A stretch of 64,000 nucleotides of DNA from Cyanobium usitatum str. Tous (GTDB lineage: Bacteria > Cyanobacteriota > Cyanobacteriia > PCC-6307 > Cyanobiaceae): assembly GCF_003011885.1 (NCBI RefSeq), contig NZ_PXXO01000003.1, positions 124,001-188,000 on the forward strand. Direction: 5' to 3'. This document shows, piece after piece, positions 1-64,000 of the stretch. A program made the translations under genes and the position numbers. Positions within the stretch are counted from its first letter, which is position 1, and each line of letters begins with the position of its first letter. Below the pieces are notes generated by a model, which had not been told where the DNA came from, made no database searches, and saw only the letters and a program-made list of their open reading frames with translations.

Positions 1-219
1 AATCATTCCGGTGCCATTGCGGCGACGCCGCACCCAGGCGCCCTGACGAATCAGCTGGCGATCAGCAGCCGTGGCCTGCTGGACAGACACCAAGCTGCCG
101 TAACCAACTTGATGTCGGGCCGTGGCAAGGCGGCGGGCCTGACTGGCGGTGGAGGCCGGCACCACGGTGGCAGTGGAGCGGCGGCTCCAGAAGGCCAAGT
201 AGTAACGCCAGCTCGCCAT
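1..219 (-). CDS. Phage protein of unknown function, C-terminus off the window
   Basis: The reading frame opens at an ATG ending at base 219 and runs off the left edge, so only about 73 N-terminal residues are visible. They are basic (many Arg) and begin MASWRYYLAF. The start lies 5 bases after the stop of the scaffold-like gene on the same strand, as expected for the next gene of a phage head operon, where the major capsid protein or a head-maturation protein commonly follows the scaffold. The visible part does not allow a family assignment. Confidence 0.55.
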   Translation of the reverse strand, partial: MASWRYYLAFWSRRSTATVVPASTASQARRLATARHQVGYGSLVSVQQATAADRQLIRQGAWVRRRRNGTGMI

Positions 220-224
220 GGCGT

Positions 225-1094
225 TCAGCGGTGGGGACCCCTGCCGTTAGTCAGGAAGCCAGCTCGGTAGAGCTCACTGGCGCTCATGGCGTGGGGGTTC
301 AGCACCTCCCCAAAACCACCGGCCGTTGCCGGTGCTGCCGCCAGGGCATTGGCCCCGCCCATGGCCCCGCGCTGCTGGAACAGGAAGCCGTAGACGGGAT
401 GGATGCGCAGCTGATCAAGGAACTCAGCGGTCGTCATCGGCCGACCGTCGTCGCCCAGCAGGGGCTGGCCCTGGGCATCGAGCGGTTCGAGGACGTCGGT
501 GCCGTCCTTGCTGGTGCTGAGGCGAAAGCTCTCGCCCAGCTGACCCTTGAAGACATCAAAGAACGTGCCACGCCCGTCTCCGCCAGTACGGCCTTCGGCT
601 TCTGAGAAAGCGCGCTCCAGCAACCGTTCCTTGCGCAAGGCCAGGACCTGGGCCTGGGCGCCATCCCGCTCTGCGGCCACGGTTGCCACCTTCTTGGCAG
701 AGGCTTCTTCCATCTGCCGCTCGCGCAGCTCCACCTGCTGCTCCAGCAGTTGCTTCTGCCGTTCGGCTTCCTGCAGGCGGGAGTATTCCTCCGGGTTGAT
801 CTCGGAGAAGCGGGTCAGCTGCTGACGCAGGCCCCGCAGCTCCTTCTCAAGATGGTTGGTGCGGCGACGCTCGGCCTTAAGGGCCTCGCTGGCACCGTCT
901 TTTCCTTTAGGGGCCAGGTCGTGGCCACCGGGGGCAGGATCATTGGCTTCTGCGGAGTAGGTCTCGCTGCTGCCTGCCCGTGCTTCGGCCTCACCCCCGT
1001 CCTGGGGATCGTCGCCGTAGGAGTGCGGTTCAAGCTGGTCGGTGTTGCTGATCGCACCCCTCGATGGGACCTGATCGGTAGTGCTGGTGGCCAT
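225..1094 (-). CDS. Scaffold-like phage head protein with coiled coil
   Basis: This 289-residue protein has an acidic, low-complexity N-terminus (about residues 20-70), then a long charged heptad-rich segment (about 72-165, starting SEALKAERRR) that should form a coiled coil, and a more globular C-terminus ending in an Ala/Gly-rich tail. That architecture, and its place downstream of terminase and portal genes on the same strand, fits a capsid assembly scaffold (minor structural GP20-like proteins look like this). No family motif proves it. A 38-bp repeat lies 26 bases upstream of the ATG, so its promoter region has been disturbed by the VapBC insertion. It could alternatively be a head-decoration or protease-associated protein. 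Confidence 0.55.
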   Translation of the reverse strand: MATSTTDQVPSRGAISNTDQLEPHSYGDDPQDGGEAEARAGSSETYSAEANDPAPGGHDLAPKGKDGASEALKAERRRTNHLEKELRGLRQQLTRFSEINPEEYSRLQEAERQKQLLEQQVELRERQMEEASAKKVATVAAERDGAQAQVLALRKERLLERAFSEAEGRTGGDGRGTFFDVFKGQLGESFRLSTSKDGTDVLEPLDAQGQPLLGDDGRPMTTAEFLDQLRIHPVYGFLFQQRGAMGGANALAAAPATAGGFGEVLNPHAMSASELYRAGFLTNGRGPHR

Positions 1095-1120
1095 GACCCG
1101 TCTCGGCTGTCAGTGGGTTC

Positions 1121-1158
1121 GGCAGCCCATCGCGGCGCTGCCATCACCTGTTGCCGAG
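1121..1158. repeat. 38-bp direct repeat, copy 1
   Basis: This is identical over 38 bases to 1990-2027. The two copies bracket the VapBC pair at a period of 869 bases. On the minus strand each copy contains GGCAGC and GCTGCC arms that could form a 6-bp hairpin with a 10-base loop. This copy lies just upstream of the scaffold-like gene. Confidence 0.9.
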
Positions 1159-1165
1159 GCAGGGA

Positions 1166-1582
1166 TCAGCTGCTCAGATAACGCTCGACGGTGCTGCTGG
1201 TCCAGGTCGCAACGCCGGTGCCAAAGAAGTCCTGGTCCTCCGTCCAGATTGCGCACTCCAGCTGCAGCCCCAGAGCCAATGCAGGCCAGTCATCAGCGTC
1301 ACGGATCCTGGCCAGCGCCTCCTCGCGAGCCGACTCCAGCACAATGTCCTCAACCATCTGAACCACTTGCATCAAGCTGAGCAGTGCCTCGGTGCACACA
1401 GCCTCATCGAGGTTCTTTTCCCTGGCGAGATCGGCGATGTAGTGGGCCGCCTCAGCGACATTGGCCTCTGCGACAAAAAAGTCCACCCGATCGGCGTAGT
1501 CAGCGATCAGGGTTCTCACCCGAACGCCAAGGCAGCCACGGATCAGGATGTTCGCGTCGATGACCAGGCGTTTGCGCTCCAC
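1166..1582 (-). CDS. VapC-like PIN-domain toxin
   Basis: This is a PIN-fold ribonuclease of about 138 residues, the toxin half of a type II toxin-antitoxin pair that typically cleaves tRNA or rRNA. Residues 7-11 give the family signature VIDAN, with the first catalytic Asp at 9. A conserved Glu follows near 40 (VAEANVAEA), and a C-terminal acidic cluster (RDADDW, then WTEDQDFF) completes the metal site. The GTG start chosen begins 2 bases after the antitoxin stop, the usual spacing. An ATG ten codons upstream would overlap the antitoxin by 28 bases and is less likely. It sits inside a phage structural operon as a cargo gene, where it could stabilise the prophage. Confidence 0.85.
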   Translation of the reverse strand: MERKRLVIDANILIRGCLGVRVRTLIADYADRVDFFVAEANVAEAAHYIADLAREKNLDEAVCTEALLSLMQVVQMVEDIVLESAREEALARIRDADDWPALALGLQLECAIWTEDQDFFGTGVATWTSSTVERYLSS

Positions 1583-1584
1583 CG

Positions 1585-1845
1585 TCAGGGCTGATGGCGT
1601 CGCTGCCGCCAAGCTTTGAAGTCCGCACTGAGTTCCTCTTCCGAGAGCCCAAGACGCTCGAGTTCGGCCTGCATGAGACGGCCGGCCTCCAGGAGGCGTT
1701 GGCGCTCGTCCTGTTCAGCTTCCTGGGGGAGGGGCACATAAAGGCCAATGGTGCGGCCGTGGCGCGTCACCTCAATGGGCGTCACCGACTCGAGGTGAGA
1801 GGCCAGCTTGGCCCTGAGTTCACGAATGCCAACACGGACGGCCAC
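1585..1845 (-). CDS. VapB/Phd-type antitoxin
   Basis: This 86-residue protein begins MAVRVGIREL and has the Phd/YefM-type N-terminal pattern (IRELRAKLASHLESV, then TRHGRTIGLYVPL), a DNA-binding fold that autorepresses the operon. The charged C-terminal helix (LEAGRLMQAELERLG) would cover the toxin active site. The GTG start at 1845 is chosen because the homologous part begins there. The frame stays open to 2016, but that upstream stretch is a decayed copy of a neighbouring phage gene and is probably not translated. It is followed immediately by the PIN toxin gene. Confidence 0.82.
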   Translation of the reverse strand: MAVRVGIRELRAKLASHLESVTPIEVTRHGRTIGLYVPLPQEAEQDERQRLLEAGRLMQAELERLGLSEEELSADFKAWRQRRHQP

Positions 1846-1929
1846 GGCAGCAACCCCGTAGATGTGTACACACCCTAGGTCTGATGTGGTCGAACCGGCT
1901 TGCGCAGCCGGAACAACCACCAGCCATGG

Positions 1930-1980
1930 GCTCGCGCCGAACTCCAGCACCCTGAGCCGGGTGTGCGGGTCCAGGGGGTC
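1930..1980 (-). pseudogene. Fragment duplicated from the adjacent phage structural gene
   Basis: Read on the minus strand, this stretch encodes DP-x5-T-x3-VLEFGAS. The same spacing and residues occur at residues 150-166 of the neighbouring 194-residue phage protein (2122-2172). About 10 of 17 positions are identical and the DNA is visibly similar. No intact gene surrounds the copy. It looks like a decayed partial duplication lying between the 38-bp repeat and vapB. Confidence 0.55.
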
Positions 1981-1989
1981 CAAGCGATC

Positions 1990-2027
1990 GGCAGCCCATC
2001 GCGGCGCTGCCATCACCTGTTGCCGAG
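1990..2027. repeat. 38-bp direct repeat, copy 2
   Basis: This is a perfect match to 1121-1158. It begins 7 bases beyond the stop codon of the 194-residue phage gene. See the first copy for its internal hairpin. The placement suggests that an original single intergenic sequence was duplicated when the VapBC segment entered. Confidence 0.9.
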
Positions 2028-2034
2028 CGGCGGA

Positions 2035-2619
2035 TCAGACGACTCGATTCGGCTTAAGGGTTCCAAATATCCGCTCGCCGATCAGCGGCTGCACCAGGGT
2101 GCCGATGCCGCCGGACCCGTAGCTGGCGCCGAACTCAAGCACCACAAACGCGGTGTACTGCGCGTAGGGGTCCACAGCGGCATCACCTGCGGGGGTGAGC
2201 AGCGAGAGATCCCCAAGCCAGATCGCGCCCTCGCAGGGGGCCACCACAGTGGTGCCGCTGGAGGACACCCGCCGCCCGTGGTGCTGCCAAACCAAGTCGC
2301 TGCTTAGCCAGATCGACCCTGGGTTAGGCGGCAGGCGGGCGGCGCGACAGAGATAACCGATGTAGGTGAAGTCACCGGTATCCACACCGGGGCCGTTCTC
2401 CTTGGCAGAGATGTAGTTGGACCGCTCCAGGAAGCACTCGAGCACGTGGCTGGCCACTACGGCAGAGGTGGTGTCACCGGGATTGGCGTTTTCGCCCAGC
2501 AGCAGACGGGCATTGGCGAACGCCTGCAGGGGTGTGGGGCCCCCCAGCAAGGTAAGTGCGCCGCCTCCGTTGCCCTGGTGCTGGCCGCTCGTGAAACGGC
2601 GCGGACTGATCAGTGCCAT
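2035..2619 (-). CDS. Phage structural protein of unknown function
   Basis: This 194-residue protein has no recognised family. It begins MALISPRRFT, is rich in Gly, Ala and small residues, and has no membrane segment or coiled coil. Its position (portal, then a 175-residue protein, then this, then scaffold-like, all on one strand) suggests a head or head-tail connector component. Residues 150-166 (DP to LEFGAS) are repeated in degenerate form at 1930-1980. It begins only 3 bases downstream of the preceding gene's stop, so the genes are probably cotranscribed and coupled. Confidence 0.6.
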   Translation of the reverse strand: MALISPRRFTSGQHQGNGGGALTLLGGPTPLQAFANARLLLGENANPGDTTSAVVASHVLECFLERSNYISAKENGPGVDTGDFTYIGYLCRAARLPPNPGSIWLSSDLVWQHHGRRVSSSGTTVVAPCEGAIWLGDLSLLTPAGDAAVDPYAQYTAFVVLEFGASYGSGGIGTLVQPLIGERIFGTLKPNRVV

Positions 2620-2622
2620 TGT

Positions 2623-3150
2623 TCAGCCCCGCAGCAGGGCCGTTGTGCCCAGCATCCCGGTGGCCGCAGCGGTGAACTGAACCCAGCTGGCCAGCCCCGG
2701 CAGTAGGAGCATCAGCTGCTCGCCGTAGCGCCGCCGCTGGCTAAGCAGGGCCACCGAGCTGGAGCGGGGATTGGCGTAGACGGTTTCGCTCTCCTGGCGC
2801 AGCAAGGCGGTGTCGTAAGCAATCACATCCGCCTTTTGCAGCGGCGCATCCCCGGCGGCCGCCACCGAGCCGGCAATCGGTCCGGAATGGGACTGCCTCT
2901 CGATCGACTGCTCCTGCTCAGGGCCAGCCCCCAGCAGCTGCTGATCAATCAGCGCTACCGCGTCCAGCAGGGCCCGAGCACTCAGCACCCCGGCGACGTG
3001 GTGGCGCTCCAAAACCGTCATCGCCCGGCCGATGGCATCGAGGCAGGGCACTGTCGCTGGCAGGGCCAGGGCCTGGCGAATCGCTTCTTGATCGCCGGGT
3101 TGCCAGGTCGCACCGATTGGTGCGCTGGGCAAGTTGATGCTGGTGGTCAT
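2623..3150 (-). CDS. Phage protein of unknown function following portal
   Basis: This 175-residue protein begins MTTSINLPSA. The start at 3150 was chosen because its ATG overlaps the portal stop codon in an ATGA arrangement typical of phage operons. An in-frame start 13 codons upstream would lie well inside the portal gene. The sequence is mostly helical with an LLLPGLASWV hydrophobic stretch near the C-terminus, not clearly transmembrane. Its place next to the portal suggests a head-assembly role, but no motif identifies it. Confidence 0.6.
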   Translation of the reverse strand: MTTSINLPSAPIGATWQPGDQEAIRQALALPATVPCLDAIGRAMTVLERHHVAGVLSARALLDAVALIDQQLLGAGPEQEQSIERQSHSGPIAGSVAAAGDAPLQKADVIAYDTALLRQESETVYANPRSSSVALLSQRRRYGEQLMLLLPGLASWVQFTAAATGMLGTTALLRG

Positions 3151-4535
3151 GCAGAAACCGGTGTCACACCGGCCAGATCCCCTAGCCATTGCCGCAGGGC
3201 GGCGTCGGTGACGATGCCCCGTTCATGCAGCTGCAGCATCTCCGTCACCGTCGGCTGGGGTTTGGGTGCCGGTGCCAGCGGACTGATCTCCACCAGCAAG
3301 GCCGGGCCATCCCGCTGGGTTACGGACTCGCCGGTGAGAGTGCACCAGTGCTCCAGCAGCGTGGAGAACATCGAGGCCTTCTGGATCGCCTGGCTCTGCA
3401 GCAGCGCATAGGCCTGGGACGCCGCCATCGAGATCTCCCTCGCCGTGCGCGGTGCCCCTTGGGCGCCAGATGGGATCAGGGCATCGCGGCGCATGGCCTG
3501 ATCCAGCGACTCCAGCCAGGCGCGGTGTTCGGCAAGCGAGCGGGCCTGGATCTCCACGAACTGGAAGCTGGCGCCTTCCGGCAGATCGATGACGCTGTTG
3601 GGGCCCAGTACTACCGGCTCGCTGCTGCCATGACCCATGGGGCCGACAACCCCCGTCCGCACTCCAACTGGCAGGGCTGTTCGATACAGCAGCTCCTGGT
3701 AGTCGCTCTGGCAGCGGAAATGGTTGAGGTACTGATGCGCCAGGCCGAGATGCGGCAGGTCGCCTTCCCCAAAAGCGGCGCCATCACTGGCGTACCAGAT
3801 CAAGGGCAGCTGGCTGATGCCGCGGTAGTGGTTCAGCTCGGTGCGATGGGGCCGCCAACCCGACGGGGTCTGTGGATCAGCTACCAGCTCCATGGTTTCC
3901 AGGCTCATGCCGTCGCTATCGAGGCCAACGGATCCGTAGAGCCACCGATGCTGGGGCCGATCCGTCTCCAGGGACTCGTCCTGGGCTTTTGGGTTCGGCA
4001 TCCGGAAGCTGACCGTGTCTGGCAAGGACTGGGGGCCGGGTAGGTGCCAGTTCAGGACGTCACGGCGCTCCAGAAGAGCAAGACGCGGCAGGGAGAGGCG
4101 ATCGCCATGGCGCAGCGCCTGCTGCCGATCGCCCTCACTGGGCCAAAGGTGCTGGGGCGGCAGCACCACCACCAGTGCTGCTCCATCGCGGAGCACCAGT
4201 ACGTCGGCTCGCTCGAGGAAGACGCCCAGGTCGGTACCGCGTCCATCCACGTCACTGATCACCGCCTGAAGCGTGGCCGGCAACTCGCGCCAATGGCTGG
4301 AGGCCAGCATTCCCGCAAAGGTCCGTAGGGCATCGCGGAAGAACCCCGACGGCAGAGCAGCCTCCACCCGGCGCCGGTAGGCGGATAAAGGCTCGCGCTC
4401 GCCACGGGGCAAGTAGTGCTCCTTGCGGTCAGCGAGGAGGTCCCAGCAGTCCTGGATCAGCTCCAGGCGAGGGAACAGCGCCGCCAGGGTGGGGTTGAGC
4501 GGCCATAGGAGTGGATCCGGGGTCAACGGGGACAA
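3147..4535 (-). CDS. Phage portal protein (DUF4055-like)
   Basis: This protein of 462 residues is the usual size of a siphophage portal, the dodecameric ring at one capsid vertex through which DNA enters and leaves. The N-terminus (residues 28-60, with YLPRGEREPLSAYRRRV) matches my recollection of DUF4055-type portals, which open with a statement of helical segments around a DYLAG/YLP-type loop. A central beta-rich part precedes a helical C-terminus (about 330-400, SLDQAMRRDALIPSG). It lies downstream of the terminase genes but is separated from them by a sigma-like gene and two oppositely oriented cargo genes, an unusual interruption of the terminase-portal pair. Confidence 0.7.
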   Translation of the reverse strand: MSPLTPDPLLWPLNPTLAALFPRLELIQDCWDLLADRKEHYLPRGEREPLSAYRRRVEAALPSGFFRDALRTFAGMLASSHWRELPATLQAVISDVDGRGTDLGVFLERADVLVLRDGAALVVVLPPQHLWPSEGDRQQALRHGDRLSLPRLALLERRDVLNWHLPGPQSLPDTVSFRMPNPKAQDESLETDRPQHRWLYGSVGLDSDGMSLETMELVADPQTPSGWRPHRTELNHYRGISQLPLIWYASDGAAFGEGDLPHLGLAHQYLNHFRCQSDYQELLYRTALPVGVRTGVVGPMGHGSSEPVVLGPNSVIDLPEGASFQFVEIQARSLAEHRAWLESLDQAMRRDALIPSGAQGAPRTAREISMAASQAYALLQSQAIQKASMFSTLLEHWCTLTGESVTQRDGPALLVEISPLAPAPKPQPTVTEMLQLHERGIVTDAALRQWLGDLAGVTPVSA

Positions 4536-4822
4536 GCCCGATCAGCGGCTGCTAGCTATTGCCGGTGACACACCCCGCGCAAAGCCACAGCTCCGAGCCG
4601 ACATTGAGGTGCGTACAGGCCAGGAACTTGGGACTGGGTGGTTTTCAGACTCGTGAACCGCGCTTACAGTCAATCAATACTTGTTTTACGCTATAGCAAT
4701 TACAGCCAGCTCAGACCCGCTCAGGTGATGCTCTGTAAATGATTATCGAAAAGTATTTTGCCTGCTTGGGCTGTTTTCGTGACCGTCTCTGATCAATTTA
4801 GTCCTTGAAAAAAACGAAAATC
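4536..4822. other. AT-rich divergent intergenic region
   Basis: No gene is visible between the portal gene (leftward) and the FRG gene (rightward). Base composition drops sharply from about 4,650 onward and stays AT-rich through the FRG gene, marking the left edge of an inserted segment. It must hold the promoter of the FRG gene. I do not see a confident -35/-10 pair. Confidence 0.5.
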
Positions 4823-5578
4823 ATGACTAAAGGGAATAGGCCGCGATGGACTCCGACAGGGGTCAAAGATGGAATAGAGGAAGTCCATATTCGGAAGTGG
4901 AATTATTTTATCGACTATGTGCAGCTTCACTTTCCGCCCGGCTCTAGCTGGGTATTTCGCGGTCACAGGAAAGATGTGTACAAGCTCGAATCCACGATAG
5001 ATAGGCAAGTAAAGGATAAGGCTCGCACAAAAGAGATAAGAAGCGCTCAGCTAGAGCGCTTTAAGCTCGCAATTCGAGGGAAACGCGGCGCAAACCCGCC
5101 AACATATACAGACGATAAGGAGTGGTGGTCAATTGGGCAGCATTTTGAATTGTTGACGCCGCTTCTTGATTGGAGTAACTCTCCATACACGGCAGCATAT
5201 TTTTCATTCTTTAAAACCGGATCTGATGACACCAAGAAACGAGTTGTCGTTGCGCTCAGCAAAGAGAGGGTGCTGGCGAGTGGGCTTCAAAGCGAAATAG
5301 AGTTTTTTGTTCCGTCGTCAGACGAGAATGCAAGAGTGATAAGCCAAAATGGTCTCTTCACATATTCCGAAAGCGGCAAGGCAATAGAAGAGCTTGTGAG
5401 AAGCAAATACTCAGGCTCGACTGAGCCGATTGTCAGAAAGATTATCCTTCCAAGCGAAGAGAGGGAAAGCGTCCTGGCAGGCTTGGAGTTGATGAATATC
5501 AACCACTTGACGTTATTTCCTGATTTGCATGGTGCCTCTATTTACAGCAACACCAAGTTGTATACCGAGGCTAAATAG
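4823..5578 (+). CDS. FRG-domain protein (prophage cargo)
   Basis: This protein of about 251 residues carries an FRG domain, named for its Phe-Arg-Gly motif. WVFRGHR is near residue 40, followed by YKLESTIDR, and later WWSIGQHFELLTPLLDWS gives the second conserved block (a His, then TPLLDW). FRG proteins recur in prophages, mobile islands and defence loci, but their biochemical activity is not settled. The ATG at 4823 is used; a TTG six codons upstream is possible. The gene is strongly AT-rich compared with all surrounding phage genes and is transcribed against the structural operon, so it looks like a recently acquired cargo gene. A role in superinfection exclusion is inference. Confidence 0.82.
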   Translation: MTKGNRPRWTPTGVKDGIEEVHIRKWNYFIDYVQLHFPPGSSWVFRGHRKDVYKLESTIDRQVKDKARTKEIRSAQLERFKLAIRGKRGANPPTYTDDKEWWSIGQHFELLTPLLDWSNSPYTAAYFSFFKTGSDDTKKRVVVALSKERVLASGLQSEIEFFVPSSDENARVISQNGLFTYSESGKAIEELVRSKYSGSTEPIVRKIILPSEERESVLAGLELMNINHLTLFPDLHGASIYSNTKLYTEAK

Positions 5579-5775
5579 CGGTATATTCGAAAGTTCGAGT
5601 GCATTTCGTTTGTGGCACTCCTTGCGCGCGAACTGATTACGCGCGACCTTAAGAAGTGGACTTCCCAACTTTTTGCTTGACCTCCATCTTGCCCAGGTAG
5701 AGGTGGTCATCATTTAAACCTTCTGTTGTCCAGCCTGGCAGAGAAGAGCTGCTCAGTCTTGCCGCTCAGTTCTAC

Positions 5776-6225
5776 ATGTTCACAATGCAGAACCAGGCCT
5801 TTCTCCATGCCCACTTGGCGGATGCAGAGGCCGTCATGGAAGATTGCAAGAAGATCATCGCCGAGTGCGCGTATCCGGAAGTGCTGCACGAGCGCACTCT
5901 GCAAGTCGCCAAAGCCAAAAAGGCCGTTGCTGATTTCTGCAAAGCGGTTGCTGATCCAGACTTCCATGCCGAATTGATAGTCTTCTTTCTGGAGCAGGGC
6001 AATGCCTTCACGGTGGGCTATGGCGACATCGATGCGGGCTCCTACAGCGCCTTGCTGGCCATGGCCCGCTGTGCTGTCAAAGCGATCTGCGGCTTGCCCC
6101 TCCAGTTGAAGGAGCCCTTCAGGGAACGGCTGGCAGTGGTTGTGCGCTCATCGTCAGAAATCGGCTGGGGGTATCACGATGAACTGACGGACAGCTACAG
6201 CGCTGTCTTTGTGAATCAGCAGTGA
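5776..6225 (+). CDS. DUF6155-like protein, possibly 5'-truncated
   Basis: This 149-residue protein is largely helical. The pattern around residues 66-95 (AELIVFFLEQGNAFT, then YGDIDAGSYSALL) resembles what I remember of the DUF6155 family, a small protein of unknown function. The open frame continues upstream of the only ATG to a stop at 5698, and those codons (including PGREELLSLAAQFY) look like the expected N-terminal helix. The original start may therefore have been lost and the protein shortened. It follows the FRG gene on the same strand after about 200 bases and is nearer the phage average in composition. Confidence 0.55.
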   Translation: MFTMQNQAFLHAHLADAEAVMEDCKKIIAECAYPEVLHERTLQVAKAKKAVADFCKAVADPDFHAELIVFFLEQGNAFTVGYGDIDAGSYSALLAMARCAVKAICGLPLQLKEPFRERLAVVVRSSSEIGWGYHDELTDSYSAVFVNQQ

Positions 6226-6246
6226 GGCGCCCTTTTGCGGAGCTGC

Positions 6247-6777
6247 TCACTCCAGCTCTGGATCTGCCTCACGCACCGCCATCGCCACCACCCGCACAGC
6301 GCAGGCCGCTGAGATCTCAACCCAACGCTCCAGGCTGACCCCGAGCAATGATGGGATCTGATCCGCCGGCGTTCCTTCCCTCAATAACTTCTGCCCTCGC
6401 GCATGCAGCTCCCGCCAGCGGCCCGGTACCGAGATCAAAAAGCCCTTGTCGCGCAGGTAGTGGGTGATCTCACCGTTCACGAAGGGCCGGGCGTAGGCGA
6501 TGAAGTGGTTGGGACTGCGGCCCGGGCGGTGGATGTCGTAGCGGCGTGAGGCCTTGATCAGCCCGATTGCCGCCAACTGCTCCAGATCTTCCTTGGGATG
6601 ACCAGTGCGGCGGGCGTAGTTGGCCGCCACCTTCGCTGCAAAGGGCAGGTGCTCCACCACCAAGGCATCAGCAACGGCATGGGGTGAGCGCAATGGCCCG
6701 CGAGCACGACCTGATGTCGTCACGCGAGCGGTGGCCTGCTGGGGCCTGGGGCGGTGGGCGTGTGGTGGGGTGTTCAT
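6247..6777 (-). CDS. Phage-encoded sigma-70-like factor lacking region 4
   Basis: This 176-residue protein contains a recognisable sigma-70 region 2: VVEHLPFAAKVAANYA near residue 41, EDLEQLAAIGLIKA around 65-80 (core polymerase contact), and ISVPGRWRELHARG (about 122-135), which resembles the region 2-3 junction of cyanobacterial group 3 sigma factors. The last 45 residues do not show a clear region 4 helix-turn-helix, so promoter recognition may be incomplete or it may act as an anti- or co-sigma. It lies 20 bases downstream of the large terminase gene and is probably expressed with it, suggesting control of late structural genes. Confidence 0.72.
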   Translation of the reverse strand: MNTPPHAHRPRPQQATARVTTSGRARGPLRSPHAVADALVVEHLPFAAKVAANYARRTGHPKEDLEQLAAIGLIKASRRYDIHRPGRSPNHFIAYARPFVNGEITHYLRDKGFLISVPGRWRELHARGQKLLREGTPADQIPSLLGVSLERWVEISAACAVRVVAMAVREADPELE

Positions 6778-6797
6778 CAGAAATGGGGGGATGTCCC

Positions 6798-8432
6798 TCA
6801 GCGGGAAAACAACAATGGCCGGGGCGTGGCCTTGCCCTGGCTGCGCCAGTGCTGGCTCTGCAGCCAGATCACGCCCTGGCCGAAGGCATCCACCAGGTCG
6901 TCATGGGCTCCGTTGGGAAAACCCAGCAACTCGCTGATCAGGGCGTCGTTGCCGCTGCGAAAAGCCAGCTGGCCGGCCTCCATCAGCGGGGCCACGGCAT
7001 GGGCGCGGCTCACCTTGCTACCGCTGGGTCGCACGGCAATCAGCCCAGGGATCTGTCGCTGCAGCAGCTGGCAGACGGCCGGGCCATTGGCGGCGTCCTC
7101 GATCAGCACCGCATCAGGGCTGAGGGCCTTGCCCAACGACGCCAGGGTCTGGCCGAGGAAGTTCATCACTCCCGGCAGGTCGAGGCGGTGGTGCTGGCTC
7201 CAGATCACCTCGATCCGGTGGACACCTTCCTGCTGTTCGACTGGTGAGCGCACCCGGGCGGCACTGGGGTGGAGCTGTTCACCCCTTGCCCTGGCCTGGG
7301 CAGCCGGGTGGCGGGCCTCCTGATCCGGCAGCAGGCCGAGGAGGCAGAAGCCGCAGTAGTCGTTCGCCTCTCCCCCCTTGAAGCTCAGGTCGCAACTGAG
7401 CACCACCGCCGCAAAGGGTCTTTGCGCCGCCCGGCCGTCTGGGGCAGGGGTGCCCGCTGTGGTGCGGATCCAGGCGCGTTGGAACAGCAGGCCCTCCGCT
7501 GGTGAGGGGCGCTGCTGGTACAGCGCGTTCCACCAATAGCTGCCGGCGCGGATGCGGATCTGCTCCAGCTCCGCCAGCGGGAAACGCTCTGGGCAGAGCG
7601 GCTCAGCGGGCTGGCGCCAGTCCGGCTCGATGGTGCAGGTGGCCGGGAACAGGATCTGCTGCTGGGGCGGTTCAGCAATGGCAGGCAGATTCAGCACCTG
7701 CCAGCGCTGCGGGGCGTCGCCGCTTTCCTGCTCCAGCAGCCAGCCGATCAGATCGTCCTGGTGCCAGCGGGTCAGCACCACCACCTGGGCCGCGCCTGCA
7801 AAACCCCATCGAGAGGGCCCCTGTGGGGCCGGTTCAGCGCGGGTGAGCCAGACGGACTGGAACCACTCGATCAGCTTCTGGCGTTGCCCGGCGGAATTGG
7901 CGTCTTCTGGACCCTTGTAGGGGTCATCAATGATCCCGAGCGCGTAACCCTTGCCGGTGAACGGCCCGCGCACGCCGGCAGCAATGCAGCCACCGCGCTC
8001 GGGCGTCAGCCAGTTACCCACGGCAGTGGAGTCCTTTGAGAGGGGGTGGCCGACCGCGCGGTAGTAGTGCCGTGCTTCACGGCTATGGGCATAGGCCAAT
8101 TCGGCTGAGTAGGAGGCAATCGCGCAAAAGCGCGTGGGATAGCGGCTCACCCAGTAGGCAGGGAACAGCTTCGACACCAGCAGCGACTTACCCAGCCGCG
8201 GGGGGCAGCAGACGATCAGGCGGTTGAGCTCCCCATCAGCCACGCGCTGCAGCAGGGCAATCAGTCGTTCGGCCCAGGTGTGAAAGGCGTAGCCGGGATA
8301 GGCGGCCACGATGAAATCCCGAAAGATCTGCTGAAGCTGCGGTGTGTTCTGCTGGCGGCAGGGATCTGGGACATCCAGCAGGCCCCAGTCGTCCCAGAGG
8401 TCGCCGGCAGGATCGAGAATCAGGCCGGCCAT
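6798..8432 (-). CDS. terL: Terminase large subunit
   Basis: This is the packaging ATPase-nuclease of 544 residues. The Walker A variant CPPRLGKS is at 76-83, the Walker B region GIIDDP is near 166-171, and the coupling motif VVVLTRWH is at about 217-224. A C-terminal RNase H-like nuclease domain starts with the metal-binding Asp in CDLSFKG (near 348), continues with LIEDAANG and ends with HDDLVDAF. The start at 8432 (MAGLILDPAG) is chosen because it overlaps the small-subunit stop by one base (TGATG). The frame stays open upstream, but that part is only the antisense-like shift of the small subunit gene. Confidence 0.95.
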   Translation of the reverse strand: MAGLILDPAGDLWDDWGLLDVPDPCRQQNTPQLQQIFRDFIVAAYPGYAFHTWAERLIALLQRVADGELNRLIVCCPPRLGKSLLVSKLFPAYWVSRYPTRFCAIASYSAELAYAHSREARHYYRAVGHPLSKDSTAVGNWLTPERGGCIAAGVRGPFTGKGYALGIIDDPYKGPEDANSAGQRQKLIEWFQSVWLTRAEPAPQGPSRWGFAGAAQVVVLTRWHQDDLIGWLLEQESGDAPQRWQVLNLPAIAEPPQQQILFPATCTIEPDWRQPAEPLCPERFPLAELEQIRIRAGSYWWNALYQQRPSPAEGLLFQRAWIRTTAGTPAPDGRAAQRPFAAVVLSCDLSFKGGEANDYCGFCLLGLLPDQEARHPAAQARARGEQLHPSAARVRSPVEQQEGVHRIEVIWSQHHRLDLPGVMNFLGQTLASLGKALSPDAVLIEDAANGPAVCQLLQRQIPGLIAVRPSGSKVSRAHAVAPLMEAGQLAFRSGNDALISELLGFPNGAHDDLVDAFGQGVIWLQSQHWRSQGKATPRPLLFSR

Positions 8433-8968
8433 CAGCTTCTGGCCCCGCCCCCATGGGGCTCTGCCGGTTTGATCGGCGCCCGCAGCAGCCCTCCGATCTC
8501 GGCGATCACCCGGAAAGCGCCCACCGCCGCAGAAAACTGATCGGCATCCATGGCGCGGCGGGCACAGTCGTTGAGGGCAAAGATCTGCTCGGCCTGGTGA
8601 CGGCGTCGGTCGGAGATCAGCTCCTCCACCATTCGGGCGCGAGCCAGATCGAGGTAGCGATTGACGGTCTTGACGTTGCTCACCCCCCAGCTCTGGCCCG
8701 CTTTCGCCCTGATTTCCACCAGAGGCAGGCGTTGGGCGATCCAGAGCTGGGCTTCTGCGATGCGCCGTTCCACCTCTCCGGCAGTGGCCCTCGGGGTCTG
8801 GGCGTGATGGGGTAATCGCCGTGGCGGGTTGGTCTGGCTGATTGGCCGGCTTGGGTCCACCGCCACCGGCTCCCACACCGCCTCGCCATCGGGGTCTTGC
8901 TCAGCCGGTGCAGAGCGCAGCTCTTCCACCGGATCAGCGGCGCTGCTTGGGCGGGAGTGCTGCGGCAT
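8432..8968 (-). CDS. terS: Putative terminase small subunit
   Basis: This 178-residue protein lies immediately upstream of the large terminase gene with a one-base overlap. Residues around 75-110 form a helix-turn-helix-like region (RLPLVEIRAKAG, then SWGVSNVKTVNRYLDLAR), suitable for recognising the packaging site. The C-terminal half is helical and probably oligomerises. The N-terminal 60 residues are Pro/Ser-rich and likely disordered. The start MPQHSRPSS at 8968 was chosen because it falls 4 bases after the upstream stop; a start 25 codons earlier would overlap that gene. Assignment rests on position and the HTH-like segment. Confidence 0.72.
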   Translation of the reverse strand: MPQHSRPSSAADPVEELRSAPAEQDPDGEAVWEPVAVDPSRPISQTNPPRRLPHHAQTPRATAGEVERRIAEAQLWIAQRLPLVEIRAKAGQSWGVSNVKTVNRYLDLARARMVEELISDRRRHQAEQIFALNDCARRAMDADQFSAAVGAFRVIAEIGGLLRAPIKPAEPHGGGARS

Positions 8969-8972
8969 GGCC

Positions 8973-9347
8973 TCAGAACGGCAGTGCCGGCGTCTTGGGG
9001 GCACGGATGGTCCAGAAGGGTTTGCCACGCTTTTCGGTGGCACTGCCCTGCTGGATCGCGCTGTCCTTGGCCGCCTTGAGCTGCTGCTCGATCTGTTGCA
9101 CCGCCGGCGGGAAGTCGTAGGTCAGCCGCCCGGGGCTGTGGGCAAAGGTCCAGTCGTTGTACGAGAAGGCTTGATCCAGCTGACCGGTGGCCATCGCCGT
9201 GTTGAGGGTCTCCAGCAGGGGCTCGAGTTGCTGCTCCAGCTCCTTCTGCCGGGCCTTGATCACGGTGAGGGCATCCAGAAGGGCATCGAGATCAGCCGCA
9301 TCCGCGCAGAGCGTCGATGGAGCAGCAGCGAGCAGGAGGTCCGCCAT
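8973..9347 (-). CDS. Small coiled-coil phage protein
   Basis: This 124-residue protein has a predicted coiled coil at about residues 20-55 (DALLDALTVIKARQ, then ELEQQLEPLLETL) and a basic C-terminus ending KPFWTIRAPKTPALPF. Similar short proteins with a coiled coil and an FW-IR ending occur in cyanobacterial prophages from memory, without known function. It is the first gene of the leftward terminase operon and has a plausible promoter about 40 bases upstream. Confidence 0.6.
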   Translation of the reverse strand: MADLLLAAAPSTLCADAADLDALLDALTVIKARQKELEQQLEPLLETLNTAMATGQLDQAFSYNDWTFAHSPGRLTYDFPPAVQQIEQQLKAAKDSAIQQGSATEKRGKPFWTIRAPKTPALPF

Positions 9348-9386
9348 CAGAGATCACCAGATCATTAGCCCGGATGATTCCGAGCC

Positions 9387-9414
9387 AGTTTACTCTAGCG
9401 GCTCTGTAATGCAA
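9387..9414 (-). promoter_or_regulatory. Possible promoter of the terminase operon
   Basis: On the minus strand TTGCAT and TAAACT are separated by 16 bases, a near-consensus -35/-10 pair, about 40 bases before the coiled-coil protein start. There is no other evidence of activity. Confidence 0.4.
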
Positions 9415-9450
9415 GCCAATGCCCTTAGTTGCCTCGCGGATGCCGGGGCG

Positions 9451-10143
9451 TCAGAAAGGTCGATGGCTCATGCAGTAACGGCTCCAGGCCGCAGCCCAGG
9501 CCGCCAGGCACTGCTCACGGCTGTAGAAGCTGCTGGTGAATGCCTCGCCCGGCTTGCTCCAGATCGTCTGGCCCAGCTCGTAGTCGTTCCCCTGGGCGGC
9601 CTCGAGCACCATGTAGCCCCCCAGCTGGGCGGCGGTGGAATAGGGGCGGCCATGGGCCGAGAGGGTCTTGAGGTCGTAGAGCACCCGCACCGGCTGTCCG
9701 TGGCGCTCGCTCAGCACTGGTGATGCATACGCCCCATCGAAGGCACCGGCCACGTTGCGGGTGAGGCAGCAGGTGAGTCGTTCGCAGGCGATCACCGCCA
9801 CTTCATCCCAGAGCGGCAGCTGCAGCAGCGGCAGGATCCAGTCCCGGTATTGGTGATGGCCTGGCATGGTCTCGGCGTCCAACAGGGCCTCACTGGCGCT
9901 CTTGCCCACCAGGAATCGGGCCTGGCTGTAGTGCTCCAGGGCCGCGTGCACCGTGGTGCCGCGCGGCTCCCAGATCGGCCGCTTGGCCTCAATCGCCCGT
10001 TTGGCGGTCTCGCTGAGGCCATGGGCGAGAACGCCGGTGATCGACACCGGAAACAGGTGATCGCCCAGCCAATAGCGATGGGCCTCCTCATCCCGCCAAA
10101 GGCCGGGGATGGGGTCAAGCCAGGTGGAGGTGGTGGTGACCAT
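9451..10143 (-). CDS. RecB-like PD-(D/E)XK nuclease
   Basis: This 230-residue protein carries the RecB/Cas4-like exonuclease motifs. An early His (VHAALEHY, about residue 66) is followed by AGAFDGAY containing the motif II Asp, LYDLKTLS containing the Asp-x-Lys of motif III, and AAQLGGYMVLEAA as the conserved Gln-xxx-Tyr helix. Such phage nucleases act in replication or recombination, often next to a primase-helicase, as here. It lies on the same strand downstream of the primase gene, separated by the repeat-containing spacer, so it may have its own promoter or be regulated from that spacer. Confidence 0.85.
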   Translation of the reverse strand: MVTTTSTWLDPIPGLWRDEEAHRYWLGDHLFPVSITGVLAHGLSETAKRAIEAKRPIWEPRGTTVHAALEHYSQARFLVGKSASEALLDAETMPGHHQYRDWILPLLQLPLWDEVAVIACERLTCCLTRNVAGAFDGAYASPVLSERHGQPVRVLYDLKTLSAHGRPYSTAAQLGGYMVLEAAQGNDYELGQTIWSKPGEAFTSSFYSREQCLAAWAAAWSRYCMSHRPF

Positions 10144-10178
10144 GACCGTTTCAGTTGTGACGCGGCGTGACGATGGGC

Positions 10179-10437
10179 GTAACAGCCGAGAGGGCTTGCC
10201 AGCAAAAGCGTCTAGGGGTGGCTGTAACGCTGTAACCCTTTTGCAGAGATAGAGGCTTTAGCAAGCAGCAGGGGCTGATTCGGAGGGTGTGCATGTGTCG
10301 TTGAATTCATAGGGGGCTCTATCGGATCCCTGGAGCGTTACATCGTTACAGCGACCCAGATCGATTGCGAGACAGTTGATCTGGGCGTTACCGCTGCTGT
10401 TATGTCCGGCCCGTTTGTGACGGCTGATCGTTACAGC
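10179..10437. repeat. Iteron-like GCTGTAAC cluster
   Basis: The octamer GCTGTAAC occurs twice in tandem at 10221-10236. Its inverse GTTACAGC is at 10345-10352, preceded directly by the variant GTTACATC at 10337-10344. Further copies or near-copies are at 10179 (GTAACAGC), 10387 (GTTACCGC) and 10430 (GTTACAGC, entering the 3' end of the primase gene). An 8-bp inverted repeat CCCAGATC/GATCTGGG lies at 10355-10362 and 10378-10385. The spacer has no gene. Paired inverted iterons next to a primase-helicase gene suggest a phage replication origin or an operator array. Confidence 0.6.
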
Positions 10438-13064
10438 TCGCCCAGGGGAATGGCGACCGCACGGCTGACCATGCCGGCGCCACAGAAGCGCACGGGTCCG
10501 GCCCGTTGCGCACCGGCCAGGCGCAGCAGCACCACCGGCCAGCTGTTCTGCCAGGCGGTATCAGCAAGAAACTGCTCAATCGCCTTGGCGGTGTTGCTCA
10601 CCAGCAGCCGGTCCTGATCCACCCGCAGGCCATGGCGGCCGAGGGTCTGGGCTGCCAAGCCCGGGCTCACGTCGATGCAACTGCTGTGGCATGCCGCCAG
10701 CTCCACCAGCTCGCCGATGGTGCGGGTGACGGGTTTGTCGTCGGTCTCCACCCGCACCTGGCGCTGCAGGATCGTCTGAATGCAGCGGGCCTCATCCGGT
10801 ACTTCCGTGCTCTGGCTGTAGCTCTCCCAGTCATGGCAGGCGATGCAGTGCTCCGCCTCCTCCTGGGTGGGCACTGCATCACTCAGCAGCGACCAGGCTC
10901 CGGCCATCAAGGTTCCGTACTGATCCCCCAGGCGCTGGGAGTCGAAGTGCCTTCCCGCAGCAGCGGAGAAGACCACCACCGACTGACGGATCACCGGGAT
11001 CAGCGACACGGTGCGAGCGATCAATCGCCGCGCCAATTCTGGAGTGATGTGGCGTTCGAGATCGCGATCAAGGCTCTGCCAGTGCACCTCGCGTTCCTCC
11101 TTGCCCATCTCGGTGGGGCTGCGCAGGGTTAGCTGCGCGAAACGGCTTTTGTCAGCTCCCTGCTTGAGGGCAGTGGCAATCGATGACATCAGGAACATCG
11201 AGCGCACCCGGTAGCGGCTCACATCGCCGCTGGGGGAACCCTTAAGCATCTCGGCGCTGCTCTCGCTGCTGGCCACCCGCGCCAGCGACAGGATCGCCTG
11301 CATGCGCTGTTGGTCGCCCTTCTCGTTGCTCTCCGCCTCATCGAAGACCACCGGCACGGCATCGCAGCAGATGGTCTGGCGCAGGCCCGCCTCTGTCGTG
11401 GCGCCCACCACCACCAGGCTCAGGTCGCCGAGCAATGGCGCCACGAAACGATCGAGGATCTGGCTCTTGCCCGAGCCAGCGCCGGCGGTGAGCCACAGGT
11501 GGGGCCGCCAACGCAGGGCTCCGCAGATCGGAGCCAGCACCACCCAGCCGAGCAGCAGGGTGCCGGAGGCGGGCACCTCCCAGCGGAAGCGGTTGGCAAT
11601 GCCCACGATCACTGCCGCTTCCTGCACGGTCAGAGGCTCAACCCGGCAGGGCCCCTCCAGCCGCTTGAGGCGTTGATAGATGTGCCGCGAGCGAAAGGGT
11701 TTGGTGATGGGGTGTTCCCCGTCGGGGGTGATCAGGCGATCGCCGAGGTGCAGCACGGTGCGGCCCTCATCCCACCAGGCTCCGCGGCCGCGGATGCGTT
11801 CCACCGCAAAGATCCCCATCGCGGCGGAGCCCTTGTGTAGATCGCTAGCCGCTGCAGGCCAGTTCACTCCACTCCGGCTGGGGTAAAGGCTCTCCCAGTA
11901 CTCCAGCGGTGCCAGGGCCACCAGGTGGGTGGCGGTGTGGCAGCCGCGGGGCAGGCGGATCACCTGACCGGTTCTGCCGGGTTGGTAGAAGTTTGCGTCG
12001 GCGTCGTAGCCGAGGCAGAGAAAAGGTGTTGGCGGGCTGGGAGCTGCAGCTAAGGCAGGGGCCGGCGGTGGCGAAGCACTATCACCGCTGCCATCAGCAC
12101 CCGGACCTGAGGGTTGCCATGGCTGGGCCGCTTTCGCCAGCAGTCGGGCGGCCTGGCGGGGTGTCCAGTCGGCATCGGCCAGGTCCCAGCCTTGGGGAAG
12201 GTCCCCCGGCAGGGCAATCAGGTGCAGTTGGCAGTCGAGCGGGTGCAGCAGGGCGGCCAGGCTCTGCATGGCTTCCAGGCCGGCGGCATCGGCATCGGGC
12301 CAGAGCGTCACCGAGCGGCCGGCTAGTGGTGTCCAGTCCGCCTTGGCGATCGCCTTGGAGCCGTTGGCCCAGCTCAGCACCACGTGCTGCGGAAACAGGC
12401 GGGCGGCGGCAGCGGCGGTTCCCTCCCCTTCCACTACCAGTACCGGAGCCTCGGGGCGTTGCAGCAGATCCGGCAGTCCGTAGAGCGGCCTTGGGGTGGG
12501 CCAGTCGCAGGTGAAAGCGTCGCGGCGGCTGGGTCGATGCCAGGCCCCGTCCAGCCAGACGCGATGCAGGAAGGCCTTGCCGCCGCTGCGCAGCCGGATC
12601 CGCTGGATCCAGAACAGCACTTCCCCCGAGCCATTTCGGTAGGCCCACTGGGCGGTGGCCCCGCGGTTCAACGGCGGTGGCTGGGCATCGGCGGGAGGCT
12701 TCTCGGGCATCCGCCAGGGCTTGCCGTTTCGGCTGGTGGCCCTGCCGGCACTGGTGCCCTGGTGATCAGGCACCAGGCCAAGGAAGGCCTCCACCTGCCG
12801 GGCTGCCTCCACAAAGTTCCAGCCCTGCCGGCGCATCAGCAGGTCGATGCCTGAGCCAGCGCCGCCGCGCTGGTCCTTGCCGCCGCACTGGTTGCAGAAC
12901 CAGGAGCCGCTGCCGTCCTTGTCGTCAAAGCGGTAGCGATCCGTCCCGGCGCAGAGCGGGCAGGGCTGATGGCGATTGCTGAGCTGCTCGCCGCTCAGTC
13001 CCGCCAGGGAAGCCAGGATCTCCGGCCAGCGGCCCCGGGCCGCAGCAATGGCATCAGAGGCCAT
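10431..13064 (-). CDS. Phage primase-helicase
   Basis: This protein of about 877 residues combines three parts. The first is a zinc ribbon with Cys 35, 38, 57 and 60 (CPLC, then CNQC). The second is a Toprim-type catalytic region with the Glu of VVEGEG near 212 and the DxD of LWPDADAAG near 257-259. The third is a C-terminal helicase-type ATPase with Walker A GAGSGKS at 528-534 and Walker B VVFDEAE at 572-578, preceded by a segment resembling DUF927-type domains. A Pro/Ala-rich linker at about 320-346 separates the halves. The start MASDAIAAAR at 13064 was chosen because the homologous part starts there and it lies 10 bases after the RHH gene stop. Confidence 0.9.
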   Translation of the reverse strand: MASDAIAAARGRWPEILASLAGLSGEQLSNRHQPCPLCAGTDRYRFDDKDGSGSWFCNQCGGKDQRGGAGSGIDLLMRRQGWNFVEAARQVEAFLGLVPDHQGTSAGRATSRNGKPWRMPEKPPADAQPPPLNRGATAQWAYRNGSGEVLFWIQRIRLRSGGKAFLHRVWLDGAWHRPSRRDAFTCDWPTPRPLYGLPDLLQRPEAPVLVVEGEGTAAAAARLFPQHVVLSWANGSKAIAKADWTPLAGRSVTLWPDADAAGLEAMQSLAALLHPLDCQLHLIALPGDLPQGWDLADADWTPRQAARLLAKAAQPWQPSGPGADGSGDSASPPPAPALAAAPSPPTPFLCLGYDADANFYQPGRTGQVIRLPRGCHTATHLVALAPLEYWESLYPSRSGVNWPAAASDLHKGSAAMGIFAVERIRGRGAWWDEGRTVLHLGDRLITPDGEHPITKPFRSRHIYQRLKRLEGPCRVEPLTVQEAAVIVGIANRFRWEVPASGTLLLGWVVLAPICGALRWRPHLWLTAGAGSGKSQILDRFVAPLLGDLSLVVVGATTEAGLRQTICCDAVPVVFDEAESNEKGDQQRMQAILSLARVASSESSAEMLKGSPSGDVSRYRVRSMFLMSSIATALKQGADKSRFAQLTLRSPTEMGKEEREVHWQSLDRDLERHITPELARRLIARTVSLIPVIRQSVVVFSAAAGRHFDSQRLGDQYGTLMAGAWSLLSDAVPTQEEAEHCIACHDWESYSQSTEVPDEARCIQTILQRQVRVETDDKPVTRTIGELVELAACHSSCIDVSPGLAAQTLGRHGLRVDQDRLLVSNTAKAIEQFLADTAWQNSWPVVLLRLAGAQRAGPVRFCGAGMVSRAVAIPLGEL

Positions 13065-13074
13065 GGGTTCCGGC

Positions 13075-13320
13075 TCACCTGCTCGCTGTTGAGGTCGCGG
13101 CGGGATTCGGTGATGCCCGATCCGGTCTGTCCAGCAGGAGTTCGCGGTCCATGGCGGCATCCAGCACCTGCCGCAGTGCCGCCGAGCGGCTGAGGGAGCC
13201 GTGACGCCTGCGGGCATCCAGCCAGGCGAGTTGCTGCTGGGTGATCGAGACACTCACCGGCAGGGCGTAGTCGGGCATCAGGCCATTGCTCGTGATCTGC
13301 AGCCTAATAGCTTTGGCCAT
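13075..13320 (-). CDS. Ribbon-helix-helix-like small DNA-binding protein
   Basis: This 81-residue protein has a beta-strand-like VSVSITQQQLAWLDARR followed by SLSRSAALRQVLDAAM, the pattern of a CopG/Arc ribbon-helix-helix dimer that binds operator DNA. The C-terminal tail is Pro/Ala/Ser-rich and likely disordered. It heads the leftward primase operon and faces the divergent helicase gene; a 7-bp inverted repeat lies between them and could be its operator. Confidence 0.7.
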   Translation of the reverse strand: MAKAIRLQITSNGLMPDYALPVSVSITQQQLAWLDARRRHGSLSRSAALRQVLDAAMDRELLLDRPDRASPNPAATSTASR

Positions 13321-13325
13321 GCCTC

Positions 13326-13358
13326 GCTAGCCTGAGCCAAGGAAGATAAGCGGCTAGC
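13326..13358. promoter_or_regulatory. Operator-like inverted repeat between divergent replication genes
   Basis: GCTAGCC at 13326-13332 and GGCTAGC at 13352-13358 form a perfect 7-bp inverted repeat with 19 bases between arms, placed in the 63-base spacer between the RHH gene and the helicase gene. Confidence 0.4.
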
Positions 13359-13383
13359 AGTCGTCCCGCTCGATCTGGTGCCA

Positions 13384-14808
13384 ATGCCGTCAATCGTTCT
13401 GCGTGACTACCAGCTGCAGTTGCTGGCCGATCTCCGCGCGGCCCTCAAGGCCCACCGGCGGGTCTGCGCCGTCATGCCCACCGGCGCGGGCAAAGGCCAG
13501 ACCATCGGCGCCATCGCCCGCGGCGCTGCCCGCAAGGGCAGGAAGGTGCTGGTGCTGGCCCACCGGGCCGAGCTGATCGAGCAGCTCACGGGCACCGTTC
13601 GGGCCTGGGGGCTCGAGCCCGATGTGGTCGCCCCCGGCCACCGGCTGCAGGGCCGGCAGGTGGCGGTTGGCTCGGTGCAGACCGTGGCCCGGCGGCTGGG
13701 GCAGCTGTCAGCGCCGGATCTGATCATTCAGGACGAGGCCCATCACCTGGTGGCAGGCAATGTCTGGGGCCGGATCATCAACACCTGGCCAGAGGCGCAT
13801 CTGATCGGCAAGACCGCCACGCCCGAACGCCTCGATGGCAAAGGGTTGGGCGTAGAGGCCGGCGGCTTTTTCGAGGCCCTGGTGCTGGGGCCCTCTGCGG
13901 CCTGGCTGGTGGAGCAGGGCTGGCTGGCCCGGCCCAAGGTCTTCTCCTGGCCAGGTGCCAGGAACAGCAAGGGGCAGGGTCCCGAACTCCACCAGCGGAT
14001 GGGCGAGTACGACCTGGAGCAGGCGGCGCGCGCCTTCGGGGACCGGGCCGCGATCGGTGATGCGGTGTCGCACTACCTGCGCCGGCTGCACCCCGGCACG
14101 GCCATCTGCTTTTGCTGCACGATCGAGCACGCCGAGCAGATGGCTGGCGCCTTCCGCGCTGCGGGGATCAGGGCCGCGTCAGTGAGCGGCGGCACGTCAG
14201 CCGAGGAGCGCAAACGCTTGATCGCCGGGCTCGGCACCGGGGAGGTGGAGGTGCTCACCAGTTGCATGATCATTTCCGAGGGCACCGACATCCCCTCAGT
14301 GGGCGGCGCGATCCTGATGCGCCCCACCGCTTCCCTGAGCCTCTATCTGCAGATGGTCGGCCGGGCCCTACGTCCCGCACCGGGCAAGCAGGAAGCGGTG
14401 ATCCTCGATCACGTCGGCAACGCCCATCGCCATGGCCTGCCCACCGATGAGCGCGCGTGGAACCTGGCTGGCCGCCGCCGCCGGGAGGGCGTCTCGATTC
14501 CGATCAAGGACTGCCCACACTGCTTCTGCAGTTGCCCCAGCGCCGCCCAGGTCTGTCCGGACTGCGGCCATCTGTTTCTGGCCGAGGAACGCGATGAACA
14601 GCGCCGCGGGCTGCAGCAGCTCGAGGGCGAGCTGGTTGAAGTCAAGGGCGCAGGCCGCCATCGCCCCAAGGCCCAGCAGCTCCGGCCACGCCGCAAGTCG
14701 CCATCAGCGGGTTGCCGCACCTTCGAGCAGCTGCTGCAGCGCGAGCAGGAGCGCGGCTACAAGCCCGGCTGGGCCAGGCACGTCTGGGCGGCGCGCCAGC
14801 AGCGCTAA
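13384..14808 (+). CDS. Superfamily II DEAH-box helicase
   Basis: This 474-residue helicase has motif I MPTGAGKGQT at residues 31-40, motif II DEAH at 117-120, motif III-like GKTATPERLDG near 143, and a C-terminal RecA-like lobe with SEGTDIPSV and LQMVGRALRP (motifs V and VI). Near residue 380 a four-Cys zinc ribbon (CPHC, later CPDC) follows. This architecture resembles RadD/ComF-type and phage replication helicases. The ATG at 13384 is used; a GTG two codons earlier is possible. It is divergent from the primase operon and followed by a VRR-NUC gene, a combination usual in phage replication modules. Confidence 0.92.
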   Translation: MPSIVLRDYQLQLLADLRAALKAHRRVCAVMPTGAGKGQTIGAIARGAARKGRKVLVLAHRAELIEQLTGTVRAWGLEPDVVAPGHRLQGRQVAVGSVQTVARRLGQLSAPDLIIQDEAHHLVAGNVWGRIINTWPEAHLIGKTATPERLDGKGLGVEAGGFFEALVLGPSAAWLVEQGWLARPKVFSWPGARNSKGQGPELHQRMGEYDLEQAARAFGDRAAIGDAVSHYLRRLHPGTAICFCCTIEHAEQMAGAFRAAGIRAASVSGGTSAEERKRLIAGLGTGEVEVLTSCMIISEGTDIPSVGGAILMRPTASLSLYLQMVGRALRPAPGKQEAVILDHVGNAHRHGLPTDERAWNLAGRRRREGVSIPIKDCPHCFCSCPSAAQVCPDCGHLFLAEERDEQRRGLQQLEGELVEVKGAGRHRPKAQQLRPRRKSPSAGCRTFEQLLQREQERGYKPGWARHVWAARQQR

Positions 14809-14829
14809 GCCAGCCCGGCAACAGGAGGT

Positions 14830-15207
14830 ATGGCCTCCTCACCAAGCGAACACGAGATCCAGCAGCGCATCCGACAGGCCTGCGGCCGCGGAGTGGTGCG
14901 GCTCTGGCGCAACAACACCGGCGCCCTGGTCGACCAGCAGGGGCGCTTCCTGCGCTTTGGGCTCTGCAAGGGCAGCAGTGACCTGATTGGTCTGCGCTCG
15001 CTGGAGGTGACCAAAGAGATGGTCGGTCAGCGCATCGCCCAGTTCGTTGCCCTGGAGATCAAGACACACTGCGGGGTCGTCAGCCCTGAGCAGCGCGCAT
15101 TCCTGCAGGAGGTGCAGGAGCTCGGCGGCCTGGCTGAGGTCTGCCGCTCGGTTGAACAGGCCCAAGCAGTCCTCGTTAGGGCGGCATCAGCCCAAGCCGC
15201 AGCATGA
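14830..15207 (+). CDS. VRR-NUC domain nuclease
   Basis: This 125-residue protein is a stand-alone VRR-NUC nuclease of the PD-(D/E)XK superfamily, related to Holliday junction resolvases. It shows GLCKGSSDLIGL with the catalytic Asp, FVALEIKTHCG with the Glu-x-Lys, and SPEQRAFLQEVQELGG, the conserved closing helix. It follows the SF2 helicase gene after 21 bases and overlaps the next small gene by an ATGA junction, so it is part of a replication/recombination operon. Confidence 0.9.
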   Translation: MASSPSEHEIQQRIRQACGRGVVRLWRNNTGALVDQQGRFLRFGLCKGSSDLIGLRSLEVTKEMVGQRIAQFVALEIKTHCGVVSPEQRAFLQEVQELGGLAEVCRSVEQAQAVLVRAASAQAAA

Positions 15208-15383
15208 ATCGGCCTGAGCTTCGCCGGCAGCTGCAAGGTCTGGCCCAGAGCAATCCTGGCTCGCACCCCTACACGCTGGCCCTGCAGTTCCAGGTTCAGA
15301 CCGGGCGAGTCATCAGTGGCCAACAGGTCAGGCAGCTGCTGGCCGAGCCCGGAGGGAGCTGCGGCCACGCCGCCAAGTCATGA
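15204..15383 (+). CDS. Small phage protein of unknown function
   Basis: This short 59-residue reading frame begins MNRPELRRQL at an ATG overlapping the stop of the VRR-NUC gene (ATGA). It has no membrane segment; Gln, Arg and Leu are frequent. Translational coupling and uninterrupted codon usage support it as a real gene. Family unknown. Confidence 0.5.
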   Translation: MNRPELRRQLQGLAQSNPGSHPYTLALQFQVQTGRVISGQQVRQLLAEPGGSCGHAAKS

Positions 15384-15392
15384 CAGGATCTG

Positions 15393-15408
15393 GCTTGCGA
15401 TGGCAAGC
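15393..15408. promoter_or_regulatory. Operator-like dyad before the HTH regulator
   Basis: GCTTGC and GCAAGC are separated by GATG, a perfect 6-bp inverted repeat ending 18 bases before the ATG of the HTH-like protein. It may be an autoregulatory operator; the lack of a T run argues against a terminator. Confidence 0.45.
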
Positions 15409-15426
15409 AGGACGTAAGATTGGGCT

Positions 15427-16158
15427 ATGACTTACGACGTGGACCTGACGGAACGCTCCTACCAGGCCGTCCTCGATTGGCAGCAGGAGTCCCGCCGGGC
15501 CTTCGGAAAGATGCTGTTGAACTGGCGTCGCCGCAATGGCTGGACCCAGTACACGGCCTGCGAGTGGGGTGCGGAAGCAAATTTCGAAGTCATCTCCTAC
15601 GGCAACCTTTCGGTCATCGAGCAAGGCAAGGCAGGCGAGCTGCGCCAGAAAGCCTTCTTCCAGCTTGAGGAGCTGAACCGCAGGTTGCTGGGCGGCAGGC
15701 GCCTCGAGGGAGTGAAATCCCAACGCATTCGAGAACAGCTCGAATATGCCGAGCCTTTGCGGGGCAACGACGGAAAACCCTGGAACACCGTTGATTTCTG
15801 GAGCTGCTACATCGGATATCTGGCCGTTCCGGAGGCTTATCAGGCAGTTCTCTCTCCCACTTTTTCGTCGAAGGAAGCGGAGGATCTCTGCCAGAAGTGG
15901 AGGCGCCACGTGCGTCGTGTGATCAAGAAGCGCGAGGCAGACGTGACCATCGCGCTGGAGGAGCTCGTCGGGTCGGTGCCGGAGATGTACCGCAAGCGAT
16001 TCCGAGAGGTTTTGTCCCTCGACGACTACTCCTCGTCGGAATTGACGCAGCTCTGGCTGCGGGACGAGCAGTTCCTGCCTGACGAGTGGATCCGGGCCTG
16101 GGAAACAGGCGAGCTGACTGACCTCCCCCGGCCGTCCACCCGACACCGCAACAAGTAA
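15427..16158 (+). CDS. HTH-type phage regulator
   Basis: This 243-residue protein has an N-terminal helix-turn-helix of Xre-like character at about residues 20-70 (FGKMLLNWRRRNGWTQYTA, then NLSVIEQGKAG with the recognition and stabilising helices), extended by an insertion compared with classical Xre domains. The C-terminal 170 residues are helical and not recognised. The position at the head of a rightward early-type operon, behind an operator-like dyad, fits a repressor or early activator. I do not see a LexA/CI-like self-cleavage domain. Confidence 0.7.
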   Translation: MTYDVDLTERSYQAVLDWQQESRRAFGKMLLNWRRRNGWTQYTACEWGAEANFEVISYGNLSVIEQGKAGELRQKAFFQLEELNRRLLGGRRLEGVKSQRIREQLEYAEPLRGNDGKPWNTVDFWSCYIGYLAVPEAYQAVLSPTFSSKEAEDLCQKWRRHVRRVIKKREADVTIALEELVGSVPEMYRKRFREVLSLDDYSSSELTQLWLRDEQFLPDEWIRAWETGELTDLPRPSTRHRNK

Positions 16159-16252
16159 ACCCGGACAAGTCCGAGGATGCCCATCGATTGCGGCTCGCGT
16201 TAGAAAGCTGCTAAGTTCAGGCTAGCGGGCACGAGCCCGACACCCTGATGCC

Positions 16253-16972
16253 ATGACGCAGATCCCCGCACGCGCAGACGTGCCAGCCGGCGCCCTTGAG
16301 CTGCTTGGCGAAAAAGGCGGCGCCGAACGCGCCCTCACGGCCGCCCTGGCCTCCTTCCAGGAACAGGTGCAGGCCGTTTCATCCCTTGACCTGGCCGCCG
16401 TAGTCGAAGCGGCCAGGCCGGCGTTTGCCCAGGGCATTGCTTTCAGTAGCCAGCTGGTCGACATCCGCGGCCGCAACAAGCTGCGGGTCACGGTGATGCA
16501 CGCCTGTGGCGCTGAAGTCAGCAGTGAAGAGTGGGCCGACGAAGTCGACGACCCGCTTCAAGCTTCTGGCTGGATGCTGGCCATGCTGCTGGGCATTCCT
16601 TTGACGAAACAGGCTTTGCCTGTAAAGCCTGAGGCAAATCCAGCGACTGAGCCTGCTTCTGCTGGTGCGCGGCATCCTGTTCTGGCCGCGGAGGCGTCCT
16701 CCTCTGAGGCGTCCGAGGCCTGTGCGGCCGCCAGTGGCGGCGATGTCGCTCTGGAGCCACTCACGGCCCAGGAAATCGAGGCCACGCACCAGCGAATCCT
16801 TGCGCTTCCCCAGGCTGCTCGGCGAGAGCTGACCACTGCGTTCCGTGAGCACTTCCAGGTGCCGCGCAATGCCCGCTCGATCGGTGATCGCATCACCCAG
16901 CACCAGCACAGCGCCTTCATCGACCGCTTCCTCGAAGAGTTCGAAGGGGCCCAGACGCCGGTAGAGCCATGA
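16253..16972 (+). CDS. Phage early protein of unknown function
   Basis: This 239-residue protein has two conserved-looking halves: residues 1-115 (with DIRGRNKLRVTVMHACG) and 170-239 (helical, with RNARSIGDRITQHQHSAF). They are joined by an Ala/Glu/Ser-rich linker. Its neighbours are a small RHH protein and an ssDNA-binding protein, so a role in recombination or replication is possible, but no annealing-protein motif is visible. A 5-bp dyad CGGGC/GCCCG at 16226-16239 precedes it. The gene ends in an ATGA overlap with the next. Confidence 0.55.
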   Translation: MTQIPARADVPAGALELLGEKGGAERALTAALASFQEQVQAVSSLDLAAVVEAARPAFAQGIAFSSQLVDIRGRNKLRVTVMHACGAEVSSEEWADEVDDPLQASGWMLAMLLGIPLTKQALPVKPEANPATEPASAGARHPVLAAEASSSEASEACAAASGGDVALEPLTAQEIEATHQRILALPQAARRELTTAFREHFQVPRNARSIGDRITQHQHSAFIDRFLEEFEGAQTPVEP

Positions 16973-17196
16973 GCAGGCCCCGTCGCTACGGCGAGCAGCC
17001 CCGCTCACTGGTCGGTCGCCACGTCATCCAGACCCAGGTACGCACCGACGTCTACCTGCAGGTGCGCGAGCTGATGGAAACCCGCAACCTCTCGGCCAGC
17101 GGAGCGGTGCATCACCTGCTGCGCGAGCGCCTTGGCCTGCCGCCGCTTCTGCCGTTCGATCAACACCCGATTTCCACCGATTCATCCCATGGCTAA
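16969..17196 (+). CDS. Small RHH-like phage protein
   Basis: This 75-residue protein's core, QTQVRTDVYLQVRELM followed by NLSASGAVHHLLRERLG, has the strand-helix-helix layout of ribbon-helix-helix DNA-binding proteins. It overlaps both neighbours (ATGA upstream, 8 bases downstream). It could regulate the operon or a lytic/lysogenic switch. The identification rests on pattern only. Confidence 0.6.
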   Translation: MSRPRRYGEQPRSLVGRHVIQTQVRTDVYLQVRELMETRNLSASGAVHHLLRERLGLPPLLPFDQHPISTDSSHG

Positions 17197-17758
17197 AGAC
17201 ATCTTCCGCACGCCCCTCGCCGAAGTGCGTTGGGCCCACCTGATCACCCCGAGGCATCAGCTCGACAAGAGCAAACCCAAAGCCTGGACCTGCGATCTGT
17301 TGCTCCCTAACAACAACGAGCAGGCCCAGTCCTTTCTGCTGGCGATGGAGGACCAGTTCATCGCTCTGCATGGCAGCCGCAAGCGGCGCGCTGAAAAGGG
17401 CTTCCCCTGGAAGCCGGACAAGGAAAAGCCCAGCGAGCTCACCGCGGTTCGCTTCAAGGTGCCCCAGTTTCAGCGGCGTGATGGCTCCCTGTCCGAGGGG
17501 CCTCGCATCGTCGATGCCAAAAAGCAGCCCTGGGAGGGAGCGGCCATCGGCAACGGCTCCAAGGTGGTCGTGGCCTTCGACATCTACGACTGGGATGGCG
17601 AAAACGGCTGCGGCATGACATTCCAGCCCCGGGCTGTTCAGGTCGTGGAGTTCGTTCCCTACGAGCAGGTCGATCCCACCGACAGCTTCGAGGAGCAGGA
17701 GGGTTACACCGCTGCTGGCGGCTGGGATGTGGATGACGACGAGGAGGCCGCCTTCTGA
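17189..17758 (+). CDS. Phage single-stranded DNA-binding protein (DUF2815-like)
   Basis: This 189-residue protein has the features of T7 gp2.5/DUF2815-type ssDNA-binding proteins. There is an opening strand region (AEVRWAHLITPRHQLDK, then AWTCDLLLP), a middle with aromatic and basic residues, VVAFDIYDWDGENG in the OB fold, and a strongly acidic C-terminal tail ending WDVDDDEEAAF that recruits replication partners. The start at 17189 is chosen because the homologous part begins with MAKDIFRTPL. It sits in a replication-recombination operon with one-base overlap to the next gene. Confidence 0.82.
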   Translation: MAKDIFRTPLAEVRWAHLITPRHQLDKSKPKAWTCDLLLPNNNEQAQSFLLAMEDQFIALHGSRKRRAEKGFPWKPDKEKPSELTAVRFKVPQFQRRDGSLSEGPRIVDAKKQPWEGAAIGNGSKVVVAFDIYDWDGENGCGMTFQPRAVQVVEFVPYEQVDPTDSFEEQEGYTAAGGWDVDDDEEAAF

Positions 17759-18048
17759 TGGCTGTTCCTCACCCGATCAGCAATAGCGGCGCTGGGCGCC
17801 GCCCCCAGCTTCCGGCGTTCTGCCGCACCCGCCGGCCCACAACAGTGGCCGTCACGGTCAACAGTCTCACCGCAATGCGCCTGTTGGTGCTGGTGGGGCT
17901 GCTGTTTCAGCTGAGCACCCTGCTGCTGGTGATCGCTGGCCCCGTGCCGTCGCGGCTGGAAGCCGTCAGCACCAACAGCCCTTTCCCCCCTGTCGCCGGC
18001 GTCGCCGCCAGTGGGGCCCAGCCCATTTCACCGACCTCAGACCGATGA
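17758..18048 (+). CDS. Small membrane protein in phage early operon
   Basis: This 96-residue protein has one clear transmembrane helix at about residues 41-61 (LLVLVGLLFQLSTLLLVIAG) and a Pro/Ser-rich tail. It overlaps the upstream stop by one base (TGATG) and the KilA-N gene by ATGA, which supports translation. The function is unknown. Location in an early operon rules against a conventional holin but not against a superinfection-related membrane protein. Confidence 0.5.
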   Translation: MAVPHPISNSGAGRRPQLPAFCRTRRPTTVAVTVNSLTAMRLLVLVGLLFQLSTLLLVIAGPVPSRLEAVSTNSPFPPVAGVAASGAQPISPTSDR

Positions 18049-18851
18049 ACACCACAACGACGTCGTCCACTCTCACCACGCCTGTTGTCTCGATGAGTCA
18101 GCACGCTCTGGACTCCCGTTCCTGGAACGGCACCCCGATCTCTCGGCGCACCAGCGATGGCTACGTGAATGCCACGGCCATGTGCAAAGCCAATGGCAAA
18201 CGATGGAAGGACTATCGCGAGTCCGACCGGTGCCAGCACTATCTGGATGCTCTGGAAAGCGTGGCCGGAATTTCCGTCCACGCCCTCGTTGAGTCCCGCT
18301 CAGGCGGTGCCGGGGGCGGCGGCACTTGGGTCCATCCCCAGGTCGCCGTCGACCTGGCCCGCTGGATCAGCGCGCCGTTTGCGGTGTGGATGGATGGCTG
18401 GTTCCTGGAAAGCGTCCAGCAGGCTCAACCGACTCCAGTAGAGACACCATCACCTCGGATCAGGCAAGCCGAGGTGATTGCCCTAGTTGAACGGAGCATC
18501 GATCTGTTTGAGCGGCTGGGCGGCTTGGATCAGCGCGACCAGCTCCTGTTCAAGGACATCGTGCGCAGCAACGTACTCACCGCCAGCGCTGGGTTGCTGG
18601 CAGGCACCCCAACTGATGAGGAACTCACCTTGGGAGATGCCTGGCTGGAGGTGTTCCAGCAAGTACTGCCGCGCAGCCAGTTCTGCGCTGCCGGCAAGCT
18701 AGTGGCCAGGGCCTACCGCGAGGAGTTCGGCACAGAACCCCCATGTCGCCAACAGTTTGTTGACGGGGCGCCGCGCCAGGTCAAGAGCTACCGCCGCAGC
18801 TGGTTGGTCGACACGCTCAATCGCTGCCGCACCCAGCTGGCGGGGGGCTGA
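18045..18851 (+). CDS. KilA-N domain phage regulator
   Basis: This 268-residue protein contains a KilA-N DNA-binding domain at about residues 25-125: GYVNATAMCKANGKRWKDY, then TWVHPQVAVDLARWIS and FAVWMDGWF. KilA-N proteins are phage and large-virus DNA-binding proteins, often antirepressors. The C-terminal part (about 150-265) is helical with DAWLEVFQQVLPRSQF and is not recognised; it may sense an inducer or partner. It is translationally coupled to both neighbours. Confidence 0.87.
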   Translation: MNTTTTSSTLTTPVVSMSQHALDSRSWNGTPISRRTSDGYVNATAMCKANGKRWKDYRESDRCQHYLDALESVAGISVHALVESRSGGAGGGGTWVHPQVAVDLARWISAPFAVWMDGWFLESVQQAQPTPVETPSPRIRQAEVIALVERSIDLFERLGGLDQRDQLLFKDIVRSNVLTASAGLLAGTPTDEELTLGDAWLEVFQQVLPRSQFCAAGKLVARAYREEFGTEPPCRQQFVDGAPRQVKSYRRSWLVDTLNRCRTQLAGG

Positions 18852-19087
18852 TGGAAACCCAGGTCATGACCACCCGCCAGCGGGTCTGGATCAGCACAGC
18901 TGAAGCCTGTGCTCTGCTCGGCATCAGCCGCGAAACCCTTCGCCAGCTGCGGCTGCGCGGGGTGCTGCAACCCGGCAAGCACTTCCGCCGCTGGGGCTGC
19001 ACAGAAGGCAAAGGCCCCCTGCAGTGGCACGGGGAGAACATCGAAGCCTCGATCACCGGCTGGAGCCGCCGCCATCTCAAGCAGTGA
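18851..19087 (+). CDS. Excisionase-like winged-helix protein
   Basis: This 78-residue protein contains RVWISTAEACALLGISRETL followed by basic residues, the MerR/excisionase-type helix-turn-helix, then a short strand region. Phage excisionases of this size bend DNA at att sites to direct integrase toward excision. It is the last gene of the rightward operon, coupled by a TGATG overlap to the KilA-N gene, and lies 1 kb from the integrase gene. A purely transcriptional role is possible. Confidence 0.68.
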   Translation: METQVMTTRQRVWISTAEACALLGISRETLRQLRLRGVLQPGKHFRRWGCTEGKGPLQWHGENIEASITGWSRRHLKQ

Positions 19088-19148
19088 TAGGGGTTGCAGG
19101 CACGGCCCCTCTTCCTATGGTTCAGATGAGCTGCCTGCCTATTCCCTG

Positions 19149-20057
19149 GTGTCTCTGCGAGCTCGTTTCATTGTTGGTCTGATCGGGCTGGGAGCCTTCT
19201 GCGGCAGTCCGGCTGTCGCCCAGGTCCTGAAGATGGACTACCAGAACAACCGCATGAGCGGTTCGTTGCGCAGCGGCGCCTTGGAGGTCAGCGCGCAGCA
19301 GCAGCGGCGGATCAACGAGGCCGGTTCGAATGTGCTCAAGCCGCTGGCTGTCGTTCGTGTGAATGGGATCGAAGTCGGCCGCCTCGTGGGCGCTGAGAAA
19401 TGGGATAGCAGTCCAGCTGCGGTGGTTCAGATCGCAGAGATGGATCCGGCAAACCCCTATCCCGAAGTTCTTCTCTCTTCCTTCACCGGTGGAGCGCACT
19501 GTTGCAATCAGATTCAGGTTCTCACTAGCGACCGCAGCGGGAAGATCTGGCGCGAGGTGACACTTGGGCCCTTCGATGGAGGGGATTCACCGGCAGAGGA
19601 TCCGTTGCGGAATGGCCGCTTCCTGATCGTCGACGTCGACAACCGGTTCCTCTACCGCTTTGCCTGCTACGCCTGCAGTACAGCCCCTGCTCGTATCTGG
19701 GAGCTGCAAGGCGATGCGTTTGTGGATGTCTCCCATCGTCCTGATTTCAAGCCGATCCATCGCCGCAACCTGCAGCGCATGGCCGAATGGTTCCAGCAGA
19801 AGAACAATGAATCACCCAATGGGTTTCTGGCCGGTTACGTCGCCAATAAGGCGCTGGTGGGCGAGCTGTATGACGGCTGGGATCGCATGACCCAGCGTTA
19901 CGACTCCTCTTCAAACTGGGGGCTGAAGGAATGCAAGGACAACCTGGATGACAACGGCAAGTGCTTGGGGCGGGAAATTGTCTACACCTCTTTCCCGGAA
20001 GCCTTGCGGGCCTTTTTGATCGACACTGGTTACATCAAGCCATCAGGAGAGCAGTAG
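19149..20057 (+). CDS. Secreted protein of unknown function, prophage cargo
   Basis: This protein of about 302 residues has a signal peptide: VSLRARF followed by a hydrophobic run and cleavage near SPAVAQ. The GTG at 19149 was chosen because it places the basic n-region directly before the hydrophobic core; the longer open frame upstream overlaps the excisionase. The mature part has several Cys (GAHCC, CYAC, ECKD, KC), with SSFTGGAHCC recalling a motif in uncharacterised periplasmic proteins. It lies between excisionase and integrase genes, a usual place for lysogenic-conversion cargo, so it may change the host envelope. No enzyme family is recognised. Confidence 0.65.
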   Translation: MSLRARFIVGLIGLGAFCGSPAVAQVLKMDYQNNRMSGSLRSGALEVSAQQQRRINEAGSNVLKPLAVVRVNGIEVGRLVGAEKWDSSPAAVVQIAEMDPANPYPEVLLSSFTGGAHCCNQIQVLTSDRSGKIWREVTLGPFDGGDSPAEDPLRNGRFLIVDVDNRFLYRFACYACSTAPARIWELQGDAFVDVSHRPDFKPIHRRNLQRMAEWFQQKNNESPNGFLAGYVANKALVGELYDGWDRMTQRYDSSSNWGLKECKDNLDDNGKCLGREIVYTSFPEALRAFLIDTGYIKPSGEQ

Positions 20058-20075
20058 CTCCCCACGGCAACAGGT

Positions 20076-21368
20076 TCACGACGTCCTGTTATTGAGTCGT
20101 TGTGCTGCTTTGCTGAAGGCGTCATCCACCACGTCATCCCCGCACCAGCGGCTGTATGCGGCGAGGTGGGTCTGAACGCTGTGACCCATAGCGGCGGCCA
20201 CCACCTTGGGAGGGAGGTCACAAATCACGTGGGCCCGGTGGGCGTAACTGTGCCGGCAGGAATAGAGCACCAACTTTTCTCCCTGGGTTTCGTACTGCTG
20301 GCGAAGGTGTTGCCAGTGCTCTCGCCGCAGAAGGTAGCGACTAAAGGAATCCGAGCCGAAGCCGGCTCGCATGGGGGGCAGCTTTGCCGGATCAAAGGTC
20401 TCGAGGAGCCGCCATTCCGTGGCCCATTGGTCACAGGGCAGCAGACGCAGGGGTCTGGGCTTGGTTTTGCCTCGAGAGGCAACCTTTTCATAGGTGCACC
20501 AGAGCCGTCCCTGGCGAAGCTGCAGATGCTGTAGCTCTTCGGGTCGCAGTCCAAATGCGCTGAGCAGTTGAAAGGCAAACTGCCAGCGCGGGTCCGGTAT
20601 GGCCTGCACCATCGCCAGGATGTCTGCCACGCTAATCGGCGTGGTGACCGCTCGGCTCTCCCGTGACCGGCCGATGATTGTTGAGAGGTCAGGCTGCGGA
20701 GCCCATTGGGCTGGAAGCAGTTTCTGGCTGACCGCCCAACGCAGCAGAGCAGCGGTGTACTGAATTTGCAGTCTTCTGGTTCGGCAGCCAGGGCGCTGAC
20801 TCCAAAGATCAGCTTGCGCTTCAAGCAGTTGGATTGCATCGCGGGCAGCCGGTGGCCCTTTCGCTGTTTTTAGGAGCAGTGCCATTCGCGGCTTGTAAAG
20901 CCGTTCCCAAGTCGTTTCCTTGATTTCGCCGCTGCGCAGCTTGTGCTGCTGGTAGCGGCGGATCAAGCCGGCCCAGTCAATCGGGACCGATCGGCTAGTT
21001 GTCGTGGGAGGTGAAACACTCGGCTGCACGTTTGAGGGCTCGCTTGCCAGGACTTCTGCCTGGCGCCTGGCCTCAGCCTCAGCCTTCGCTGTACTCAGCT
21101 CGGCGATGGCCAGCTCGAGAGGGGCTCCGTTCTGAAAGGCCTCGTAGACCGTCAACACGCCGTCGCGGATGGCTTCGAGTTGGTCTGACTCCCAGGGGTA
21201 GGGCAGGAGCAGCTGCTTGCGATGCCCATCACCTGCGCGAGCCGTGATGTGAAGCCGGGCCCTCCCCCTGAAGTTCGAGACCGTCCAGCCGCTTCGGCAG
21301 CCCCTCTGGCCGAGGGCCCGCAGCACGCCGCCGCGGAGCAGAACATCCCATTGCGGGACCGCTGGCAT
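20076..21368 (-). CDS. int: Tyrosine-family phage integrase
   Basis: This 430-residue site-specific recombinase has an N-terminal arm-binding part, a SAM-like core-binding domain at about 120-220 (starting IDWAGLIRRYQQHKLR) and a C-terminal catalytic domain. Catalytic residues are visible: Arg in FGLRPEEL, Arg-His in SCRHSYAHR, His in AMGHSVQTHL and the nucleophile Tyr in AAYSRW. The usual first His of box II appears to be Tyr (LYSCRH). The gene lies next to the 3' end of tRNA-Arg, its likely attachment site. Its start codon overlaps a TGTGAGAAGG repeat array that may bind integrase or a repressor. Confidence 0.93.
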   Translation of the reverse strand: MPAVPQWDVLLRGGVLRALGQRGCRSGWTVSNFRGRARLHITARAGDGHRKQLLLPYPWESDQLEAIRDGVLTVYEAFQNGAPLELAIAELSTAKAEAEARRQAEVLASEPSNVQPSVSPPTTTSRSVPIDWAGLIRRYQQHKLRSGEIKETTWERLYKPRMALLLKTAKGPPAARDAIQLLEAQADLWSQRPGCRTRRLQIQYTAALLRWAVSQKLLPAQWAPQPDLSTIIGRSRESRAVTTPISVADILAMVQAIPDPRWQFAFQLLSAFGLRPEELQHLQLRQGRLWCTYEKVASRGKTKPRPLRLLPCDQWATEWRLLETFDPAKLPPMRAGFGSDSFSRYLLRREHWQHLRQQYETQGEKLVLYSCRHSYAHRAHVICDLPPKVVAAAMGHSVQTHLAAYSRWCGDDVVDDAFSKAAQRLNNRTS

Positions 21369-21400
21369 GTGAGAAGGTATGTGAGAAGGTCCTTCTCACA
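21368..21400. promoter_or_regulatory. Three-copy TGTGAGAAGG array at the integrase start
   Basis: TGTGAGAAGG occurs at 21368-21377 and again at 21380-21389. After one T, its exact inverse CCTTCTCACA follows at 21391-21400. The last two form a 10-bp perfect inverted repeat. The array overlaps the integrase start codon and lies about 100 bases from the tRNA 3' end, as expected for an operator or integrase arm-type sites. Confidence 0.65.
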
Positions 21401-21440
21401 GCCTGGCACACGCGAGCAGGGGCCGGCAAAACCTGTCAAC

Positions 21441-21468
21441 CCAAAAGCCTGTGCCAGAAAGCTTTTGG
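21441..21468. repeat. 8-bp inverted repeat near the attachment site
   Basis: CCAAAAGC and GCTTTTGG are separated by 12 bases, 29 bases from the tRNA 3' end. No T run follows, so a terminator is unlikely. It may be part of the attachment region. Confidence 0.4.
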
Positions 21469-21496
21469 GGCTGAGAAAGCAGACCCTGATTGAAAC

Positions 21497-21569
21497 GCCC
21501 CCTGTGTGATTCGAACACACGACCGGCTGCTTAGAAGGCAGCTGCTCTATCCGGCTGAGCTAAGGGAGC
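21497..21569 (-). tRNA. tRNA-Arg (anticodon TCT)
   Basis: The 73-base gene on the minus strand folds as a cloverleaf. The acceptor GCTCCCT pairs with AGGGGGC (one G-T), the D arm has AGCTCAGCCGGATAGAGC, the anticodon loop has CTTCTAA giving TCT, and the T arm is GTGTGTTCGAATCACAC. No CCA is encoded. The prophage lies at its 3' end, so the last bases of the gene are the probable attB core. Confidence 0.95.
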
Positions 21570-21652
21570 AGCCGTTGCCATGATCGCTCAGCAGGTGGGG
21601 GCCACACAACTGCTGCCCTGGCGTCAAAGTGGTTGTAGAGATCTTTTTTGAA

Positions 21653-21886
21653 ATGCGGCTCGCCCTGCTGTTTTCTGCTGCTGGCCTGTTGGCCCTTGCG
21701 GCTCCCTTGGGCGCCCAGGCTATGAGCTTGGATGAGGCCTGCGGCAAATTTGCCGGCAAGCTCAGTGCCGCCCAGGCTGCGGGTGATACCCAAAAAGCCC
21801 AGAAGATCTATCAACAGGGCTCAGCGCGCATCGCCTCGAGGTTCAACGGTGCCAGCTGCCCGAACGTCAAGCCACCTACCCCCTAA
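21653..21886 (+). CDS. Small exported protein
   Basis: This 77-residue protein starts with MRLALLFSAAGLLAL and a signal-peptidase site near LGAQA-MS. The mature part of about 50 residues has two Cys (EACGKF, ASCPN) that could pair, and is otherwise helical. A GTG eight codons upstream would add a hydrophobic-acidic extension that spoils the signal peptide, so the ATG is preferred. It is oriented away from the tRNA. Function unknown. Confidence 0.6.
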   Translation: MRLALLFSAAGLLALAAPLGAQAMSLDEACGKFAGKLSAAQAAGDTQKAQKIYQQGSARIASRFNGASCPNVKPPTP

Positions 21887-21936
21887 ACCTGCTGGCTCTT
21901 TAGGCCTACACTGGTCTGCTGCGCAACTCTCGCCCC

Positions 21937-22740
21937 ATGGCTGCCACCCGGCTCACTGACAGCCAGAAGATCGAGATCGTGGCTCGCTACCGCGCTGGTG
22001 AAGTAAGCGCCGAGCTGGCAGAGGCCTATGGCTGCAGCACCAACACGGTGAGCCGCGTGGTGAAGGCTGGTCTAGATCCAGCTGAATACGAGCAGCTCAA
22101 GCAGCAACGCATCCGGCCGCTCAAAGTTTCACAAGAACAACCTGCTCTAGAACTAGCTGCTCCAGAACAAGCCGCTCCAGAACTAGCTCCATCAGAGCCT
22201 GAACTCCTGGAGCCTGAACCCCTAGAGCCTGAACCCCCTGCGCTTGAGCTGCCAGAGCCTGAGCTGCCAGAGCCGGCTGGCGACGACGAAGACCATGCGG
22301 TGCTGGCAATCGATGACGCCGATGATTTTGGCGATGACGCCAATGAACTCGACTTCGCTGACGACGACCTAGCCGACCAGTTTGTGGCCGTGCCGCTGTT
22401 GCTGGTGGATCACGTTGGTGAGCCGGCCCAATGCCAGCCGCTCGCAGATGCGCCCCTTCCAGCCAGCATTTACATGCTGGTGGACAAAACAGTGGAGCTC
22501 CAAGCCAAGCCGCTCAAGGACTTCCCCGAACTTGGCCAGCTACCGGATGGCGAAGAGGAGCGGCAGGCTCTAATGGTGTTTGCTAATCCCCGCCAGGCCA
22601 AACGCCACTGCGGCCGCACCCAGCGGGTGATCAAGGTGCCAGACACTCGTATTCTTGAGCGCACTGCGCCCTACTTAATCGCCCAAGGCATCAGCCGGGT
22701 GGTGATGGAGGGCAGCCTCTACTCTTTGCCAGGCAGTTAA
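21937..22740 (+). CDS. Cyanobacterial protein with transposase-type HTH and acidic repeats
   Basis: This 267-residue protein has three parts. Residues 6-48 form a helix-turn-helix of the Tc1/IS3 transposase type (DSQKIEIVARYRAGEVSAEL, then CSTNTVSRVV). Residues 70-145 are a Pro/Glu/Leu repeat region (EPEPLEPEP units) ending in Asp-rich segments. The C-terminal 115 residues look conserved and globular (MLVDKTVELQAKPLKDFPEL, then ISRVVMEGSLYSL). From memory such HTH-linker proteins are conserved single-copy genes in picocyanobacteria, so it is unlikely to be a transposase. A regulatory role is inferred. Confidence 0.65.
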   Translation: MAATRLTDSQKIEIVARYRAGEVSAELAEAYGCSTNTVSRVVKAGLDPAEYEQLKQQRIRPLKVSQEQPALELAAPEQAAPELAPSEPELLEPEPLEPEPPALELPEPELPEPAGDDEDHAVLAIDDADDFGDDANELDFADDDLADQFVAVPLLLVDHVGEPAQCQPLADAPLPASIYMLVDKTVELQAKPLKDFPELGQLPDGEEERQALMVFANPRQAKRHCGRTQRVIKVPDTRILERTAPYLIAQGISRVVMEGSLYSLPGS

Positions 22741-22771
22741 TTGCCAGGCATTTAATTTCTGGGAAATTAAT
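22726..22771. terminator. Possible shared terminator built on 15-base repeats
   Basis: The stop of the HTH protein is embedded in TTGCCAGGCAGTTAA, repeated immediately with one change at 22741-22755. TTAATTTC and GAAATTAA (22752-22770) then form a perfect 8-bp stem with a 3-base loop. It lies between convergent genes, so it may end both transcripts. The stem is AT-rich and the T run is short. Confidence 0.35.
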
Positions 22772-23006
22772 CCCCGGGCAGTTGCTCGTTGCGGGGGGCG
22801 AGCAGGGCGGCGCTGCAGCCGCCACTGAGTACGCCAATCACTAAAGCAATTCCCACCAGAAAACCGGCTGGCAGAGGGGTGCTGCGGGCAAAGCCCAAGT
22901 TGAGGCTGGGGCGCTGGTCGAGGTTTTGAGCACCCAGGCAGAGAATCGCTAGCAGCAAGCCACCGCCCAGCAGGCTGGATGCAAGCAGGCGCAGGCGCAA
23001 GACCAT
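22767..23006 (-). CDS. Small two-helix membrane protein (LapA-like)
   Basis: This 79-residue protein has hydrophobic helices at about residues 8-26 and 47-68 joined by NLDQRPSLNLGFARSTPLP. The arrangement resembles LapA/DUF1049-type small inner-membrane proteins, whose two helices flank a short loop with an Asn/Phe pattern. It is convergent with the HTH protein gene and lies 39 bases downstream of rsmI on the same strand, so it may be cotranscribed with it. Confidence 0.55.
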   Translation of the reverse strand: MVLRLRLLASSLLGGGLLLAILCLGAQNLDQRPSLNLGFARSTPLPAGFLVGIALVIGVLSGGCSAALLAPRNEQLPGD

Positions 23007-23045
23007 CAGGGCAACAGTAGAACGCTCTGGCTGCAGTCTGCCCGG

Positions 23046-23909
23046 TCAGGACTCCTGGTGCAGCAGGGCGTAAAGCTCCCGCTTGCTGTGGCCGGTGCGC
23101 TCGGCCAGCAGCTTGGCGGCGGCGTTGCTGCTGTGGCCGGCCCGCTGCAGCTCCTGCAGCTCGGCGCTGAGGGCAGCGCTATCCCAGGCCAGGGGCTCTG
23201 GCGGCAGGGCGCCTGCCAACACCAGGGTGCATTCCCCCTGGGGCGGCGTGCGGCGGAAGTGTTCGATGGCTGCGCTCACGCTGGGGCCCACCTGCTCTTC
23301 GTGCTTTTTGGTGAGTTCGCGGGCGACGCGCAGGGGCCGATCACCCAGCACCGCCAGCAGATCGTCGAGCAGATCGAGCAGCCGGTGCGGGGCTTCAAAC
23401 AGCACCATGGTGCGCTGCTCAGTTTGCAGTTCCTGCAGTCGCTGACGGCGCTGGTTGGTCTTGGGTGGCAGGAAGCCCTCAAAGCAGAAGCGGCCGCACG
23501 GCAGGCCGCTGCTCACCAGTGCGGTGGTGACGGCGCTGGGGCCGGGAATGCAGATCACGTTGTGCCCAGCTGTGCGGGCCGCCGCCACCAGCACCTCGCC
23601 AGGATCGGAGATGCCCGGCAGCCCGGCGTCACTGATCACGGCCAGGGCTTCGCCGGCGGCGAGAGCCGCGAGCAGTTCGGGGATGCGGGCGGTTTGGTTG
23701 TGGGCGTGGAAGCTCACCAGCCGCGGCCCCTGCTCCTTATGGCGTAGCCCGAGCTGATGCAGCAGCAGGCCGCTGCGGCGGGTGTCTTCGCAGGCGATGC
23801 GCTGCACGCCGGCGAGCACCTGGCGGGCGCGGGGTGAGAGGTCGGCCAGGTTGCCGATGGGGGTGCCCACCAGGTAGAGCACGCCGGGGGCGGGTTCGGG
23901 GGCTTGCAC
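23046..23909 (-). CDS. rsmI: 16S rRNA (cytidine1402-2'-O)-methyltransferase
   Basis: This SAM-dependent tetrapyrrole-methylase-fold enzyme methylates the ribose of C1402 in 16S rRNA. The protein of about 287 residues shows LYLVGTPIGNLADLSPRA at the N-terminus, ACEDTRRSG, VISDAGLPGISDPG, and PGPSAVTTALVSSGLP, all hallmarks of RsmI. The GTG start at 23909 gives the usual family length and leaves a short divergent spacer before cysQ. An ATG 15 codons upstream would overlap the cysQ start. Confidence 0.95.
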   Translation of the reverse strand: MQAPEPAPGVLYLVGTPIGNLADLSPRARQVLAGVQRIACEDTRRSGLLLHQLGLRHKEQGPRLVSFHAHNQTARIPELLAALAAGEALAVISDAGLPGISDPGEVLVAAARTAGHNVICIPGPSAVTTALVSSGLPCGRFCFEGFLPPKTNQRRQRLQELQTEQRTMVLFEAPHRLLDLLDDLLAVLGDRPLRVARELTKKHEEQVGPSVSAAIEHFRRTPPQGECTLVLAGALPPEPLAWDSAALSAELQELQRAGHSSNAAAKLLAERTGHSKRELYALLHQES

Positions 23910-23952
23910 GGCTTGGGGTGGGCTCCTGCAAAATGCTGAACCCTGCCAACCC

Positions 23953-24888
23953 ATGATGCCGGCTACCCTCCCCCTGCCCTCAGGCATTGCGCTCGAAGGC
24001 TTGCTTGTGGAGCTGCGGCGGCTGAGCTGGGGCGCGGCCGACATCCTGCTGGCCTACGGCCGGGGCGAGCAGCCCCCCTATGGCTTCCCGCCGGCGTTAA
24101 GCGTGGATGAGGGCGGCGAGGGTCCGGTGAGTGCGGCGGATCTGGCGGTGAACCAGTGGTTGCTGGAGGGCCTGGCCGCAGCCTTCCCCATGGCCGCGTG
24201 GACCGTGCTGAGCGAGGAAACCGCCAAGGAGCAGCTCACTGAAGGCGAGCCCCTGGCGGCGGAGTGGCTGTGGATCCTCGATCCCCTCGATGGCACTAAA
24301 GACTTTCTGCAGGGCACGGGCGAATACGCGGTGCATCTGGCCCTGGTGCACGGCGGCGAGCCGGTGCTGGGGGTGGTGCTGCTGCCGGAGCTGGAGGAGC
24401 TGTGGCTGGGCGTGATGCCGGGGTTGGCGGGCTCGGCAGGAGAGGCCTGGTGCGAAAGCCGAGCTGGTGTGCGCTCGCCCGTGCGCTTCAGCGGCCGCCG
24501 CGCACTGGGGGAGCTGGTGCTGGTGGCCAGCCGCAACCACCGCGACCAGCGTCTCGAGCAGCTGCTGGCGGCCCTGGCCCTGGGCGACACCAAGGCGATC
24601 GGCAGCGTGGGCGGCAAGGTTGCCACGATCCTGCGCGGTGAGACGGACTTTTATATCTCCCTGTCGGGCAAGAGCGCCCCGAAGGATTGGGATATGGCCG
24701 CTCCTGAGGCGGTGCTGCGCGCCGCCGGTGGCGCCTTCAGCCATGCCGACGGCCGCGCCCTGGCCTACAACAGCGGCGATGTACGCCAGGCCGGCTGTCT
24801 AATCGCCAGCCACGGCCTAGCCCACGCCGAACTATGCGAAAAAGCGGCGGATGCGATGGCTGTGATTGATCCTGGTTTTGTTGTTTGA
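23953..24888 (+). CDS. cysQ: 3'(2'),5'-bisphosphate nucleotidase
   Basis: This 311-residue member of the inositol monophosphatase family hydrolyses 3'-phosphoadenosine 5'-phosphate formed in sulfate assimilation. Metal-binding motifs are present: LSEETAKE (Glu), WILDPLDGTKDFLQG (Asp-x-x-Asp-Gly-Thr) and DWDMAAPEAVLRAAGG (the second Asp motif near the C-terminus). It is slightly longer than E. coli CysQ, mostly through an N-terminal extension and an insertion around 160. It is transcribed divergently from rsmI. Confidence 0.9.
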   Translation: MMPATLPLPSGIALEGLLVELRRLSWGAADILLAYGRGEQPPYGFPPALSVDEGGEGPVSAADLAVNQWLLEGLAAAFPMAAWTVLSEETAKEQLTEGEPLAAEWLWILDPLDGTKDFLQGTGEYAVHLALVHGGEPVLGVVLLPELEELWLGVMPGLAGSAGEAWCESRAGVRSPVRFSGRRALGELVLVASRNHRDQRLEQLLAALALGDTKAIGSVGGKVATILRGETDFYISLSGKSAPKDWDMAAPEAVLRAAGGAFSHADGRALAYNSGDVRQAGCLIASHGLAHAELCEKAADAMAVIDPGFVV

Positions 24889-24973
24889 GTGCCTGGCTAG
24901 GGGTTTGTTTTATGTGGGTTGGGTGGTGATGTCGGTTGGTCTGGCTACCTTCAAGACTCCTTGACTGCGCGGC

Positions 24974-26455
24974 GTGACGGCACCTGCATCGCTGCAACGC
25001 TCATTCCGGAATCGCTTTTTTCTTCAACATCTTCCGGGCTTGTTTGAGAGCCCCTTGCGCTGGTATCTGGCCTTGCTGCTGATTGGGGCGGTCGCCTCGA
25101 TCGGCGTCGGCAATCCGATCGGCAAGTTTCAGATTCAGCGGCTTGTTGAGGTTGGGCTGGCACTTGGGATGTTGGCCTGGTGTTACAGGCCCCAGGCGGC
25201 GTCCTGGTTGGGTCGGCCGATCGGTTCAGGCTGGTATGGACTGGGGCTAATGGGGTTTGGGGGGGTGGCGCTTGTTGGTAGTGCACTGGGACCGATTCCT
25301 TGGATTTCCCTGGGTTTCGTTGGCGTGGCTTTACTGCAATTTGGCTTGCTGCCCCTGCTTGTGGATGGCTGGCGTCAGCGGCGAGATGAAGGCATCCGGC
25401 TGCTTGCCCTGCTGGCAGTGGCCCTAGTGGGTATGGATGTGGGCCTGTGGCTGGTGATGCATGGCTTCGATTTGCAGCCCTACGCCTGGATGCGGCGCTT
25501 GAGCCCCAGCGGCCAGCTGGAAATGGAAACGCCCTATCTATATCTCAATGCCCGTTGGGCTAATCAGGTGAGCCTGCTCCTGCTCTGGACCTTCATTCCC
25601 CTGCTGCAGCAGTTGCAGCAGGGTGTGATTAAGAGACAACGGCGCTTCTGGTGGTTTGTTTGTTGGGCCGTGCCACTGCTTTGCTGCACCCAGGTGGTGC
25701 TGAGCGAGGGCGATGGGGCCTTGATCGCTATCTCGCTGGCCCTGGTGGGCCTGCTGGTGCAACGGCGCAATGTCAGCGCTGTGCAGATCCTGGCCTGCTG
25801 TTTGGCTGCCGCGTTTGCTTTATCACTGCTGCTCAACGAGGGAACAATGCTGTTGCAATTTGGCCAGCGCGCCGGCACCGAACTGCAGCAATCCCTCGCT
25901 GCTCCCCCGAAGGGGGCCACACTTCCAACGGTCTTCAGGCTGCCCTACTGGCTGCTTTACCTCCGTCATGTTGCCGATGCACCATTGTTTGGCCATGGCA
26001 TTCCGGTGATTCAGGCCGGTTCACCTGTTTGCACCCCCCACAACATCTGGGTGGCTCTTCTCTACTGGACAGGTCTTGCTGGTACTGGTTTTGCCCTATT
26101 GCTCACGACCGGATTTGTGCCATGGAGTCGTCAGCAATGGCGCCACGCCAGCCCGATGGCCATGCCTCTACTGGTTTCGTTGTTTGCTTATCAGCTAGTT
26201 GATGACATCTGGCTGCGGCCCCTTGCCTTGGCCCTGTTACTGGTGTTGTTAGCCAGCTTGCTGCCTGCTGACGCGCCACCGTTGCCAGAGCCAGCAATTG
26301 TGCGGCGTTTCATGCTCTGTTTTGAGCAATATCGCTTGCTGGCCTTGCTTGGTGTCTTGCTGCTTTGTTTATCGGTGGCGATGCCTGGTGGCGCTGGCAT
26401 GGGCCCATCAGATTTGGTGAGCCTGCCAGGTCAGGTGTGTCTGTTGCTTTTTTAG
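24974..26455 (+). CDS. O-antigen ligase/polymerase-like membrane protein
   Basis: This 493-residue integral membrane protein has about eleven or twelve hydrophobic segments. Near residues 340-370 a periplasmic loop precedes CTPHNIWVALLYWTGLAG, the His-Asn helix pattern common to Wzy polymerases and WaaL ligases, which join or transfer surface polysaccharide. A large basic N-terminus begins MTAPASLQRSFRN at a GTG. No glycosyltransferase cluster is visible beside it, so its substrate is unknown. It lies between cysQ and the pnp terminator. Confidence 0.72.
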   Translation: MTAPASLQRSFRNRFFLQHLPGLFESPLRWYLALLLIGAVASIGVGNPIGKFQIQRLVEVGLALGMLAWCYRPQAASWLGRPIGSGWYGLGLMGFGGVALVGSALGPIPWISLGFVGVALLQFGLLPLLVDGWRQRRDEGIRLLALLAVALVGMDVGLWLVMHGFDLQPYAWMRRLSPSGQLEMETPYLYLNARWANQVSLLLLWTFIPLLQQLQQGVIKRQRRFWWFVCWAVPLLCCTQVVLSEGDGALIAISLALVGLLVQRRNVSAVQILACCLAAAFALSLLLNEGTMLLQFGQRAGTELQQSLAAPPKGATLPTVFRLPYWLLYLRHVADAPLFGHGIPVIQAGSPVCTPHNIWVALLYWTGLAGTGFALLLTTGFVPWSRQQWRHASPMAMPLLVSLFAYQLVDDIWLRPLALALLLVLLASLLPADAPPLPEPAIVRRFMLCFEQYRLLALLGVLLLCLSVAMPGGAGMGPSDLVSLPGQVCLLLF

Positions 26456-26597
26456 GGCAGCACCGAGAGGAGTGGTCGCTTTTTGCTGGTGGACTTAGCT
26501 AGGACTTAGCCCGCTTCGAAAAATGTAGTTGGCCCCTCCCAGATCTTTAGTTTTTAGTTGGCGCTAGGGCGATCCCACTCATGCGCTGATTTCCAAC

Positions 26598-26625
26598 AAA
26601 AAAGCCGGCCACAGGGTGACCGGCT
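26598..26625 (-). terminator. Rho-independent terminator after pnp
   Basis: On the minus strand AGCCGGTCAC and GTGGCCGGCT form a 10-bp stem (one G-T) with a 3-base loop, followed by six T. It is 46 bases beyond the pnp stop. Confidence 0.9.
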
Positions 26626-26670
26626 ACAGGCGAACTGATTGACTCCCAGATCAGGCGAGCCAGGCGGACT

Positions 26671-28797
26671 TCACTCCTGTGCAGGGGCTTCGCTTTGGGG
26701 CACGCCGCGCAGGGTGAGGTTGATGCGGCCGCGGTTGTCGATTTCGCGCACGCGCACGGTTACCTGATCACCCACGTTCACCACATCTTCGACTTTCTCC
26801 ACTCGGGCTTCGGAGAGTTGGGAGATGTGAATCATCCCTTCCTTGCCGGGCAGGATCTCCACGAAGGCACCGATTGGGATCACGCGGGTCACGGCACCGC
26901 TGAATACCTCGCCTTCGCTGATGCGACGGGTGAGGCCTTCGATGATGCGCTGGGCCTCTTCGGCGGCAGCGCCATCGTGGCTGGCAATCGTGACGATGCC
27001 GCCATCTTCGATGTCGATCTTGGTGTTGGTGCGCTCGGTGATGCCCTTGATCGTGCGGCCGCCGGGTCCGATCACGGTGCCGATCAGTTCCGGATCAATG
27101 CGGAAGCTGAGCAGGCGTGGGGCGTGGGGCGACATGGTGTCGCGGGGCTTGTCGATCGCCTCGAGCATCTTCTCGAGGATGTGCAGCCGGGCTGGGCGGG
27201 CCTGGTTAACGGCTTCAGCCACGGTTTTCATATTTAGGCCCGTGATCTTCATGTCCATCTGCAGGGCGGTGATGCCCTTTTCGGTGCCGGCCACCTTGAA
27301 GTCCATGTCGCCAAGGAAATCTTCGATGCCTTGGATGTCGGTGAGGATGCGCACCTCCTCGCCCTCCTTGATCAGGCCCATGGCGGCGCCGCTCACTGGT
27401 GCCTTGAGGGGCACGCCGGCATCCATCAGGGCGAGGGTGCTGCCGCACACCGAACCCATCGAGGTGGAGCCGTTTGAGCTGAGGCACTCCGACACCACGC
27501 GCAGCACGTAGGGGAAGGACTCCTTGTTGGGCAGCACGGGCACAATCGCTCTCTCAGCCAGGGCGCCGTGGCCAATTTCGCGGCGGCCGGGGGAGCGCAT
27601 CGGCTTGGTTTCGCCGGTGGAGTAGGGGGGGAAGTTGTAGTGGTGGAGGTAGTGCTTCTCGGTGGACGGGTTGAGGTCGTCCATTTCCTGGGAGTCGCTC
27701 GGGGTGCCGAGGGTGGCGCAGGAGAGCACCTGGGTGAGGCCGCGCTGGAACAACGCTGAGCCGTGCACCCGCTTGGGCAGTACGCCGGCGGCGGCGCTGA
27801 TCGGCCGCACTTCATCAAGGTTGCGGCCATCGACACGCTTGCCCTCCTGGAGGATCTGGGCGCGCATCAGCTTTTTGGTCAGGTCCTTGTAGCTGTTGCC
27901 CAGGGCCTTGCCGCTGGAAGCGGAGCGGATCGGGTCGTCTTCGGCTAAGGCGGCGATCTTCTCGCTCACCTCGGCCTTGATGGCGTCGAGTTTCTCGTCG
28001 CGTTCGGTTTTGGTTTGGGAGAACTGCTTGAGCACCTCACCGATGCCACCGGCACATTCCTTTTCAAGGAAGTTGGGCAGGGTGGGGTCGATGACCTGAG
28101 GTTCGGGGATCACCTGCTCGATGCCGAGCTCCTTGAGCAGGTTCTGCTGCGCCTTGATCAGTTCGCACACCGCTTCGTAGCCGAAGTCGATCGCTTCGAT
28201 CACGTCTTGCTCGGGCAGCTGGTTGGCACCGGCTTCCACCATCACCACGCCCTGGGGCGTGCCAGCTACCACCAGATCAAGCTCGCTGCGCTCGATTTCA
28301 CGGAAGCTGGGGTTGAGCACGAAGTCGTCGCCCAGCAGACCCACCCGCACGGTGGCCATGGGGCCATAGAAGGGAATGCCGGCCAGCAGAGTTGCCATCG
28401 AGGCGCCGGTGACGGCGAGCACATCGGGTGGCACGCGCTCATCGAGGGAGAGGCAGGTGGCCACAATCTGGATGTCGTCGCGCATCCAGCTGGGGAATAG
28501 GGGCCGGATCGGCCGATCGATCAGGCGGCAGGTGAGGATCGCCCGCTCAGAGGGACGGCCTTCGCGACGGAAAAAGCTGCCAGGGATGCGCCCAGCGGCG
28601 TAGAGACGCTCTTCGTAATCGCAGGTTAGGGGCAGAAAATCGATGCCTGGGCGACCGCCTGAGCGGGTGGCGGTGACCAAAACCGAGGTATCACCACACT
28701 CAACCATCACCGAGCCCCCAGCCTGGGGGGCGAAACGACCGGTGGTCAGCCGGATCTCCCGACCATCGAAGGAGATCGACTGAGTTTGTCCTTGCAC
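26671..28797 (-). CDS. pnp: Polyribonucleotide nucleotidyltransferase
   Basis: PNPase, 708 residues, is a trimeric 3'-5' phosphorolytic exoribonuclease of mRNA decay that also adds heteropolymeric tails in cyanobacteria. Two RNase PH domains are seen (first with [13 protein letters not shown]-like core and [14 protein letters not shown]; second with [13 protein letters not shown] and [14 protein letters not shown]), then a KH domain ([15 protein letters not shown]) and a C-terminal S1 domain ([21 protein letters not shown]). The length and order are normal. It is followed by a strong terminator and preceded by rpsN on the same strand, with its own terminator between. Confidence 0.98.
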
Positions 28798-28900
28798 GTG
28801 CGCTTATGTCCTGTTGTTGTCAGGGACCATTCTCGCATTTAGGCCGTTACTACTGGGGCAACCTTCGCTTTTTATCGCGTTTATGGCCTTTCTTGGCCAT

Positions 28901-28921
28901 AAAAAAAGCGCCCGTAGGCGC
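28901..28921 (-). terminator. Rho-independent terminator after rpsN
   Basis: On the minus strand GCGCC-TACG-GGCGC is followed directly by seven T. It ends 19 bases past the rpsN stop. A second hairpin (ATGGCC/GGCCAT, 28883-28900) follows the T run. Confidence 0.85.
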
Positions 28922-28940
28922 CTTAGGAATCTTTGGCTGA

Positions 28941-29243
28941 TTACCAGGAAGACTTGACCACTCCTGGCAGCTCACCCTTGTGGGCACGCTCGCGCAGCTG
29001 GTTGCGGCACAGACCGAAATCGCGGTAATAGCCCCGGGGCTTGCCGGTGGCCCAGCAGCGGTTGCGCACGCGGTTGGAAGCGCTGTTGCGGGGCAGCAGC
29101 TGGATTTTACGGTGAATTTCCAGACGCTCCATGGGACCTGCAGCGGCGTCGAAGGCTGCCTTGAGGGCAGAGCGCTTGGCGGCAAAACGCTCAACCATCT
29201 TCTTGCGCTTGACATCGCGCGCAATCATCGACTTCTTCGCCAT
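28941..29243 (-). CDS. rpsN: 30S ribosomal protein S14
   Basis: S14, 100 residues, begins [20 protein letters not shown], with the conserved C-terminal [20 protein letters not shown], then [21 protein letters not shown]. It is the long, zinc-free form (no paired CxxC). It binds the 3' domain of 16S rRNA in the small-subunit head. It stands alone as in other cyanobacteria rather than in the spc operon. Confidence 0.98.
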
Positions 29244-29299
29244 GCGGCCTGAACTGCGATCGGATAAGTGCTTTCGATCTTACCTTGCGGCGGTGAGGC

Positions 29300-30388
29300 T
29301 CACCGCCCAAGCAGCTGCTGCACGACCGGTAGCTGGGAGGTGTCCTTGACGATCAGCACCACGCTCAATCCCACCAGGAAGACAAAGCCCGACTGCATGA
29401 AAGCCATCTGAAAGCGCTCTGGCAGGGGCTTGCCCCGCAGGCCCTCGAGCAGTAAGAACACGAACTGACCGCCATCGAGCAGGGGTAGCGGCAGGGCATT
29501 GAGCACCGCCAGGTTGATCGAGATCAAGGCGGTGAAGATGAACAGGCTGCTGCCGCCCTGCTTGGCCAGCGACGCCCCCATTTCCACAATTTTTACGGGG
29601 CCAGATACCTGGCCGGCGGTCTCGCCGAAGTGGGTGGCGAGGGTCACGAACCCTTCCACGGTGCGGCTGGTGAGGGCGGCGAAGTCGTGGTTGGCCTGGC
29701 GGAAGGGCTCCAGGGGCGTGCGGGCGGGGCGGAAGGCCTCGGTGCCATTGGGTTGCAGCTGGGCGCCGATGCGGCCAACGCCGCCGAGATCGGCGGGGGT
29801 GAGATTTAGGGGCAGGGATTGGCCGTTGCGCTCGGCTTCGAGGCGCAGGGTTTGCTCGGGGGCGGCCTTGATGCGCTCCACCAAGGCGGCAACGGCGCTT
29901 TGGCCGCCGCCAAGATCGCTGCCATTGAGGCTCAAGATGCGGTCGCCCGGCTGGAGGCCGGCAGCTGCAGCGGCTAGGCCGGGCTGCACGCCACTCACCA
30001 GAACGCCGGGGCTGGCGCTGAAACCGGCGGGTATGCCGAGCACCAGGCCCTGGCCGAGTAGCACCGCATAGGCGAGCACCAAGTTGGCCAACACGCCGGC
30101 GGCGATCACCAGGGCCCGCTGGGCTAGGGGCCGGTTGCTGAGCAGGTTGGGGTCGTTTTTGGGGATGGGGCTGTCTTCATCGTCATCGGGAAAGGCCACG
30201 AAGCCGCCCAGGGGAATGGCCCTTAGGGCGAATTGCACACCGCGGCGCTGGCGCTCGAACAGCACCGGCCCAAATCCGATCGAAAAGCTGCTGACGCGGA
30301 TCCCCTGCAAGGTGGCGGCAAAGAAATGCCCTGCCTCGTGCACCACGATCAGCCCCGCCAGGATCGCCAGTGCTGTGAGAACGCCCAT
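29300..30388 (-). CDS. rseP: Site-2 protease family intramembrane zinc metalloprotease
   Basis: This 362-residue membrane protease has HEAGH at residues 17-21 in the first membrane helix, giving two zinc ligands and the catalytic Glu. A PDZ domain lies at about 125-205 (GVLVSGVQPGLAAAAAGLQ, then GDRILSLNGSDL), and NALPLPLLDGGQ in the C-terminal membrane region supplies the third zinc ligand. Family members release membrane-anchored regulators such as anti-sigma factors. It sits upstream of rpsN and pnp on the same strand, an arrangement I recall from picocyanobacteria with serS further upstream. Confidence 0.95.
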   Translation of the reverse strand: MGVLTALAILAGLIVVHEAGHFFAATLQGIRVSSFSIGFGPVLFERQRRGVQFALRAIPLGGFVAFPDDDEDSPIPKNDPNLLSNRPLAQRALVIAAGVLANLVLAYAVLLGQGLVLGIPAGFSASPGVLVSGVQPGLAAAAAGLQPGDRILSLNGSDLGGGQSAVAALVERIKAAPEQTLRLEAERNGQSLPLNLTPADLGGVGRIGAQLQPNGTEAFRPARTPLEPFRQANHDFAALTSRTVEGFVTLATHFGETAGQVSGPVKIVEMGASLAKQGGSSLFIFTALISINLAVLNALPLPLLDGGQFVFLLLEGLRGKPLPERFQMAFMQSGFVFLVGLSVVLIVKDTSQLPVVQQLLGR

Positions 30389-30582
30389 CCAGGCCCCGCT
30401 ATTTATGCATCCATTGTGCTGGGTTTGCCTGGGGGCAGGGGGGCGGCATGCACGCTTAAACGCTGAACTAAGTCTTGGCTAAGTCCAGTTGCTGCAGCCG
30501 TGTGTTCCCCGCCGAATCCGGGCCGTGGCAGCAGCAGCTCGACTCTTAAGATCCCGCCTCGGCAGTAGTTGTTTTTACCCAT

Positions 30583-31428
30583 ATGACTCGCTTCTTGAGT
30601 GCCCTGATCTGCGCCAACTTGCTGCAACTGCCCATCTCAGCAGAGCCGGCACCAGCAGAGCCGCAGGCAGTGCAAGAAGCAGTGCAAGAAGCAGTGCAGG
30701 AAGCCCAAACCGAGGCGCTGGCCACTGAGGCCCAGAACCCGATCTCGAATTTGGTCAGCGTTCCGTTTCAGTACAACCTCACCCCGGGCATTGGGCCCAA
30801 TGAAGACCAAACCCAGAGCCTGCTGAATATTCAGCCAGTGGTGCCGTTTTCGCTCAGCCCGGATCTCACTTTGGTGACCCGCACGATTCTGCCGGTGCTG
30901 AGCCAGCCGACGGCAACGGGCAATCAAAATGGCATCGGCGATCTCAACCCCAGCTTCTTCTTCGTGCCCAAGGGCAGGGGCGCTTGGACCTTTGGTTTTG
31001 GACCCACGCTTGTATTGCCAACGGCTAGCGATAGCAGCCTGGGCCGGGGTAAGTGGTCTGCGGGGCCGGCGGCGGTGGCGGTGTACAGCAAGGGCCCCTG
31101 GGTGGCTGGGGCGCTGGTGAACAACGTCTGGTCGTTTGCGGGCAATAGCGATCGCAGCTCGGTGAGTGCTTTCCTGCTGCAGCCCTTCATCAACTACAAC
31201 CTGCCCCACGGCTGGTATTTGGTGACCTCGCCGATCATCACCGCCAACTGGCGGGCGACCAGTGGCGACCAGTGGATTCTGCCGGTGGGCGGCGGTGTGG
31301 GCCGCTTGTTTCGCATCGGCAAGCAACCGATCAATGCGTCTCTGCAGGCTTACGCCAATGTGGTGAAGCCTGATCTTTTCGGTGATGTCACGATCCGGGC
31401 TCAGATTCAGTTTTTGTTCCCGAAGTAG
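30583..31428 (+). CDS. Predicted outer-membrane barrel protein (MetA-pathway/neuromedin U-type)
   Basis: This 281-residue protein has a signal peptide (cleavage near PISAEP) and an acidic linker made of VQEA repeats. Beyond residue 50, alternating beta-strand segments such as VPFQYNLTPGIGPN, NIQPVVPFSL, WTFGFGPTLVLPTAS and WYLVTSPIITANW end in aromatic QFLFPK, typical of an outer-membrane barrel. The pattern matches proteins often annotated as neuromedin U or phenol-degradation MetA-like in cyanobacteria, whose transport role is unproven. It is divergent from rseP. Confidence 0.75.
   Translation: MTRFLSALICANLLQLPISAEPAPAEPQAVQEAVQEAVQEAQTEALATEAQNPISNLVSVPFQYNLTPGIGPNEDQTQSLLNIQPVVPFSLSPDLTLVTRTILPVLSQPTATGNQNGIGDLNPSFFFVPKGRGAWTFGFGPTLVLPTASDSSLGRGKWSAGPAAVAVYSKGPWVAGALVNNVWSFAGNSDRSSVSAFLLQPFINYNLPHGWYLVTSPIITANWRATSGDQWILPVGGGVGRLFRIGKQPINASLQAYANVVKPDLFGDVTIRAQIQFLFPK
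30667..30702 (+). repeat. Three 12-base tandem repeats coding VQEA
   Basis: Units GCAGTGCAAGAA, GCAGTGCAAGAA and GCAGTGCAGGAA are consecutive and in frame within the acidic linker of the barrel protein. Copy number could vary between strains. Confidence 0.9.
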
Positions 31429-31494
31429 GTGAGGCGGCTCCGGCACTGTGCCTAGATACGCAGCCAAGACACGCGCGATTAGCTGAACCCTCAG

Positions 31495-31734
31495 TCAATC
31501 GTGCATGCCTATCTGCCCTGGTCGGCTCGATAAGTATTCCCTGCGCTCGTTATCGAGTACCTGGTATATCAGCCGGTGCTGAATGTTGATGCGCCGTGAG
31601 TAGGCACCGTTCAGATTACCAACAAGGGCTTCGTAGGGCGGTGGCCATGCCTTCAAGGATCGATTCGCGCATCCCTGGGATCGCCCCCTGCTGCAGCAAG
31701 CGGGTTTGGAGCATGAGGTGCCGGTCACGGGCAC
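31495..31734 (-). pseudogene. Decayed YoeB/Txe-type toxin
   Basis: The middle of this 79-codon frame reads PPPYEALVGNLNGAYSRRIN followed by IQHRLIYQVLDNE, which is the conserved core of YoeB/Txe ribosome-dependent mRNA interferases. The residues before it (MPVTGTSCSKPACCSRG) do not resemble the toxin N-terminus, and the C-terminus ends without the usual motif ending in a catalytic His-Tyr. No antitoxin gene is visible upstream. It is therefore a broken toxin, probably shifted in frame near 31640. The rest of 31429-31870 holds no gene. Confidence 0.65.
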
Positions 31735-31870
31735 TCCTGCCCAAGGGGCGCTCCATCGACTGACGCCAGCTGGTCGGCAAAAGCATCATCACGATGCCTG
31801 CAAAAACCGGATTCGAAGCTCCGCATTTCCCGCATTAAGATGCCGGTGTTTACCGCATTAGTGAGCCTGA

Positions 31871-33121
31871 GTGCCTGTCTACAGCCCCCGGATCGTGGAT
31901 GGTGAACTGCGGGAGCTGTTGGAATCCGCAGGTGCTGTGGTGATCGAAGGGCCTAAGGCCTGCGGCAAGACGATGACGGCCTCGCAGCAATCCGCCTCCC
32001 GCGTGCTGCTCGACATCGACCAGGCCGCGCGGCAGGCCCTGGCGGTGGAGCCGAGGCTGGTGCTGGAAGGAGCAAGGCCGCGACTGCTGGATGAGTGGCA
32101 GGTGGCACCCGAGCTCTGGAATCAGGTGCGCAAGGCCGTCGATGCCTCCGATCAACCCGGCCAGTTTCTGCTCACCGGCTCAGTGGTGCCGGCGGAAGAT
32201 GCCAGCCGCCACACTGGCGCCGGCCGTTTCGGGTTCCTGCGCATGCGGCCAATGAGCTTGTTCGAATCCGGAGTTTCCAACGGCGCCGCGTCGCTGCGTC
32301 AGCTGTTTGCCGGCGAGGTGCAGGCCGTGGCGGATCCAGGGCTGAGCGTGCACGATCTCGGTGCGCTGATTGCCCGCGGCGGCTGGCCCGCGCAGCAGGG
32401 CAGGCCCCTGAAAGCGGCGAGCCGGGCCGCTCGCGATTATCTCGAGCAAGTGCGGCAGGTTGACATCAGCCGAGTGGATCGCCGCCGCGATCCAGCCCGA
32501 GTGGGGGCACTGTTGCGCTCTCTCGGGCGCCATTGCGCCACTGAGGCCAGGCTTTCAACACTGGCCGCCGATGCGGGTGGCGCCGATGGCGCCCTGGATG
32601 AGCGCACCGTGTCGGATTACCTGCAGGCGTTGGAGCAGCTGATGGTGATCGAAGATCAGCCCGCCTGGGCTCCCCATCTGCGCTCGAGGGCGCGGCTGCG
32701 CAAGGCCCCAAAGCGTCATTTCGTCGACCCATCGCTGGCGCTGGCGGCCAGCGGGGCTGCTGCGGAGCGATTGCTGGAGGATTTTGAGTGGTTTGGGCAG
32801 TTGTTCGAATCACTGGTGATCCGCGATTTGCGCGTGCTCAGCCAACCCCTGGAAGGAGAGGTATTGCACTACCGCGATGACTACGGGGTGGAGGCGGATG
32901 CGATCGTGCAGCTGCGCGATGGGCGCTGGGGAGCCATCGAGATCATGCTCGGCGAGGGGCAGGTTGACCAGGCCGCCGCCAACCTCAAGCGCTTCTCAGC
33001 GCAGATCGACAGCCAACGCTCGGGGTCAGCGGCGTTTCTGGCCGTGATCTGCGGCAAGGGGTACGGCTATCGCCGGACCGATGGGGTTGTGGTGGTGCCG
33101 GTCGGTGCCCTTGGGCCGTAG
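31871..33121 (+). CDS. AAA+ ATPase with DUF4143 domain
   Basis: This 416-residue protein has Walker A GPKACGKT at 27-34 and Walker B-like RLLDEW at 71-76, followed by sensor-type FLLTGS. The C-terminal DUF4143 region carries a restriction-endonuclease-like segment (YRDDYGVEADAIVQL, then WGAIEIMLG) that may be a degenerate PD-(D/E)XK nuclease. These ATPases are common, often horizontally transferred, and of unknown role; links to defence are suspected. It starts at a GTG, and three CCGCATT copies lie within 45 bases upstream and could be operator sites. A toxin remnant precedes it and a ParE pair follows. Confidence 0.85.
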   Translation: MPVYSPRIVDGELRELLESAGAVVIEGPKACGKTMTASQQSASRVLLDIDQAARQALAVEPRLVLEGARPRLLDEWQVAPELWNQVRKAVDASDQPGQFLLTGSVVPAEDASRHTGAGRFGFLRMRPMSLFESGVSNGAASLRQLFAGEVQAVADPGLSVHDLGALIARGGWPAQQGRPLKAASRAARDYLEQVRQVDISRVDRRRDPARVGALLRSLGRHCATEARLSTLAADAGGADGALDERTVSDYLQALEQLMVIEDQPAWAPHLRSRARLRKAPKRHFVDPSLALAASGAAAERLLEDFEWFGQLFESLVIRDLRVLSQPLEGEVLHYRDDYGVEADAIVQLRDGRWGAIEIMLGEGQVDQAAANLKRFSAQIDSQRSGSAAFLAVICGKGYGYRRTDGVVVVPVGALGP

Positions 33122-33139
33122 CCATCCCCTTGGAGTGGG

Positions 33140-33385
33140 CTAGACAGCAACTGGAAGTTGAGTTTTGAAAGGCTCGGCCAGGAGTTTGGCCAGGCCTGCT
33201 GCATTGCGGATGTCGACGCAGAGAAGGGTGGCACCAATGAATTCAAGGGTGTAGCCATCCCCTTCGAGTACCAGATCGGGAATGCCACGCAGACTGGGAT
33301 GGCGAAACAGGATGGCTCCGTTTTCGCCATCCACCAGACGCTCCATTCCTTCCAGTTGGGTGCTCAGGTGTTGGGCTTGATCCAT
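33140..33385 (-). CDS. Small conserved-looking protein beside ParE toxin
   Basis: This protein of 81 residues begins MDQAQHLSTQLEGMERL. Sequence such as GAILFRHPSLRGIPDLVLEGDG suggests alternating strands, a small alpha/beta fold. No family is recognised. It lies 22 bases downstream of the ParE-like toxin gene on the same strand and may be cotranscribed as a third gene of that module. The start at 33385 is preferred to one 35 codons upstream inside the toxin gene. Confidence 0.5.
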   Translation of the reverse strand: MDQAQHLSTQLEGMERLVDGENGAILFRHPSLRGIPDLVLEGDGYTLEFIGATLLCVDIRNAAGLAKLLAEPFKTQLPVAV

Positions 33386-33407
33386 CTTCCTGCTCCCAGG
33401 CGGTTGG

Positions 33408-33734
33408 TCACGGTGCGTTGGTCGGTGGGATCCGCTCGCGCCAACGACCTGGATCTTGGCGGCTATGTACAGCCAAGACAACAATTTCATCGGTCTCGAC
33501 GCGGAAGTAAATGGCGTATGGAAACCGCTGGAGGATCACCCGTCGGATTGAACCCACCACCGCTGGATAGCTGAGGGGCTGCGCTTGCATCCGCTCAATG
33601 GCATCGGCGAACGCCCGGGCGAACACAGTACCGAAACCGGCTTGTCGCAGGTCGTACCACTGGCGGGTTTCAATTAGGTCTTGCCTGGCTTCAGGCAAAA
33701 ATCGCACAGCCCGTGATATCCCAGCCGACGTCAC
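33408..33734 (-). CDS. RelE/ParE-family toxin
   Basis: This 108-residue protein has the ParE/RelE fold sequence: VRFLPEARQDLIETRQWYD at the N-terminus, FADAIERMQAQPLSYP in the middle, and RRVILQRFPYAIYFRVE then VLAVHSRQDPGRW at the end. RelE members cut mRNA on the ribosome and ParE members poison gyrase; which applies here cannot be told. Its start overlaps the antitoxin stop (ATGA). Confidence 0.88.
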   Translation of the reverse strand: MTSAGISRAVRFLPEARQDLIETRQWYDLRQAGFGTVFARAFADAIERMQAQPLSYPAVVGSIRRVILQRFPYAIYFRVETDEIVVLAVHSRQDPGRWRERIPPTNAP

Positions 33735-33955
33735 TCCAGACCGAGCTCTTGGCGCACAAGCTCCCAGCTCAGGGACTCCTCAGGGCGGTGCTGATGCCGG
33801 CTCCAGCGTCGTTCCAGCTCAGTGATCAGGGCTGGACTCACCGCCAAGGCCTGTTCCTGCTCCGCGTGATCAAGGCTTTGCCACAAGCCCATGGCGAGCT
33901 CCAAACGCTCTGTTGCGGGTAGAGCCAGCAGGTCGGTGAGGCTGGTGGATCCCAT
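33731..33955 (-). CDS. Addiction-module antitoxin
   Basis: This 74-residue helical protein begins with the pattern of the unstable antitoxin family (LTDLLALPATERLELAMGLW, then SLDHAEQ) and ends SLSWELVRQELGLE, the toxin-binding tail. Proteins of this type are commonly annotated as addiction module protein and pair with a ParE/RelE toxin, as here. It is translationally coupled to the toxin gene. Confidence 0.85.
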   Translation of the reverse strand: MGSTSLTDLLALPATERLELAMGLWQSLDHAEQEQALAVSPALITELERRWSRHQHRPEESLSWELVRQELGLE

Positions 33956-34006
33956 GGGCAGGCCGCATGGTTGGTTGACATCACGCTAACGGCTTTACCC
34001 CCCCCA

Positions 34007-35284
34007 TCACCCCCCACCAATCCTGTCCCCACCGAAGTAAGGCACTAGAGCTGCGGGTAGGCGCACGGAACCATCAGCCTGCTGGCCGGTTTCGAGCAGG
34101 GCGGCCATGGTGCGGCCGATGGCGAGGCCGGAGCCGTTGAGGGTGTGGAGCAGGCGGGTGTTTTTGCCATCTTTGAAGCGGATGGCGGAGCGGCGCGACT
34201 GGAAGTCGTTGCACACCGAGCAGCTGGAGATCTCGCGGTAGGAGCCGGCGCCGGGCAGCCATACCTCGAGGTCGTAGGTGCGGGCGGCGGAGAAGCCCAT
34301 ATCACCGGTGCAGAGCTCGATCTTGCGGTAGGGCAGCTCGAGGGCTTCCAGCACGGCTTCCGCGTCAGCGGTGATCTGCTGGTGGGCGGCGGCGGAGTGG
34401 TCGGGATGGCAAAACCAGTAGAGCTCCACCTTGTTGAACTGGTGCAGGCGGATCAGGCCGCGGGTGTCGCGGCCGTAGCTGCCGGCTTCGCGGCGGAAGC
34501 AGGGGGTGTAGGCGGCGTATTTGAGCGGCAGCTGCTCGGCAGGAATCACCTCGTCGCGGTGCAGGGAGGTGATTGGCACCTCGGCGGTGGGGGTGAGCCA
34601 GAGGTCGTCGTCGGCGCAGCGGAAGCTCTCCTCGGCGAATTTGGGCAGCTGGCCCGAACCGGTGAGGCTGGCGGAATTCACCAGGATCGGCGGCATCACC
34701 TCGCGGTAGCCCTTGGCGGTGTGCAGATCGAGCATGAAGCTGATCAGGGACCGCTCCAGGCGGGCGCCAGCGCCCAGCAGGGTGATGAAACGGCTCTGGG
34801 CGATGCGCACCGAGCGCTCGGTTTCAAACAGGCCGAGCCGCTCGCCGATCTGCCAGTGCTCCTGCAGGCCGCCTTCTACCCGGGGGCTGCCCCAACGCTT
34901 GATCTCGATGTTGTCGGCTTCGCTGCGACCATCGGGCGCCTCGGGCGAGGGCAGGTTGGGCAGGGCTGATAGGGCCTCACGCAGCTGCAGCTCGAGAGCT
35001 TTTTCCTGCTCCTCGAGGGCGGCCACCTGCTGCTTGATGGCGTTGCCCTGATCGCGCAGGGCCTGCACCTCGGGGCTGTTTGGCGCAGATCCGCCTTGAA
35101 TCAGCTGCCCTACGGCCTTGCCGATGCGGTTGCCCTCGGCTTGAAAGTTGCTGCGCTGCTCCTCGAGATCCCTCTCCTGGCGAGCGATCTGCTGCAGTGG
35201 AGCGAGGTCTAGCGCCATGCCCCGGCGGGCCAGCTGGGTGGTGATCAGCTCAGGGCTGTCGCGCAGGAGGCGCTGGTCGAGCAC
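34007..35284 (-). CDS. serS: Serine-tRNA ligase
   Basis: SerRS charges tRNA-Ser. Here 425 residues, the normal bacterial size, with an N-terminal antiparallel coiled coil (QQIARQERDLEEQRSNFQAE to VAALEEQEKALELQLREAL) that grips the tRNA and a class II catalytic domain with motif 2 (FRREAGSYGRDTRGLIRLHQ) and motif 3 (GSGLAIGRTMAALLE). The GTG at 35284 (protein starting MLDQRLLRDSPEL) is chosen over an ATG 23 codons upstream because it matches the family start. Confidence 0.96.
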   Translation of the reverse strand: MLDQRLLRDSPELITTQLARRGMALDLAPLQQIARQERDLEEQRSNFQAEGNRIGKAVGQLIQGGSAPNSPEVQALRDQGNAIKQQVAALEEQEKALELQLREALSALPNLPSPEAPDGRSEADNIEIKRWGSPRVEGGLQEHWQIGERLGLFETERSVRIAQSRFITLLGAGARLERSLISFMLDLHTAKGYREVMPPILVNSASLTGSGQLPKFAEESFRCADDDLWLTPTAEVPITSLHRDEVIPAEQLPLKYAAYTPCFRREAGSYGRDTRGLIRLHQFNKVELYWFCHPDHSAAAHQQITADAEAVLEALELPYRKIELCTGDMGFSAARTYDLEVWLPGAGSYREISSCSVCNDFQSRRSAIRFKDGKNTRLLHTLNGSGLAIGRTMAALLETGQQADGSVRLPAALVPYFGGDRIGGG

Positions 35285-35475
35285 GGGGGCGGGTAGAGGG
35301 AAGACTGGCAGCCTAAGGGGCGGGATCAGGCCGTTTCGATCCGGCTCAGCCATTAGGCCTGCCAGCAGCTTGCAGCAGCTGGTGGTGCGGCGCCGGATCC
35401 TGCCCTCAGAGCTCTACGCAGTTGAGCTGGCGGGGTGGCGGGGCACCAGGTGTTTGCAGAAGTCGTCGATCACCG

Positions 35476-35610
35476 CCCAGCCTCGCCCCTGTCACCAGTG
35501 CCACCGTTGAGCGGATCTGTCCCAGGTCGATGGCCGGCGCGGGCACCGATCAGGTCGGGGTTGTAGTGCAGGAGGCGCTGATGGAGCGCGATAAACCCTT
35601 CCCATAAAGA
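35476..35610 (-). pseudogene. Possible SDR dehydrogenase fragment
   Basis: Between serS and the pilin operon (35285-35725) there is no intact gene. On the minus strand IDLGQIRSTVALVTGARLGG resembles the start of a Rossmann fold in short-chain dehydrogenases (VALVTGA), preceded in another frame by ALHQRLLHYNPDLIG. The match is short and frames are broken, so this is a tentative call. Confidence 0.3.
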
Positions 35611-35725
35611 TAGAAAAACATGAACCCTTGGCGAGCCCCCATCTTACGTAGCTTGATGGTGATGTTAGAACCATTGAAAATCTTAAGGGCTGCATCATCA
35701 TCAAGGTTGAACAATGGTCCGGCTT

Positions 35726-36325
35726 TTAGGTTCCAACTCTAAAATTCTTCGTGCCATAAGCGAGTGCAAATGTTCGAGAGGGCCTGCCCAAGAAGCCTGG
35801 AATGGTGAGGTTGAAATTGATACTGACGCGGGACGAACTTATTTCTACATTGGTGACACTTACGCCAGTGGCGACTTGTTGAGATAGTGAAGCGGCCTGA
35901 AAGTTTAGAGATCCATTGCGGAGGATTGGGGGCCCAATTCTTGAGAGATTTCCGCCTGACTGGGCATAAGTAATGCACGCATACTGGAGAAGACCCGAGC
36001 TCAGAAATGGGGATCTGATTGAAAAAACCTTGTCCGTAACCGCGGGGCATCTGACGTCGCTTGACGCCAGAATTTCTTCTCCATCTGATATGTCGCTCTC
36101 GATTAAAAACGAGAGTCTACTGCGCAAGTTTTCGCTTGATTGGGCAGCAAGAAGGGACCGCTCGCTGTTGACCTGAGAAGTAAATATTTGAGAGGCTAGT
36201 AGAATTATAATTGGAATTAGTGATGCTGCAACCAGCAACTCAGCCAAGGTAAGCCCCTCTGAATTTGTATTTCTCTTGAACTGGCCTAGGGAAAATTTAA
36301 TGAGGTGTTTAGAAGGAGCTAGGTT
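35726..36325 (-). CDS. Minor type IV prepilin (PilW-like)
   Basis: This 199-residue prepilin's leader ends in Gly, followed by LTLAELLVAASLIPIIILL, with the conserved Glu at mature position 5 and a hydrophobic helix. The rest is a Ser/Asn-rich globular head with Cys at several places (VRCPAV, QYACITY). The start MNLAPSKHL at 36325 lies 8 bases after the previous stop; an ATG 11 codons upstream is possible. It is the last of four minus-strand genes with AT-rich codon use. Minor pilins prime pilus assembly and can bind DNA. Confidence 0.82.
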   Translation of the reverse strand, partial: NLAPSKHLIKFSLGQFKRNTNSEGLTLAELLVAASLIPIIILLASQIFTSQVNSERSLLAAQSSENLRSRLSFLIESDISDGEEILASSDVRCPAVTDKVFSIRSPFLSSGLLQYACITYAQSGGNLSRIGPPILRNGSLNFQAASLSQQVATGVSVTNVEISSSRVSINFNLTIPGFLGRPSRTFALAYGTKNFRVGT

Positions 36326-36333
36326 CATTGGTC

Positions 36334-36903
36334 TTAGATGCGGGTGTAGTCTGAGCACTCGTCGGTCAAGGTTGAGCCGGAACCTCTGCTACCAATTTCT
36401 ATAACGCCAACCAATCCGCTGATGCGAATGCATCTGAGGAGTGAAGACCTGCTAATTAAGAATCTAATTTCGGTGATCGGACTCTCGGCGTCGGAGGATA
36501 TTGTGCCCCTTGGCGTAAAGATAATGGATTGAGCAGTGAAGGAAGCCGACAGGCTTGAGCTTCCAAGATTCGGTATGTCGAGTAAAATACTTGAGTTGGG
36601 AGCACAGGCGGCAGGAGAAACACTTGCAATCTGCGTGCCATTGCCTTGATTGGTGAATGCACTGGTAAAGTTTACTGTGCAGCCACCCTGGTTTGCTTGA
36701 AGAGACTTTTGAAGGAGCGCTGATCTCTGTACAAGTTGTAGCCACCCGGCTAATGCAATTTGGGCTGCATTAACTTTTGCTCGATCCGCCTCGCTAGCTG
36801 AAACATTCACCGCAATAGTGGACAGGATTCCTAGTATTACTACAGTAATTAGGATCTCTGCTAGAGAGAAACCAGAACCGGATGAGTTGCGCTTGATGAT
36901 CAT
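36334..36903 (-). CDS. Minor type IV prepilin (GspH/FimT-like)
   Basis: This 189-residue prepilin has a short leader (MIIKRNSSGSG) cleaved before FSLAEILITVVILGILSTIA, with Glu5 of the mature protein (FSLAE). The head domain has Cys residues (QGGCTVNF, AACAPN, LRCIR, DECSDY) that may form disulfides. The start at 36903 overlaps the upstream stop as ATGA; an alternative is three codons earlier. It belongs to the AT-rich minor pilin operon. Confidence 0.85.
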   Translation of the reverse strand: MIIKRNSSGSGFSLAEILITVVILGILSTIAVNVSASEADRAKVNAAQIALAGWLQLVQRSALLQKSLQANQGGCTVNFTSAFTNQGNGTQIASVSPAACAPNSSILLDIPNLGSSSLSASFTAQSIIFTPRGTISSDAESPITEIRFLISRSSLLRCIRISGLVGVIEIGSRGSGSTLTDECSDYTRI

Positions 36904-37502
36904 GGACACCACGCAGCCAAGGTTGGCACAAGCGTGTAAGAACGAGAGGCAGTGGCTCCACTGTATACAACAGTAAGGCGATGACTTGCGGCTTGAGAGG
37001 TATTAAATGTACGCGAAATTCCAGAGGGGAGGCTCGCATTCCCGATCAGTGAAACTAACTCTTCCACCAGTCTCCCGTTGTTGCATTTGGTTGTAAATGC
37101 AGTGATAGCAGTCTCACCTGTGTCGAGAGTAGAGCTTGGGAAATAATAGTTTTGCTTTCCTGGAATATAATATGTGTTGCTCGAGGGGTCAATGGAGCAT
37201 GGTGATGTTCTGCCAGAATCGGTAGTGCAAGAGCCAGAACAGCATGTCATCCTAAACGCAACGTCTTTGATTCTTGCGAGGTCTTGATCAACTGCTTCTT
37301 CAAGCTGATTAGTGCTTCTCGTTCCAATCAGGGCCGTATTCCCTCCAGTCAGAATTGTTGCAACTCCGGCACCCAAGACTCCAAGGATGACGATAGAGAC
37401 GAGGACTTCGACGAGAGAAAATCCCCTTGATTCAAGAAACTGATAATCTGGCTTGGAGAACTCTGAATCTTTAAAATAGGCATGATTGGGCAGAGAAAGC
37501 AT
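36900..37502 (-). CDS. Minor type IV prepilin (PilV-like)
   Basis: This 200-residue prepilin has a leader of 27 residues ending RG, then FSLVEVLVSIVILGVLGAGV with Glu5. The head is rich in Thr, Ser and Cys (MTCCSGSCTTDSGRTSPCS), indicating two or more disulfides. It begins 6 bases after the large PilX-like gene. The length and position match PilV-type components of a minor pilin complex. Confidence 0.85.
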   Translation of the reverse strand: MLSLPNHAYFKDSEFSKPDYQFLESRGFSLVEVLVSIVILGVLGAGVATILTGGNTALIGTRSTNQLEEAVDQDLARIKDVAFRMTCCSGSCTTDSGRTSPCSIDPSSNTYYIPGKQNYYFPSSTLDTGETAITAFTTKCNNGRLVEELVSLIGNASLPSGISRTFNTSQAASHRLTVVYSGATASRSYTLVPTLAAWCP

Positions 37503-37508
37503 AAGCCC

Positions 37509-39215
37509 CTAAAAGAAACGAGTAAAGTTAATGGACCTTGCGGCCCAGTCTATTGGCTTGGAAGATGGATTTAAATTGCCTGTATCTTCAAGGACGCTAC
37601 AAGGAACTGCGGATGACCCGGGCACGCATGTACCAGGATTTGAAGGTGTGGCTAATTTGAGTGTGCTATTTCCGCCAAGTGTAAGTTCATTGGTCCATAG
37701 GATTCCGCTAAAGTCTGTCGTGCCATTCATAGTTGTGTTTGCGCATGGCGCCCAGACAAACATGGCCGAGCCGGAGTTGCCTCCGAGGCTAAATGCTTGG
37801 GAGGATGTGCATGCACTATTGCTGGGCACTGGGATACCCCTGATTTGGAGCCTATTCGTGAGCGAGATGGGGGCTATTGATGCGTTGTTTAGGTGAATTA
37901 TGCTTCCTGCATTATTTCCATTTCCGCGTAGAGTGATGTTTTGATTGTTCTGTTGGAGATAAAGATATACAGGGCTATCTGTCGTGTCTATAGTTAGAAT
38001 GCGACTGCTGCCATTGAGGTCGATTGATGTGACGATGCAGTGGTAGGCCTCGTCGGATCCTGGAGGGTACGATCCGCGATGACAATTGGTGGTATTCGCA
38101 GCATTGCTATTAATCGTTGTTGCGGAGGTAATATTTAATCCAGCGCCGTTTAGAATGGTGCAAGGGGAGGTGGCTCCGCAAAAGCTAGCCCGTGCATCCG
38201 AAATGGAGGGAGGGTTAGGGAGTGATATCGGTTTAATCTCATAGTCAATAGGCCCTTGCGACGTACGGAGATCATTAGTGCGGGCGTCGCACGTTGTACT
38301 GGTACTTGTTGATGGGCGAACGCAGGTAATTGAATTCAGCTTTGTTCCGGTCTGGTCTGTAATCAATAATGCACCAGTTCCTCCGCCAAGTAGCCCTCTT
38401 CCGCCTCCTATGCCTGTGACGATAGGCAGATCCCCAATCGGAAGATCGCTTTGCCCTGGGCATGAACGAAAATCATTGCCAAGATCGGGAGTGTTGATAA
38501 TAACTCCTCCAAAAGATCTATTGCAGCACTTTGGCTCAACAATGAATTCTCTGGTGATCCTGCTTGTGGCAACTGGACTTTGGCTAGCCCCATAAACCCT
38601 GCCTTCAACAACTAATTCTAAAAATCCGCGTGCATTTGTCTCCGAAATGGCCGGGGAGGTGCCGGTTGAAGCCACAGGATTGCCCGTAACGGTAAACGGA
38701 GTTCCTCTGCCGGCAGTCGAGCCTGGCGTGAAAGTTGCGCTAATGAGTACGAATCGTCTTGAAAATGAACCCCCTCCTGGGAGGGTCACTTCGTTCCCAT
38801 TGGCGAAACTAGTAGCAGCCTCCGTGGGATATGGTGCGCTGGCAATGTCAAAGTCCGGTGAAGGAGCGGTGCAGCGATTTCTTGCTGTTGGCCAGCTTCC
38901 CATGGACAAGCCTGTGTATAAGCGTCTGTTTACTGGCCGATTCCATTCGCTAATAATGAATGCAGTTCCGGCCTCGGCTGTTAATCGTGCATCTTTCGCG
39001 CGGCCTTGGAAAACAGAGCCTAGGAGGCCATCAAAGGAACGTTGCGCAACAATTGCTGTGCCTGCGATAACTGCCAGTGCCACAACAAGGGCGATTGCAA
39101 CAGTGGCTCCTTCCTCGCTATTGGCTCGATGGCTGAAACAGAGATTGTAAAATAAGCTAATTGCGTATTTATGCTTACTTTTTTTTGGTGGGGGTAGTAA
39201 GAATCTTGGCATCAC
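37509..39215 (-). CDS. Large PilX-like pilus-associated protein
   Basis: This 568-residue protein is the first gene of the AT-rich operon. It has one hydrophobic segment near residues 36-58 (GATVAIALVVALAVIAGTA) preceded by basic residues, without a canonical prepilin Gly-Phe and Glu5 site, which is the arrangement of PilX-type proteins. The long extracellular part is Ser/Thr/Asn/Gly-rich with many Cys and a repetitive beta-helix-like character near 400-520 (LQQNNQNITLRGNGNNAGSI). It may form the tip of the pilus or bind a surface. A second Met codon starts one residue later. Confidence 0.72.
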   Translation of the reverse strand: MMPRFLLPPPKKSKHKYAISLFYNLCFSHRANSEEGATVAIALVVALAVIAGTAIVAQRSFDGLLGSVFQGRAKDARLTAEAGTAFIISEWNRPVNRRLYTGLSMGSWPTARNRCTAPSPDFDIASAPYPTEAATSFANGNEVTLPGGGSFSRRFVLISATFTPGSTAGRGTPFTVTGNPVASTGTSPAISETNARGFLELVVEGRVYGASQSPVATSRITREFIVEPKCCNRSFGGVIINTPDLGNDFRSCPGQSDLPIGDLPIVTGIGGGRGLLGGGTGALLITDQTGTKLNSITCVRPSTSTSTTCDARTNDLRTSQGPIDYEIKPISLPNPPSISDARASFCGATSPCTILNGAGLNITSATTINSNAANTTNCHRGSYPPGSDEAYHCIVTSIDLNGSSRILTIDTTDSPVYLYLQQNNQNITLRGNGNNAGSIIHLNNASIAPISLTNRLQIRGIPVPSNSACTSSQAFSLGGNSGSAMFVWAPCANTTMNGTTDFSGILWTNELTLGGNSTLKLATPSNPGTCVPGSSAVPCSVLEDTGNLNPSSKPIDWAARSINFTRFF

Positions 39216-39300
39216 TTCGCTCCAACCTTGTTTCTAGCCTAATCGGCTTTGTGTCTTCCGTCTCATCGTTTGACGAATAATCGTCGAACAGCTGTGCTTC

Positions 39301-39573
39301 TTACAACACCTGCACCACCTCTGACACCTCTGGAATTGCCTCGCGCAGCTTGCGCTCGATGCCCATCTTCAGGGTCATGGTGCTGCTGGGGCAGCTGCCG
39401 CAGGCGCCCTGCAGGCGCACCTTCACGATCGGGCCGTCGATTTCCACTACTTCTACGTTGCCGCCGTCGGCCATTAGGTAGGGGCGCAGCTCATCGAGGG
39501 TGCGCTCCACGTTTTCCAGCGTCAGGGCGTGGGGATCTTGGCCGGGGGCTGCTGTGGTGGTTTCACTGCTCAT
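39301..39573 (-). CDS. nfuA: NifU C-terminal-type Fe-S scaffold
   Basis: This 90-residue protein is a single Nfu domain: [20 protein letters not shown], then [20 protein letters not shown] with the CxxC that binds a 4Fe-4S cluster at the dimer interface. In cyanobacteria Nfu is the main scaffold supplying Fe-S clusters, including photosystem I. The start MSSETTTA at 39573 fits homologues better than one seven codons upstream. Confidence 0.93.
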
Positions 39574-39626
39574 TTGGGCCAGCCTGTATGGCATTTCAGC
39601 TTAGGACGGCTGGGCCTGCGCCTGGC

Positions 39627-40229
39627 TTAGTCCAGGTGGAAATGGGCGAATAGGTTTGCCGCCGGGTCCTTCCGTCCGTTGGTGCGCCAGCGAGTTACCA
39701 GCTCTTTTAGGCTTTTTTCATAGCGCCTGCGCTTCCGCGCGATCCAGCCCAGATACAGCACCCCTGGGATGATGCCTGGGATCAAAAGCAGCAGGCCGAT
39801 CCAGATGTCGCGCCTGTGGTAGCCCTTAGCTGGGAACCTACGGCCAGTGCTGATCGCCCAGGCAAGCGCCCGGATTTCCTCGGGGAGATTGCGGAAATTA
39901 CGTTTATTTGATTGGTCGTTGGCATAGGGCGTGATCTCAAGCTTTGCCTTACGGGTCATATCCCGCGCAATCTGACGCCGCATACCGATCACCTCCCTTG
40001 CCTTAGCCAGGGAAACTCGCGCAATCAACTGGCCGCTGGCACTCATCAGCGTGAAGCTGGTCGAACTGATGCGTGAATGCTCCAGGGAGCCGTACATGCC
40101 ATCAGCCAGCTTGCCCTCCTCCCTTGCCACATCCTGGGCTGCGGCAAACAGCAGGTTTAGGCCCTCTTCCCGATCCACTAGCCGGCTATCGTCTCGGCCT
40201 AGTGGGTTGGGAAGGTACGGATGATTCAT
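39627..40229 (-). CDS. Membrane-anchored protein of unknown function
   Basis: This 200-residue protein starts MNHPYLPNPLG at 40229 (an ATG eleven codons earlier is also open). One transmembrane helix is at about residues 139-160 (IWIGLLLLIPGIIPGVLYLGW) flanked by clusters of Arg/Lys; the N-terminal soluble part has mixed helix and strand (SFTLMSASGQLIARVSLAKA). No family is recognised. It is divergent from lepA. Confidence 0.6.
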   Translation of the reverse strand: MNHPYLPNPLGRDDSRLVDREEGLNLLFAAAQDVAREEGKLADGMYGSLEHSRISSTSFTLMSASGQLIARVSLAKAREVIGMRRQIARDMTRKAKLEITPYANDQSNKRNFRNLPEEIRALAWAISTGRRFPAKGYHRRDIWIGLLLLIPGIIPGVLYLGWIARKRRRYEKSLKELVTRWRTNGRKDPAANLFAHFHLD

Positions 40230-40392
40230 TGATATAGGGCAATCAAAAACTAATTTCAGCAATCTTATAACTTTTCGATTCCACTGCCAGCAGATGGAGG
40301 CGATCCCTTGAGTGGTAGGCCAGCTTGTCGTTTCGAACCAGGCTGCCGTCTCCTAGGCTGGCAGCAGCACCCATGAAGCCTCCGCCGGCGCG

Positions 40393-42201
40393 ATGACCGA
40401 CGTTCCCGTTCAGCGGATCCGTAATTTCTGCATCATTGCCCACATCGACCACGGGAAATCCACCCTGGCCGACCGGCTCCTGCAGGACACCGGTACCGTT
40501 GCGGCTCGCGACATGCAGGCGCAGTTTCTCGACAACATGGAGCTGGAGCGCGAACGCGGCATCACCATCAAGCTCCAGCCAGCCCGCATGGAATACACCG
40601 CGGCCGATGGCGAGGTCTACATCCTCAACCTGATTGATACCCCTGGTCATGTCGACTTCTCCTATGAGGTAAGCCGTTCATTGCAGGCTTGTGAAGGCGC
40701 CCTGCTGGTGGTGGATGCCAGCCAGGGAGTGGAAGCCCAAACCCTGGCCAATGTCTACCTGGCCCTTGAAAATAATCTTGAGATCATTCCTGTTCTCAAC
40801 AAGATCGATCTGCCTGGTGCTGATGCAGACCGCATCGCTGAAGAAATTGAGGCAATCATCGGGCTCGACTGCTCCAATGCAATCCATTGCTCGGCCAAAA
40901 CAGGGCTCGGAGTGCCCGCAATCCTCCAGGCTGTGGTGGATCGGGTGCCGGCTCCCGCCGACAAAGTGGCTGAGCCGCTGCGGGCCCTGATATTCGACTC
41001 CTACTACGACGCCTACCGGGGCGTGATCGTGTATTTCCGCGTGATCTCCGGCTCGATCAGCAAGCGCGACAAGGTGCTGCTGATGGCCAGCGGCAAGGTG
41101 GTGGAACTGGATGAGGTGGGCGTGATGGCGCCCGATCAGCGCCAGGTGGATTCACTTCATGCCGGCGAGGTGGGTTACATGGCCGCTTCGATCAAGGCCG
41201 TGGCCGATGCCCGCGTTGGAGACACCATCACGCTGGCATCCAATCCTGCCGCTGAGCCGCTGCCCGGTTACACCGAGGCCAAGCCCATGGTGTTCTGCGG
41301 CCTTTTCCCCACCGACGCTGACCAATACCCTGATCTGCGCGAAGCCCTAGACAAGCTGCAGCTCTCTGACGCAGCGCTCAAATATGAGCCCGAAACCAGC
41401 AGCGCCATGGGTTTTGGTTTCCGTTGTGGCTTCCTTGGCTTGCTGCACATGGAGATCGTGCAGGAGCGGCTAGAACGGGAATACAACCTTGATTTGATCG
41501 TTACTGCGCCTTCGGTAATTTATCAGGTGAACATGCTTGATAACACCGTCATGATGGTTGATAACCCAGCCACCCTGCCAGACCCGCAAAAGCGTGAATC
41601 CATAGAAGAGCCCTATGTGAAGCTCGAAATCTATACCCCGAATATCTACAACGGCGCCTTGATGGAGCTGTGCCAAGAGCGGCGCGGTGAATTCATCGAC
41701 ATGAAATACATCACCACCGATCGGGTAACCCTCCACTACGAGATGCCGCTGGCGGAGGTGGTTACAGACTTCTTTGACCAGATGAAGTCGCGCACCAAGG
41801 GCTACGCCTCAATGGAATACAGCCTGATCGGCTACCGCAAAAATGAGTTGGTGCGTCTTGATGTATTGATCAATGCTGAAAAGGCCGATCCCCTCACCAC
41901 CATCGTGCACCGCGATAAGGCCTACAACGTGGGCAAGGGTTTGGTGGAGAAACTCAAGGAGCTGATCCCCCGCCAGCAGTTCAAGATTCCAATCCAAGCA
42001 TCAATCGGTAGCCGCATCATTGCCTCCGAAAGCATCAGCGCCATGCGTAAAGATGTGCTTGCCAAATGCTATGGCGGTGACATCTCCCGCAAGAAAAAGC
42101 TGCTCCAAAAGCAAGCCAAGGGCAAAAAGCGCATGAAGGCAATGGGCAAAGTCGACGTGCCCCAAGAAGCCTTCATGGCCGTGCTCAAGCTGAACCAGTA
42201 G
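40393..42201 (+). CDS. lepA: Elongation factor 4
   Basis: LepA/EF4, 602 residues, is a ribosome-dependent GTPase that back-translocates or aids assembly of ribosomes. The G1 loop AHIDHGKST and later [12 protein letters not shown] and NKIDLPGAD give the GTP site. EF-G-like domains follow ([40 protein letters not shown]), and the unique C-terminal domain ends in [20 protein letters not shown]. Everything has normal length. A long spacer of decayed sequence follows. Confidence 0.98.
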
Positions 42202-42253
42202 GGCGCTGGTGATTGGGGTGATTTCTGGCGGGGATGGGTCTTAAAAACTTTGT

Positions 42254-42290
42254 CTCCTGAAATCTGTACAGGCTGTACGGAATTCAGGAG
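42254..42290. promoter_or_regulatory. Palindrome 1 with GTAC core
   Basis: Two 18-base arms separated by one G match as an inverted repeat at 16 of 18 positions. The inner arms are CTGTACAG and CTGTACGG; the outer arms are CTCCTGAA and TTCAGGAG. It covers the stop codon of the Rpn-type remnant. Confidence 0.75.
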
Positions 42291-42602
42291 AGCGCAGCGA
42301 ACCATGCGGCCAGGTCGTCATGTCCCTGAAAATCGAGCAGGGCTTCCGCAAGGGCTTCGATCTGGGCGGTGATGCCGCCCATGGCGCATACCTCCGGGAT
42401 AGATCGGATTGGAAAGCGTCTCACCAAGATAGGGGCGATCACATCATCGAGTGTCGAGTCGATATTCGCGCTCTTTCAGTGCTGGTGCTGAAAAGGTGTA
42501 ATCGGCGGCGTCAGCAGGAAGCCCCTCAACCAGCGACAGGATCCGGTCGGGATTGTTTTCAAACTGCTCAAGGAGTTTGTACAGCTGTACAAACTCCTTG
42601 AG
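42284..42602 (-). pseudogene. Remnant of an Rpn-type (DUF2887/DUF4351) nuclease gene
   Basis: Two pieces of one gene family are present in different frames. The upstream piece reads LYKLLEQFENNP, then TFSAPALKEREYRLD, the start of DUF2887-type Rpn recombination-promoting nucleases. The downstream piece, ending at 42284, reads APILVRRFP, then QIEALAEALLDFQGHDDLAA, the closing DUF4351-type helix pair. About 150 central residues including the nuclease motifs are gone. Rpn genes are common mobile-like elements of cyanobacteria. Palindromes with a GTAC core sit at both ends of the remnant. Confidence 0.6.
42567..42602. promoter_or_regulatory. Palindrome 2, perfect 36-bp
   Basis: A perfect 36-base palindrome centred between 42584 and 42585, with core TTTGTACAGCTGTACAAA and outer arms CTCAAGGAG/CTCCTTGAG. 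As DNA it can extrude a cruciform; as RNA it forms an 18-bp stem. It overlaps the N-terminal codons of the Rpn-type remnant. Confidence 0.85.
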
Positions 42603-42688
42603 AGTGCGGACAGAAAGGCCGATGGCCACGATCTCCATGTGGATCCGGTTTTGAGGAAGTCTTCGACAGTGCTTGTGCGTCAACAGCC

Positions 42689-42796
42689 CTAGGTGCCAGC
42701 ACCAATGGCTGCGCTGTGGCTAAAGGCGATCGCTTTGAACTTATCGATTTCAATAAACAGCACCGCAAAGCGGCTCAATGAAATGGCGCCGCCGCT
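42689..42796 (-). pseudogene. GGDEF-domain fragment
   Basis: A 35-codon piece on the minus strand reads SRFAVLFIEIDKFKAI, the beta-1 strand and metal-binding Asp of a diguanylate cyclase GGDEF domain, followed by FSHSAAIGAGT and a stop. The GGDEF motif itself and the rest are missing. It lies in the 749-base gene-poor spacer after lepA (42202-42950). Confidence 0.6.
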
Positions 42797-42821
42797 CCAG
42801 CATCACTTTGGCGCGCATCAG

Positions 42822-42869
42822 CAACTACCAGCACAACTGCTAGAACAACTGCCAGAACAACTGCCGTGA
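42822..42869. repeat. Four 12-base tandem repeats
   Basis: Consecutive units CAACTACCAGCA, CAACTGCTAGAA, CAACTGCCAGAA and CAACTGCCGTGA, imperfect, lie about 80 bases before the second minor pilin operon. They are not in a recognisable gene. Confidence 0.75.
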
Positions 42870-42950
42870 GCAGCAGCAGAGCCAATAGCAATTTCAAGGA
42901 TTTTGCTGCCCGTGGGAACACTGATCGGGTCGTTGTGCGCCAGGTGCCCC

Positions 42951-43457
42951 ATGGCCCGGTTTCCCCGTTCCTTAGCTAGCCCTCCTCCCATGGCGGCTGG
43001 TTTTCTGCTGCCCCTCTCTGCCACAGCCTCGCTGCTGCTTGTGCTCAGTAGCGTTTCGCTGCAGGCGGCGGCGCTGCAGGCCCGCAGCCAGGTGCAGACC
43101 GGCCAGCGGTTGCGGCAGGCGGAAGATCGGTTGATGTCGGCGGCCCAGCACCTGCTGGCGGCGCCAGCTACCCCCGTCGTGGGCCAAACCGGCCAGGTGG
43201 GCCCGGTGGCCTACAGCTTGGTGGCTTTTGACGGCCCCCATTGGGATGGCGCCCTTGCGGCCGGTGGCCTGCAGCGGGGCCGAGCTGCCGCCACCTTGGA
43301 GCTCGAGCCCACGGCGGAGCAGCCCCGTGCCCTGCGGGCGGCCTATGGCCTGGAGCTGTCCCGCACCCTTACCCCTGAAGGCCCCGGCAGCCAGCAGCTG
43401 CTGGCAGTGCGGGAGCTGGGTTTGCGTGGCCGCACCAGCAATGGGGTGGCGCCATGA
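42951..43457 (+). CDS. PilX-like minor pilin component
   Basis: This protein of about 168 residues has one hydrophobic segment (PLSATASLLLVLSSVSLQAA) after a basic N-terminus (MARFPRSLAS), followed by a helix continuing the spine (ALQARSQVQTGQRLRQAEDR) and a beta-rich head. There is no Glu5 prepilin signature, as in PilX-type proteins. It is the first of four overlapping genes. The start is uncertain; 42990 and 42903 are alternatives. GC-rich codon use matches the chromosome, unlike the other minor pilin operon. Confidence 0.6.
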   Translation: MARFPRSLASPPPMAAGFLLPLSATASLLLVLSSVSLQAAALQARSQVQTGQRLRQAEDRLMSAAQHLLAAPATPVVGQTGQVGPVAYSLVAFDGPHWDGALAAGGLQRGRAAATLELEPTAEQPRALRAAYGLELSRTLTPEGPGSQQLLAVRELGLRGRTSNGVAP

Positions 43458-43861
43458 ACTTGGTGGAAGCGATGGTGGCTTCGGCGATGTTTGTGACCTC
43501 GTCGAGTTGCTCCTTGCAGTTGTGGTCGAGTAGCGCCAGCTGGGCGCGCCAGGCGGAAGCGCAGCAGCAGCAGGCGGCCAAGCTGGAGGCAGCGCTCCTG
43601 GCTAGCCAGGCCCAGCTCACGGCCCTGGCCGGCACAGCGATTGCCGCTGATTGCACGGCTGCTAGCAGCTGGCTTGCGGCCCATTTGCAAAGCATGCCCA
43701 GTGGCGAGGGCCTCGTGCGCCAGGTGAGCGCCGAGCCCGGAGCCCTGGTGCGGGTGGCGGTTAGCGACGCCAATGGCCTGGAGCGCCAGCGCTGGCTCAG
43801 CCCGGCGGCCTATGGGCTGTGCGGTGCCCAACCCCCGGAGCAGGGCGATGCAACGACCTGA
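43454..43861 (+). CDS. Minor pilin-like protein with missing or cryptic leader
   Basis: This 135-residue protein starts MNLVEAMVASAMFV, which is what the mature N-terminus of a PilV-like prepilin looks like (Glu at position 5), but the leader peptide is absent in this frame. Codons upstream (WGGA before Met) have no start codon, only a possible non-standard one. After the first 14 residues the spine is less hydrophobic than usual (TSSSCSLQLW). Its ATG overlaps the preceding stop. It may be a degenerate or leaderless component of the second minor pilin operon. Confidence 0.6.
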   Translation: MNLVEAMVASAMFVTSSSCSLQLWSSSASWARQAEAQQQQAAKLEAALLASQAQLTALAGTAIAADCTAASSWLAAHLQSMPSGEGLVRQVSAEPGALVRVAVSDANGLERQRWLSPAAYGLCGAQPPEQGDATT

Positions 43862-44348
43862 CTCAGGCTTCAGTCTGCCCGAGCTGCTGGTGACGGTGAG
43901 CGTGCTGGGCTTGCTGGCCAGCCTGGCCATAGACGGCGGCCAGCGCAGCCTGGCGCGGATGCGGGTGGAAACCACCAGCCGGCGGCTGGGTTGGGGCTTA
44001 GAGCAGGCGCGCCGCCAAGCCCAGAGCCTGGGCCAGCCCTGTGCGCTCGAGCTGGGCCCCAGTGGCTGGCGCCAGCCCAGTGGTGGCAGCCTGCCCGGCT
44101 GCGGCGTGGCTGATGTTGAGTTAGAGCCCAATGTTGCTATCGGCTCCAACTTGCCTGGGGCCTTGCGTTTCAGCAGCAACGGTTTGGTGCTGGATGGCGG
44201 CACGGTGGTGATCAGCGCAGCGGGCACGGAGCTGCGCCGTTGTTTGGTGATGTCGCTGCCGCTAGGGGTGGTGCGGCTGGGCCGCTACGAGGGGGGGCAG
44301 GGCGATTCGCCCAGCAGCAGCGCCTGCCGGGCCGAGGAGGCGTTGTGA
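43848..44348 (+). CDS. Minor type IV prepilin (GspH/FimT-like)
   Basis: This 166-residue prepilin has a short leader MQRPDSG cleaved before FSLPELLVTVSVLGLLASLA, with Glu5. The head (GQPCALELGPSGWRQPSGG to LVMSLPLGVVRLGRY) has the beta-rich character of GspH/FimT, the type that binds DNA in some competence pili. It overlaps the previous gene by 14 bases and the next by an overlapping GTG start. Confidence 0.82.
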   Translation: MQRPDSGFSLPELLVTVSVLGLLASLAIDGGQRSLARMRVETTSRRLGWGLEQARRQAQSLGQPCALELGPSGWRQPSGGSLPGCGVADVELEPNVAIGSNLPGALRFSSNGLVLDGGTVVISAAGTELRRCLVMSLPLGVVRLGRYEGGQGDSPSSSACRAEEAL

Positions 44349-44887
44349 AAGGGGAGCAAGGGTTTTCGCTGGTGGAGTTGCTGCTGGCTTTGGCGATTGG
44401 TTGCGGCCTCAGTGGCGTGATCCTGCAGGTGCTGGTGGCGGAGGGGGCCACGAGCCAGCGCTTTGGCCGGCTGCTGCGGGAGCGGGCCGTGGCCCAGCGC
44501 ACTATGGAGCTGGTGCGCGGTGATTTGCTCCATGCGCGGGGCATGGCTGATCCCGCCGGGCTGGCGCCGGCCTGCAACCTGGCGGGCCGCAGCGTGGTGC
44601 TGCATCTGGATACTGCCTCTGGCCCGATCACCTATTCATTGGGTAAGCCGGCTGAACCGATCTGGCGGGGCAAGGTGCTGATGCGCTGCGGCCCGGCCTA
44701 TGGCCTGCATGGCGAGCTGGGCAGCGGCGCAGCCCAAAACCGGGTGGTGCTCGATGCGCTGGCGGCAAGCGATGGCTTCCGGGCCCAGCCGTCTGGTGCG
44801 GGGGTGCTGCAGCTGGAATTGGCGCAGGCCTGGGCCGATGGGGGGCGGCTTAGCTCCCGCTTGCCGGTGGCCATTGGGGCAAATTAA
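44345..44887 (+). CDS. Minor type IV prepilin (PilW/GspJ-like)
   Basis: This 180-residue prepilin begins with a GTG start overlapping the previous stop. The leader VKGEQG is followed by FSLVELLLALAIGCGLSGVI, with Glu5. The head contains ACNLAGRSVVLHLDT and MRCGPAYGL (one Cys pair). It is the last gene of the GC-rich minor pilin operon; 30 bases later the amidase gene begins on the same strand. Confidence 0.82.
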   Translation: MKGEQGFSLVELLLALAIGCGLSGVILQVLVAEGATSQRFGRLLRERAVAQRTMELVRGDLLHARGMADPAGLAPACNLAGRSVVLHLDTASGPITYSLGKPAEPIWRGKVLMRCGPAYGLHGELGSGAAQNRVVLDALAASDGFRAQPSGAGVLQLELAQAWADGGRLSSRLPVAIGAN

Positions 44888-44917
44888 GGAAGCCGCCTGA
44901 AGCCTGGTTTACCGGTG

Positions 44918-45802
44918 ATGTCTGCCACCATTTACCTGCACTGGACGGCCACCCCCTACAACTGGGTGCGCAGCGGCCTCTACCACTCGATTATCGGCGG
45001 CGATGGCCAGGTGCATCGCCTGCACAGCTATGGCGCCGACCTGCCCGCCCACACCTGGCGGCGTAACACCAATGCAGTGGCTCTCAGCTGTGCCTGCATG
45101 GGCGGCCGGCCTGATCCTTGGAGCATCCCGCCCGCCAAGCCCCAGCTCGAAGCCCTCTGCCAGGAGGCCGCTGCCGTAGCCCGCAGCTGGGGCTGGAGTG
45201 CCGATCAGATCAGCGTTAAGCGCGTGATGACCCACGCCGAGGCTGCCGCCAACCGCGACGGCCGCGTGATGCACGACAACTACGGGCCGGTGATCTGGGG
45301 CGGCACTGGTGAACGCTGGGATCTGCTGCAGTTGGAGAAGGGCGGCCCGCCTACCGGCGGCGAGCAGCTGCGCGAGCGGGTGCGTCAGCTCCTGAGTGTT
45401 GAGGCCGCTTCGGGGCCAGCGCCCCTGCAGTTCCGGCGTGCCGACAGCATGGAGGCTCGCGGCTTGCCGCTGGCCACCGAGATCGATGCCAATGGCAGCA
45501 GCTGGGCCTTGGCCACCGCCCTGCTGGAGCGCTATGAATTGCCCTTCCAGTGGGATGCCAGCAATCGCCGCATCCTGGTGGGTGCCCTTGATGTGGTGCC
45601 GCGCTTTCAAGACGATGCGGTGCAGGCCTCGGTGGGCTGGCCCCTGTTTGAGATGACCCTAGAGCGAAGCACCGCTCCGGTGATCCTGCGGGGAATCGTG
45701 CGCCAGGACCGCGCCTGGTGCCGGGTGCTGGAATTTGCGGAGGAGCTTGGCATCAGCGCGGCCTACGACCCCTTCCGCCTGCTGGAGCGGCGGGGTGGTT
45801 GA
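44918..45802 (+). CDS. N-acetylmuramoyl-L-alanine amidase-like protein
   Basis: This protein of about 294 residues begins MSATIYLHWTATPY, the zinc-binding strand of amidase_2/PGRP-type N-acetylmuramoyl-L-alanine amidases, and continues with RVMTHAEAAANRDG (second His) and GERWDLLQLEKG (His-free, Asp near the third ligand position). There is no signal peptide. The C-terminal half (from 165) includes MEARGLPLATEIDANG and RRILVGALDVVP and may bind a partner. It lies just after the pilin operon and may help pili cross peptidoglycan, or be of phage origin. Confidence 0.72.
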   Translation: MSATIYLHWTATPYNWVRSGLYHSIIGGDGQVHRLHSYGADLPAHTWRRNTNAVALSCACMGGRPDPWSIPPAKPQLEALCQEAAAVARSWGWSADQISVKRVMTHAEAAANRDGRVMHDNYGPVIWGGTGERWDLLQLEKGGPPTGGEQLRERVRQLLSVEAASGPAPLQFRRADSMEARGLPLATEIDANGSSWALATALLERYELPFQWDASNRRILVGALDVVPRFQDDAVQASVGWPLFEMTLERSTAPVILRGIVRQDRAWCRVLEFAEELGISAAYDPFRLLERRGG

Positions 45803-45847
45803 AAACCGGCCAGGGGGTGGGAGGGGCGCTGAAAACCCTCCCTAATT

Positions 45848-45864
45848 CTGTACAGACCGTACAA
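45848..45864. promoter_or_regulatory. Palindrome 3 with GTAC core
   Basis: CTGTACAG and CCGTACAA are separated by one A, the same core layout as the two palindromes after lepA. It lies in the 369-base spacer (45803-46171) between the amidase gene and pilA, where I see no gene. A run of nine C follows at about 45979. Confidence 0.5.
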
Positions 45865-46171
45865 AACTAGACAGACCACGCTGGTGACAACCCAACCCAG
45901 GCCACCACTGGCGATGCCCAAGGGCCAAATGAATAATGTTGCCGCAGGGGCCTGCTGGGTCCTGAAGCTGGCTGCGCAAGCCCCCCCCCTTGCTCGTAGA
46001 AGTAAGCGGTTTTGAGGCACCGTATCTAATAAAAAATCTCTTTCATGGTGCTTGCCCGCGGAAGAGATTAAAAGTAATCGGTTTTTAGATCTTGATCAGC
46101 GGGGATGCATCAATTTGAATTATTAGTTAGATGGATGGGAAAGGCAAAGCCCTGACCGAATTGAGGTAGCT

Positions 46172-46579
46172 CTATGGTGCTGCTGGAGTAGTTAAGGATA
46201 CCTGGCCAGTAGTTGCAATCGTAGCTATGGCATTCGTGGTCAAATTTGTATCAGCGGTAGTAAATGTTGCCGCAGTTCCGGATGGTTCGCAGGTCCCAGT
46301 TACGCCAGGTGGTGATACGTAAGACGCATGCTCAGCATTGACTTGAAGTGCTGCGCAAGCGCGAGCTGCGCCCATGCTGGATGACTCTGAAGCTCTGGCT
46401 CGCGCTTTGTCCTGTTGGTTCAGAAATGCAGGAATGGCGATGGCCGACAGGATGCCAATGATGATTACAACGATCAGCAGTTCCACCAGCGTGAAGCCCG
46501 CTTGCAGGGGATTCTTCGAGCGTTGGCGCTTGGCGAGGGCCGAAATCAGCAGGTGGTTGGAGCTCAGGCGAGAGGCCAT
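46172..46579 (-). CDS. pilA: Major type IV pilin
   Basis: This 135-residue prepilin has a leader of 28 residues ending in QAG, then FTLVELLIVVIIIGILSAIA with Glu5, and PAFLNQQDKARARASESS, the classic spine of a major pilin. The small head of about 70 residues has two Cys (RACAAL, GTCEPS) enclosing a disulfide loop. The start MASRLSSNHL at 46579 was chosen because the longer open frame lacks pilin character. It is divergent from a sensor kinase gene with a 145-base spacer that should hold both promoters. Confidence 0.93.
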   Translation of the reverse strand: MASRLSSNHLLISALAKRQRSKNPLQAGFTLVELLIVVIIIGILSAIAIPAFLNQQDKARARASESSSMGAARACAALQVNAEHASYVSPPGVTGTCEPSGTAATFTTADTNLTTNAIATIATTGQVSLTTPAAP

Positions 46580-46724
46580 GGGGTGAGGGCTTGCGGGCCC
46601 TAGGAAATGAACTAATACCAATTTGTGTGGTCGGGCTGGGTTTGAAAAGGGCGATGATCTGAGCATTTTCTGAAAATTGGCTGAGAATGCCGTCATTACG
46701 CCTTTCTGGTGCAAGCCGGCTTTG

Positions 46725-48047
46725 ATGCGTATCTCGCCACTGCGGCTCTGGCTGCAGTCCACCTCGTTGCTGGCGGTTCTGGCGGGCTACAGCCTGCTAT
46801 TGCTGTTCAACCAGGGCATGGCTGGCCTTCAGCGCCGCCTGGCCTATGAGCGGCTGGTGTCTGATCTGGTGGTTGAGCTTCGGGCTAGGGCTCCCAATGC
46901 CAACCAATTGGAGCCGCTGCTGCGCCAGGCGTTGTTGCCCAGCCTGCGGTTGCAATTGCTGAGCGTTGCCTCCGCCAAGGCAGACAGCCCTGTATTGCAG
47001 CAGCGCGGCGCCCAGGGCTGGCTCAGCAGTGCCCAGCCTCTCCAGCTCGCAGACGGCTCCAACTTCACCCTGGTCGTGGAGCAAAATGTCACCGCCTCAG
47101 TGCAGCAGGAGAGCATGGCCTTCTGGCTGCTGGTGGTGGCGGCCGGGGTTTCCAGTCTGTTCACCAGTGGCTTGCTGCGGCTGGTGTTGCAGCGCGGCCT
47201 GGTGCAGCCTCTGCAGGAATTCACCACCCAGCTCTCCGCCACCCAGGCGTCGTCGCTGGCATGGGACCAGATCCCCGTGGCCGAGCAGCCCGAGGAGCTG
47301 CAGCCCATCGCCCTTGCCTTCAACAATCTGCAGCAGCGCCTATCGGTTTCCTGGGAGCGGCAGCGCTCCTTTGTAGATGGCGTGGCCCATGAGCTGCGCA
47401 CGCCGATCACCCTGATCTCCGGCCACGCCCAGCGCCTGCTGCGCCAGCCGGGCCTGGCAGCCACCGCCCCCTCCCTGCGGCTGATTGAGCAGGAGGCCCA
47501 GCGCATGGCCAGCCTGATGAGCGACCTGCTCGATCTGGCCCGCCAGGATTCCGGCCGCCTGCAGCTGCGGCGGCTGCCGATCGTGGTTGATGAGGCCATG
47601 GTGCAGGCCTATGAGCGCCTGGCCCCCAGCAGCGGCTGGCGCTTGCACCTAGACACGCCAGCGGCGGAGTTGCCAGTGGCGATTGGGGATCCGGAGCGGT
47701 TGCAGCAGTGCCTGGCAGCCTTGATCGAAAATGCCCTCCACTACAGCCCCACGCCGCGGCCGGTCAGCCTTGCCGCCGATCAGCAGGGCGATTCCCTGGT
47801 GCTGCATGTGTGTGACCAAGGCCCCGGTGTGGAAGCTGGCGAGCGCGAGGCGATCTTTGAACGTTTCGCCCGCGGCAGCGCCTCCATCAATTCCAGCAAC
47901 CGCGGCAGTGGCATCGGCCTTGCTGTGGTGAGGCTTTTGATGGAGGCGATGGGTGGCTCGGTGCAGGTGGCTGATGCCCCCGGCGGCGGCGCTGATTTTC
48001 AGCTGCATCTACCCCTGGCTAGACCTTTGGCGGTGGTCAGCGCGTAG
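46725..48047 (+). CDS. Sensor histidine kinase
   Basis: This 440-residue kinase has two membrane helices (about 10-28 and 138-160) that frame a periplasmic sensor loop of about 110 residues, then a HAMP region, FVDGVAHELRTPITLISGHA (phosphorylated His), and the ATP-binding boxes ALIENALHYSP (N), CDQGPGV (G1), IFERFARG (F) and GSGIGLAVV (G2). The start MRISPLRLWL at 46725 places basic residues before helix 1. It is likely paired with the OmpR-type regulator at 49091-49789, although a toxin-antitoxin pair lies between. It may control pilA, its divergent neighbour. Confidence 0.92.
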   Translation: MRISPLRLWLQSTSLLAVLAGYSLLLLFNQGMAGLQRRLAYERLVSDLVVELRARAPNANQLEPLLRQALLPSLRLQLLSVASAKADSPVLQQRGAQGWLSSAQPLQLADGSNFTLVVEQNVTASVQQESMAFWLLVVAAGVSSLFTSGLLRLVLQRGLVQPLQEFTTQLSATQASSLAWDQIPVAEQPEELQPIALAFNNLQQRLSVSWERQRSFVDGVAHELRTPITLISGHAQRLLRQPGLAATAPSLRLIEQEAQRMASLMSDLLDLARQDSGRLQLRRLPIVVDEAMVQAYERLAPSSGWRLHLDTPAAELPVAIGDPERLQQCLAALIENALHYSPTPRPVSLAADQQGDSLVLHVCDQGPGVEAGEREAIFERFARGSASINSSNRGSGIGLAVVRLLMEAMGGSVQVADAPGGGADFQLHLPLARPLAVVSA

Positions 48048-48089
48048 CAGATTGCTACGATCAAAAGTGTTCTTTGGGTGAGCTGGGCC

Positions 48090-48506
48090 ATGGCGAAATC
48101 CCCTTCCCCGGTGCGCCTGCAGGAGGAGCTGATGCAAAGCGCCACCCAGGCAGGTGCCCGGCACCATCGCAGCGCCGCCGAACAGATCGAATACTGGGCA
48201 GCGCTCGGCCGGCAGGTTTCTCGCTTTGTTGACCCCGACAGCCTGCTGGATGTGCAAGCTGGGCTGGCGCGGCTGCATGTGGAGCCGGTTGTGGCTCAGC
48301 CCGTGGCGCCAGAAGCGGTATTCGCTGCCATTGAAAGGGCAAGGCAGAGCGGGGAGCTGCCCGACTTGGTGAGTCATGCCGCCGTCCGCTACCAGGCTTC
48401 TGCCAGCCAGCCCGGAGCGCTGGAGCGCATTGCAGCAGATGGCAGCCGCAGCACCGGCAGCTTTTGCAATGGCATCTTTATTCCCTGTGAGCCGGAGCCG
48501 GGTTGA
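48090..48506 (+). CDS. ParD-like antitoxin
   Basis: This 138-residue protein begins MAKSPSPVRLQEELMQSATQ, with HHRSAAEQIEYWAALGRQVS after it, which matches the ParD-like antitoxin family that pairs with zeta-type toxins. The C-terminal half (SGSTGSF-like region, IERARQSGEL) is probably the toxin-binding part. Its stop overlaps the TTG start of the zeta gene. An alternative start four codons earlier exists. Confidence 0.8.
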   Translation: MAKSPSPVRLQEELMQSATQAGARHHRSAAEQIEYWAALGRQVSRFVDPDSLLDVQAGLARLHVEPVVAQPVAPEAVFAAIERARQSGELPDLVSHAAVRYQASASQPGALERIAADGSRSTGSFCNGIFIPCEPEPG

Positions 48507-49081
48507 GCGAGCGCGTCGTTTCTGGCAAACAGCTCTGGTTGCTGGTGGGCGGCAATGGCGCCGGCAAGAGCACCTTTCATCGGCTCTTCCTGGAGCCCCT
48601 GGGTCTTCCCTTTGTGAATGCCGACAACCTCGCCAAACTCATAGCGCCAGATACCCCGGAAGCCCATGGGCTTGAGGCGGCCCTACTGGCTGAGCAGCAG
48701 CGCGAATTATTGCTGCTGAGAGGTTTCAGCTTTTGCTTTGAAACGGTCTATTCCCATCCTTCAAAGGTCGATTTTGTTGCCCGCGCCAAGGCACTGGGTT
48801 ACGAGGTGATCTTGGTGCTGATTCATCTCAGCAACGCCTCCCTAAATCAGGCACGGATCGTCCAGAGAATCTCAGAGGGTGGTCATCACGTTCCGGCTGA
48901 AAAGGTGATTAGCCGTCTGTTGATTAACGTCAAAGCCTCACTGCCCCTTTGCGATCAAGTGCGTCTTGTTGATAATTCCTCTGCCGATTATCCGTTTTTG
49001 CCTGTAGCTACGATCATTGCTGGCCTTGAGCAACGCCACCAAGATCCCCTCCCGGCTTGGGCACAGGATCTGATTGGCTGA
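48503..49081 (+). CDS. Zeta-type toxin kinase
   Basis: This 192-residue P-loop kinase has GGNGAGKS at 16-23, then FVNADNLAKLIAP (the Asp that activates substrate), LRGFSFCFETVYSHPSK and HHVPAEKVISRL (Arg/Lys lid). Zeta toxins phosphorylate UDP-N-acetylglucosamine and block wall synthesis; related family members act on other small molecules. The TTG start at 48503 overlaps the antitoxin stop (TTGA). Confidence 0.85.
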   Translation: MSERVVSGKQLWLLVGGNGAGKSTFHRLFLEPLGLPFVNADNLAKLIAPDTPEAHGLEAALLAEQQRELLLLRGFSFCFETVYSHPSKVDFVARAKALGYEVILVLIHLSNASLNQARIVQRISEGGHHVPAEKVISRLLINVKASLPLCDQVRLVDNSSADYPFLPVATIIAGLEQRHQDPLPAWAQDLIG

Positions 49082-49090
49082 GCGCGCTGC

Positions 49091-49789
49091 TCAAGCCTTT
49101 GGCGGAGCCTCCTTCAGCATGAAGCCAACGCCGCGGACCGTCTGAATCAGGGTTGGCCGCCCTTCTCGCTCCAGCTTGCGGCGCAGCGCCCGGATATACA
49201 CATCGAGCACGTTGTCGTCGCCTACCCACTGGTCGCCCCACACCGCGTTGAGGATCTCTTGGCGGCTATGAACCTGATTGGGCTGGCGCAGTAATAGGTG
49301 CAACAGCTCAAATTCCCGGCCGGTGAGGCTGATGCTTTCGCCGCCGCGACTCACCTCCCGGCTGGCCGGGGTGAGCTGCAAATCTGCCAATCCCAGTGTT
49401 TCAGGCTCGCTGCTGGGTTTGCTGGCGCTGCGCAGCCGTGCCCGCACCCGGGCCAGCAGCTCCTCGATTGAAAAGGGTTTGGTGAGGTAGTCGTCGGCGC
49501 CGGCATCAAGGGCCTCCACCCGTTCGCGCACGTCATCGTGGGCGGTGAGCATCAGCACCGGGGTTTGGTCGTCGCTGCCCCGCAAGCGCCGGCAGATCTC
49601 CACACCGCTGAAATCCGGCAGGGTCCAATCCAGCAGCAGCAGGTCCCAGGATTCGGCGCGAATCAGCCCGAGCGCCTGCTGGCCGCTGGCCGCCTCCGTG
49701 CACTCGTAGCCCTCGATCTCCAGCTCGGTGCGCAGAAAGACCCGCAGCTCCGGGTCGTCGTCGACGATCAGTAGGCGGTGGCTGGGCAT
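49091..49789 (-). CDS. OmpR-family response regulator
   Basis: This 232-residue protein has a receiver domain at 1-120 with the acidic pocket VDDDPE, the phospho-acceptor Asp in LLLLDWTLPDFSG and Lys in DYLTKPFS. A winged-helix DNA-binding domain at 130-230 has SLTGREFELLHLLLRQPNQV and VDVYIRALRRKLERE-like recognition helix (VLDVYIRALRRKLE). It lies in opposite orientation to the sensor kinase gene 1 kb away and is the probable partner. Confidence 0.93.
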   Translation of the reverse strand: MPSHRLLIVDDDPELRVFLRTELEIEGYECTEAASGQQALGLIRAESWDLLLLDWTLPDFSGVEICRRLRGSDDQTPVLMLTAHDDVRERVEALDAGADDYLTKPFSIEELLARVRARLRSASKPSSEPETLGLADLQLTPASREVSRGGESISLTGREFELLHLLLRQPNQVHSRQEILNAVWGDQWVGDDNVLDVYIRALRRKLEREGRPTLIQTVRGVGFMLKEAPPKA

Positions 49790-49829
49790 TGGCAGAGGTT
49801 AGGGGGCGCCCAGCTGCTGGTCAGTTCGA

Positions 49830-50110
49830 TCAGGGGCAAGGCCTGCCATTCCTGGCGCTGAATCCTGCCAATGCTGCGATGGGATCGAACGATTGACCGG
49901 ATTGGCGGCTACCGCCTGAGGTGTCTGTGGCAATCAGCTCGAGGCTGGCCAGCACCCCGTCTTCCCGCAGGCTTTTGATTAGCTCAAGATCGACGGGGCC
50001 TCCGCTGGGTTGCAGGGGCAGCAGCGGAAACCCATTTCGTTGCTGCTGGCTGATCACGCTGCTGGGTGCAGGTCGGAATTCAACGCTAGCCGCAATCGTC
50101 AGCGTCCTTC
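49830..50110 (-). pseudogene. Remnant of a VapB-type antitoxin
   Basis: On the minus strand RRTLTIA opens like a ribbon-helix-helix antitoxin, and QQRNGFPLLPLQ, then GPVDLELIKSLRED matches its C-terminal, PIN-toxin-binding part (family consensus NGFPxLP, then V-x-LELV-x-LR). About 35 central residues are missing and no PIN gene follows. The 321-base spacer 49790-50110 otherwise has no gene. Confidence 0.6.
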
Positions 50111-50446
50111 TCAGTCCACCAGTTGGTGCAGCTGGGCTGCGACCCCATCGCGATCGGGCGGGGCCAGGTGTCCCAGGGTATTCAGGATCAGGCGTTCATC
50201 CAGCGTGAACACCTTGAAGCGCACCAGGCAGGGCTGGGGCAGGCCAGCGTCCTGGTGGTGTTGGATCCTCCAATCGAGGGGCCACGCTGATTGCTTGGCT
50301 GACGTCACCATTGCCAGCAGCACGTGGCCTGAGGCGCGCTGGAAGTCGGGTGACGACAGCACCACCGCCGGGCGCCGCTTCTGGGTGGCGCGATCCGTGA
50401 AGGGGAACGGCACCAGAACCAGCGAATGACGTTCAAACGGCTTCAT
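50111..50446 (-). CDS. MazF/PemK-type mRNA interferase toxin
   Basis: This 111-residue protein shows LVPFPFTDRATQKRRPAVVL, the beta-barrel start of PemK/MazF endoribonucleases, and later ALVTSA-like LAMVTSAKQS and PCLVRFKVFTLDE. It should cut mRNA at short specific sequences. Its start overlaps the stop of the AbrB-type antitoxin gene (ATGA). Confidence 0.9.
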   Translation of the reverse strand: MKPFERHSLVLVPFPFTDRATQKRRPAVVLSSPDFQRASGHVLLAMVTSAKQSAWPLDWRIQHHQDAGLPQPCLVRFKVFTLDERLILNTLGHLAPPDRDGVAAQLHQLVD

Positions 50447-50679
50447 AGCCCTGCGAAGGCTTCCTCATCCGCTGGGCTGCTCCACTCCTGCAGGCTGGCA
50501 TCGAGGCTTCGTAGGTAGGCCAGGTCGAGCGGAGCAATTGCCCGCACGCGGACCGAGCCATCCTCCATCTCCCAGCTGAGTTGATCCCCCTGCCGCAGCC
50601 CCAAGGCTTCACGCACCGCCTTGGGTACGGTCACTTGCCCCTTGGCCGTAAGGGTTGCCACTTCCATGGCACTTGCCAT
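50443..50679 (-). CDS. AbrB/MazE-type antitoxin
   Basis: This 78-residue protein contains a SpoVT-AbrB swapped-hairpin domain: TLTAKGQVTVPKAVREALGL followed by GDQLSWEMEDGSV. The C-terminal 30 residues (SLDASLQEWSSPADEEAFAG) should bind the toxin. Met1 or Met5 could be the start. Together with the downstream toxin it forms an intact MazEF-type pair. Confidence 0.9.
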   Translation of the reverse strand: MASAMEVATLTAKGQVTVPKAVREALGLRQGDQLSWEMEDGSVRVRAIAPLDLAYLRSLDASLQEWSSPADEEAFAGL

Positions 50680-50811
50680 CGTTTTATCCAGATCTCACTC
50701 TAGCGCGGAGCTCTCCTTACGGTAAGGAAGCCTTTCGGCTCGCATGGCCCGCTGGGCATGGTTACTGGCATGCCAATAAGCTGGCTTTGTTGGCTACTGA
50801 GGTGGTCCGCC

Positions 50812-50985
50812 GTGAAAACCACCATCGATCTGACAGACACGCTGATGAGTCAGGCCGATGGCCTGCCGATGTTCCGCCGCGATCCCGCTGTGGCGCCGCA
50901 AATTCCCTCGCTGCAGGAGCTTTGGGAGCTCGAGCACACCACCCTGGCGGCGGAGGACCAGCAGCGTGCCTGCTTCCCTGGTTGA
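50812..50985 (+). pseudogene. Internally deleted VapB-type antitoxin
   Basis: Starting at a GTG, VKTTIDLTDTLMSQA is the RHH start of a VapB antitoxin; it is joined directly to DGLPMFRRDP, the C-terminal toxin-binding motif that normally lies 35-40 residues later. The 57-codon frame is open but lacks the second RHH helix. It overlaps the truncated PIN toxin start. The rest of the spacer (50680-51048) holds no gene. Confidence 0.7.
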
Positions 50986-51031
50986 CACCAACGTGTTGTT
51001 GGATCTGTGCCTGTTGCCGCCCGCCGCCTAG
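50966..51031 (+). pseudogene. Truncated PIN-domain (VapC) toxin
   Basis: A GTG opens VPASLVDTNVLLDLCLLPPA and a stop after 21 residues. LVDTNVLLDL is the unmistakable first strand of a PIN domain with its catalytic Asp; the remaining 110 or so residues are gone. It ends 17 bases before the permease gene start. Confidence 0.75.
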
Positions 51032-51048
51032 CTGCGTAAGGTCGCGCC

Positions 51049-51912
51049 ATGCTCCTATCGCTACGCCGCGCCCCCAGCCTCTCGGCCCGCATGGCCCGCT
51101 GGGGGTTGGTGATCGTGGTGGTCTACGCCTTGGTGGCCCTGCTCACGCCGCTGCTGGTGCATGCCGGCTGGCTGGCCGATCCCAACTCCGGCCTGCAAAA
51201 TCCGATCTACGCCCAGCCCTCGCTGAGCCACTGGTGCGGCACCGATCGTTTGGGCCGCGACGTGTGCGTGCGCACCCTGGCCGGCAGTGGCGTGGCCCTG
51301 CAGGTGGTGCTGCTGGCCCTGGTGATCGCCCTGCTGATCGGTGTGCCGCTTGGCATGGTGAGCGGCTACCTGGGCGGCTGGGTGGATCGGGTGCTGGTGC
51401 TGCTGATGGACACCCTCTACACCCTGCCGGTGCTGCTGCTCTCGGTGGTGCTGGCCTTCCTGCTGGGCCGAGGCCTGCCCAATGCCGCCGCCGCCCTTTG
51501 CGTCGTCTACATCCCCCAATACTTCCGGGTGGTGCGCAACCAAACCGCCCAGGTGAAGGCCGAGTTGTTTGTGGAGGCGGCTCAGTCGCTTGGCGCCGGC
51601 CCGATCTGGATCCTGCGCCGCTACCTGCTGCGCAACGTGATCACCTCGGTGCCGGTGCTGCTCACCCTCAACGCCGCCGATGCCGTGCTGGTGCTCGGTG
51701 GCCTCGGCTTTCTGGGCCTGGGCCTGCCCGAAACCATCCCCGAGTGGGGCGGCGACCTGCAGCAGGCCCTCACCGCCGTGCCCACCGGCATCTGGTGGAC
51801 CGCCCTCTACCCGGGCCTGGCCATGTTTGTGCTGGTGCTGGGGCTCTCGTTTTTAGGCGAGGGCCTCGAGACCTGGCTCAGTGGTGGCAACGCTCAGCGG
51901 ACTGGATCTTGA
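51049..51912 (+). CDS. Peptide/nickel-type ABC transporter permease (DppC family)
   Basis: This 287-residue inner-membrane permease has about six hydrophobic helices. WCGTDRLGRDVCVRTLAGS after the first helix is characteristic of DppC/OppC, and FVEAAQSLGAGPIWILRRYL is the EAA loop that docks on the ATPase. No DppB-type permease, ATPase or binding protein lies nearby, so the transporter's other parts must be elsewhere. From memory this gene follows lepA in related genomes; here nearly 9 kb of accessory genes intervene. Confidence 0.9.
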   Translation: MLLSLRRAPSLSARMARWGLVIVVVYALVALLTPLLVHAGWLADPNSGLQNPIYAQPSLSHWCGTDRLGRDVCVRTLAGSGVALQVVLLALVIALLIGVPLGMVSGYLGGWVDRVLVLLMDTLYTLPVLLLSVVLAFLLGRGLPNAAAALCVVYIPQYFRVVRNQTAQVKAELFVEAAQSLGAGPIWILRRYLLRNVITSVPVLLTLNAADAVLVLGGLGFLGLGLPETIPEWGGDLQQALTAVPTGIWWTALYPGLAMFVLVLGLSFLGEGLETWLSGGNAQRTGS

Positions 51913-51950
51913 AGTCCAGATCCTGAAGTCCAGATCCTGAAGCCCAGAGC
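51909..51950. repeat. 14-base tandem repeats at the permease 3' end
   Basis: Units TTGAAGTCCAGATC, CTGAAGTCCAGATC and CTGAAGCCCAGAGC are consecutive, starting in the permease stop codon region. GGATCT/AGATCC at 51904-51923 could form a small hairpin. Confidence 0.8.
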
Positions 51951-51965
51951 AGAAGCTTGGCTCCT

Positions 51966-53105
51966 TCAGGGGCGCAGTTGCCTCAACCAGGCTTCCAGCG
52001 GTTCACAGCGAATGCCATCGATCAGCAGCGGTTCTGGGCAAAAGGAGAGCAGCAAGCGCTCTGCTTCCGGGTAGTCCTCGCCGAAGGCCCGCAGCGCCTT
52101 GAGGTCGCTCCGATCGATGCGACTGCTGTGTTTCACCTCGATGGCCATAAATAGGCCTGGGCCATACACAACGAAATCCACCTCCAGTCCAGATCGGGTG
52201 CGCCAGAAGCTGAGTTGGGCCCCTCCTGCTCGCAGCTGGCAGAGCGCCCGCAGGTGCTGTGCCACCAGTGATTCCAGAGCGATGCCGCCAATCTCTTCCG
52301 GTGCATCAAGCGGGCCGCGGGGCCTGAGGGAGCGAAAAACTCCGGCATCGAAGCAGAAAAACTTCTGGTGCTGCACCAGCTGCCGCTGGGCCCGCCGTTG
52401 AAACACCGGCAGCCGAAAGCTGATCAACAGATCCTCAAGAATCCCCAGATAGCTTTCAGCCCTTTTGCGGGGTATTTCGGCTTCCCGGGCCAGGTTTGCC
52501 AGGTTTAGTAATGAGCCCTGCGAAAAGCTGATCACTTCTAAAAACCTTGCGAAATCGCCGATCTGACGCACCAGGGCTTCTGCCTGCACCTCTTCCTGCA
52601 GATACAGCGAGGCATAGGCCGCCAGGGTGGCCTGGGGGTCCACTGCCTGCCATACGAGGGGCACTAGTCCGTTGGTCTGGGCCCGCATCAGATCAAAACA
52701 GTCGCCGAGCTCAGCAGCCATGAAGGGCCCCATGTGCACTGCCACCAGCCGCCCGCCGAGCAGGTTGGCAGCCCCGTGGCGCAGCTTGCGAGCACTTGAA
52801 CCAGTGAGCACAAAACGCAGATCACGCCGCTGCTCCACCAGGGCATGCACCACATCGAGCAATTGGGGGGCTTTCTGGATTTCGTCGATCACCACCGTGT
52901 GCGCTGTCTTGCCAGCGGCAGCGATTAATTCGGCCAGCCGCTCCGGCCGGGCCTGGTAGGCCCTCAGCACATCCGGTGCCAGCAGATCCAGCCGCAGGGC
53001 TTCGGGAAACACCTGTGCCAGCCAGGTCGACTTGCCGGTGCCGCGTGGGCCAAAAAGGAAGAAGCTGCCAGGAGGTGGCTGCAAAAATCGCCGCACTGCC
53101 GCCAT
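51966..53105 (-). CDS. AAA+ ATPase with DUF4143 domain
   Basis: This 379-residue protein has Walker A GPRGTGKS at 19-26, Walker B VVIDEIQ at 71-77 and FVLTGSSARKL as sensor. The C-terminal DUF4143 region shows SFWRTRSGLEVDFVVYG then FMAIEVKHS, a PD-(D/E)XK nuclease-like site (Glu-Asp, Glu-x-Lys) that looks more intact than in the paralogue at 31871-33121. ATG 53105 is chosen over an upstream TTG. Function is unknown; these genes move horizontally. Confidence 0.9.
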   Translation of the reverse strand: MAAVRRFLQPPPGSFFLFGPRGTGKSTWLAQVFPEALRLDLLAPDVLRAYQARPERLAELIAAAGKTAHTVVIDEIQKAPQLLDVVHALVEQRRDLRFVLTGSSARKLRHGAANLLGGRLVAVHMGPFMAAELGDCFDLMRAQTNGLVPLVWQAVDPQATLAAYASLYLQEEVQAEALVRQIGDFARFLEVISFSQGSLLNLANLAREAEIPRKRAESYLGILEDLLISFRLPVFQRRAQRQLVQHQKFFCFDAGVFRSLRPRGPLDAPEEIGGIALESLVAQHLRALCQLRAGGAQLSFWRTRSGLEVDFVVYGPGLFMAIEVKHSSRIDRSDLKALRAFGEDYPEAERLLLSFCPEPLLIDGIRCEPLEAWLRQLRP

Positions 53106-53129
53106 ATACGCAGCCAAAATGGAGTTTTA

Positions 53130-53591
53130 CTAGCCATTTTGCACGGGAATTAGGCGTTTGCCCGCTTGTTCCCCATCGCCATAGCTGGCGTAGAGCTTCT
53201 CTTCCACAATCGCTGAATCGTGGAGCTCGTTGATGGCGCGTTTCACCGCGGCCCGTTCGTCATTGGTGAAATAAACGGCCCGCGCCAGGGCGACGAAAGT
53301 GTCGCCGAATTCCTGTTTGGCCTCAAGGGCGCGGATGTCATCTTCTATGGCCCAGAGCTTGGCGTTGATCTCGCGCAGGGCGTCAAAGAGGTCGTCTGCC
53401 ACCGCCAGGCCCGCTGCCTCCAGGCAAGCCATCAGCAGTTGCTGCTCCCGCTCCACGTTCGCCAGCCGCTCGCCGCTGAGCCGCGCGGCCTTGAGCTCCA
53501 GGATCGTGATCTTGTCGACCACCTCCCCGATCGAAGCCGGAATCTGCAAGCTGGCAGGGCTAGGGGACACGGCCTGCGAAGAGAGGCCCAC
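53130..53591 (-). CDS. DUF6165 family protein
   Basis: This 153-residue helical protein shows IPASIGEVVDKITILELKAA, then LREINAKLWAIEDDIRALEA and FVALARAVYFTNDERAAVKR, which are the conserved blocks I recall for DUF6165. Members are often near sugar or surface-polysaccharide genes; no biochemical function is known. No such genes lie here. It starts 25 bases... upstream of the ATPase gene on the same strand and may share its transcript. Confidence 0.8.
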   Translation of the reverse strand: MGLSSQAVSPSPASLQIPASIGEVVDKITILELKAARLSGERLANVEREQQLLMACLEAAGLAVADDLFDALREINAKLWAIEDDIRALEAKQEFGDTFVALARAVYFTNDERAAVKRAINELHDSAIVEEKLYASYGDGEQAGKRLIPVQNG

Positions 53592-53623
53592 AATGGAAGC
53601 ACCCCGTCACCCTGTGGATAGCC

Positions 53624-53836
53624 ATGCCCTGGTGGTTGGATCTGCTTCTGCTCTCTGCTGCTGCGGCGCTTTGGTGCAGCGGCAACGCCAATGACGACGA
53701 CGTTTGGAGCCTGTTCCAAAAGTTTCTCGCCGCCGTTGCTCTGGCGGTGGTGCTGCTCGGCGGCCGCCAGATTTTCCTGGAGCTGCTTGCCCTCGGCCTG
53801 GCCCTGTGGCTGCCCAGTGCCCGCAGATATCAGTAG
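53624..53836 (+). CDS. Small membrane protein
   Basis: This 70-residue protein has two hydrophobic segments (LDLLLLSAAAALWCSG at 5-20 and FLAAVALAVVLLGG, then FLELLALGLALWLP) joined by a polar NANDDDVW loop. There is no recognised family. Divergent orientation with a 32-base spacer and clean membrane topology support it as real. It is convergent with trmH. Confidence 0.55.
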   Translation: MPWWLDLLLLSAAAALWCSGNANDDDVWSLFQKFLAAVALAVVLLGGRQIFLELLALGLALWLPSARRYQ

Positions 53837-53843
53837 CCGAGCA

Positions 53844-54539
53844 TCAGTAGCGCAGCTTGATCGTGCGGGGCATGGTTTCGCTGATGGCCCCCTCGCTATC
53901 AAGGGCTGGGTAGGGGCGGCCTTCGCGCTGGCACCAGGCCGCCACCTCCGGATAGGCCCACTCAAACAGCAGGCTCTCGTAGCGCCCCGCCGGCACCCCT
54001 TCGCCGTGGCTGGGCAGCACCCCGGCCACCTGCCGCTGACGCAGCGCCTCAAACAGCAGCGTGGCGCAGGCCACGCTCACATTCAGTGACTGCACCATGC
54101 CGTGCATCGGGATCACGATCGGCTGATCTACCAATGCCGCCGCTTCAGCGCTTAACCCCCACTTCTCGGCCCCCAGCACCAGGGCGCTTGGGCCGGTGAA
54201 GTCGCACTGGCGGTAGTCCACCGCTTCCACCGACAGGTGGGTGCCATAGAGCCGAAAGCCCTGGTCTTTGAGTTGGCGCAGCAGGGCCACGCTGGCACCG
54301 TCGCTATGGCGATGCAGCGGCACCCACTTTTCGCTGCCCTTAGAGGTGCAATTGAAGGTGGGCGTGCGGCCCGCCAGGCTCACCACATGGGCCTCCAGCA
54401 CCCCTACTGCATCGCAGCTGCGCAGGATCGCCGAGAGGTTGTGGGGCTTGTCCACGTGCTCAAGCACCACGGTGAGATCACCCATGCGGCGATTGAGCAC
54501 GGCCTTGAGCCGCTCAAAGCGGCGGGGCAGCAGGGGCAT
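53844..54539 (-). CDS. trmH: tRNA (guanosine-18-2'-O)-methyltransferase
   Basis: This 231-residue SPOUT methyltransferase shows VLEHVDKPHNLSAILRSCDA (motif 1 with the Asn and catalytic Arg), ALVLGAEKWGLSAEAAALVD (motif 2) and IPMHGMVQSLNVSVACATLL (motif 3, SAM knot). It methylates the ribose of G18 in the D-loop of tRNAs. The length and order match TrmH. It is convergent with a small membrane protein gene. Confidence 0.95.
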   Translation of the reverse strand: MPLLPRRFERLKAVLNRRMGDLTVVLEHVDKPHNLSAILRSCDAVGVLEAHVVSLAGRTPTFNCTSKGSEKWVPLHRHSDGASVALLRQLKDQGFRLYGTHLSVEAVDYRQCDFTGPSALVLGAEKWGLSAEAAALVDQPIVIPMHGMVQSLNVSVACATLLFEALRQRQVAGVLPSHGEGVPAGRYESLLFEWAYPEVAAWCQREGRPYPALDSEGAISETMPRTIKLRY

Positions 54540-54718
54540 GGCGTCGGGCTTAGTTGAGGTGCGGAATCACGGGCATCTCCCGAATGCCCAGTCTCCCCAA
54601 CGACAAGTCTCCCTAATGACAAATAGGCCTTCGGCAGTCACTTTTTTGTTTTTAGGCTGGGTTCAACACTCGGTCGCCCAAGCTCAAGCCAGCTTTGCTT
54701 CCTCCCGCCCGGCGCTCG

Positions 54719-55063
54719 ATGCAAGCTCCAGCCCCCACGTTTGATCAGCGGGTTTACGCCGTTGTGGCCCAGATCCCTTGCGGACAGCTGGCCACCTACG
54801 GCCAGATCGCTGAGCTGGTTGGGGTGTGGGGCGCCGCCCGCCAGGTGGGCTGGGCCCTGCGGCGGCTGCCGTTGCCGTCGCCCATTCCCTGGCAGCGGGT
54901 GGTGAATGCCCGCGGCCAGATCAGCTTCAACCCCAGCCGTGAAGGCAGCGACTGGATCCAGCGTGAGCTGCTGCTCGCTGAAGGCATCCTCGTAGATGCA
55001 GCCGGCCAGCTTCCCCTGGCCCAGCACCGTTGGCGGGCCGGGGGTGATGAGTTTGCGAATTAG
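54719..55063 (+). CDS. Alkyltransferase-like protein (MGMT family, no active Cys)
   Basis: This 114-residue protein matches the DNA-binding domain of O6-alkylguanine alkyltransferases: FDQRVYAVVAQIPCGQLATY, then VGWALRRLPLPSPIPWQRVV. The usual active-site PCHRV is PWQRV, so the methyl-accepting Cys is replaced by Trp. This is the hallmark of alkyltransferase-like (ATL) proteins, which bind alkylated bases and hand them to nucleotide excision repair. The start at 54719 (MQAPAPTFDQ) gives the normal ATL length. Confidence 0.9.
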   Translation: MQAPAPTFDQRVYAVVAQIPCGQLATYGQIAELVGVWGAARQVGWALRRLPLPSPIPWQRVVNARGQISFNPSREGSDWIQRELLLAEGILVDAAGQLPLAQHRWRAGGDEFAN

Positions 55064-55129
55064 TTCTCCTTAGCTAACTAGCAAAAAACATCCACCTCCC
55101 CCCAGCCCGTCACACCCTGCGCGCTAGTT

Positions 55130-56503
55130 GTGGAGCCTTGCCCTCCGCTTTCCCCCTCCCTGGCACTCGCCCCCCCAGCCGAAACTCCCGCGATTGGCCT
55201 GGCGCCGCGCCAGCTTGCCTGGCAGGTGTTGCTGGCGGTGGGCGCTGGCGCCTACGCCGATGTGGCGCTCGAGCGGGAGCTGCAGCGCCATCCCCTTGAG
55301 GGCGCCGACCGGGCCCTAGCCACCGAACTGGCCTACGGCGCCATCCGCCAGCGACGCCTGCTAGATGCCTGGCTCGATGCCCTCGGCAAGGTGCCCGCCG
55401 CCCGCCAGCCGCCCAAGTTGCGCTGGCTGCTGCACCTGGGGCTCTACCAGCTGCTGTTCAGCAGCCGGGTGCCGGCCTCCGCGGCGGTGAGCACCACCGT
55501 GGAGCTGGCAAAACGGGGCAAACTCGGCCGGCTGGCGCCGGTGGCCAATGGCCTACTAAGGGCATGCGGGCGCCGGCGCGCGGAGGCCGGGCCTGAGCCC
55601 TGGGATGGTCTGGGCCCCCTGCCCAGCGACCCCGCCGCCAGCTACGGCCTGCGCCATTCCCTGCCCGCCTGGCTCGCTGAGCTGGCGTTGCAGTGGCCTG
55701 ATCCCGAGGCCTTCGGTCTGGCCTGCAACCAACCCCCCGCCCTCGACCTGCGCCTCAACCTGCTGCGAACCACGCCTGCTGGTGCTTTGGAGGCCTTCAC
55801 TGCCGCCGGGATCGAGGCGGCCCCCCTGCCGGATCTGCCCGGGGGCCTCACGCTGCTGGGCCGCAGCGGTGAGTTGCGCGCCCTGCCCGGCTACGCCGAC
55901 GGGCACTGGTGCGTTCAAGACCGCGCCGCCCAGGCGGTGGGTCTGCTGCTCGATCCCCAGCCCGGCGAGCGGATCCTCGATGCCTGCGCCGCCCCCGGTG
56001 GCAAGAGCACCCATCTCGCTGAGCTGATGGGCAACGAGGGTGAGGTGTGGGCCGTGGATCGCTCCGAGGGGCGCCTGCGCCGGGTGGGCGTCAATGCCGC
56101 CCGCCTTGGCCTGCAGTGCATCCACACCCTGGCCGCCGATGCCACCGCCCTGGCGGCTGAGAAGCCTGAGTGGCTCGGCTGGTTTGATCGCATCCTGCTG
56201 GATGCCCCCTGTTCGGGCCTCGGCACCCTGGCCCGCCACGCCGATGCCCGCTGGCGGATCAGCCCTGAATCGATCACCGAGTTGGTGCCCCTGCAGCGGG
56301 CCCTGCTGGAATCCCTGCTGCCCCTGCTCAAGCCGGGCGGTCAGCTCGTGTATGCCACCTGCACCGTGCATCCGGCTGAAAATGGCCAGCTGCTCGCTGG
56401 CTTCCTTGCCGACCACCCCGGCTGGCAGCTGCAGCAGAGCTGGCAGCGCTGGCCAGCCGCCAGTGGTGGCGACGGCTTTTTTGCCGCCCGGTTGCAGTCC
56501 TAA
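55130..56503 (+). CDS. rsmB: 16S rRNA (cytosine967-C5)-methyltransferase
   Basis: This 457-residue protein has an N-terminal NusB-like RNA-binding domain (APRQLAWQVLLAVGAGAYAD, then LLHLGLYQLLFSSRVPASAA) and a C-terminal SAM methyltransferase domain with DACAAPGGKSTHLAEL, LDAPCSGLGTLARHADARW (first catalytic Cys) and VYATCTVHPAENGQL (second catalytic Cys). It modifies C967 of 16S rRNA. It is convergent with the penicillin-binding protein gene, and the stops overlap by 4 bases. Confidence 0.96.
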   Translation: MEPCPPLSPSLALAPPAETPAIGLAPRQLAWQVLLAVGAGAYADVALERELQRHPLEGADRALATELAYGAIRQRRLLDAWLDALGKVPAARQPPKLRWLLHLGLYQLLFSSRVPASAAVSTTVELAKRGKLGRLAPVANGLLRACGRRRAEAGPEPWDGLGPLPSDPAASYGLRHSLPAWLAELALQWPDPEAFGLACNQPPALDLRLNLLRTTPAGALEAFTAAGIEAAPLPDLPGGLTLLGRSGELRALPGYADGHWCVQDRAAQAVGLLLDPQPGERILDACAAPGGKSTHLAELMGNEGEVWAVDRSEGRLRRVGVNAARLGLQCIHTLAADATALAAEKPEWLGWFDRILLDAPCSGLGTLARHADARWRISPESITELVPLQRALLESLLPLLKPGGQLVYATCTVHPAENGQLLAGFLADHPGWQLQQSWQRWPAASGGDGFFAARLQS

Positions 56504-58614
56504 GGGGGTGGTGGTGGCGCCACCACAGGGGGTGGCGGGGCTTCCAGCGGTGGTGGTGGGGCGGGCGCCGGGCTAGGTGCAGCAGGGGGGCTTGGTGTTT
56601 GCGGCTGGGGCGCGGCAGGGCTGGCCGGTGCGTCTGGTGTGTAGGGCTGCTCGTTGAGACTGGGGGTGGGATCAAGCTCCAACGGCTGGGGTGCCGGCTC
56701 GCGCCAGCTTTCGGTGCTGGCTGCCGGTTCACGGCGGCGCTCAGCTTGCTTCTTATCGCGCCGGTAGGTGTCCTCTAGCTGCGGCTTGGGCGGAAACTGG
56801 CGCACTGGCAGGTCCTTGCTGATCGGTGCCATAAAGGCCCGCCAGGCGTAGGTGGCCACCACGCTGGTGTCCCTGGTGGTGCGGCTGTCGTCGTAGCCCA
56901 GCCACACCCCAGTGGTGAGCTGGGGAATCGAGCCGATAAACCACAGGTCGCGGCCCCCCTCTGAGGTGCCCGTTTTGCCGGCCACCGGCCGGTCTGGCAG
57001 GGCCGCGCCGCCGCCCGTGCCCGACCGCACCGCCTGCTCCAGCATCCACAGCATCAGGGCAGCAATGTCGCTACTGACGGCCCGGCGCCCTTGATCGCCA
57101 TCTACCCGGCGGCTCCAAAGCAGCTCGCCATCGGGGCCGAGGATCTCCACAAACGGTGTTGGTTTCACGTAGATACCACCGTTATTGATGGCGGCGTAGG
57201 CGGCGGTCATGTCCACCACGGTTTGCTCGGTAGCGCCGAGGGCTAGGGGGTAGAAGCGCCCCAGCTCTCGGGTGATGCCGAGGTTCTTGGCCGTTTCAAT
57301 CACCTTGTCGAAGCCCAGCTCCTGAAGCAGTCCCACCGCCACCGTGTTGAGCGAGTTCTGCAGCGCCATCACCATCGACACCGAACCGAAGTAGCGGTTG
57401 CCGAAATTCTTGGGGCAGTAGCCGGCGAAGCAGCGGGCCGAATCGCGGAACACCCGCTCCGGCAGCATCCCCTGCCGCAGGGCCGTGAGATAAACAAACA
57501 ACTTGAAGGTGGAGCCGGGCGAGCGCAGGGCCTGGGCTGCCCGATTGAACTGGCTGTCCTTGAAGTCGGTGCCACCCACCATCGCCCGCACCAGGCCGGT
57601 GCCGGGCTCCATCGCCACCAGAGCGCCCTGCATGCTGCCGGTGGCATAGGTGTTCACCGCCGACTGCGCCTTCTCCTGCCAGGCCAAATTGACGCTGCTG
57701 CGCACTGTCAAACCACCCACCTCGAGCTGCTCGGGGCTGAGCACTTTGGGCAGTTCCTGCTGCACCCAGCCGCTGAAGTAGGGGGCTCGGCTGTCCCAGT
57801 ATTTGGGTTCAGCTGGTTTGAGTTGCAGCGGTGCCGCTTCAGCCTGCTGTTGCTCACTGACGCTGATGAAGCCCGCCTCCACCATGCGGCGCAGCACCAC
57901 GGCCCGCCGCTCCAGGGCCAGGTCGGGATTCACAAGAGGCGAATAAACCGAGGGAGCTGGTGGCAGCCCTGCGATCAGGGCGGCTTCCGGGAGGGTTAGC
58001 TGGTCGGGGGTTTTTGTGAAATACACCCAGGCCGCGTCGGCAACGCCGTAGGCGCTCGAGCCGAGATAAACAACGTTGAGGTATTCGGTGAGGATCTGCG
58101 GTTTGCTGAGCTGGCGCTCGAGCTTGCCGGCCAGGGCGGCCTCCTTGAGCTTGCGAATCAGGGTGCGATCCTGGCTCAGAAATACGGTGCGGGCCAGCTG
58201 CTGGGTGATCGTGCTGGCCCCCTCCTCCACCGAGCCCTTGCGCAGGTTGCGCACCATGGCCCGGCCGATACCCACCGGGTCAATGCCGTCGTGCTGATAG
58301 AAGCGCCGGTCTTCCGCGGCAATAAAAGCCTGCTGCACCAACGCCGGCATCGTTTCGGGCGTCAGCTTTTCGCGAGTAACTGGCCCGATCTTGTGCACCA
58401 CCTGGCCATCGGCCGAGAGGATGGTGAGGGTGCCTGGGCGGTTGAAGTGGTTGATGCCGCGGGCGTCGGGCAGCAGGCTGTCAAAGCCCGCCACTAGCGC
58501 CGCCTGGCCGCAGGCAACGCCACCGCCAATCAGGGCTGCAAGCAGCCCTACTCCCACCAGGTTGGTGCGGCGGGGCTGGGGAGCTCTGCCGGTGGCGGGG
58601 GGCTGGCGGTTCAC
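56500..58614 (-). CDS. Class A penicillin-binding protein
   Basis: This 704-residue bifunctional peptidoglycan synthase has a short cytoplasmic tail and membrane anchor (about 18-40). The glycosyltransferase (GT51) domain has FIAAEDRRFYQHDGIDPVGI (catalytic Glu) and EGASTITQQLARTVFLSQ. The transpeptidase domain has SPGSTFKLFVY (active Ser, Lys), NSLNTVAV (SxN) and GKTGTSEGG (KTG). The last 120 residues are Pro-rich, with long PPPP-type stretches, possibly spanning the wall. It lies 1 base from chlG's end on the same strand, though unrelated in function. Confidence 0.95.
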   Translation of the reverse strand: MNRQPPATGRAPQPRRTNLVGVGLLAALIGGGVACGQAALVAGFDSLLPDARGINHFNRPGTLTILSADGQVVHKIGPVTREKLTPETMPALVQQAFIAAEDRRFYQHDGIDPVGIGRAMVRNLRKGSVEEGASTITQQLARTVFLSQDRTLIRKLKEAALAGKLERQLSKPQILTEYLNVVYLGSSAYGVADAAWVYFTKTPDQLTLPEAALIAGLPPAPSVYSPLVNPDLALERRAVVLRRMVEAGFISVSEQQQAEAAPLQLKPAEPKYWDSRAPYFSGWVQQELPKVLSPEQLEVGGLTVRSSVNLAWQEKAQSAVNTYATGSMQGALVAMEPGTGLVRAMVGGTDFKDSQFNRAAQALRSPGSTFKLFVYLTALRQGMLPERVFRDSARCFAGYCPKNFGNRYFGSVSMVMALQNSLNTVAVGLLQELGFDKVIETAKNLGITRELGRFYPLALGATEQTVVDMTAAYAAINNGGIYVKPTPFVEILGPDGELLWSRRVDGDQGRRAVSSDIAALMLWMLEQAVRSGTGGGAALPDRPVAGKTGTSEGGRDLWFIGSIPQLTTGVWLGYDDSRTTRDTSVVATYAWRAFMAPISKDLPVRQFPPKPQLEDTYRRDKKQAERRREPAASTESWREPAPQPLELDPTPSLNEQPYTPDAPASPAAPQPQTPSPPAAPSPAPAPPPPLEAPPPPVVAPPPPP

Positions 58615-58615
58615 C

Positions 58616-59596
58616 TCAGCTAACGAGGGTGCTGTGGCCGATTGCCAGGGCAGTCACAAGCATGCCGAGCACCAGGAATGGTTGGGCACTTGCCTGGTAT
58701 TTGACATCGAAGGCAACTGGATCACGCAGCAGCCAGATGTCCTGGAAGGTGATTTGGGGAATGATTAGCAGCACCAACAACACCGACGCGAAGTGTTGGC
58801 CGATGGCGATCAGCACGGCCACCATCGCCAGCTGAAACACATCGATCATGCCGGCGCTGATCCAACTGGCTTTCTCGATACCGAAAGCCACCGGCAGGGA
58901 TTGCAGGCCCATGGCTCGGTCGCCCTCGACGCTCTTGAAGTCGTTGACCACGGCGATGCCTAGGCCGGCTAAGGAGTAGGCCAGGGTGAGCAGGGCGGTG
59001 GTCCAGGTGAGCTGGCCAAAAAGTGCCTGGCCTGCCCACCAGGGCAGGGCGATGTAGCTGGCGCCAAGGGCGTAGTTGCCCAGCCAACCGTTTTGCTTGA
59101 GCTTCAGCGGTGGAGCTGAATAGATGAAGCTCACAAAGGAGCCGCCCAGGGCAAGCAGCAGCAGCACCGGTGTGGTGTGACCGGCCCAGAGATCAAGGCC
59201 GTAGGCCACTCCTAGCCCTGCTAGCAGCAGGATCCAGATCTGGGCCTTCACCTGGCCTAAAGGAATCGCTCCTGAAGGAATTGGCCGGTAAGGCTCGTTG
59301 ATCGCGTCGATTTCGCGGTCGTAGTAGTCGTTGATCGTTTGGGTGTAACCGGCCAGGAGGGGCCCGCTCATCAACATGCAGGCGATCGAGGCGCCCACCT
59401 CGCTGATGCTCCAGTGGAAATTGCCTGAGGCGGCAGCACCGCACAGCACACCCCAAATCAGGGGTATCCAGGTGACAGGCTTCATCAACTGCAGCCGGAT
59501 TTTCCAGATGCTGCTGGTGCCGCTGGCACCCTTCATGCCGAGCAGCTGACGGGCGCCGCCGCCGCTGGCTGCTTCGGGATTGGGGCTGTTGCTCAA
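58616..59596 (-). CDS. chlG: Chlorophyll synthase
   Basis: This 326-residue UbiA-family prenyltransferase esterifies chlorophyllide a with phytyl or geranylgeranyl diphosphate, the last step of chlorophyll a synthesis, in the thylakoid membrane. QTINDYYDREIDAINEPYRP is the diphosphate-binding Asp motif, and DFKSVEGDRAMGLQSLPVAF is the second Asp motif. About eight membrane helices are seen, with an N-terminal extension of about 30 residues. It directly precedes (7 bases past the petP... strand order) petP-side genes in this photosynthesis-linked group. Confidence 0.97.
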   Translation of the reverse strand: MSNSPNPEAASGGGARQLLGMKGASGTSSIWKIRLQLMKPVTWIPLIWGVLCGAAASGNFHWSISEVGASIACMLMSGPLLAGYTQTINDYYDREIDAINEPYRPIPSGAIPLGQVKAQIWILLLAGLGVAYGLDLWAGHTTPVLLLLALGGSFVSFIYSAPPLKLKQNGWLGNYALGASYIALPWWAGQALFGQLTWTTALLTLAYSLAGLGIAVVNDFKSVEGDRAMGLQSLPVAFGIEKASWISAGMIDVFQLAMVAVLIAIGQHFASVLLVLLIIPQITFQDIWLLRDPVAFDVKYQASAQPFLVLGMLVTALAIGHSTLVS

Positions 59597-59607
59597 CGGC
59601 CTAGGCC

Positions 59608-59823
59608 TCAGGCGAGGGTGAGTTCGTCGTCAAAAAACCAGGCGACTTCACCATCGCTCAGTTCAACCACCACGCCGATGCCCTTGCCATCCACCGTGCG
59701 GAAGCCGGTCACGGTGCCGATGGAGTCAGCCTTTAAGGAATCAACCATTTTGCTCGAGATGCGATCCCGAACCCGGGTGATCCTCACCTTCGAGCCGATG
59801 TTGATGGTGGCAGCCTGGGACAT
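59608..59823 (-). CDS. petP: Cytochrome b6f subunit PetP (DUF2862)
   Basis: This 71-residue SH3-like protein shows IGSKVRITRVRDRISSKMVD, then IGTVTGFRTVDGKGIGVVVE and VAWFFDDELTLA, which match PetP, a peripheral cytoplasmic-side subunit of the cytochrome b6f complex in cyanobacteria and red algae that stabilises it in linear electron flow. The short start MSQAATI at 59823 is used; upstream codons in frame are antisense to hisF. Eleven bases separate it from chlG, so the two are probably cotranscribed. Confidence 0.9.
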   Translation of the reverse strand: MSQAATINIGSKVRITRVRDRISSKMVDSLKADSIGTVTGFRTVDGKGIGVVVELSDGEVAWFFDDELTLA

Positions 59824-59880
59824 GGCCGGCGCGACTGGAAAGTTGCGCAACCTTAACAGTGCCCTACGGAGCTCGAGTCC

Positions 59881-60666
59881 ATGGTTGCCAAGCGGATCAT
59901 TCCCTGTCTCGACGTGGCCGATGGCCGGGTGGTGAAAGGGGTGAATTTTGTTGGGCTGCGCGATGCCGGTGACCCGGTCGAGCTGGCCTGTCGCTACAGC
60001 GCCGCTGGGGCCGATGAGCTGGTTTTCCTCGACATCGCCGCCAGTCATCAGGGCCGCGGCACCCTGGTGGAGCTGGTGCAACGCACCGCTGAGGCGGTCA
60101 CCATTCCCTTCACCGTGGGCGGTGGCATCAGCAGCGTTGAGGGCATCACAGTCCTGCTGCGCGCCGGCGCCGACAAGGTGAGCCTCAATTCATCAGCCGT
60201 GCGCGATCCCGAGCTGGTGGCCCGCGGCGCCGGGCGCTTTGGTTGCCAATGCATCGTGGTGGCGATCGATGCCCGGGCCCGCGCTGGCGGGGGCTGGGAT
60301 GTGTACGTCAAAGGTGGCCGCGAGAACACGGGCCTCGATGCGGTGGCCTGGGCCCGGCAGGTGGTGGCCCTCGGAGCTGGCGAGATCCTGCTCACCTCGA
60401 TGGATGGTGATGGCACCCAGGCGGGCTACGCCCTGGAGCTCACCCGCGCCGTGGCCGATGCGGTGCCGGTGCCAGTGATCGCCTCCGGCGGTGCCGGCTG
60501 CATCGACCACCTCGCTGAGGCCCTCGATCCCGGTCCGGCGGGTGGCCATGCCTCAGCAGCCCTATTGGCCTCCTTGCTGCACGATGGCATTCTCAGCGTT
60601 GAGCAGATCAAGACCGAGCTGCTGCGCCGTGGTTTGCCGATCCGGCCCCTCGCATTGAGTTGTTAA
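59881..60666 (+). CDS. hisF: Imidazole glycerol phosphate synthase cyclase subunit
   Basis: This 261-residue (beta-alpha)8 barrel makes imidazole glycerol phosphate and AICAR with HisH in histidine synthesis. [19 protein letters not shown] has the catalytic Asp near residue 11, and [19 protein letters not shown] has the second Asp. Phosphate sites VGGGISS and IASGGAG are present. The length is normal, with a small extra loop near 215-225 ([10 protein letters not shown]). It is divergent from petP. Confidence 0.97.
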
Positions 60667-60711
60667 GGCTCGTTACATTGGCTAAAGACCTTCACTTGGT
60701 TCGGTCAGCAC

Positions 60712-60996
60712 TTGTTTTCTGCCCTTCCCGTACTCCCATCTACTGCCTCCACCGCAATTGCCCTCGGCATGGTGGCGGCTGTGGTGGCTCTGGTTGCTTG
60801 GGCGCTGCAGCTGATGCAGGCCGCCAATGATCGCCGGGAATTTTCGTTGATGCTGGCTGGCTGCATGGTTTGCTCAGCTGCAGTTGGCCTGGCCACCGTG
60901 ATGGTGCTCACCTTCACCAGCCCCAGCTTTTTGCCTGCTGTGGATGCGGGCATAAGTCTCGATTCGATTGTGTTGCCTTGGGATGGCCAGCTTTAG
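60712..60996 (+). CDS. Small two-helix membrane protein
   Basis: This 94-residue protein starts at a TTG. Two membrane helices are seen, TAIALGMVAAVVALVAWALQ and LAGCMVCSAAVGLATVMVLT, with a basic loop (NDRREFS). A shorter start at 60769 would cut into the first helix. No family is recognised, but I recall small proteins of this type between hisF and menG in picocyanobacteria. Its 3' end overlaps the menG start by 14 bases. Confidence 0.55.
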   Translation: MFSALPVLPSTASTAIALGMVAAVVALVAWALQLMQAANDRREFSLMLAGCMVCSAAVGLATVMVLTFTSPSFLPAVDAGISLDSIVLPWDGQL

Positions 60997-61687
60997 GCCC
61001 GGAGATCCACAGGCGGTTCAGGAGCTGTTTGAGCAGATCGCGCCCCGCTACGACCAGCTCAACGACCTGCTCAGTTTTGGCCTGCATCGCCTCTGGAAAC
61101 GTCAGGCGATTGCTTGGTTGCAGCCCCAGCCTGGCCAGCATCTTTTAGATCTTTGTTGCGGCACCGGCGATCTGGCCCTAGTGCTGGCTGGCCGGGTGCG
61201 GCCGGGTGGAAGCGTGCTCGGCATAGATGCGGCCGCTGCCCCCCTGGCGGTGGCGGCCCGTCGGGCAGCCGCCCAGCCCTGGCTAGCGGTGAGCTGGCAG
61301 CAGGGGGATGCCCTGGCCACTGGCTTGGCAAGCGCTAGTTGCGACGGGGCCGTGATCGCCTATGGGCTGCGCAACCTCGCTGATCCAGGGACAGGCCTGC
61401 TGGAGTTGCGGCGACTGTTGCGCGACGGCGGCCGCGCCGCAGTGCTTGATTTCAATCGCAGCTCTGGGGCGGTAGAGAGCTTCCAGAGCTTTTATCTACG
61501 CCGGTTGGTGGTACCCACCGCCGAGCGGTTCGGCATTCCCGAGCACTACGCCTACCTGGAGGAGAGCCTGCAGCGGTTTCCCACCGGCTCCGAGCAGCAG
61601 CAGCTGGCGAGGCGGGCGGGCTTCAGCGAAGTGAGGCATCGGCCCCTGGCTGGTGGCCTGATGGGTCTGCTGGAGCTGGTGGCCTGA
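60983..61687 (+). CDS. menG: Demethylphylloquinone methyltransferase
   Basis: This 234-residue SAM-dependent enzyme is of the UbiE/MenG family. Seen are ELFEQIAPRYDQLNDLLSFG at the start, LDLCCGTGDLALVLA (SAM-binding motif I), CDGAVIAYGLRNLADPG and EVRHRPLAGGLMGLLE. In cyanobacteria it performs the last methylation in phylloquinone synthesis for photosystem I. The start MASFRPGDPQ at 60983 is preferred over one five codons earlier. Confidence 0.93.
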   Translation: MASFRPGDPQAVQELFEQIAPRYDQLNDLLSFGLHRLWKRQAIAWLQPQPGQHLLDLCCGTGDLALVLAGRVRPGGSVLGIDAAAAPLAVAARRAAAQPWLAVSWQQGDALATGLASASCDGAVIAYGLRNLADPGTGLLELRRLLRDGGRAAVLDFNRSSGAVESFQSFYLRRLVVPTAERFGIPEHYAYLEESLQRFPTGSEQQQLARRAGFSEVRHRPLAGGLMGLLELVA

Positions 61688-61732
61688 GGGGCTGCCGGTA
61701 CCGACAATGGGACCACGATCCAGCACAGCAGC

Positions 61733-62623
61733 GTGAACTTCCAGGACATCATCAGCACCCTGAACCGCTTCTGGGCCGACCAGGGCTGTCTGATCCTGCA
61801 GCCCTACGACACCGAGAAGGGCGCCGGCACGATGAGCCCCCACACGGTGCTGCGGGCGATCGGGCCCGAGCCCTGGGCCGTGGCCTACCCCGAGCCCTGT
61901 CGCCGCCCCACCGATGGCCGCTACGGCGACAACCCCAACCGGGCCCAGCACTATTTCCAATATCAGGTGCTGATCAAGCCCAGCCCCGATGGCATCCAGG
62001 AGACCTATCTGGCCTCGCTGGAAGCGCTGGGCATCCGCGCCCGGGAGCACGACATTCGCTTCGTTGAAGACAACTGGGAATCGCCGACGCTGGGCGCCTG
62101 GGGTGTGGGCTGGGAGGTTTGGCTCGATGGCATGGAGGTCACCCAGTTCACCTATTTCCAGCAGTGCGGCGGCCTCGATTGCCGGCCGGTGTCGATTGAA
62201 ATCACCTATGGGCTGGAGCGCCTGGCCATGTATCTCCAGGATGTGGAGAGCATCTGGGATCTGAGCTGGGATGGCAATCGCTCCTATGGCGACATCTGGC
62301 TGCCATTTGAGAAGGGCCACTGCGCCTACAACTTCGAAGCCTCCAACCCCGAGCGGCTTCAGCAGCTGTTTGCCATCTATGAGGCGGAGGCGGCAGATCT
62401 GGTGGCCAAGCAGCTACCCGCTCCAGCCCTGGATTTCGTGCTCAAGTGCAGCCACACCTTCAACCTGCTGGAGGCCCGCGGCGTGATCTCGGTCACGGAG
62501 CGCACCGCCACGATCGGCCGCATCCGCACCCTGGCCCGTCAGGTGGCGGAGGCCTGGCTGGCCGAAAGGGAAGCCCTCGGTTTTCCGCTGCTCCCTGAGG
62601 CCAAACGCCCCGTGGCGGCGTGA
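61733..62623 (+). CDS. glyQ: Glycine-tRNA ligase alpha subunit
   Basis: This 296-residue class II synthetase subunit carries the catalytic site for glycyl-adenylate in the alpha2beta2 enzyme; the beta subunit is encoded elsewhere. Seen are [40 protein letters not shown] and [13 protein letters not shown] (class II motifs). It starts at GTG ([10 protein letters not shown]). The length is standard. The next small gene overlaps its stop. Confidence 0.97.
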
Positions 62624-62814
62624 AGAGGCTGCTGCAGCGCAGCTTGCTGGTGGTGGTGCTGGCCGGCGGCAGCTTCCAGTTGGGGCGCTTAAGTGAGCGG
62701 GCCGTGTGGCCCTGTCGCCTACGCCCGGTGGCCAAGTTGGTGGCACCGTTGCTGGGCCAGGAGATTCCGAGCCGGGAGCTCTGCGAGCTGTTGCTGCAGA
62801 TTCCTCGCCTCTAA
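62620..62814 (+). CDS. Small protein of unknown function downstream of glyQ
   Basis: This 64-residue protein begins at a GTG overlapping the glyQ stop. It has an N-terminal hydrophobic stretch ([14 protein letters not shown]) after basic residues, then a polar C-terminal part with two Cys (PCRLRP, LCELLL), and could be secreted or membrane-anchored. The overlap suggests translational coupling with glyQ. Confidence 0.5.
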
Positions 62815-62859
62815 CCCAGCCCGCGTGGGAACCCTGCCTGGGTTCATGTGGAGTGGCCA

Positions 62860-64000
62860 GTGGCCTGTTGTGGGGGTGGGGCGGACACTGCCGGCGCAGC
62901 CAGGCTGCGCCTTAAGCCGCTTTTGTGGGGCCTGCTTTTGGCCCTGCTGCTGCTGCGGGTGGGCTGGCTGGCGTTCACGCCGCCCCAGCCGGCGGCCGGC
63001 GATCCAGTGCTTCAACTCGAGGCAGCCGGTGGCCCACTGGAGCTGACGCTGCGGGGTGTTCTGCTCAGTGATCCGGTGCCTAGCGGTGGTCCGGTGCCCA
63101 GCGGTGGCGGTGGTGCCTGCCGGGCCCTGCTGCAGCTGCCTGTGGGTCGCACCGAACTCCGCTTTGGTCAGTGCCCGGAGCTGCAGCAGGGTTGGCGCCT
63201 GCAGGTGCAGGGCCGCCTGCGGCGCCCCCAGGTCTCGCCCCATCCCCTGCTGGCCGCACCGGCAGAGCGCCTGGTGCGCCAGGGGAGCTTCAGCCAGCTG
63301 CAGGTGCAGGATTTTGAAGTGTTGCAGCGTGCGGCAACGCCGGTGGCAGACCTGCGCCGCCGCATGGCCCAGGCGCTGGTGCAGCATGCCGGCCCAAACA
63401 ACGGCAGCGTGCTGGCTGCCCTGGTGCTCGGTAGCGCCGTGGTGCCCGTGCCGGCGGAGCTGCGCGAGGCCTTTCGGGCAGCGGGGCTATCCCATGCCCT
63501 GGCGGCTTCCGGCTTCCATTTGTCTGTGCTGCTGGGCGTGGTGCTGCCCCTGGGCAAGCGCTTGCCGCGGCTGGGGCGGCTCACTTTGGCGGCGGCGGCG
63601 ATGGGCCTATTTGTGCTGTTGGCAGGCCCCCAGCCCTCCGTGCTCAGGGCAGTGCTGATGGGGGCCCTGGCGCTGGGGGTGGTGGAGAGCGGATATCGCG
63701 GCAGGCCCTTGGGCATCCTGGCCGCCAGCGCCTTGGTGTTGCTGCTGGCGCGGCCCGACTGGCTGCTCGATGTGGGCTTCCAGCTCAGCGTTGTGGCGAC
63801 TGCTGCGCTGGTGGTGTCGGCCCGGCCGCTGGAGCTGGGCCTGCGCCGCTGGCTGCCGGGTTGGTTGGCAGTAGCCACGGCGGTGCCGCTGGCGGCCTCG
63901 CTCTACACCCTGCCGCTGCAGCTGCTGCACTTCGGCGTGGTGCCCCTCTACGCGGTGCCCGCCAATTTGGTGGTGGCACCCCTGCTCACACCCCTCACCC
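62860..64000 (+). CDS. comEC: ComEC/Rec2-type DNA-uptake channel, 3' end off the window
   Basis: About 380 residues are visible. After a basic, Gly-rich start there is an N-terminal membrane helix (LLWGLLLALLLLRVGWLAF), an extracytoplasmic OB-fold domain (LTLRGVLLSDPVPSG, then CPELQQGWRLQVQGRLRRPQ), then SHALAASGFHLSVLLGVVLP, the ComEC competence-domain signature, and further membrane helices running off the right edge. ComEC imports single-stranded DNA in natural transformation. The start (GTG 62860, or 62848) is uncertain. The pilin operons at 35.7-46.6 kb could serve the same pathway. Confidence 0.88.
   Translation, partial: MACCGGGADTAGAARLRLKPLLWGLLLALLLLRVGWLAFTPPQPAAGDPVLQLEAAGGPLELTLRGVLLSDPVPSGGPVPSGGGGACRALLQLPVGRTELRFGQCPELQQGWRLQVQGRLRRPQVSPHPLLAAPAERLVRQGSFSQLQVQDFEVLQRAATPVADLRRRMAQALVQHAGPNNGSVLAALVLGSAVVPVPAELREAFRAAGLSHALAASGFHLSVLLGVVLPLGKRLPRLGRLTLAAAAMGLFVLLAGPQPSVLRAVLMGALALGVVESGYRGRPLGILAASALVLLLARPDWLLDVGFQLSVVATAALVVSARPLELGLRRWLPGWLAVATAVPLAASLYTLPLQLLHFGVVPLYAVPANLVVAPLLTPLT

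Follow-up and report, generated by a model that had tools for sequence, protein, structure and literature searches.

The interval between the sigma factor gene and the portal gene is a cargo hotspot of a prophage family represented in the genome of Cyanobium usitatum str. Tous, where it holds a gene for a stand-alone protein with an FRG domain. This protein, referred to below as FRG, retains the invariant residues of its family and shares the slot with known defense genes of related prophages. The most likely reading, to which we assign a probability of about 0.6, is that the locus represents one occupant of this hotspot and that FRG is a stand-alone antiphage effector of the ADP-ribosyltransferase (ART) superfamily.

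The prophage and its sigma-portal hotspot

The window is the whole 64,000-nucleotide stretch that was analyzed (G000:C19:124001-188000), part of a 2.5-Mb genome. The prophage fills its left part and is also present in IMG/VR as a 39.8-kb viral contig. A putative tyrosine-type integrase is encoded next to the tRNA-Arg gene that serves as the attachment site (Table 1). No 14-base repeat that could be the left attachment site is found within 30 kb; a diverged second copy of the 3' half of tRNA-Arg is located further out, at G000:C19:59684-59737. The two tRNA-Arg copies are about 86 kb apart (G000:C19:59684-145495), double the size of one prophage, so that more than one element may sit here in tandem. 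The early region of the prophage encodes a KilA-N domain (positions 18045-18851; Pfam E value of 2e-19).

On the minus strand, the late genes follow the order terL, the gene for a sigma-70 region 2 protein, the insert, portal, two small genes, a Phd/PIN pair, and the scaffold gene. As pointed out in a preliminary description of this DNA, the terminase-to-portal order is broken by two genes on the opposite strand, and the flanking sigma and portal genes place these plus-strand open reading frames (ORFs) inside the prophage late region. The cargo is also AT-rich, as claimed there: the G+C content is 0.467 in the FRG gene, 0.459 in the stretch 4671-5689, and 0.558 in the DUF6155 stretch, versus 0.652 in the sigma gene, 0.663 in the portal gene, and 0.642 in the prophage part of the window. 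Outside this part, low-G+C stretches (about 0.46 to 0.54) are found at positions 35500-39000 and 46000-46500.

Table 1. Features of the prophage locus (positions in the window) and cargo of the same slot in related loci
Feature	Position or locus	Strand	Basis or remark
Portal protein gene (DUF4055/PHROG portal)	3147-4535	-	Left hotspot border; Pfam, PHROG
Hotspot, portal-sigma interval	4521-6275		Swapped whole in L056 and L027
Conserved element CGGCAATAGC, consensus YGGCAANAGC	4555-4564	-	Upstream of portal gene
Exchanged FRG cassette	4671-5689		blastn: unmatched in L029 and L060, both flanks matching
FRG-domain gene, 251 aa, stand-alone	4823-5578	+	ATG start; alternative TTG at 4805
DUF6155 gene, probably truncated	5690-6225	+	In-frame TAG at 5698-5700; residual ORF 5776-6225, 149 aa
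Sigma-70 region 2 protein gene	6247-6777	-	Right hotspot border
Terminase large subunit gene terL	6798-8876	-	ORF coordinates; true start probably further in
Putative tyrosine-type integrase gene	20076-21368	-	Own sequence and place beside tRNA; no Pfam match at E value of 0.01
tRNA-Arg(tct), attachment site	21495-21570	-	3' half repeated at far end of integrated stretch
SIR2 and LmuA-type protease match	L027		PADLOC; Pfam SIR2_2 with trypsin
Methyltransferase, mad2-like	L029		PADLOC; weak argument
bSEFIR	L057		PADLOC, 4e-40
AriA/OLD-like ATPase	L058		PADLOC AriA, 5e-73
NsnA/PD-T4-2, with GmrSD and HEPN	L060		PADLOC, 2e-58
Shedu SduA	L066		PADLOC, 2e-55
HamB-like helicase	L068		PADLOC, 5e-28
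IetA with subtilase	L072		PADLOC IetA, 2e-73
LmuB with ABC-3C CTD6 protein	L082		PADLOC LmuB, 3e-165
HEC-06 GmrSD	L084		PADLOC, 5e-86
PDC-S13	L088		PADLOC, 2e-92

Related loci were retrieved by portal sequence only, with the cargo disregarded, from nine genomes with a match and then from IMG/VR, using three portal queries. The resulting sample comprises 35 distinct loci, each in a related prophage or viral contig. Across these loci the sigma-portal gap varies from 131 to 5,053 nt and exceeds 500 nt in 34 of them, and the slot of L031 is nearly empty (193 nt). Control junctions are compact, with at most 221 nt between terL and the sigma gene and at most 67 nt between the two genes after portal. 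Pairwise blastn comparisons show sharp breakpoints, with approximately 70 to 89% identity on either side. DUF6155 aside, only 1 of the 124 pairs whose portals are at least 90% identical has any cargo in common, these identities being those of local alignments found using the window's portal. Most hotspot ORFs of at least 120 aa (49 of 56) run counter to the late genes; the median G+C content of the interval is 0.496.

The check for a variable hotspot proposed in the preliminary description thus finds an occupied slot with differing cargo, and many of the alternative occupants belong to known defense families. The outcome named there as a refutation, with the same two genes fixed at this place in all relatives, clearly fails: FRG is found in none of the other loci, and DUF6155 in 5 of the 35. 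Among isolated phages, the best matches to the portal protein come from cyanophages PSS2, S-CBS2, and S-CRES1-3 (29 to 32% identity), which are the nearest isolated phages by this protein, yet distant ones. The inspected regions of PSS2 and S-CBS2 have no annotated sigma-portal cargo slot comparable to the present one.

Two other sites in these prophages are variable. The stretch from the small gene at 2035-2619 to the scaffold gene exceeds 500 nt in 25 of 30 loci, and a third variable site, after portal, is seen in 5 of 35. In the window, the second site contains, among the late genes, a PIN_2 toxin-like gene (positions 1166-2016, minus strand; Pfam E value of 5e-37) with a weak Phd/YefM-like partner. 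The 76-kb IMG/VR contig 3300034063_001922 carries two portals from different clades of the prophage family (L065/L074 and L087), each with a cargo slot of its own.

A PADLOC scan of 25 intervals at a cutoff of 1e-5 yields matches in 12 of them, including the FRG interval of the window (Table 1), and no matching cargo protein in the other 13. Among 10 backbone proteins used as a control, a single borderline match is seen; in this small sample, the cargo is richer in defense genes than the backbone. Further cargo seen with Pfam comprises BrnT/BrnA-like and Gp49/HI1420-type toxin-antitoxin pairs, HEPN, HNH, DUF3800, and YaaC. In L072 (positions 1911-5621), an IetA-type AAA ATPase gene adjoins a subtilase gene, forming an IetAS-like pair within a prophage. 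Cargo proteins of 260 to 605 aa in L070, L071, L085, L087, and L091 show no Pfam match at 0.01 and, where scanned, no PADLOC match at 1e-5, which makes them candidates for unknown systems.

The slot falls at the junction of two modules, after the sigma gene, which would close the packaging module, and before the structural module that portal opens. Foreign genes, mostly on the opposite strand, might be accommodated here with the phage genes left undisturbed. New cargo takes the place of old, probably when the phage genes on either side recombine homologously.

Family, fold, and predicted activity of FRG

The assignment of FRG to its family, made in the preliminary description, is confirmed by Pfam (PF08867; E value of 1.1e-20, 74.7 bits against a cutoff of 25). 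The PADLOC model PDC-S15 aligns nearly over its full length (E value of 5.6e-83; residues 15 to 255 of the 257-aa ORF on profile positions 6 to 251 of 254), although this label designates a candidate phage defense protein only, with no mechanism attached. FRG retains all family-invariant residues, R46, G47, R61, H107, T112, D116, Q175, G177, and F179, and displays the (F/Y)RG motif as F45-R46-G47, the conserved H107, TxLLDW at T112-W117, and QxGxF at Q175-F179. Within the domain it does not differ from the other members of PF08867; however, several of these belong to a restriction operon, whereas FRG of the window stands alone, without such an operon.

The AlphaFold2 model of FRG is confident (pLDDT of 89.1, pTM of 0.86). 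VIA-align comparisons of this model return almost exclusively ARTs, with a middling best Z score of 6.1 and an rmsd of 3.8 over 123 residues. Foldseek searches with the same model give no match to the PDB at an E value below 0.3 and no significant match in the viral library. Sequence searches of the PDB also find no match, indicating that no close relative of FRG has been solved. The structure prediction and sequence search suggested earlier for the 251-residue protein have thus delivered a family match and a confident model and, on the Foldseek side, nothing significant. In the model, R46 falls in strand 43-48, D116 in strand 114-118, and Q175 just before strand 177-181, an arrangement that appears to follow the expected order of ART active-site motifs. 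Published work assigns the Frg clade to the ADP-ribosyltransferase superfamily and proposes an antiviral effector role for it (PMC9503650). The model, whose fold neighbors are nearly all ARTs, is consistent with an ART fold; because the structural matches are weak, it is the published assignment that mainly carries this reading. The preliminary description had presented the locus as the best candidate for an undescribed defense function; being both a PADLOC candidate and a member of a clade with a proposed antiviral role, FRG does not qualify as such.

For FRG as an antiphage effector, we infer an enzymatic activity, a trigger, and a role in phage defense. FRG would be inactive in the lysogen and become activated upon infection by another phage. 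The activated protein might consume NAD+ or ADP-ribosylate an essential target; the cell would then be arrested before it releases phage, which would protect neighboring lysogens. A narrower version, tentative but the strongest of the alternatives, is that FRG ADP-ribosylates one particular macromolecule, be it protein, RNA, or DNA and perhaps belonging to the incoming phage, and neither depletes NAD+ nor makes a signal. KptA/Tpt1 tRNA enzymes, DarT, and guanine-specific DNA enzymes are among the ART fold neighbors listed, and the family-wide conservation of R46, H107, D116, and Q175 suggests a dedicated active site. However, the Aravind group has suggested that Frg may act as an NADase (PMC9503650), and the fold evidence is equally compatible with either activity.

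Relatives of FRG and alternative readings

FRG relatives were found by searching with a three-sequence alignment; single-protein searches of genome contigs and viral contigs recover the same prophage only. Of the class, 390 genomes were sampled, and FRG is matched in 2 of them, one being that of the window. Full-length relatives with 60 to 63% identity are found in Pseudomonas/Stutzerimonas, and others in Bacteroidales, Rhizobium, Novosphingobium, and Pseudoalteromonas. An additional one (L113, positions 4974-5789; 42% identity) is encoded on the opposite strand and with low G+C content beside lysis-like genes; these surroundings look like the lysis region of a different prophage, which would be a second prophage site for FRG. 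This scattered distribution makes acquisition by horizontal transfer likely. In seven relatives (L099 and L101 to L106), FRG is accompanied by type I restriction genes and, where both are present, is placed between S and R; the Rhizobium locus is annotated in this way. On a Shewanella plasmid, an FRG relative adjoins a restriction-type methylase gene.

These neighborhoods bear on the view that FRG is a lysogenic-conversion gene unrelated to phages, with a function in stress, growth arrest, or competition, and that the slot merely tolerates inserts. The closest relatives are chromosomal and adjoin a guanine-deaminase-like gene, a setting that is not an evident defense island, and some cargo in the hotspot lacks a defense match. 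The recurrence of FRG relatives with type I restriction genes, and the presence of PADLOC families at 1e-5 or better in at least 11 other intervals, argue the other way and make this view rather improbable. Still less probable is that FRG is a recently landed passenger, decaying and silent. The stop codon in the neighboring DUF6155 gene and the rarity of FRG in the class would fit such a passenger. A sigma-70 promoter consensus is not found in 4400-6400, which counts against the effector reading as well. Nevertheless, FRG is intact and of full length, with every invariant residue kept and 60 to 63% identity to its proteobacterial copies.

The DUF6155 gene shares the strand of the adjacent FRG gene, and the preliminary description treated the two as a single island, which the comparisons do not bear out. 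Compared with L029 and L060, only the FRG cassette is exchanged, and compared with L056 and L027, the entire interval is. Because the former exchange covers FRG alone, the two genes do not constitute one unit. DUF6155 is a separate resident, found at the hotspot of the window and of L028, L029, L060, and L063, each time with other cargo. The homologues in L029, L060, and L063 are 177 to 180 aa long, and the full-length L029 protein matches DUF6155 with an E value of 9.2e-7. In the window, homology extends upstream of the ATG at 5776 to about the TTG at 5689; since a TAG interrupts this homologous stretch, the 149-aa ORF appears to be a truncated copy and the gene is probably broken. The L028 copy is broken too. 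The structure model of DUF6155 is poor (pLDDT of 64.5), and the literature search, which covered few subscription journals, found no papers on it.

With its four other cargo companions and its interruption here, DUF6155 was rejected as the conserved partner of FRG: the pair lacks both conserved co-occurrence and an intact second member. A two-gene system of FRG and DUF6155, for instance effector and inhibitor, is accordingly very improbable, all the more as the neighborhoods read around FRG relatives showed no DUF6155-like partner.

Comparison with known hotspots and a conserved element near portal

The sigma-portal slot resembles the antiviral hotspots of P2 and P4 in Escherichia coli. In P2, gpA and the portal gene gpQ border the hotspot, in which old-tin, TIR, and SIR2 genes are found (Rousset et al. 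2022, PMC9122126). As in those hotspots, whose cargo includes SIR2, TIR, HEPN, and old-tin genes, fixed phage borders (the same two phage genes in the 35 distinct loci) surround short, differing cargo with very high turnover, and the P2 slot, too, lies directly beside the portal gene. In contrast to P2 and P4, the present slot belongs to another phage family and host group, is bordered by a sigma factor gene and portal, and carries cargo mostly opposite to the late genes. Prophage hotspots have also been described in Vibrionaceae and Bacillus. Cyanobacteria go unmentioned in the paper on the P2 and P4 hotspots (PMC9122126), and a literature search that covered few subscription journals and only work past the preprint stage found no description of the sigma-portal slot.

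Lysogeny has been described as apparently rare in unicellular cyanobacteria (PMC6157547). The slot is a new source of candidate defense genes, which can be collected by a simple rule, reading the sigma-portal interval (34 occupied and 1 nearly empty among 35 loci). The role of FRG, long without an established mechanism, becomes directly testable now that it is among recurrent prophage and restriction-linked cargo. It is conceivable, if somewhat doubtful, that FRG is a mechanistically new ART-type defense, with a trigger and target new among ART systems, and that several unmatched intervals encode undescribed defense systems; the slot would then be a discovery site in temperate phages of picocyanobacteria, the very group in which lysogeny has been called rare.

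Upstream of portal, the element with the consensus YGGCAANAGC occupies the corresponding position in almost every related locus and is kept despite the cargo turnover. In the window, this is its sole copy near the late genes. It was rejected as a general phage promoter, given this single copy and a window count at the level of chance; it is possibly a late promoter, leader, or packaging element. A sequence similar to TGGTTCTCAGACCCGCGAACCA is found near this element and is common to several loci.
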